DNA of 15,606 nt from Bacteroidota bacterium (lineage in GTDB: Bacteria > Bacteroidota > Bacteroidia > Chitinophagales > LD1): NCBI GenBank assembly GCA_018267355.1, contig JAFDYP010000578.1, positions 1-15,606 on the forward strand. Direction: 5' to 3'. Under the pieces are notes generated by a model. It ran no database searches, was not told where the DNA came from, and was given only the letters and a program-made list of their open reading frames with translations. The position numbers and the translations under genes were made by a program. Of this stretch, positions 1-15,606 are shown one piece after another (the stretch's first letter is position 1; each line of letters begins with the position of its first letter).

Positions 1-108
1 GATGTAGTATCTGTATCACATTGGATGTGTCAGGCTTATTCATTCATAAAGGACGATATACAAGGTGCGGCTTTACAAAAACCAGCGGTGGATGATAAAT
101 ATCGCTAA
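1..108 (+). CDS. Possible 3' end of an unidentified gene (partial)
   Basis: Frame 1 is open from the window edge to a TAA at 106-108, giving about 35 residues that end in VDDKYR. The composition is plausible for a protein C terminus and includes the ATA and GAT codons common in neighbouring genes. A hairpin follows at 120-146, which fits the end of a transcription unit. No family is recognisable from so short a tail. Another frame is also open for about 90 bases, so this may not be coding. If real, it lies 94 bp upstream of the kynurenine monooxygenase on the same strand and could belong to the same pathway, but nothing in the residues shows that. Confidence 0.4.
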   Translation, partial: DVVSVSHWMCQAYSFIKDDIQGAALQKPAVDDKYR

Positions 109-119
109 GCGCCTATGGT

Positions 120-146
120 AAAGCAGGATTTTTGTCAGCCTGCTTT
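120..146 (+). terminator. Hairpin, possible weak terminator
   Basis: A perfect 8-bp inverted repeat, AAAGCAGG (120-127) and CCTGCTTT (139-146), encloses an 11-nt loop. It begins 12 bases after the TAA of the preceding open frame. The tail is GCAAAAAATATTTT rather than a clean T-run, so intrinsic termination would be inefficient. It could instead structure the 5' leader of the monooxygenase mRNA. Confidence 0.35.
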
Positions 147-202
147 GCAAAAAATATTTTACACATTTGACCTGCTATATTGCCGAAATAAGAGAATAGA
201 AT

Positions 203-1549
203 ATGAGCAAGAAGATCACAATAGCCGGAGCAGGACTGGTGGGCTCCGTACTGGCCTGCTACCTGGCCAAGCGCGGACATAAAGTAAATGTATATGAGCG
301 CCGGCCCGATATGCGCCAGGCCGGCTACATAGGTGGCCGCTCTATCAACCTCGCACTGAGCAACCGCGGCTGGCATGCGCTGGACAAGATAGGCCTGAGT
401 GACAAAATAGCTGAGATAGCAGTGCCGATGAATGGGCGCATGGTACACAACCTGGATGGCAGCACGGTGTACATACCGTACGGCAAGGACGGGCAGTCTA
501 TCTACTCCGTATCGCGCGGCGAGCTGAACCGTATCGTGATAGATGAAGCGGAAAAATATCCTGACGTACACTTCCACTTTGACCAGGTATGCAGCCACGT
601 AGATTTTGAGAATATAACGGCGCGCTTCACGCATATACGCTCCGGCCATGTGAATACGATCGCCTCTGACTACCTCTTTGGTGCAGATGGGGCTTTCTCT
701 GCGGTGAGATATGAGATGCAGAAGACGCCGCAGTTCAATTTCTCTCAGACATATGAGGAGTATGGCTACAAAGAGCTGACCATACCGGCGCTGCCGGGTG
801 GTGGCTGGGCGCTGGAGAAAAACGCCCTGCACATCTGGCCGCGCCAGAGCTTTATGATGATCGCGCTGCCCAATATAGATGGCAGCTTCACGGTAACACT
901 ATTCACTTCTTACAAAGGCGAGAATGGATTTGACAATCTGAAGACACCTGCAGATGTGAATGCATATTTCCAGAAGCATTTCCCTACAGCGCTGCCGCAC
1001 CTGCCTACACTGGAGCATGATTTCTTTGACAATCCTACCGGTGCGCTGGTCACGATGCGGTGCTTCCCATGGGTGCATAAGCACACAGCGCTGATAGGCG
1101 ACGCAGCCCATGCAGTGGTGCCATTCTACGGACAGGGTATGAACTGCGGCTTTGAAGATGTGGATGTGCTGGACGATATACTGACGGCCAGCGGGGGCAA
1201 CTGGACCGAGGCACTGGACAACTACCAGTACGCACGCAAGGCCAATGCAGATGCCATAGCGGACCTCGCGCTCTACAATTATATAGAGATGCGCGACCTC
1301 TCGGGCCAGCCGGAGTTTCAGCTACGGCTGAAGATCGAAAAGCATATTGCTGCCCATTTCCCGGGCCGGTTTAATACGCTCTACTCTATGGTGACCTTTG
1401 ACCGTGTGCCGTACGCCAAGGCGAAGGCACAAGCGGCGCACCAGAGCACGCTGCTAGACCAGCTGATGGCGCTGCCGGATATAGCAGAGAGATGGGATAG
1501 TGCGGAGGTACTGACCGCCGCCAGGAAATGGATCGAGGCCCAGGCCTAG
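203..1549 (+). CDS. kmo: Kynurenine 3-monooxygenase (FAD-dependent)
   Basis: This flavoprotein hydroxylates L-kynurenine to 3-hydroxykynurenine with NADPH and O2, in tryptophan breakdown or de novo NAD synthesis. The 448 residues carry the full set of group A monooxygenase signatures. There is an N-terminal Rossmann GAGLVG (residues 9-14) followed by an acidic YERR, then the GGRSINLALSNRG block (44-56), GADGAFSAVR (160-169), and the GDAAH...GQGMNCGFED flavin motif (299-319). Kynurenine-pocket residues known in the human and yeast enzymes appear conserved: the Arg of GRM (R79), the Tyr of IPYG (Y93), the NYIEMR block (359-364) and a Tyr in MVTFDRVPY. Unlike the mitochondrial human enzyme it ends shortly after the catalytic core, with no C-terminal membrane anchor, so it should be soluble as in Pseudomonas. 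No kynureninase or tryptophan dioxygenase is visible downstream; a pathway partner could lie left of the window. The ATG at 203 places the Rossmann strand at the expected distance from the N terminus. Confidence 0.95.
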   Translation: MSKKITIAGAGLVGSVLACYLAKRGHKVNVYERRPDMRQAGYIGGRSINLALSNRGWHALDKIGLSDKIAEIAVPMNGRMVHNLDGSTVYIPYGKDGQSIYSVSRGELNRIVIDEAEKYPDVHFHFDQVCSHVDFENITARFTHIRSGHVNTIASDYLFGADGAFSAVRYEMQKTPQFNFSQTYEEYGYKELTIPALPGGGWALEKNALHIWPRQSFMMIALPNIDGSFTVTLFTSYKGENGFDNLKTPADVNAYFQKHFPTALPHLPTLEHDFFDNPTGALVTMRCFPWVHKHTALIGDAAHAVVPFYGQGMNCGFEDVDVLDDILTASGGNWTEALDNYQYARKANADAIADLALYNYIEMRDLSGQPEFQLRLKIEKHIAAHFPGRFNTLYSMVTFDRVPYAKAKAQAAHQSTLLDQLMALPDIAERWDSAEVLTAARKWIEAQA

Positions 1550-1673
1550 AATGGGCCTGCTCATCCGGCACACCAGTATGCTGTCTCATATCCGGTGTCC
1601 TGTTTCGCCCCTTCTACTGGTCTCAATGCAAAGCGGCTAGTGCGTTCATCAATCTATTTGCTGTTTCTATACG

Positions 1674-1704
1674 AAAAAATGGCCGTCCCTTGCGGAAACG
1701 GCCA
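1674..1704 (-). terminator. Rho-independent terminator-like hairpin facing left
   Basis: TGGCCGT (1680-1686) pairs with ACGGCCA (1698-1704). On the minus strand the stem is followed directly by six T residues (A6 at 1674-1679 on the + strand), the classic intrinsic terminator form. No minus-strand gene is seen to its right. It would stop antisense transcription before it enters the monooxygenase, or end a short unrecognised minus-strand RNA. On the + strand the stem is followed only by CTTT, so it is at best a weak terminator for the monooxygenase. Confidence 0.5.
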
Positions 1705-1726
1705 CTTTGAACCTATGAAAACGTGC

Positions 1727-1757
1727 GGCAAATGTAGGCCTATCTAAAATATTTGCC
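1727..1757. repeat. Inverted repeat with palindromic loop
   Basis: GGCAAAT (1727-1733) and ATTTGCC (1751-1757) form a perfect 7-bp inverted repeat. The intervening 17 bases contain the 8-bp palindrome TAGGCCTA (1735-1742). It could be an RNA structure or a protein-binding site. It lies just right of the terminator-like hairpin and within the gap before the response regulator. Confidence 0.35.
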
Positions 1758-1764
1758 ATTGCGA

Positions 1765-1776
1765 TAAAAGACAATA
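1765..1776 (+). repeat. TAAAAGACAATA motif, copy 1
   Basis: Exact 12-base match to the copy at 1822-1833. The ten-base core TAAAAGACAA recurs inverted at 2440-2449. All three copies flank the response regulator gene. Confidence 0.4.
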
Positions 1777-1821
1777 TGCCATATCAGCTGCCGGTTTTTT
1801 TTCAATTGTGACATGTTGTAT

Positions 1822-1833
1822 TAAAAGACAATA
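1822..1833 (+). repeat. TAAAAGACAATA motif, copy 2
   Basis: Second exact copy, 57 bp downstream of the first and 84 bp before the response regulator ATG. It is preceded by AT, giving ATTAAAAGACAA, which is also the form found inverted at 2440-2451. Confidence 0.4.
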
Positions 1834-1916
1834 AGCTTAAGTACATTTTTTAATAGCTTAGACACACTGACCCATCAGCCGCTACTGTACTTTTTTAAAA
1901 CCCCCAAACCGGTAAT

Positions 1917-2381
1917 ATGAACAGGAATAACTATACCCACCGTATCCTGCTGGTAGATGATAACGAAGCTGACCTGAAACTCGCAGAGCAAGCGCTACAA
2001 CTATCTGACCTGGCCGCTGTGGCAAGGCTGGAGCATGCGCCGGATGGAGAGACTGCCCTGAGTGAAATCGCGGCCAATATGAGCTGCCCCTTTGATACTG
2101 TGATACTAGACCTGTGCCTGCCCCGGATAGGTGGCCACGAAGTGCTAAGGAAGATCAGGCCCCTGTGTGCCGGCACCCCCATCCTCATCATGACCCACTC
2201 TGACAACCGGAAAGATATAGAAGAATGCTTTATAAACGGTGCTGATGCTTATTTCGTAAAGCCGATAGATTTTGACCAACTCATTTTCTTCTTTTCTGCA
2301 CTGGCTAAGTCCTTTGGTGCTGACCGGCGGATCGAGGTGCCTGCCATACTGAAATTATACAGTGGCTATGCTGCTGCCTAG
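1917..2381 (+). CDS. Single-domain CheY/Rcp1-like response regulator
   Basis: A 154-residue receiver domain with no output domain. The acidic pair D14-D15 in ILLVDDNEAD, the phosphoacceptor D65 in VILDLCLPR, the switch residue T93 in IMTHSD and the conserved K115 in FVKPID are all present, so it should be phosphorylatable. The long alpha1-beta2 segment (DNEADLKLAEQAL, then EHAPDGETAL) resembles the Rcp1-type stand-alone regulators that often partner hybrid or phytochrome-like histidine kinases. No kinase is found in this window, so its partner must be encoded elsewhere. The last 20 residues beyond the receiver fold are short and lack a DNA-binding motif. It stands alone as a transcription unit, flanked on both sides by the TAAAAGACAA repeats. 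The output is unknown: it may act by protein contact or as a phosphate relay or sink. Confidence 0.9.
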   Translation: MNRNNYTHRILLVDDNEADLKLAEQALQLSDLAAVARLEHAPDGETALSEIAANMSCPFDTVILDLCLPRIGGHEVLRKIRPLCAGTPILIMTHSDNRKDIEECFINGADAYFVKPIDFDQLIFFFSALAKSFGADRRIEVPAILKLYSGYAAA

Positions 2382-2406
2382 CATATAGGTAAAAATTAAT
2401 GCCATG

Positions 2407-2428
2407 ATTCTCAAGACACATTGAGAAT
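2407..2428. promoter_or_regulatory. Perfect palindrome, operator-like
   Basis: ATTCTCAA (2407-2414) and TTGAGAAT (2421-2428) are exact reverse complements around a 6-bp spacer. No T-run follows, which argues against an intrinsic terminator. The 14-bp centre-to-centre geometry and AT-rich ends suit a dimeric helix-turn-helix protein, and the downstream XRE-family gene is the obvious candidate ligand. The link is inference. Confidence 0.4.
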
Positions 2429-2439
2429 AGTGGCCTTCG

Positions 2440-2451
2440 TTGTCTTTTAAT
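2440..2451 (-). repeat. TAAAAGACAA motif, inverted copy
   Basis: TTGTCTTTTAAT on the + strand is the reverse complement of ATTAAAAGACAA, matching the copy at 1821-1831 over 11 or more bases. It lies 12 bp right of the palindrome and on the far side of the response regulator gene. Confidence 0.35.
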
Positions 2452-2476
2452 GCTTCCCACCGCTTCTATGGCGTAC

Positions 2477-2484
2477 TATCTTTG
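2477..2484 (+). promoter_or_regulatory. Possible -7 box of the XRE repressor
   Basis: TATCTTTG matches the Bacteroidetes sigma-factor -7 consensus TAnnTTTG exactly. No TTTG -33 box lies 19-20 bases upstream, so support is partial. Use of this site would give a leader of roughly 180 nt. Confidence 0.3.
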
Positions 2485-2671
2485 CTTTCGCAATCTGTAG
2501 CAGCGATTCCGCTGCAAAAACCTTATGGTGCCGGTGTCGCAACCTCATTGTGGCTAAACCGATGCCCTGTATTCTTTTTCCATTAACAAACAATCGATGA
2601 CTCAAGGATCCTTTTGGGACCCGGAGAACCATCGCCCTGACGCAGGTATGCGCCAGAACTGAATATTGATC

Positions 2672-2926
2672 ATGAATGAATTGCCAAACAGCCATGACGC
2701 TGAGCTTCAGAAGGCAGAATTTCTCAAGCTCGTGGGCAGAAATATCAGAGAGGCCCGCCGGGGAATCAAAAAGTCCCAGAGGGCACTAGCCTTTGAATGC
2801 GGGATGGAGCCTGCATCCATATGCAGAATGGAAGCCGGAAAGGGCAACCTGACCATATCTACATTGCTGAAAATGTCCATGGCCCTACGTGTCACACCTG
2901 CGGCGCTGGTATCAGGACAGCCGTGA
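2672..2926 (+). CDS. Small XRE/Cro-type helix-turn-helix transcriptional regulator
   Basis: An 84-residue protein made almost entirely of one HTH_3-like domain. Residues 19-30 (KLVGRNIREARR) form helix 1. KSQRALAFECGMEPASICRMEAGKGNLTI then supplies the helix-turn-helix, with the typical S-Q-x-x-L-A start and the ASICRMEAGK recognition end. TLLKMSMALRVTPAALV closes the five-helix fold. The ATG at 2672 is chosen; a TTG two codons upstream is possible but unnecessary. There is no adjacent toxin-like ORF, so it does not look like half of a toxin-antitoxin pair. Likely a DNA-binding repressor, possibly acting on the palindrome at 2407-2428 upstream of its own gene, or on the protease 40 bp downstream. 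The target is inference; the fold is clear. Confidence 0.85.
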   Translation: MNELPNSHDAELQKAEFLKLVGRNIREARRGIKKSQRALAFECGMEPASICRMEAGKGNLTISTLLKMSMALRVTPAALVSGQP

Positions 2927-2937
2927 TTTATTATCCG

Positions 2938-2956
2938 TATCTTTAGGTATCGATAC
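2938..2956 (+). promoter_or_regulatory. Possible promoter/operator of the protease gene
   Basis: TATCTTTA (2938-2945) differs from the TAnnTTTG -7 consensus only at the last base. It is followed at once by the 10-bp perfect palindrome GTATCGATAC (2947-2956). The protease ATG is at 2967. The palindrome would sit near the transcription start, a normal place for a repressor, but a 10-bp palindrome can occur by chance. Confidence 0.3.
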
Positions 2957-2966
2957 GATAGTATAA

Positions 2967-5042
2967 ATGAAAAAGATAGTATTCTCGCTGTGGCTGTGTG
3001 CCATCGCATTTTTGTCCTTTGCGCAGCCAGAGGACTACTCCATACCGGGCCAATATATCATACAGCTAAAGGGTAATACCGACTGCCGGGCCTTTCTGAA
3101 AGAGAGCTATCATGCTGAGGTGGTGCAATGCCTCTCCTCCTCTATGAATATCTGGCTGATCAAGTCTGAGGACAAGTCCATACTGGACAGGCTCAAGGCA
3201 GACCAGCACATCATAGCCGCCCAGCACAATCACAACAATGTGACGCGCCGCTCACTGGTGCCCAATGATGCCTACTTTGCCACGCAGTGGAATATGCAAA
3301 ACCTGACGCATCCCAGCTATGACATCAGCGCGCCGCAGGCCTGGGATATCAATCACAGCAATGTGACCCGCACCGGCGATACTATCGTGATAGCGATCAT
3401 AGATGATCCTTTTGATATCTATCATGAGGACCTGAACTTCTTTGTGAACCGGAATGAGATACCCAACAATGGTATAGATGATGATGGCAACGGCTATATA
3501 GATGACTACCGTGGCTGGAATGTCTACATGAATAACGACTCTATATTTGATGGAGTGGATGAGCACGGCACGCACGTAGCCGGCATAGCAGCGGCCAAAA
3601 CCAACAATAGTATAGGTGTGGCAGGCGTCTGCTGGGGCTGCAAAGTGCTGCCAATAGATGGATCGTCTACTACAGAGAGCGATGTGGTACGCGCCTATGA
3701 CTATGTGATAGAGATGCGCAAGCTGTACGACCAGACCAGCGGTGCCAAGGGCGCTTTCATCGTATCCACTAATTCTTCCTTTGGTGTGGACCGCGGTCAT
3801 CCCATAGACTATCCTATCTGGTGCGCGCTCTACGACTCGATGGGCCACTATGGCATCCTGAGCGCCACGGCCACGGACAATAATAACTGGAATGTAGATG
3901 TGCTAGGCGATATCCCTACGGAGTGCCCCAGCCCCTGGATGATAGCGGTGACCAATACGACCATCAACGATACGAAATACACCGGCGCGGGCTATGGGCC
4001 GGTGAGCATAGACCTGGGCGCTCCGGGCACCTCTATCAAGTCGACGGTACCCGGCAACGGCTATGCAAATCTATCCGGCTGCTCTATGGCATCGCCGCAT
4101 GTGGCGGGTGCTATAGCCGCCATGTGGGCCAACGCCTGCGTAGGTATGGTGAATGACTACTTCGCCTATCCCGATTCCCTCGCGCTGATCATGCGTGACT
4201 ATCTGCTGCGCTCTGTAGACCCGCTCAGCGACCTGGCCAATGTGACCACCAGCGGCGGAAGGTTAAATCTCTACCATGCCTATCTGGCAGAAAGCGGCTA
4301 CAATTGTAACAACTGCTCGTATAGCGTATCACTCACTCCACAAAACCTCTCCTGCAATGGAGACTCTACAGGATATATCACCGCATTGGCCGATGGTGCG
4401 GGCAGTTATCACTACCTGTGGAGCACAGGTGATAGCGGTATGCAAACCTCCGGCCTCAAGGCGGGCTTCTATGAGGTGACTGTGACTGATGGCACCGGCT
4501 GCCAGCGGGTAGCCAGTACGCTGGTGCGTCAGCCCAGTGCCATACAGATCAATGGTGTGAATGTGGTGCCCTTTGTCGGACTGAGTAATGGGAATGTAGT
4601 GATCAATGCGAGCGCAGGCACGGACACGCTCTGGTACCAGATGAATAATGACACAATACAGACCAGCGATATCTTTGTGATAGATACGCCGGGATTGTAC
4701 CGCTTCCGCGTGCTCAATGCCGCCGGCTGCTATAAAGATACCTTTGTAGGCGTATACTATACCGGCATCTCTGAGACTAATGAGATATCGTATATGACCG
4801 TTTCGCCCAATCCCGCATCAGGCAATGTAGCGCTGCTGATAAAGTCTGACCGGGCGATGAATGGACAATATGTACTGACAGACATGACCGGTCAGATAGC
4901 ACTACATAAAGATGTAGTCATCGGTACGGGCCTGCAAACAGAAGCCATAGACCTCTCAGCTATGAGCGATGGCCTCTATATCCTGTCTGTGATGGATGGC
5001 AGCCGGCAGCTCCGGTCTGTCAAACTCTCAGTAGTCCACTAA
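2967..5042 (+). CDS. Secreted S8 subtilisin-like serine protease with T9SS sorting domain
   Basis: A 691-residue exported protease. Residues 1-19 form a Sec signal peptide (charged MKK, hydrophobic core, cleavage near SFA-Q). Residues about 27-90 (PGQYIIQLKG...) look like an I9-type inhibitory propeptide. The catalytic domain (about 120-440) shows Asp146 in VIAIIDDPF, His200 in EHGTHVAG and Ser373 in GCSMASPHVAG, so the triad is complete. An acidic loop, NGIDDDGNGYIDD (168-180), resembles a calcium-binding insert. Residues 452-520 resemble an SprB repeat (LSCNG...YHYLWSTGD...YEVTVTDGTGC), then comes an Ig-like segment. The C terminus from about 608 (TVSPNPASGN ... GLYILSV ... KLSVVH) is a type A T9SS sorting domain, removed on secretion through the type IX system. 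Likely surface-attached or released, acting on extracellular protein. The usual GTS motif is GCS here, and the oxyanion Asn region reads ATDNNN. Function is well supported; substrate unknown. Confidence 0.93.
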   Translation: MKKIVFSLWLCAIAFLSFAQPEDYSIPGQYIIQLKGNTDCRAFLKESYHAEVVQCLSSSMNIWLIKSEDKSILDRLKADQHIIAAQHNHNNVTRRSLVPNDAYFATQWNMQNLTHPSYDISAPQAWDINHSNVTRTGDTIVIAIIDDPFDIYHEDLNFFVNRNEIPNNGIDDDGNGYIDDYRGWNVYMNNDSIFDGVDEHGTHVAGIAAAKTNNSIGVAGVCWGCKVLPIDGSSTTESDVVRAYDYVIEMRKLYDQTSGAKGAFIVSTNSSFGVDRGHPIDYPIWCALYDSMGHYGILSATATDNNNWNVDVLGDIPTECPSPWMIAVTNTTINDTKYTGAGYGPVSIDLGAPGTSIKSTVPGNGYANLSGCSMASPHVAGAIAAMWANACVGMVNDYFAYPDSLALIMRDYLLRSVDPLSDLANVTTSGGRLNLYHAYLAESGYNCNNCSYSVSLTPQNLSCNGDSTGYITALADGAGSYHYLWSTGDSGMQTSGLKAGFYEVTVTDGTGCQRVASTLVRQPSAIQINGVNVVPFVGLSNGNVVINASAGTDTLWYQMNNDTIQTSDIFVIDTPGLYRFRVLNAAGCYKDTFVGVYYTGISETNEISYMTVSPNPASGNVALLIKSDRAMNGQYVLTDMTGQIALHKDVVIGTGLQTEAIDLSAMSDGLYILSVMDGSRQLRSVKLSVVH

Positions 5043-5080
5043 GCCCTCAATATTTTAGCATTTCTTTAAAACAGTCTTTC

Positions 5081-5088
5081 TTACTTTG
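5081..5088 (+). promoter_or_regulatory. Possible -7 box of the thioredoxin-like gene
   Basis: TTACTTTG matches TAnnTTTG at all but one position and lies only 5 bases before the ATG at 5094. That spacing would give a very short leader or a leaderless transcript. A TTTC at 5061-5064 is the only weak -33 candidate, at a short spacing. Confidence 0.3.
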
Positions 5089-5093
5089 GCGAT

Positions 5094-6305
5094 ATGAAAA
5101 AAGCAATCAGGACCCTCGTTATTCTACTCGCTACGCTGCAGGCTGCACAGGCCTTTGCCGGAGGCATAGAGTTTGACCATGAGATCGCATTTCAGGATGC
5201 ACTGGACAAAGCAAAGCGCGAGGGCAAGCTGGTCTTCATAGACTGCTATACGAGCTGGTGCGGCCCGTGCAAGCGCCTTTCTGCTACTACCTTTATGGAT
5301 AGCGCGGTGGGAGAATATTTCAACAACAACTACATCAATATCAAAATGGATATGGAGAAAGGCGAAGGCCCGTCTGTATCTACCCGCTACCAGATCACTG
5401 CCTACCCTACCATGCTCTGGCTGGATCAGAATGGCTCTGTGAAAAAACGCACGATGGGCCTGATAGATGCCAATACCCTAATGGCAAATGCGCACGAGGC
5501 CGCAGACCCGCTGCCGGATATCATGAATGACCTCAATAAGAAATATGCTGCCGGTGAGCGCAGCCAGGCATTTATGGAGGAGTACCTGAAGAACTTCAAA
5601 GCATCAGGGCGCAACTATGATGCTGTTTTTGCAGAATACCTCTCGCAAGCGCAGAAGCAAAACTGGCCTAAAGAAAGCACCCTGATGACCATCTATCAGA
5701 TGACAAATAGCTACGAGTCTCCGGGCCTGGATGCACTGGAGAAGGACAAAGCTGCTATCGTAGCCAAAGTGGGGGCAAAACCATATGACCAGAAGCTACT
5801 GGCCATAGCTAAAGACGCAGCAGAGACAGCACGCCGCAAGACAGATCCTAAGATCCTCAATGTAGCGCTGGACCTCACTAAGAAGGCCGGCGGTGCTGAA
5901 AGCAAACAAGCGGCCGCCAAAATGGAGATGGACTACTACTTTAATACTGCCAATGCAGATACGTATGACAAGTATGTGAGCGAGTACATCAAGAAGTACG
6001 CGCCCAATGATGCGAAACTGCTGAATGATGTAGCATGGCAGTACTATATCAATACCAATGAAGAGAAATACATCAAGAAGGCAATGCAGTGGGCCTACAA
6101 GGCGGTAAACCTGCAAAACAACAGTACTAACAATACGACCTACGCCTACCTGCAATACAAGCTGGGCAATAAGTCAGAAGCCACCAAGGCCTGCGACTAC
6201 GCTATCCTGAAGGCGAAAGAAGAGAAGGTAAACCCGCTCTCAGCACAGGCGCTGAAGGATGCGATCAAGAAGGATGAAGCTGCATCCGGCGGTAGTGCTA
6301 AGTGA
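5094..6305 (+). CDS. Exported thioredoxin-fold protein with long helical C-terminal region
   Basis: A 403-residue protein with a signal peptide (1-22, cleavage near AQA or FAGG). A thioredoxin domain (about 25-135) contains the redox motif WCGPCK (C56 and C59) and the cis-proline strand ITAYPTMLWL (P105). The spacing and the IEFDHEIAFQDALDKAKREGKLVFID lead-in resemble the DUF255/Thioredoxin_7 style of periplasmic disulfide proteins in Bacteroidetes. Residues about 140-400 form a soluble alpha-helical array rich in Ala, Lys and Tyr, with tetratricopeptide-like segments (NDVAWQYYINTNEEKYIKKAMQWAYKAVNLQ, then TYAYLQYKLGNKSEATKACDYAILKAKEE). It probably acts in the periplasm in thiol-disulfide exchange, with the helical part recruiting a partner. 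It is 51 bp downstream of the protease and may be co-transcribed, though it also has its own possible -7 box. Its last 8 bases overlap the convergent Coq4-like gene. Confidence 0.88.
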   Translation: MKKAIRTLVILLATLQAAQAFAGGIEFDHEIAFQDALDKAKREGKLVFIDCYTSWCGPCKRLSATTFMDSAVGEYFNNNYINIKMDMEKGEGPSVSTRYQITAYPTMLWLDQNGSVKKRTMGLIDANTLMANAHEAADPLPDIMNDLNKKYAAGERSQAFMEEYLKNFKASGRNYDAVFAEYLSQAQKQNWPKESTLMTIYQMTNSYESPGLDALEKDKAAIVAKVGAKPYDQKLLAIAKDAAETARRKTDPKILNVALDLTKKAGGAESKQAAAKMEMDYYFNTANADTYDKYVSEYIKKYAPNDAKLLNDVAWQYYINTNEEKYIKKAMQWAYKAVNLQNNSTNNTTYAYLQYKLGNKSEATKACDYAILKAKEEKVNPLSAQALKDAIKKDEAASGGSAK

Positions 6306-6762
6306 CCTTTAACTCCTGACGGCCATAGCTGGCCTGTATCTCTGATAGATCCATATGACGGCAGTGTGCCAGGCGGAGGTGCCGGATAGGCGGTCCGGCC
6401 TTCCCCAGTCTGAAATGATAGGATACCTCGCGCCATAGGCCGGGGTAAAACAGGATACTACCCAGCGCAGGCAAAAGACAAGCGGGGCTACGGTTACCAT
6501 TACCGATCATGTAGAACTGCATGCGCAGCTCATCTGCCTCGGTCATATCATAACCCAGCACGATGTGCTTCATATCATGATCTGCAAAGAAAGGCAATAG
6601 CTCGTAGCCCTTGCGGTCCAGCGTATCAGCTATCTCGCGGCCCACGGTGCCGGGCGGCAGCATACGCAGCTGAGCATGCGACTCAGTCAGCTTGTTTCCG
6701 CCGAATAGGCGACCAGCCATCAGGAAGCTGATGTCAATGAGTTTCATGAATGACCAGGGCAT
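6298..6762 (-). CDS. Coq4-like protein with HDxxHx11E metal motif
   Basis: A soluble protein of 154 residues, or 149 if the second ATG at 6745-6747 (MKLIDISF) is used. The most telling segment is FFADHDMKHIVLGYDMTEADELRMQ. H62, D63, H66 and E78 reproduce the HDxxHx11E zinc-site motif of the ubiquinone-biosynthesis protein Coq4 with exact spacing. The following NGNRSPACLLPALGS also resembles the Coq4 core. It is shorter than yeast or human Coq4 (over 260 residues). In eukaryotes Coq4 organises the coenzyme Q complex and has been linked to decarboxylation/hydroxylation of ring C1. Bacteroidetes generally use menaquinone, so the role here is open: quinone-related chemistry, lipid binding or another hydrophobic substrate. 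It is the last gene of a membrane-protein operon, its ATG separated by one base from the upstream stop. Its 3' end overlaps the thioredoxin-like gene by 8 bp, tail to tail. Confidence 0.72.
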   Translation of the reverse strand: MPWSFMKLIDISFLMAGRLFGGNKLTESHAQLRMLPPGTVGREIADTLDRKGYELLPFFADHDMKHIVLGYDMTEADELRMQFYMIGNGNRSPACLLPALGSILFYPGLWREVSYHFRLGKAGPPIRHLRLAHCRHMDLSEIQASYGRQELKVT

Positions 6763-6763
6763 G

Positions 6764-7234
6764 TTAGATTTCAGAGGTAGGCTCAGTGACGGGACAGAGT
6801 TCTTTCTCGTAGTTGCGCTTGTAGTAAAACACTGATACCGTACACGCGATGATGTAAGGAATAGAAAACAAGAAAATAGTCATCCAGATATCCTTGTCAT
6901 AAAACGCCCAAACGAGAAAGAGATAGATAGCCATATACAGCAGCCACTCGGATATAATGAAAGCCTGCCAGATACCGCCAGCGGTGGGTAGAGACGTACG
7001 CTGCCAGTAGCGGGTCAGGATCAGATGGATAATGGATAGTGCGATCTGGATAGGCCAGTACACTATATACATGATCATAGCGATGAGAAACACTACACCT
7101 TCCAGCCCTTTCACATCACCAGAATCGCAAAGGCTAATGGCAGTAACAACAAGGGGTATACCTATAAAGAAAATCAGGAACCCGGCGCCGAGTGAGGACA
7201 TCAGTGAGCGGGAGAAAACATTATTGAGATTCAT
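6764..7234 (-). CDS. Four-helix membrane protein of unknown function
   Basis: 156 residues starting MNLNNVFSRS. Four hydrophobic segments lie at about 14-33, 45-73, 91-111 and 117-137, followed by a short charged tail (YYKRNYEKELCPVTEPTSEI). No catalytic motif or family is recognised. The frame stays open far upstream, but that part lies in the coding sequence of the DUF1361 gene and reads as unnatural Ser/Cys-rich sequence. The ATG at 7232-7234, giving a 14-bp overlap with the upstream gene, is therefore the sensible start and suggests translational coupling. The Coq4-like gene begins one base after its stop, so the two are almost certainly co-expressed. Conserved loop residues such as YWPIQ and LTRYWQ might identify its family in a profile search. 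Confidence 0.75.
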   Translation of the reverse strand: MNLNNVFSRSLMSSLGAGFLIFFIGIPLVVTAISLCDSGDVKGLEGVVFLIAMIMYIVYWPIQIALSIIHLILTRYWQRTSLPTAGGIWQAFIISEWLLYMAIYLFLVWAFYDKDIWMTIFLFSIPYIIACTVSVFYYKRNYEKELCPVTEPTSEI

Positions 7235-7880
7235 AGTCTGCGTTTTGATGGTGAGATAAATAAAAGACGGCATAGCTGAGCGTGAGCAGGAGCCCGATGA
7301 TGACGGTGACCTGTAGCGGCTGCGGATGACTAAATGGATGTACCAGCTCCATGAGTGAGCGGCGCAGTAGATAGATGGGGCGGAAGAAAACATCCCAGCT
7401 ATTCCAGCGCAGGAACCGGCCCAGGTAGATGCCGTATCCCGCGCTGAGAAATAGGACTGGCAGGGCGATCCAGAGTTTTCGGGGTGCAAAGTGGTCTTTG
7501 AGTTTATGATGAATCTGACGTACCGAGAGGAGCGAGAGCAGCAGACCGAGCCAGGCATAGCTGCTCACGAGCAGCACATCATACCAGAATGGTATCATTA
7601 CCCGCTGGCGCAGGTGCAGGAGGTCTGTGATGATATAGGGGCCATTGGGCAGAAAGAGGATCCACAGCGCCAGTATGCCCATAGCGCTGATGGCCTGCCG
7701 GCGGAGGTCGTGCACGGCGAATAGCTGCGCAAGGATATACGGCACCCAGGCCAGGATGAGGTTCCATACCAGGAAGCGGAAAGAGATAGTATCTGACAGG
7801 TGCATACGTAGTACCTCCATGCCGACACAGAAAGCGCTGAAGAACACCAGCGCGAGTGTTATTTTATTTTGGTTGTTCAT
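7221..7880 (-). CDS. DUF1361 family integral membrane protein
   Basis: 219 residues with about six to seven transmembrane segments. It carries the hallmark DUF1361 stretches: ILFLPNGPYIITDLLHL (74-90) and GRFLRWNSWDV (154-164), both conserved polar motifs at membrane edges. The family is widespread in bacteria but functionally uncharacterised. It lies 19 bp downstream of the DUF4173-like gene and overlaps the next membrane protein gene by 14 bp, in the middle of a six-gene minus-strand operon. The conserved Asn/Asp/Arg residues inside the membrane suggest transport or lipid-head-group handling, but that is speculation. The start ATG at 7878-7880 gives a typical short cytoplasmic N terminus (MNNQNK) before the first helix. 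Confidence 0.82.
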   Translation of the reverse strand: MNNQNKITLALVFFSAFCVGMEVLRMHLSDTISFRFLVWNLILAWVPYILAQLFAVHDLRRQAISAMGILALWILFLPNGPYIITDLLHLRQRVMIPFWYDVLLVSSYAWLGLLLSLLSVRQIHHKLKDHFAPRKLWIALPVLFLSAGYGIYLGRFLRWNSWDVFFRPIYLLRRSLMELVHPFSHPQPLQVTVIIGLLLTLSYAVFYLSHHQNADYESQ

Positions 7881-7899
7881 GTTGTCTCTGGTTTTAGCG

Positions 7900-9468
7900 T
7901 TAGCGGAGGGAGACCGGGCAGGTGAGCTGATGCGTGCGGATCATTTCTTTGATCGCCGTCAGGTTGCGATCCTTGCTGATGCAGGTGCTCTGCCAGTCGT
8001 GCCGGCCATAGTTGCGATCGAGATAGAGATAGTTTGACCAGAGCGCCTTTTTGATCTCTATATTTGGATCGGCTATGGTCTCCATGATGGCCTCTGCATT
8101 GGGGGCCGTGACAGCCACTGCTACCTGTACGGAGTCTTCCCGGGTTTTGAGGGATTTGTTTTCTACTATGTAGAACCGGAATAGCTGTGCCAGATTGGCG
8201 TGGCTGAGATTGACCATGTACTGCTGGTCTATCTCCATTTTTTTATCCTCCTGAAAGTGGCTGATATTAAAGTCTGCTATCACCGTATCCCAGTCTACCG
8301 GCACGGCTGCGATCAGCAGGGCATACATGATCCACGCATTCTTGCGAAAGAGAAACCAATTGTTTTTAGCCTGTAGTATCTTGATAAAGGTCGTGACGAG
8401 GCCCGCGATGCAAAGTGCGAGATAGACGTAGACGCCGATACGTTTGTGCGTGAGGCCGTAGCTGGCGATATAGGAGTAGTTGCGATAGCAGGTGGAGAGC
8501 ACGAGGATGATATTCTGCGCGATCCATAGATGCGCGAGCAGTTTGAGCCATTTATTTCCCCCATAGAAATTGAGATAGCCGCGGAAGTAGAAAAGAATGA
8601 TGCTGATAGCAAGGATAATAGAGAGGATCAGCGCATTGGTACCATTGTGCAGAAACTGGGCATAGGTGATGCCCGCAGGCACGCGGTGTGCGATGCCGAG
8701 ATAGTAAACGTCGAGGCCGTTGACCACTGACAACAGGCCATTGAGCAGGATGAGGAGCAGCACGCCGGTGTAGACGAGGTTATCTGCATTAGCAAACTGA
8801 GATAAGCTATCCTGCTCCTCTGTGATGACAGCGAGGTCATCAGGTGTGGTGTGATCGCGGCGCTGTATGCTGTCAGCTATGCGCTGCCGGAAGAAGCCAT
8901 ACATGAGCAGGAAACCGCCGATGGTGAAAAGCACCCACCCGGCAGACAGCCAGTCGAAGTTGATGCGGCTGGCAAGCTGGTCAAAGATGGGATTGCTCTC
9001 GCGGTAGATAAAGAAGAAGACAAAAAAGATGACCACAGGGATGATGGCGAGGAGTACTTTCTGGATGGCGCGGCTTTCTGTGCTATTCTCCCGTGGAGAG
9101 GTGATGCGCATGATAAAATCAGAGGCCATAAAGATGACCACGCAGCACATGGAGAAAAACGACTGCAGCCAGGCGATGATAAAAGACGACTCTGGATCCA
9201 TACTGAAACCTGCAAGGGCTACGAGTGAGATCACATTGGCTACGTACGGCAGGGTGGTACCGTACCAAAACACAAAAAACGAAGACACGATACACCCCGC
9301 CGCCGCAGCTATAAAGGTGAGCCGCCGTAGCAGGGCCGCATCCCGCACGAGCAGCAGTATGATGAGCAGTATGTCAAAGATGAAATAATTGATGCCGGCA
9401 GATTGCCGGTAAAAGAGGAAACTCCAGGCCGCCGTAGCCACGAGGATAGGGACGTCATTTCTTTTCAT
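7900..9468 (-). CDS. DUF4173-like (DUF4153-related) polytopic membrane protein
   Basis: A 522-residue protein with about 12 predicted transmembrane helices up to residue 393 and a soluble tail of about 125 residues. Features seen in DUF4173/DUF4153 proteins include the central LLNGLLSVVNGLDVYYLG (241-258), followed by GITYAQFLHNGTNALILSIILA (266-287), which resembles the usual Y-A-x-F-x-x-x-G-x-x-x-L block. The segment YGLTHKRIGVYVYLALCIAGL (337-357) also matches in style. The C-terminal tail after the last helix (DWDTVIADFNI ... KSLKTREDSVQVAV ... RNYGRHDWQS) is probably periplasmic. The family has no established biochemical role. It follows the 67-residue small protein gene by 53 bp, with no terminator between, and precedes the DUF1361 gene by 19 bp. 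A second-sized membrane protein beside DUF1361 suggests these act together in the envelope. Confidence 0.75.
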   Translation of the reverse strand: MKRNDVPILVATAAWSFLFYRQSAGINYFIFDILLIILLLVRDAALLRRLTFIAAAAGCIVSSFFVFWYGTTLPYVANVISLVALAGFSMDPESSFIIAWLQSFFSMCCVVIFMASDFIMRITSPRENSTESRAIQKVLLAIIPVVIFFVFFFIYRESNPIFDQLASRINFDWLSAGWVLFTIGGFLLMYGFFRQRIADSIQRRDHTTPDDLAVITEEQDSLSQFANADNLVYTGVLLLILLNGLLSVVNGLDVYYLGIAHRVPAGITYAQFLHNGTNALILSIILAISIILFYFRGYLNFYGGNKWLKLLAHLWIAQNIILVLSTCYRNYSYIASYGLTHKRIGVYVYLALCIAGLVTTFIKILQAKNNWFLFRKNAWIMYALLIAAVPVDWDTVIADFNISHFQEDKKMEIDQQYMVNLSHANLAQLFRFYIVENKSLKTREDSVQVAVAVTAPNAEAIMETIADPNIEIKKALWSNYLYLDRNYGRHDWQSTCISKDRNLTAIKEMIRTHQLTCPVSLR

Positions 9469-9521
9469 AATAATGGTTGTGTTTTGGTTTAGGTAGAGTG
9501 ATGCTTCATGCAGGGGTGGGT

Positions 9522-9725
9522 TTAGTCGTTATAAAAAACTCCGAGCAGCGTGTGCAGGGTGCTGGCCAGGAGCATTTTCCTTTTCAGTTCTTTGTCATCA
9601 TGGAGGTTGCGTGTTTCTTCTTTCTGCGGAGCAGTATGACGCGCATGCCTGAGCGACTGCTGCAGCGCACGGCGGGTCCACTGCAGCGCAGTGAGGGTCA
9701 CGATCATTTTTGCGAAGCGGAACAT
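9522..9725 (-). CDS. Small 67-residue protein of unknown function
   Basis: A short frame begins with the ATG at 9723-9725, one base after the stop of the upstream membrane protein gene, an arrangement typical of coupled translation. The product (MFRFAKMIVTLTAL ... LLGVFYND) is basic and Arg/His/Lys-rich in the middle, with amphipathic ends and no clear membrane helix or known motif. The frame is also open upstream, but there it overlaps the neighbouring gene and reads unnaturally. The same stop-N-ATG layout recurs at the Coq4-like gene, which supports the call. It fills what would otherwise be a gap of about 260 bp inside the operon. It may be a small accessory subunit or regulator of the membrane proteins. 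A non-coding origin cannot be excluded. Confidence 0.5.
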   Translation of the reverse strand: MFRFAKMIVTLTALQWTRRALQQSLRHARHTAPQKEETRNLHDDKELKRKMLLASTLHTLLGVFYND

Positions 9726-9726
9726 A

Positions 9727-10227
9727 TCAGAAAACAGTATTGAGCCGCTCGATGCTGATGGTATGCTCCAGCCTGCGGATGCGGTCGCGCACAAACCAGA
9801 GCGGTATGATACCCACCACGCCAAAAGAGCAATCTACCAGCCGCCACCACACCGGTATGCCCCTCACCTCCCCCATCACAAAGGCGAAGGGCAAGATCAT
9901 GACGCAGGCTACCATGCCAAACTCTACCACCCAGACATTGCGCACCGGGTCGCGCAGGACGCCGATGAAGAGGACCGCTATCACTATGTGCGCAAAGGCG
10001 AGCCAGTCATAGCCGTAGAAGAGCATAGAGTTGCACTGATACAGGGCCTCGCGTACAGACATGAGATAGGCCTGTATCATGGTCCATGACTGCGGCACCA
10101 CACTGACCAGCCAGCTCACCCCCTCGCGCGCAGGCATAGCGGTGAGGCCACTGATGGTGAGCGATACCATAAAGAATACGATCATGTACCTGATCTGTCT
10201 GCGATAGCGGATTGTTTGCTTGTCCAT
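9727..10227 (-). CDS. Four-helix membrane protein of unknown function, first gene of operon B
   Basis: 166 residues. A basic N terminus (MDKQTIRYRRQIRY) precedes four hydrophobic segments at about 12-31, 74-91, 98-117 and 127-147, and the protein ends in a charged cytoplasmic tail (RDRIRRLEHTISIERLN). The 40-residue loop after helix 1 (MPAREGVSWLVSVVPQSW...) is probably outside. No known motif or family is recognised. It is the promoter-proximal gene of the minus-strand run 10227-6298. The ATG at 10225-10227 lies 9 bp from the operator-like repeat at 10237-10261, which is shared with the regulator operon. Its expression is therefore likely controlled by the adjacent winged-helix protein. It could be the sensor or core component of this operon, but the sequence itself gives no biochemical clue. 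Confidence 0.75.
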   Translation of the reverse strand: MDKQTIRYRRQIRYMIVFFMVSLTISGLTAMPAREGVSWLVSVVPQSWTMIQAYLMSVREALYQCNSMLFYGYDWLAFAHIVIAVLFIGVLRDPVRNVWVVEFGMVACVMILPFAFVMGEVRGIPVWWRLVDCSFGVVGIIPLWFVRDRIRRLEHTISIERLNTVF

Positions 10228-10236
10228 TTTATATTA

Positions 10237-10261
10237 TTTAAAAGCACTTTGTAATTCAAAG
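10237..10261 (-). promoter_or_regulatory. Operator-like 25-bp element, copy 1 (head of operon B)
   Basis: On the + strand it reads TTTAAAAG, CACTTTG, TAATT, CAAAG. It matches the copy at 11289-11313 at 22 of 25 positions. Its core ACTTTG-TAATT-CAAAGT (10246-10262) is a perfect 6-bp inverted repeat with a 5-bp spacer. On the minus strand TTACTTTG, a near-consensus -7 box, lies inside and beside the repeat, so a bound protein would block the promoter of operon B. Confidence 0.6.
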
Positions 10262-10270
10262 TAACAATGC

Positions 10271-10295
10271 AAAAAAACAGGAGGGTATGCCTCCT
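10271..10295 (-). terminator. Rho-independent terminator of the regulator operon
   Basis: On the minus strand a perfect 6-bp stem, AGGAGG and CCTCCT (+ strand 10279-10284 and 10290-10295) with a 5-nt loop, is followed one base later by seven T residues (10271-10277). It lies about 20 bp past the stop of the HTH_34-type regulator and just upstream of the operator of the next operon. It therefore separates the two transcription units. Confidence 0.75.
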
Positions 10296-10314
10296 CATTC
10301 GTTTGCCACCCGGC

Positions 10315-10614
10315 CTATTCGCTCTGGCGGATCATATCCTCCAGCGCCTTCAGGTGATGGTTAAACTCCATCTTGCCGAGCTTGGTCGCTACATAGGTCG
10401 TCTTGGTCTTCTTGCCTACAAATTCCTTTTTCACGGCGATATACTCCAGCTTCTCCAGTGCGGTGATGTGGCTGGCCAGGTTGCCATCGGTCACATTCAG
10501 CAGCTCCTTGAGCGTGAGGAAATCCACACTCGCATTGACCATGAGCGCCGACATGATGCCGAGCCTGATCCTGTTTTCGAATGCCTTATTTAACCTGTCT
10601 ATAAAATTTTTCAC
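10315..10614 (-). CDS. Winged-helix transcriptional regulator (HTH_34-like)
   Basis: A 99-residue single-domain DNA-binding protein of the MarR/ArsR-like winged-helix type, closest in style to Pfam HTH_34. Helix 1 begins FENRIRLGIMSALM (12-25). DFLTLKELLNVTDGNLASHITALEKLEYI (31-59) is the helix-turn-helix, with the T-D-G-N-L-x-x-H-I-x-x-L-E recognition helix characteristic of the family. VKKEFVGKKTKTTYVATKLGK (61-81) is the basic beta-wing. The chosen start is GTG (10612-10614), 12 bp after the stop of the upstream membrane protein gene; no ATG gives a complete first helix. It forms a two-gene operon with that membrane protein, ended by the hairpin at 10271-10295. The twin 25-bp elements upstream of this operon and of the next one make it the likely repressor of both. 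Its signal is unknown, as no ligand domain is present. Confidence 0.88.
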   Translation of the reverse strand: MKNFIDRLNKAFENRIRLGIMSALMVNASVDFLTLKELLNVTDGNLASHITALEKLEYIAVKKEFVGKKTKTTYVATKLGKMEFNHHLKALEDMIRQSE

Positions 10615-10626
10615 AGCACTATCTTC

Positions 10627-11289
10627 TTACCAGTACTTCTTCTCTTTTGGTTTGGCCTCGTACCTGATGTACATGATCAGTCCATATACTATGTGCAGCA
10701 CGCCAAAGCCGATAGCCCATAGTGTCACGCCATAGCCCAGGTACAGGCAGCCTATCAGCCCGAGTATGAGCTCTGATATGCCCAGCCAGCGCACCTCATC
10801 CAGCGTGTACTTGGAGCCATTGAGCAGGGCGAGGCCATAGAAGATCAGCGTAGCCGGCGGTATGATACCAAACCAATGATATTTGAATAGCAATATCAGG
10901 CAAAACAGTCCGCCTGTAGCGAGCGGGATGAACAGGTTGAACATAAACCTGAGCACGGAGAGATCCCAGATGCGCTGGCCGTCCTCTTTGGCCTTGCGGG
11001 CGGTGAAGTAGCTACCTACTGCCAGCGCGAGAAAGAGCGTAGCACCCGCATCTACAAAGCAGAAGGTATAAAAGTCCATATCCAGGTCTATGGGCAGGCG
11101 GTGTGCCAGCTCGCTATAGCCATAGCCGATACGCTGATTGACAAAGATGTAAAAGGCCGCAGCACCTGCCAGCGCAAAGAAACCCGCAAATACACCTGAC
11201 AAGCCGCTCAGGCTGAGAAACCTGCTGCTGCGCTCCATCATGGTCTTGATCTCGGCCAGCTGCTGCAAATGATCTGTTTTCTGACTCAT
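10627..11289 (-). CDS. Six-helix membrane protein paired with the winged-helix regulator
   Basis: 220 residues. A soluble amphipathic N terminus (MSQKTDHLQQLAEIKTMMERSSRF) precedes about six hydrophobic segments near 28-50, 76-96, 111-133, 140-157, 169-186 and 188-209, and a basic tail (EAKPKEKKYW) follows. Conserved-looking features are SRFLSLSGLSGVFAGFFAL at the first helix and GSKYTLDEVRWLGISELILGLI before the last pair. No enzymatic motif is seen. Similar membrane proteins next to a small winged-helix gene are common in Bacteroidetes, as far as I recall, but are uncharacterised. The N-terminal helix and direct co-transcription (12-bp gap) suggest it may sense an envelope or lipid signal and affect the regulator, a speculation. 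Expression starts from a near-perfect promoter at 11309-11339 overlapping the 25-bp element. Confidence 0.8.
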   Translation of the reverse strand: MSQKTDHLQQLAEIKTMMERSSRFLSLSGLSGVFAGFFALAGAAAFYIFVNQRIGYGYSELAHRLPIDLDMDFYTFCFVDAGATLFLALAVGSYFTARKAKEDGQRIWDLSVLRFMFNLFIPLATGGLFCLILLFKYHWFGIIPPATLIFYGLALLNGSKYTLDEVRWLGISELILGLIGCLYLGYGVTLWAIGFGVLHIVYGLIMYIRYEAKPKEKKYW

Positions 11290-11313
11290 TTAAAAGTACT
11301 TTGTACTGCAAAG
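11289..11313 (-). promoter_or_regulatory. Operator-like 25-bp element, copy 2 (regulator operon)
   Basis: Read on the + strand it is TTTAAAAG, TACTTTG, TACTG, CAAAG, differing from the copy at 10237-10261 only at element positions 9, 18 and 20. It contains CTTTG and CAAAG as inverted half-sites, and AGTAC-AAA-GTACT on the minus strand. It overlaps the -7 box and reaches the ATG, as expected for autorepression. Confidence 0.6.
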
Positions 11314-11339
11314 CTAATATTGAAATCCATACCTCCAAA
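11309..11339 (-). promoter_or_regulatory. Bacteroidetes-type promoter of the regulator operon
   Basis: On the minus strand, TTTG (11336-11339) is followed after exactly 19 bases by TAGCTTTG (11309-11316). This is a perfect match to the -33/-7 consensus TTTG-N19-TAnnTTTG. Predicted transcription would begin about 12 nt before the ATG, inside the operator-like element. Confidence 0.7.
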
Positions 11340-11370
11340 CCTTTCTTTCAAAAAAAATGTAAATGCGAAG

Positions 11371-11402
11371 TTTGCGGCATAGCGTTAGACTTTCTAAATT
11401 GG
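11371..11402 (+). promoter_or_regulatory. Promoter of the DUF962 gene
   Basis: TTTG (11371-11374), a 20-bp spacer, then TAAATTGG (11395-11402) matches the Bacteroidetes consensus with a single mismatch in the -7 box. The ATG follows at 11419. It is divergent from the regulator-operon promoter in the same 129-bp intergenic region. Confidence 0.6.
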
Positions 11403-11418
11403 GGTAAAATAGAGCGTC

Positions 11419-11760
11419 ATGGCAGAGAAAGAATACAAGACCTTCTGGAGCTTCTATCCCTACTACCTGAGAGAGCATAGCGACCCGGTGAACAGGACCC
11501 TGCACTTCATCGGTACGGGGCTGGTGATCGCGAGCTTTGTAGCTGGTCTGGTCACCATGCGGTGGTATTTCTTTGCGGCTATCCCATTCCTGGGTTATGG
11601 TTTCGCGTGGGTAGGGCACTTCTTTATAGAGAAGAACAAGCCGGCCACCTTCACCTATCCGCTGTGGAGCCTGGGGTCAGACTTTGTCATGTTCTGGCAT
11701 ATCCTGACCGGGCAGATACAGAAGCGGCTGGATGATGCGCACCAGGCTTCCGCGCGGTAA
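11419..11760 (+). CDS. DUF962 / Mpo1-like membrane protein
   Basis: 113 residues of the YGL010w/Mpo1 family. Typical elements are FWSFYPYYLREHSDPVNRTLHFIGTGL (9-35), with H20, N25, R26 and H29, and YGFAWVGHFFIEKNKPATFTYPLWSLGSDFVMF (60-92), with H67, E71 and the N-K-P-A-T-F turn. A further His, H94, lies in MFWHIL. Two to three membrane helices are present. The yeast homologue Mpo1 is an Fe(II)-dependent dioxygenase that removes one carbon from 2-hydroxy fatty acids in phytosphingosine breakdown, using such histidines. A comparable fatty-acid role here is inference, although sphingolipids and 2-/3-hydroxy fatty acids are common in Bacteroidetes. It appears monocistronic, with its own promoter and a possible weak terminator. 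Confidence 0.85.
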   Translation: MAEKEYKTFWSFYPYYLREHSDPVNRTLHFIGTGLVIASFVAGLVTMRWYFFAAIPFLGYGFAWVGHFFIEKNKPATFTYPLWSLGSDFVMFWHILTGQIQKRLDDAHQASAR

Positions 11761-11761
11761 G

Positions 11762-11796
11762 GCGAGGCACTAGCTGACCTCTGCACGCTATTTTTT
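11762..11796 (+). terminator. Possible weak terminator after the DUF962 gene
   Basis: GCGAGG (11762-11767) can pair imperfectly with CCTC and CGC (11778-11788). Six T residues follow at 11791-11796. The stem is interrupted, so termination is uncertain. Confidence 0.3.
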
Positions 11797-11929
11797 ACCT
11801 GCTTCTGTCTCATTTGTAGTATTGCGCCTTAATTAAATTCGCTTTTTGCGGATAATCTATAGTTTTATAATACTCCATTGTTCAGTCGCTGTGTATGTAA
11901 TCTTACGATGGAGAGATCGAATGCTATAG

Positions 11930-12778
11930 ATGAAGGAAGTCGTAATAACAAAAGCATCAGGTGAAAGAGTTCAATTTTCACCAGCCAAGCTGCAGAACTC
12001 TCTGAAGCGCGCCGGAGCAGATGAGGCGGCGATCAAAGCGATCGTGCAAAAGATAAAAGGCCAACTCTTTGAAGGGATCACCACAAAGGAGATCTATCAT
12101 ATGGCCTTTGACCTATTGAAGCATAAGACATCTGTCACAGCTGCTAAATACAAACTCAAGCATGGTATCATGGAGCTGGGGCCTAACGGCTTTGCATTTG
12201 AAAGATTCATGGCAGAAGTGCTCCGGGCCAAAGGCTTTGATGCATATATAGGGCAGATCGTACAGGGGCGGTGCGTCAGTCATGAAATAGATATCATAGC
12301 CAGGAAAAAGCAATGGCACTATATGATCGAGTGCAAGTTTCACAACAATCCGGGCTTTGTCTGTGATGTGAAGATCCCGCTCTATATCCACTCCAGGTTT
12401 CGTGATGTGACGGATGCCTGGGAAAAAGAGCCTGATCATAAAGGGGAATCTTATCAGGGCTGGGTGGTGACCAATACACGCTTCACCACTGATGCGATCC
12501 AATATGGCACCTGTGCGGGTCTGCACCTGCTAGGCTGGGACTATCCGGCCCAAGGCAGCCTGCGGGACCAGATAGATGAGACGGGCCTCTATCCACTGAC
12601 GTGCCTGACGACGCTGACAGCAGCGGAAAAGCAGGAGCTGATGGCAGCAGGACTCATCCTGGCCAGGGAGATACCCCAGCGGCAAGACAAGTTATCTCGT
12701 ATTGGCATCTCGCCGCAGCGGCTAGTGCATATCATGGCCGAGAGCGAATCGCTCTGCACCGGTGGACTTCACAGATAA
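11930..12778 (+). CDS. ATP-cone plus Mrr-type PD-(D/E)xK nuclease
   Basis: A 282-residue fusion. Residues 1-83 resemble an ATP-cone, the nucleotide-sensing domain of ribonucleotide reductases and NrdR (VVITKASGERVQFSPAKLQNSLKRAGA ... TTKEIYHMAFDLLK). Residues about 84-205 form an Mrr-like restriction endonuclease core: FERFMAEVLRAKGFDAYIGQIVQG, then HEIDIIARKKQWHYMIECKFH. D121 and E134-C-K136 supply the PD-(D/E)xK metal site, and E91 may be the helix Glu. VVTNTRFTTDAIQYGTCAGLHLLGWD matches the family's distal TNTxFT block. The C terminus (LSRIGISPQRLVHIM) may be a helix-hairpin-helix-like DNA-binding segment. No methylase or helicase is adjacent, so it may be a modified-DNA (type IV-like) nuclease, or a DNA-repair or stress enzyme gated by nucleotide level. 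A PAP2 phosphatase gene follows by 12 bp. Confidence 0.85.
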   Translation: MKEVVITKASGERVQFSPAKLQNSLKRAGADEAAIKAIVQKIKGQLFEGITTKEIYHMAFDLLKHKTSVTAAKYKLKHGIMELGPNGFAFERFMAEVLRAKGFDAYIGQIVQGRCVSHEIDIIARKKQWHYMIECKFHNNPGFVCDVKIPLYIHSRFRDVTDAWEKEPDHKGESYQGWVVTNTRFTTDAIQYGTCAGLHLLGWDYPAQGSLRDQIDETGLYPLTCLTTLTAAEKQELMAAGLILAREIPQRQDKLSRIGISPQRLVHIMAESESLCTGGLHR

Positions 12779-12790
12779 ATCGCCTGGCCT

Positions 12791-13585
12791 ATGTACATGA
12801 AGACCGGCATACGAACTTTTGCTGCGACCCTGGGCTCCAGGCTCCTGCACAGTGAGGTCGTGATAAAACTGGCCCACAGATATCCCCGTACCTATCAGTG
12901 GATCATAAGGCGGTTTAGCCTGCGATCCTTTGCAGGATTGCCACTCACGCTGCTGACAGTATTATTTATCACAAATATCCTGCTGCTGGCCGATCTGGCA
13001 GAGGATGTGGTAAATGCCGAGGGTATCATTCTGCTGGATAGCAAAGTCACTATGTGGTTTTACAGCATCAGGACCCCCATCGTGGCCAAGGCCTTTTACA
13101 TATTGACTCAACTGGCCAGTGTATATGCAGTGCTAGGTGTGGCTTTTGTCACTACACTCGTGCTGATCAGGTACAGGCGGTGGGCGGCGCTATGGGGCAT
13201 GCTCATCACCGTGTCCGGGAGTATCATTACCATGGCATCGGGCAAGCATATATTTGAGATAAACCGTCCACATCAATTTGCATACTATCACGAAGAGTCG
13301 TTTAGCTTTCCTAGCGGTCATGCCACGATCGCAGCTTCCTTTTACCTGTATATACTTTACCTGCTGCTACGGTCAGTACGGGGCACTGCGGTGAGGATAG
13401 GTCTCAGCATTATCTTCCTGAGTATCATACTGGCCATCGGGCTCAGCCGTCTCTATCTGTGCGTGCACTACCTGAGTGATGTGACGGCCGGCTACTGCCT
13501 GGGTATAGGGTGGCTGCTGCTCAGTATCAGTGTAGTGGAGTGGCAAGGGAAAAGCCAGGAGGGCTCATTGACTACAAACCCCTGA
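12791..13585 (+). CDS. PAP2 family phosphatase, membrane-bound
   Basis: 264 residues with all three phosphatidic-acid-phosphatase-2 motifs: K152-x6-R159-P160 (KHIFEINRP), P174-S-G-H177 (PSGHAT) and S219-R-x5-H226-x3-D230 (SRLYLCVHYLSD). The catalytic histidines are therefore intact. About six membrane helices are present (for example 48-68, 108-127, 133-150, 178-194, 201-218 and 230-249), with a soluble N terminus. Such enzymes dephosphorylate phosphatidate, phosphatidylglycerophosphate, undecaprenyl pyrophosphate or lipid A; the family match does not choose between them. The ATG at 12791, 12 bp after the nuclease stop, or a second ATG at 12797, gives a natural start. It shares a transcript with the nuclease. 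This physical pair may be functional, but co-transcription with an unrelated gene is equally possible. Confidence 0.9.
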   Translation: MYMKTGIRTFAATLGSRLLHSEVVIKLAHRYPRTYQWIIRRFSLRSFAGLPLTLLTVLFITNILLLADLAEDVVNAEGIILLDSKVTMWFYSIRTPIVAKAFYILTQLASVYAVLGVAFVTTLVLIRYRRWAALWGMLITVSGSIITMASGKHIFEINRPHQFAYYHEESFSFPSGHATIAASFYLYILYLLLRSVRGTAVRIGLSIIFLSIILAIGLSRLYLCVHYLSDVTAGYCLGIGWLLLSISVVEWQGKSQEGSLTTNP

Positions 13586-13595
13586 TATCGTCAGG
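13581..13595. repeat. Short inverted repeat spanning two convergent stop codons
   Basis: CCTGA (13581-13585) and TCAGG (13591-13595) pair around TATCG. The left arm contains the TGA of the phosphatase gene and the right arm the reverse complement of the TGA of the P-type ATPase gene. There is no T-run on either side, so it is a weak terminator candidate at best. Symmetry may simply reflect the two TGA stops. Confidence 0.25.
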
Positions 13596-15606
13596 ATTTG
13601 GCTAGCTTATTTCGGGCAAATTTGATCACCTCCAGGATCACTAACATCAGGCCTGATGCGGCTACAGCAATGATAAAATGCCTGAGCCCCGGATACTCAA
13701 AACTGAAGAGCTGCCGGAGAGCCGCTACAAAGGTGATCAGCACGAGTATGACCATAGCCGCCGCTACGATAGCCAGCGCCGCTACGTTTCGCTCCAGTAT
13801 CACTGATATGACACTCCTGGTCCTGGACAGCGAGGTGAGGATAAGAAATACATTGCCGATGATCAAAGATGAAAATGCTATAGCGCGTACCTCTCCATCG
13901 CTGTGCCCCTCACGGATCGAAGCGAAATATACCACCATCACAGCGGCCAGGAGCAGCAGGCCCCTCAGAATGCTGGCTCCTATCTTGCGCCAGCCGAAAA
14001 AACGCTCAGCAGGATCGCGCGGCCGCCGGGCCATTATACCCTTCTCCTCCGGCTCAGTCTCAAAAGCAACGGATGAAACCGGATCGATGATCAATTCCAT
14101 GAATACGATATGCAATGGCAAAAGGAGCAATGGCAATGATGTGAAAAATGCCGGTAGCAATGCCAGACCGATGATAGGAATATGAATAGCTATGACATAT
14201 GACATAGCCTTCTGCAAATTGTCAAAAATCCTCCGGCCAAGGCGTATCGCAGCTACAATAGAGGCGAAATTATCATCGAGCAGTACCAGAGAGGAGGCCT
14301 CTCTGGCTACGTCTGTGCCGCGGCTGCCCATCGCTATGCCTATATCAGCAGCTTTTAGTGCCGGTGCATCATTTACACCGTCTCCGGTCATAGCTACGAT
14401 CTCATTATTGGCCATGAGAGCTTTGACGATCCTCAGTTTTTGATCTGGTATGACCCGTGCGAAAACATTGACTTGACCGATCACGGCCTGCAGCTCTGTA
14501 TCCGTCATGGATTTCAACTCATCGCCGCTCATGATTTTGCCTCCGGCATCTATACCTGCCTGCGTAGCGATACTCCGCGCCGTAGCGGGAAAATCACCCG
14601 TGATCATGACCACCTTGATACCGGCCTCCCGGCACTCCCTGACCGCCTGTGGCACTTCTGGCCGTACCGGATCTTCCAGTCCCAGTAGCCCTACGAAAGT
14701 GAAACTGAATCCTGTCTGCGAGTCAGGGAGTGCGTCGGGATGCGCATCACTACTCGCCGCTGCTATGACCCTGTATCCTTTGGCGGCCATCTGCTGTACG
14801 ATATTGAGCTGCCGGACCGTCTCAGCCTCAGACATTTTGCACAACCTGAATATCTCTTCGGGCGCCCCCTTGCAGTACGCCCGGATGGCGCTGTCGATGC
14901 GCAGCACGCGCGTCATAGCCAATAGCTGCCTGCTAAAGGGATACTCCCTGATCAGTTCACACGAAGGACGCTCAGGATATACCGATCCATATGCCCGCTC
15001 AAATGCCCGCTCCATCGGGTCTATAGACTGGGATGGTGAGGCGTAAAAAGCACAGGCCACTACGGATGCTGCGGTATGATCCATCTGGCCAAAGGCGTCG
15101 CGCAGGATCATGGTGCCTCCATCATAGAGGGCTGCGACTTCCATTTGGTTTTGCGTGATAGTACCAGTTTTGTCACTGCAGAGTACTGTAGCGGACCCCA
15201 GTGTCTCTATGGCGGAGGGTTTGCGGGTCAGTACATTTTTTTTGGAGAGGCGCCAAGACCCCAGCGCAAGAAAAACGGTAAGCACTACGGGAAACTCCTC
15301 CGGCAAGATGGCCATAGCTGCGGAGAGCCCGCTAAGCAGCGATTGGAGCAGATGGCCCCGCGTGAAATAAAAAGCTGCCACCACACCCACGCTGATGAGC
15401 GCACCGATGATAAAGAGATTTCTGATCAGGATACTCATCTCCTTTTGCAGGCGGGTAGTATCCTGACCTATAGTTTGCAGAGACTTGCCGATCTGACCAA
15501 ACTGAGTATCCTGGCCGGTGGTGAGCACGGTAGCCAATCCCCGACCCTGTACTACCAGCGTGCCACTATACACGAGGCCATGGGCATCCTGCCCCCCGGG
15601 CAAAAC
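13591..15606 (-). CDS. P-type cation-transporting ATPase, 5' end cut off by the window edge
   Basis: About 671 residues of a P-type ATPase are present. The gene continues past the right edge, as the codon there is not a real start. The end of the A-domain (VYSGTLVVQGRGLATVLTTG) is followed by the M4 motif PEEFP. Then come the phosphorylation site CSDKTGTIT, the KGAPEE nucleotide-binding site, the MITGD hinge and TGDGVNDAPALKAADIGIAMG. After these lie six C-terminal membrane helices (M5-M10). The catalytic Asp is about residue 144 of the visible part, so roughly 190 residues are missing. The P- and N-domains are standard, so it is an ATP-driven pump. In M4 the usual PEGLP is PEEFP, M5 (MSYVIAIHIPIIG) lacks the Ca2+-binding Asn/Glu, and M6 reads ELIIDPVSSVAFETEP, so the ion cannot be named. 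It ends 5 bp from the convergent phosphatase. Confidence 0.92.
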   Translation of the reverse strand, partial: VLPGGQDAHGLVYSGTLVVQGRGLATVLTTGQDTQFGQIGKSLQTIGQDTTRLQKEMSILIRNLFIIGALISVGVVAAFYFTRGHLLQSLLSGLSAAMAILPEEFPVVLTVFLALGSWRLSKKNVLTRKPSAIETLGSATVLCSDKTGTITQNQMEVAALYDGGTMILRDAFGQMDHTAASVVACAFYASPSQSIDPMERAFERAYGSVYPERPSCELIREYPFSRQLLAMTRVLRIDSAIRAYCKGAPEEIFRLCKMSEAETVRQLNIVQQMAAKGYRVIAAASSDAHPDALPDSQTGFSFTFVGLLGLEDPVRPEVPQAVRECREAGIKVVMITGDFPATARSIATQAGIDAGGKIMSGDELKSMTDTELQAVIGQVNVFARVIPDQKLRIVKALMANNEIVAMTGDGVNDAPALKAADIGIAMGSRGTDVAREASSLVLLDDNFASIVAAIRLGRRIFDNLQKAMSYVIAIHIPIIGLALLPAFFTSLPLLLLPLHIVFMELIIDPVSSVAFETEPEEKGIMARRPRDPAERFFGWRKIGASILRGLLLLAAVMVVYFASIREGHSDGEVRAIAFSSLIIGNVFLILTSLSRTRSVISVILERNVAALAIVAAAMVILVLITFVAALRQLFSFEYPGLRHFIIAVAASGLMLVILEVIKFARNKLAKS

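Follow-up and report, generated by a model that had tools for sequence, protein, structure and literature searches.

The stretch of DNA analysed here, 15,606 nucleotides from a member of the Bacteroidota and hereafter called the window, carries two neighbouring operons on its minus strand, each headed by a short element that is nearly the same in both. This raises the question whether the small winged-helix protein encoded in one of the operons controls the two of them through this element, and how far such an arrangement extends beyond this genome. The features concerned are the following:

11309..11339, minus strand: predicted sigma-A-type promoter of the P1-regulator operon, with TTTG (11336-11339), a 19-nt spacer and TAGCTTTG (11309-11316)
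11293..11313, minus strand: operator 1, CTTTGCAGTACAAAGTACTTT, overlapping the -7 box of the P1-regulator operon
10630..11289, minus strand: P1, a 220-residue membrane protein, no Pfam family
10315..10614, minus strand: HTH_34 winged-helix regulator of 99 residues (Pfam PF13601)
10279..10295, minus strand: terminator-like hairpin with T tail between the two units in the window
10271..10277, minus strand: T7 tract upstream of operator 2 with constant spacing, conserved also in relatives that lack the hairpin
10241..10261, minus strand: operator 2, CTTTGAATTACAAAGTGCTTT, overlapping the -7 box of the membrane operon
9727..10227, minus strand: A166, 166 residues, first gene of the second operon, no Pfam family
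9522..9725, minus strand: small protein of about 67 residues, matched in 5 of 17 family stretches, in two of them partly
7900..9468, minus strand: DUF4153 protein (PF13687, E 2.6e-44)
7221..7880, minus strand: DUF1361 protein (PF07099, E 6.1e-38)
6764..7234, minus strand: membrane protein of about 156 residues, less conserved than its neighbours (30-76% identity in matches)
6298..6762, minus strand: Coq4-like protein with an HDxxH(x)11E motif

The repeat reported in the initial annotation was confirmed: the 25-bp elements at 10237-10261 and 11289-11313 are identical at 22 of 25 bases, and CTTTGNANTACAAAG, with at most two mismatches, has six matches in the window (three places, both strands), compared to a mean of 0.30 and a maximum of 2 in dinucleotide shuffles. 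The core of the element is a palindrome, CTTTG-N5-CAAAG, followed by CTTT, and in relatives the conserved unit is longer than the palindrome and continues to (T/C)ACTTT. Exact matches to a relaxed form of the palindrome with fixed A and T, CTTTGNANTNCAAAG, occur in the genome from which the window stems (a 3.4-Mb draft in 645 contigs, 77% complete) at these two places only. A chance repeat is ruled out by the shuffles, by this genome-wide uniqueness, and by the positional conservation in relatives and the co-occurrence with the regulator gene that are described below.

The winged-helix gene was also recognised correctly, its product being an HTH_34 protein (PF13601, E 3e-26) that scores 91.8 bits against a gathering cut-off of 27 and covers profile positions 1-80 of 80. 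In comparison with the winged-helix regulators of the MarR, HxlR and PadR types, its Pfam scores for MarR (14.2, cut-off 24.6) and ArsR (HTH_5, 15.1, cut-off 22) are too low for assignment, as is its score for the NCBIfam model HTH_metalloreg (20.8, cut-off 55). The predicted structure has a winged-helix fold like that of PH1061 (1ub9), the nearest solved structure, and residues 43-55 or thereabouts (DGNLASH) form the helix that is expected to read DNA. Compared to PH1061 and HTH_34 (PF13601) as such, the present case additionally offers a nameable operator, a paired membrane protein and targets. A search of the open-licence PMC literature yielded no paper on HTH_34/PF13601 and, among the matches listed, no description of the regulator, the operator or the DUF4153/DUF1361 operon as a studied system. 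The same genome encodes a second, distant relative of the regulator on another contig (G000:C286:2676-2933, E 2.2e-12).

The position of the elements relative to the promoters is important for their interpretation. An excerpt of the promoter map of Flavobacterium psychrophilum places the -7 box, for which the Bacteroidota consensus is TAnnTTTG, at -12 to -5 (PMC9723704). At operator 1, TAGCTTTG fits this consensus, whereas TTACTTTG at operator 2 has one mismatch (A replaced by T), and the second operon has the T7 tract in its spacer region and no TTTG at -33. The near-perfect promoter that had been claimed thus holds for the regulator operon, but not for the second one. Among the first sites of relatives (77), TTTG begins at -27 to -25 in 35. 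If the spacing given in the excerpt applies here, transcription would start inside the palindrome, and a bound regulator should therefore block the start.

Conservation upstream of orthologues, on which the initial annotation had let its proposal depend, was found at two levels of kinship. Within the family, 16 of 30 genomes (including the one studied here) have P1 and 12 of the 30 have the DUF4153 gene. If one mismatch is allowed, the palindrome occurs in 14 of 17 family stretches, in 27 copies which all precede P1 or A166, with none elsewhere. The three stretches that lack it are two fragments in which neither gene start is present (L039, L042) and that of genome G006 (L046), where the site before P1 has two mismatches; in the stretch from another genome (G001) only the first site was present and the second operon was not seen. 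Genome G006, which has P1, also carries an exact site before creD, on another contig, and this site fits by its context. Exact palindromes in family genomes that lack P1 (8 sites in 7 genomes) were taken as chance occurrences: none lies beside a P1 or regulator match, six are inside reading frames, one is at the very start of a frame (L062) and one between genes (L064), and a reversed control pattern also finds matches.

Across the phylum, public genomes yielded 549 confirmed relatives of P1, of which the best 80 loci were kept; these include Pontibacter, Pedobacter, Chitinophaga, Dyadobacter, Chryseobacterium and many metagenome assemblies. In every one of these best 80 of 549 loci the regulator gene follows P1 on the same strand, at a distance of at most 60 nt in 66. 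Exact CTTTG-N5-CAAAG is found within 160 nt before P1 in 77 of the 80, within 400 nt after the regulator stop codon in 71, and at both places in 70, and the 1,178,426 bases of these loci contain only five other copies. Two of these five, in Dyadobacter (L144 and L156), head a longer operon with P1 and the regulator, and a site stands at the head of the regulator operon in 79 of the best 80 loci (the P1 start in L138 was set by hand). One locus lacks the first site (L150), and nine lack a second site within 400 nt. In the two Dyadobacter loci P1 is part of a 370-residue open frame (8001-9113) that is about 150 residues longer than usual. Alignment on the palindrome gives roughly T-(A/T)-A-CTTTG-nAnTn-CAAAG-(T/C)A-CTTT, in which the third element, CTTT, lies outside the palindrome, the -7 box and the search pattern, and is 96-100% conserved per base. 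The operator can be read as three half-sites of which the last is a direct repeat of the first, so that protein contacts may extend beyond a single dimer.

Whether the operator belongs to the regulator can be judged from genomes that have one or the other. In 248 genomes of the order, searched for P1, the regulator and the exact extended site, P1 was found in 131, the regulator in 158 by any match and in 137 at E <1e-20, and the site in 130. The site is present in 126 of the 137 regulator genomes (11 without) versus 4 of the 111 genomes without the regulator (107 without), corresponding to 296 versus 5 sites in total, and the 21 genomes with only a weak match to the regulator profile (E >1e-20) are all without sites. 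Since a reversed control pattern matches 17 of the 248 genomes, the four site-bearing genomes without a regulator are at chance level. Eight of the 11 regulator genomes that lack an exact site have a site with one mismatch before P1. The same tendency is seen in a sample of 296 genomes from the phylum, where 92 genomes match the regulator strongly and 72 of these have the site, versus 14 of 204 others, eight of these 14 having a mid-range match. Fisher's test gives p values of 1.9e-51 (248 genomes) and 8.9e-36 (phylum sample), figures in which independence is overstated by the kinship of the genomes. Of the 20 strong-regulator genomes of the phylum sample without an exact extended site, 16 are in a single family (f39), in which the operator may have shifted or the regulon may have been lost. 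The genome lists for both samples were transcribed by hand, and their totals agree with the available tallies (131, 158, 130, 86).

An operator that tracks P1 rather than the regulator is disfavoured by genomes in which the two genes are dissociated, even though these are few in number. Seven genomes have the regulator without P1, and four of them have exact sites (2, 2, 7 and 1); the other three have none, one of them with a two-mismatch match near the regulator gene and two without a match of at most two mismatches there. G039, the single genome that has P1 but lacks the regulator, is without a site, the best match before P1 having six mismatches, and no regulator was found beside P1. Because some genomes keep the regulator without P1, P1 is, on this genomic evidence, not required for conservation of the site. 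Two of the seven regulator loci without P1 (L256-L262, in G071, G100, G107, G037, G061, G084 and G095) have a diacylglycerol-kinase-like gene, named by reading, directly after the regulator (G100 and G037). Extended operators were also found as pairs 28 to 136 bp apart at four places (G247:C23:25760/25850; G215:C1:2814227/2814255; G128:C157:1110/1138; G177:C1:358744/358880), three of which precede proteins of about 105-136 residues and one a protein of 648 residues.

More specific evidence for recognition of the operator by this protein comes from changes in the predicted recognition helix. Among 28 genomes of family f13, the helix reads LAGH (Ser48Gly) in 8 and not in 20, and the inner G-C of the palindrome is changed to A-T in at least one recognised site in 7 of the 8 LAGH genomes versus none of the 20 others. 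In the exceptional genome, G208, the first site is intact despite LAGH; G254 shows the change in its second site alone, and the best match at the second position of G190, although its inner base is T, is too degenerate to be counted as a site. The site finder used for this family tolerated A as well as G, and T as well as C, at the inner positions, and the 28 genomes, which are not independent, were picked for having or not having sites and not for the residue. LAGH is confined to two genera (g41 and g57) among the f13 genomes and is absent from the best 80 P1 loci, of which 71 have DGNLASH and 9 other variants, including one with Thr48 and intact sites. Both helix types occur in genus g41, and in all 12 members read, except G208, the operator matches the helix, which speaks against common ancestry as the sole cause. 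What the genomes themselves show is the operator, where it stands, that it depends on the regulator gene, and that it covaries with the helix; the covariation of residue 48 with the inner base would provide a natural specificity pair for HTH_34.

Taken at this level, the HTH_34 protein very probably binds both sites and controls both operons. We further consider it likely, with good confidence, that it represses its own and the neighbouring operon through CTTTG-N5-CAAAG-N2-CTTT, a regulator-operator pair that recurs across the Bacteroidota, with P1 as the most likely candidate for setting the activity of the regulator. The 99-residue protein would bind the operator as a dimer, and with both copies overlapping the -7 box and the expected start, the bound dimer would block RNA polymerase. 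It would thereby repress the operon of P1 and the regulator as well as the operon of A166, the small protein, DUF4153, DUF1361, the membrane protein and the Coq4-like protein. Elsewhere in the phylum the same pair would control genes that vary, mostly for membrane proteins (CreD, DUF4153, DUF1361, diacylglycerol kinase, VanZ). Direct binding, the dimer and repression are what we infer here, repression because the operator overlaps the promoter. The initial proposal of a shared operator that joins the two operons via the HTH_34 protein is thus borne out by position, co-occurrence, dissociation and covariation, with repression still a matter of interpretation; that reading was largely right, and its scope is much broader than had been stated. 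Small winged-helix repressors with an operator over their own promoter are a familiar kind, and the surprise is in the reach, with one 21-bp operator marking the same regulator in families across the Bacteroidota.

Among other explanations, an unlikely one, though the strongest of them, is that the HTH_34 protein binds both sites but activates transcription, or that homeostasis of P1 and the regulator is the main point and the second operon a passenger. The second-operator promoters indeed show no TTTG peak at the -33 place, as may be the case for promoters that need help, and the neighbouring target varies (CreD, DUF4153, A166 and others). However, both the -7 box and the expected start lie under the site, and an operator in this position usually hinders the polymerase. 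Moreover, the promoter at the first operator of the window has a full -33/-7 pair, and sites also precede genes on other contigs, such as creD in G006.

Repression by the HTH_34 protein also has to be weighed against a role of operator 2 in termination, which is connected to the T tract. In this quite improbable scheme, bound regulator would stall polymerase arriving from the P1-regulator unit while the transcript forms a U-rich hybrid, so that the T tract and operator 2 would act as a roadblock terminator that insulates the units. The window has a true hairpin at that place, and 58 of 71 second operators have six or more T between -16 and -10, an abutting stem being present in only 2 of the 71. 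Against this, 11 of the 13 second operators with fewer than six T carry A5-7T3-5 there, from which no long U tract is expected, and the T tract is rare at other sites where a co-directional gene ends within 120 nt (2 of 17 first operators and 0 of 6 remote sites, versus 6 of 36 remote sites in other contexts). The latter rates, obtained with a crude gene caller that recognised the preceding regulator gene in 50 of the 71 second operators, also lend no support to the idea that a T tract generally signals a co-directional gene upstream, and the interpretation of the tract as the tail of a plain intrinsic terminator is ruled out phylum-wide by the scarcity of stems. The argument from a terminator between the units is weaker than the initial annotation put it: besides the stems found in only 2 of 71 loci of the phylum, a hairpin was discerned by eye in 4 of the 15 family rows with a second operator, with perhaps a weaker one in a fifth. 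The T tract rather looks like a DNA element that belongs to the second promoter and may stand in for the -33 contact, whose place would be close to the end of the regulator gene.

Finally, two similar core promoters (TAnnTTTG) with chance similarity downstream and no shared regulator are hardly credible: CTTTG does lie within the -7 consensus as excerpted (PMC9723704), and the left half of the palindrome doubles as -7 box in both copies, so that part of the conservation is expected without a regulator, but the well-conserved CTTT is outside that box and was not searched for, the sites track the regulator gene across genomes, and the inner base varies with residue 48 of the recognition helix.

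With repression by the HTH_34 protein as the preferred reading, the identity of the controlled genes becomes relevant. From 71 second-operator loci, 6 gave no first gene and 65 were scanned. At least two TM-like segments were found in 61 of these 65 first genes versus 392 of 1023 control frames, the latter including P1, targets and some spurious frames. Their Pfam families are CreD (15), DUF4153 (10), Coq4 (2), DUF6688 (2), DUF1361 (1) and VanZ (1), the two Coq4 genes matching at E <=0.01 with 3.1e-05 as the best value, and an A166-like protein comes first in 7 of 51 loci read. For remote sites, among the matches listed, 40 stretches were fetched and 39 examined, of which 35 gave a gene and 34 were scanned; at least two TM-like segments occur in 27 of these 34 first genes, some of which may be wrong frames. 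Also among the matches listed, the remote first genes comprise nitronate monooxygenase (2), diacylglycerol kinase (2), DUF2809 (2), VIT (2), DUF1361 (1) and a radical SAM protein (1), so that some targets, such as nitronate monooxygenase and radical SAM, bear names that do not point to the envelope. The Dyadobacter operon with a single operator at its head consists of DUF1361, diacylglycerol kinase, P1 and regulator (naming by reading). The label Coq4-like given earlier to the last gene of the second operon in the window is fair with respect to the HDxxH(x)11E motif of the Coq4 family, which was found in the window protein and at all 7 loci of relatives that were searched, whereas the score against PF05019 is 12.5 bits, below the cut-off of 22.9. 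The targets probably form an envelope-homeostasis regulon, to judge from these sequences. The operator thereby gathers mostly unnamed membrane proteins (DUF4153, DUF1361, P1, A166), together with CreD and Coq4-like proteins, into a regulon that can be tested, and regulator and operator together point to a switch for membrane-protein genes that seems not to have been studied.

The prominence of CreD invites comparison with the CreBC-CreD system of Proteobacteria. Deletion of CreD harms envelope integrity in Stenotrophomonas maltophilia, according to an excerpt of that study (PMC4689548). The likeness is that CreD is the commonest Pfam family directly after the second operator; the difference is that here a one-domain winged-helix protein with a membrane partner takes the place of a two-component system. 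No CreD match was found in the draft genome to which the window belongs.

The membrane partner, P1, is predicted to consist of an N-terminal helix and six long helices. It gave no Pfam match up to E 0.1 and no match to solved structures at E <=0.001, the latter being no proof of a new fold, and named entries among its 120 best relatives are "hypothetical protein" or, twice, "YgdD-like membrane protein". SdpR, with which the regulator may be compared, is of the ArsR type, and Pfam has a model of its membrane partner SdpI. In Bacillus subtilis, SdpI holds the autorepressor SdpR at the membrane, as stated in an excerpt of the report (PMC1626106). Both cases have a winged-helix regulator in one operon with a polytopic membrane protein and an operator of its own, autorepression being presumed in the present one. 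However, the regulator is of another family, P1 has no detected SdpI homology (no Pfam match), and the regulon extends past its own operon. Because no homology was found, the P1-regulator pair is not classed as a member of the SdpI/SdpR system; it would at most work like it. P1 would most likely set the activity of the regulator, perhaps by tethering it to the membrane upon disturbance of the envelope. A more elaborate proposal, which we put forward tentatively and regard as somewhat doubtful, is that P1 and HTH_34 form a membrane-signalling switch across the Bacteroidota, in which P1 senses disturbance of the inner membrane or envelope and binds the repressor via its conserved N-terminal segment (MERSSRF, then SLSGLSG), so that a lineage-specific set of genes for membrane proteins is released from a shared operator that is merged with the -7 box. 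If true, this switch would parallel both SdpI/SdpR and the control of CreD by CreBC, no homology to either having been detected.

Some further genes surround the two operons. An Mpo1-like gene (PF06127) at 11419-11760 is divergent from the P1 operon; 9 of the 17 family stretches contain a match to it, located upstream of P1 and oppositely oriented. It is followed in the window by a gene for an ATP-cone domain fused to an Mrr-type nuclease domain (11930-12778). On the other side, at 5094-6305, lies a gene for a thioredoxin-like protein (by reading), which is matched in 8 of the 17 family stretches.
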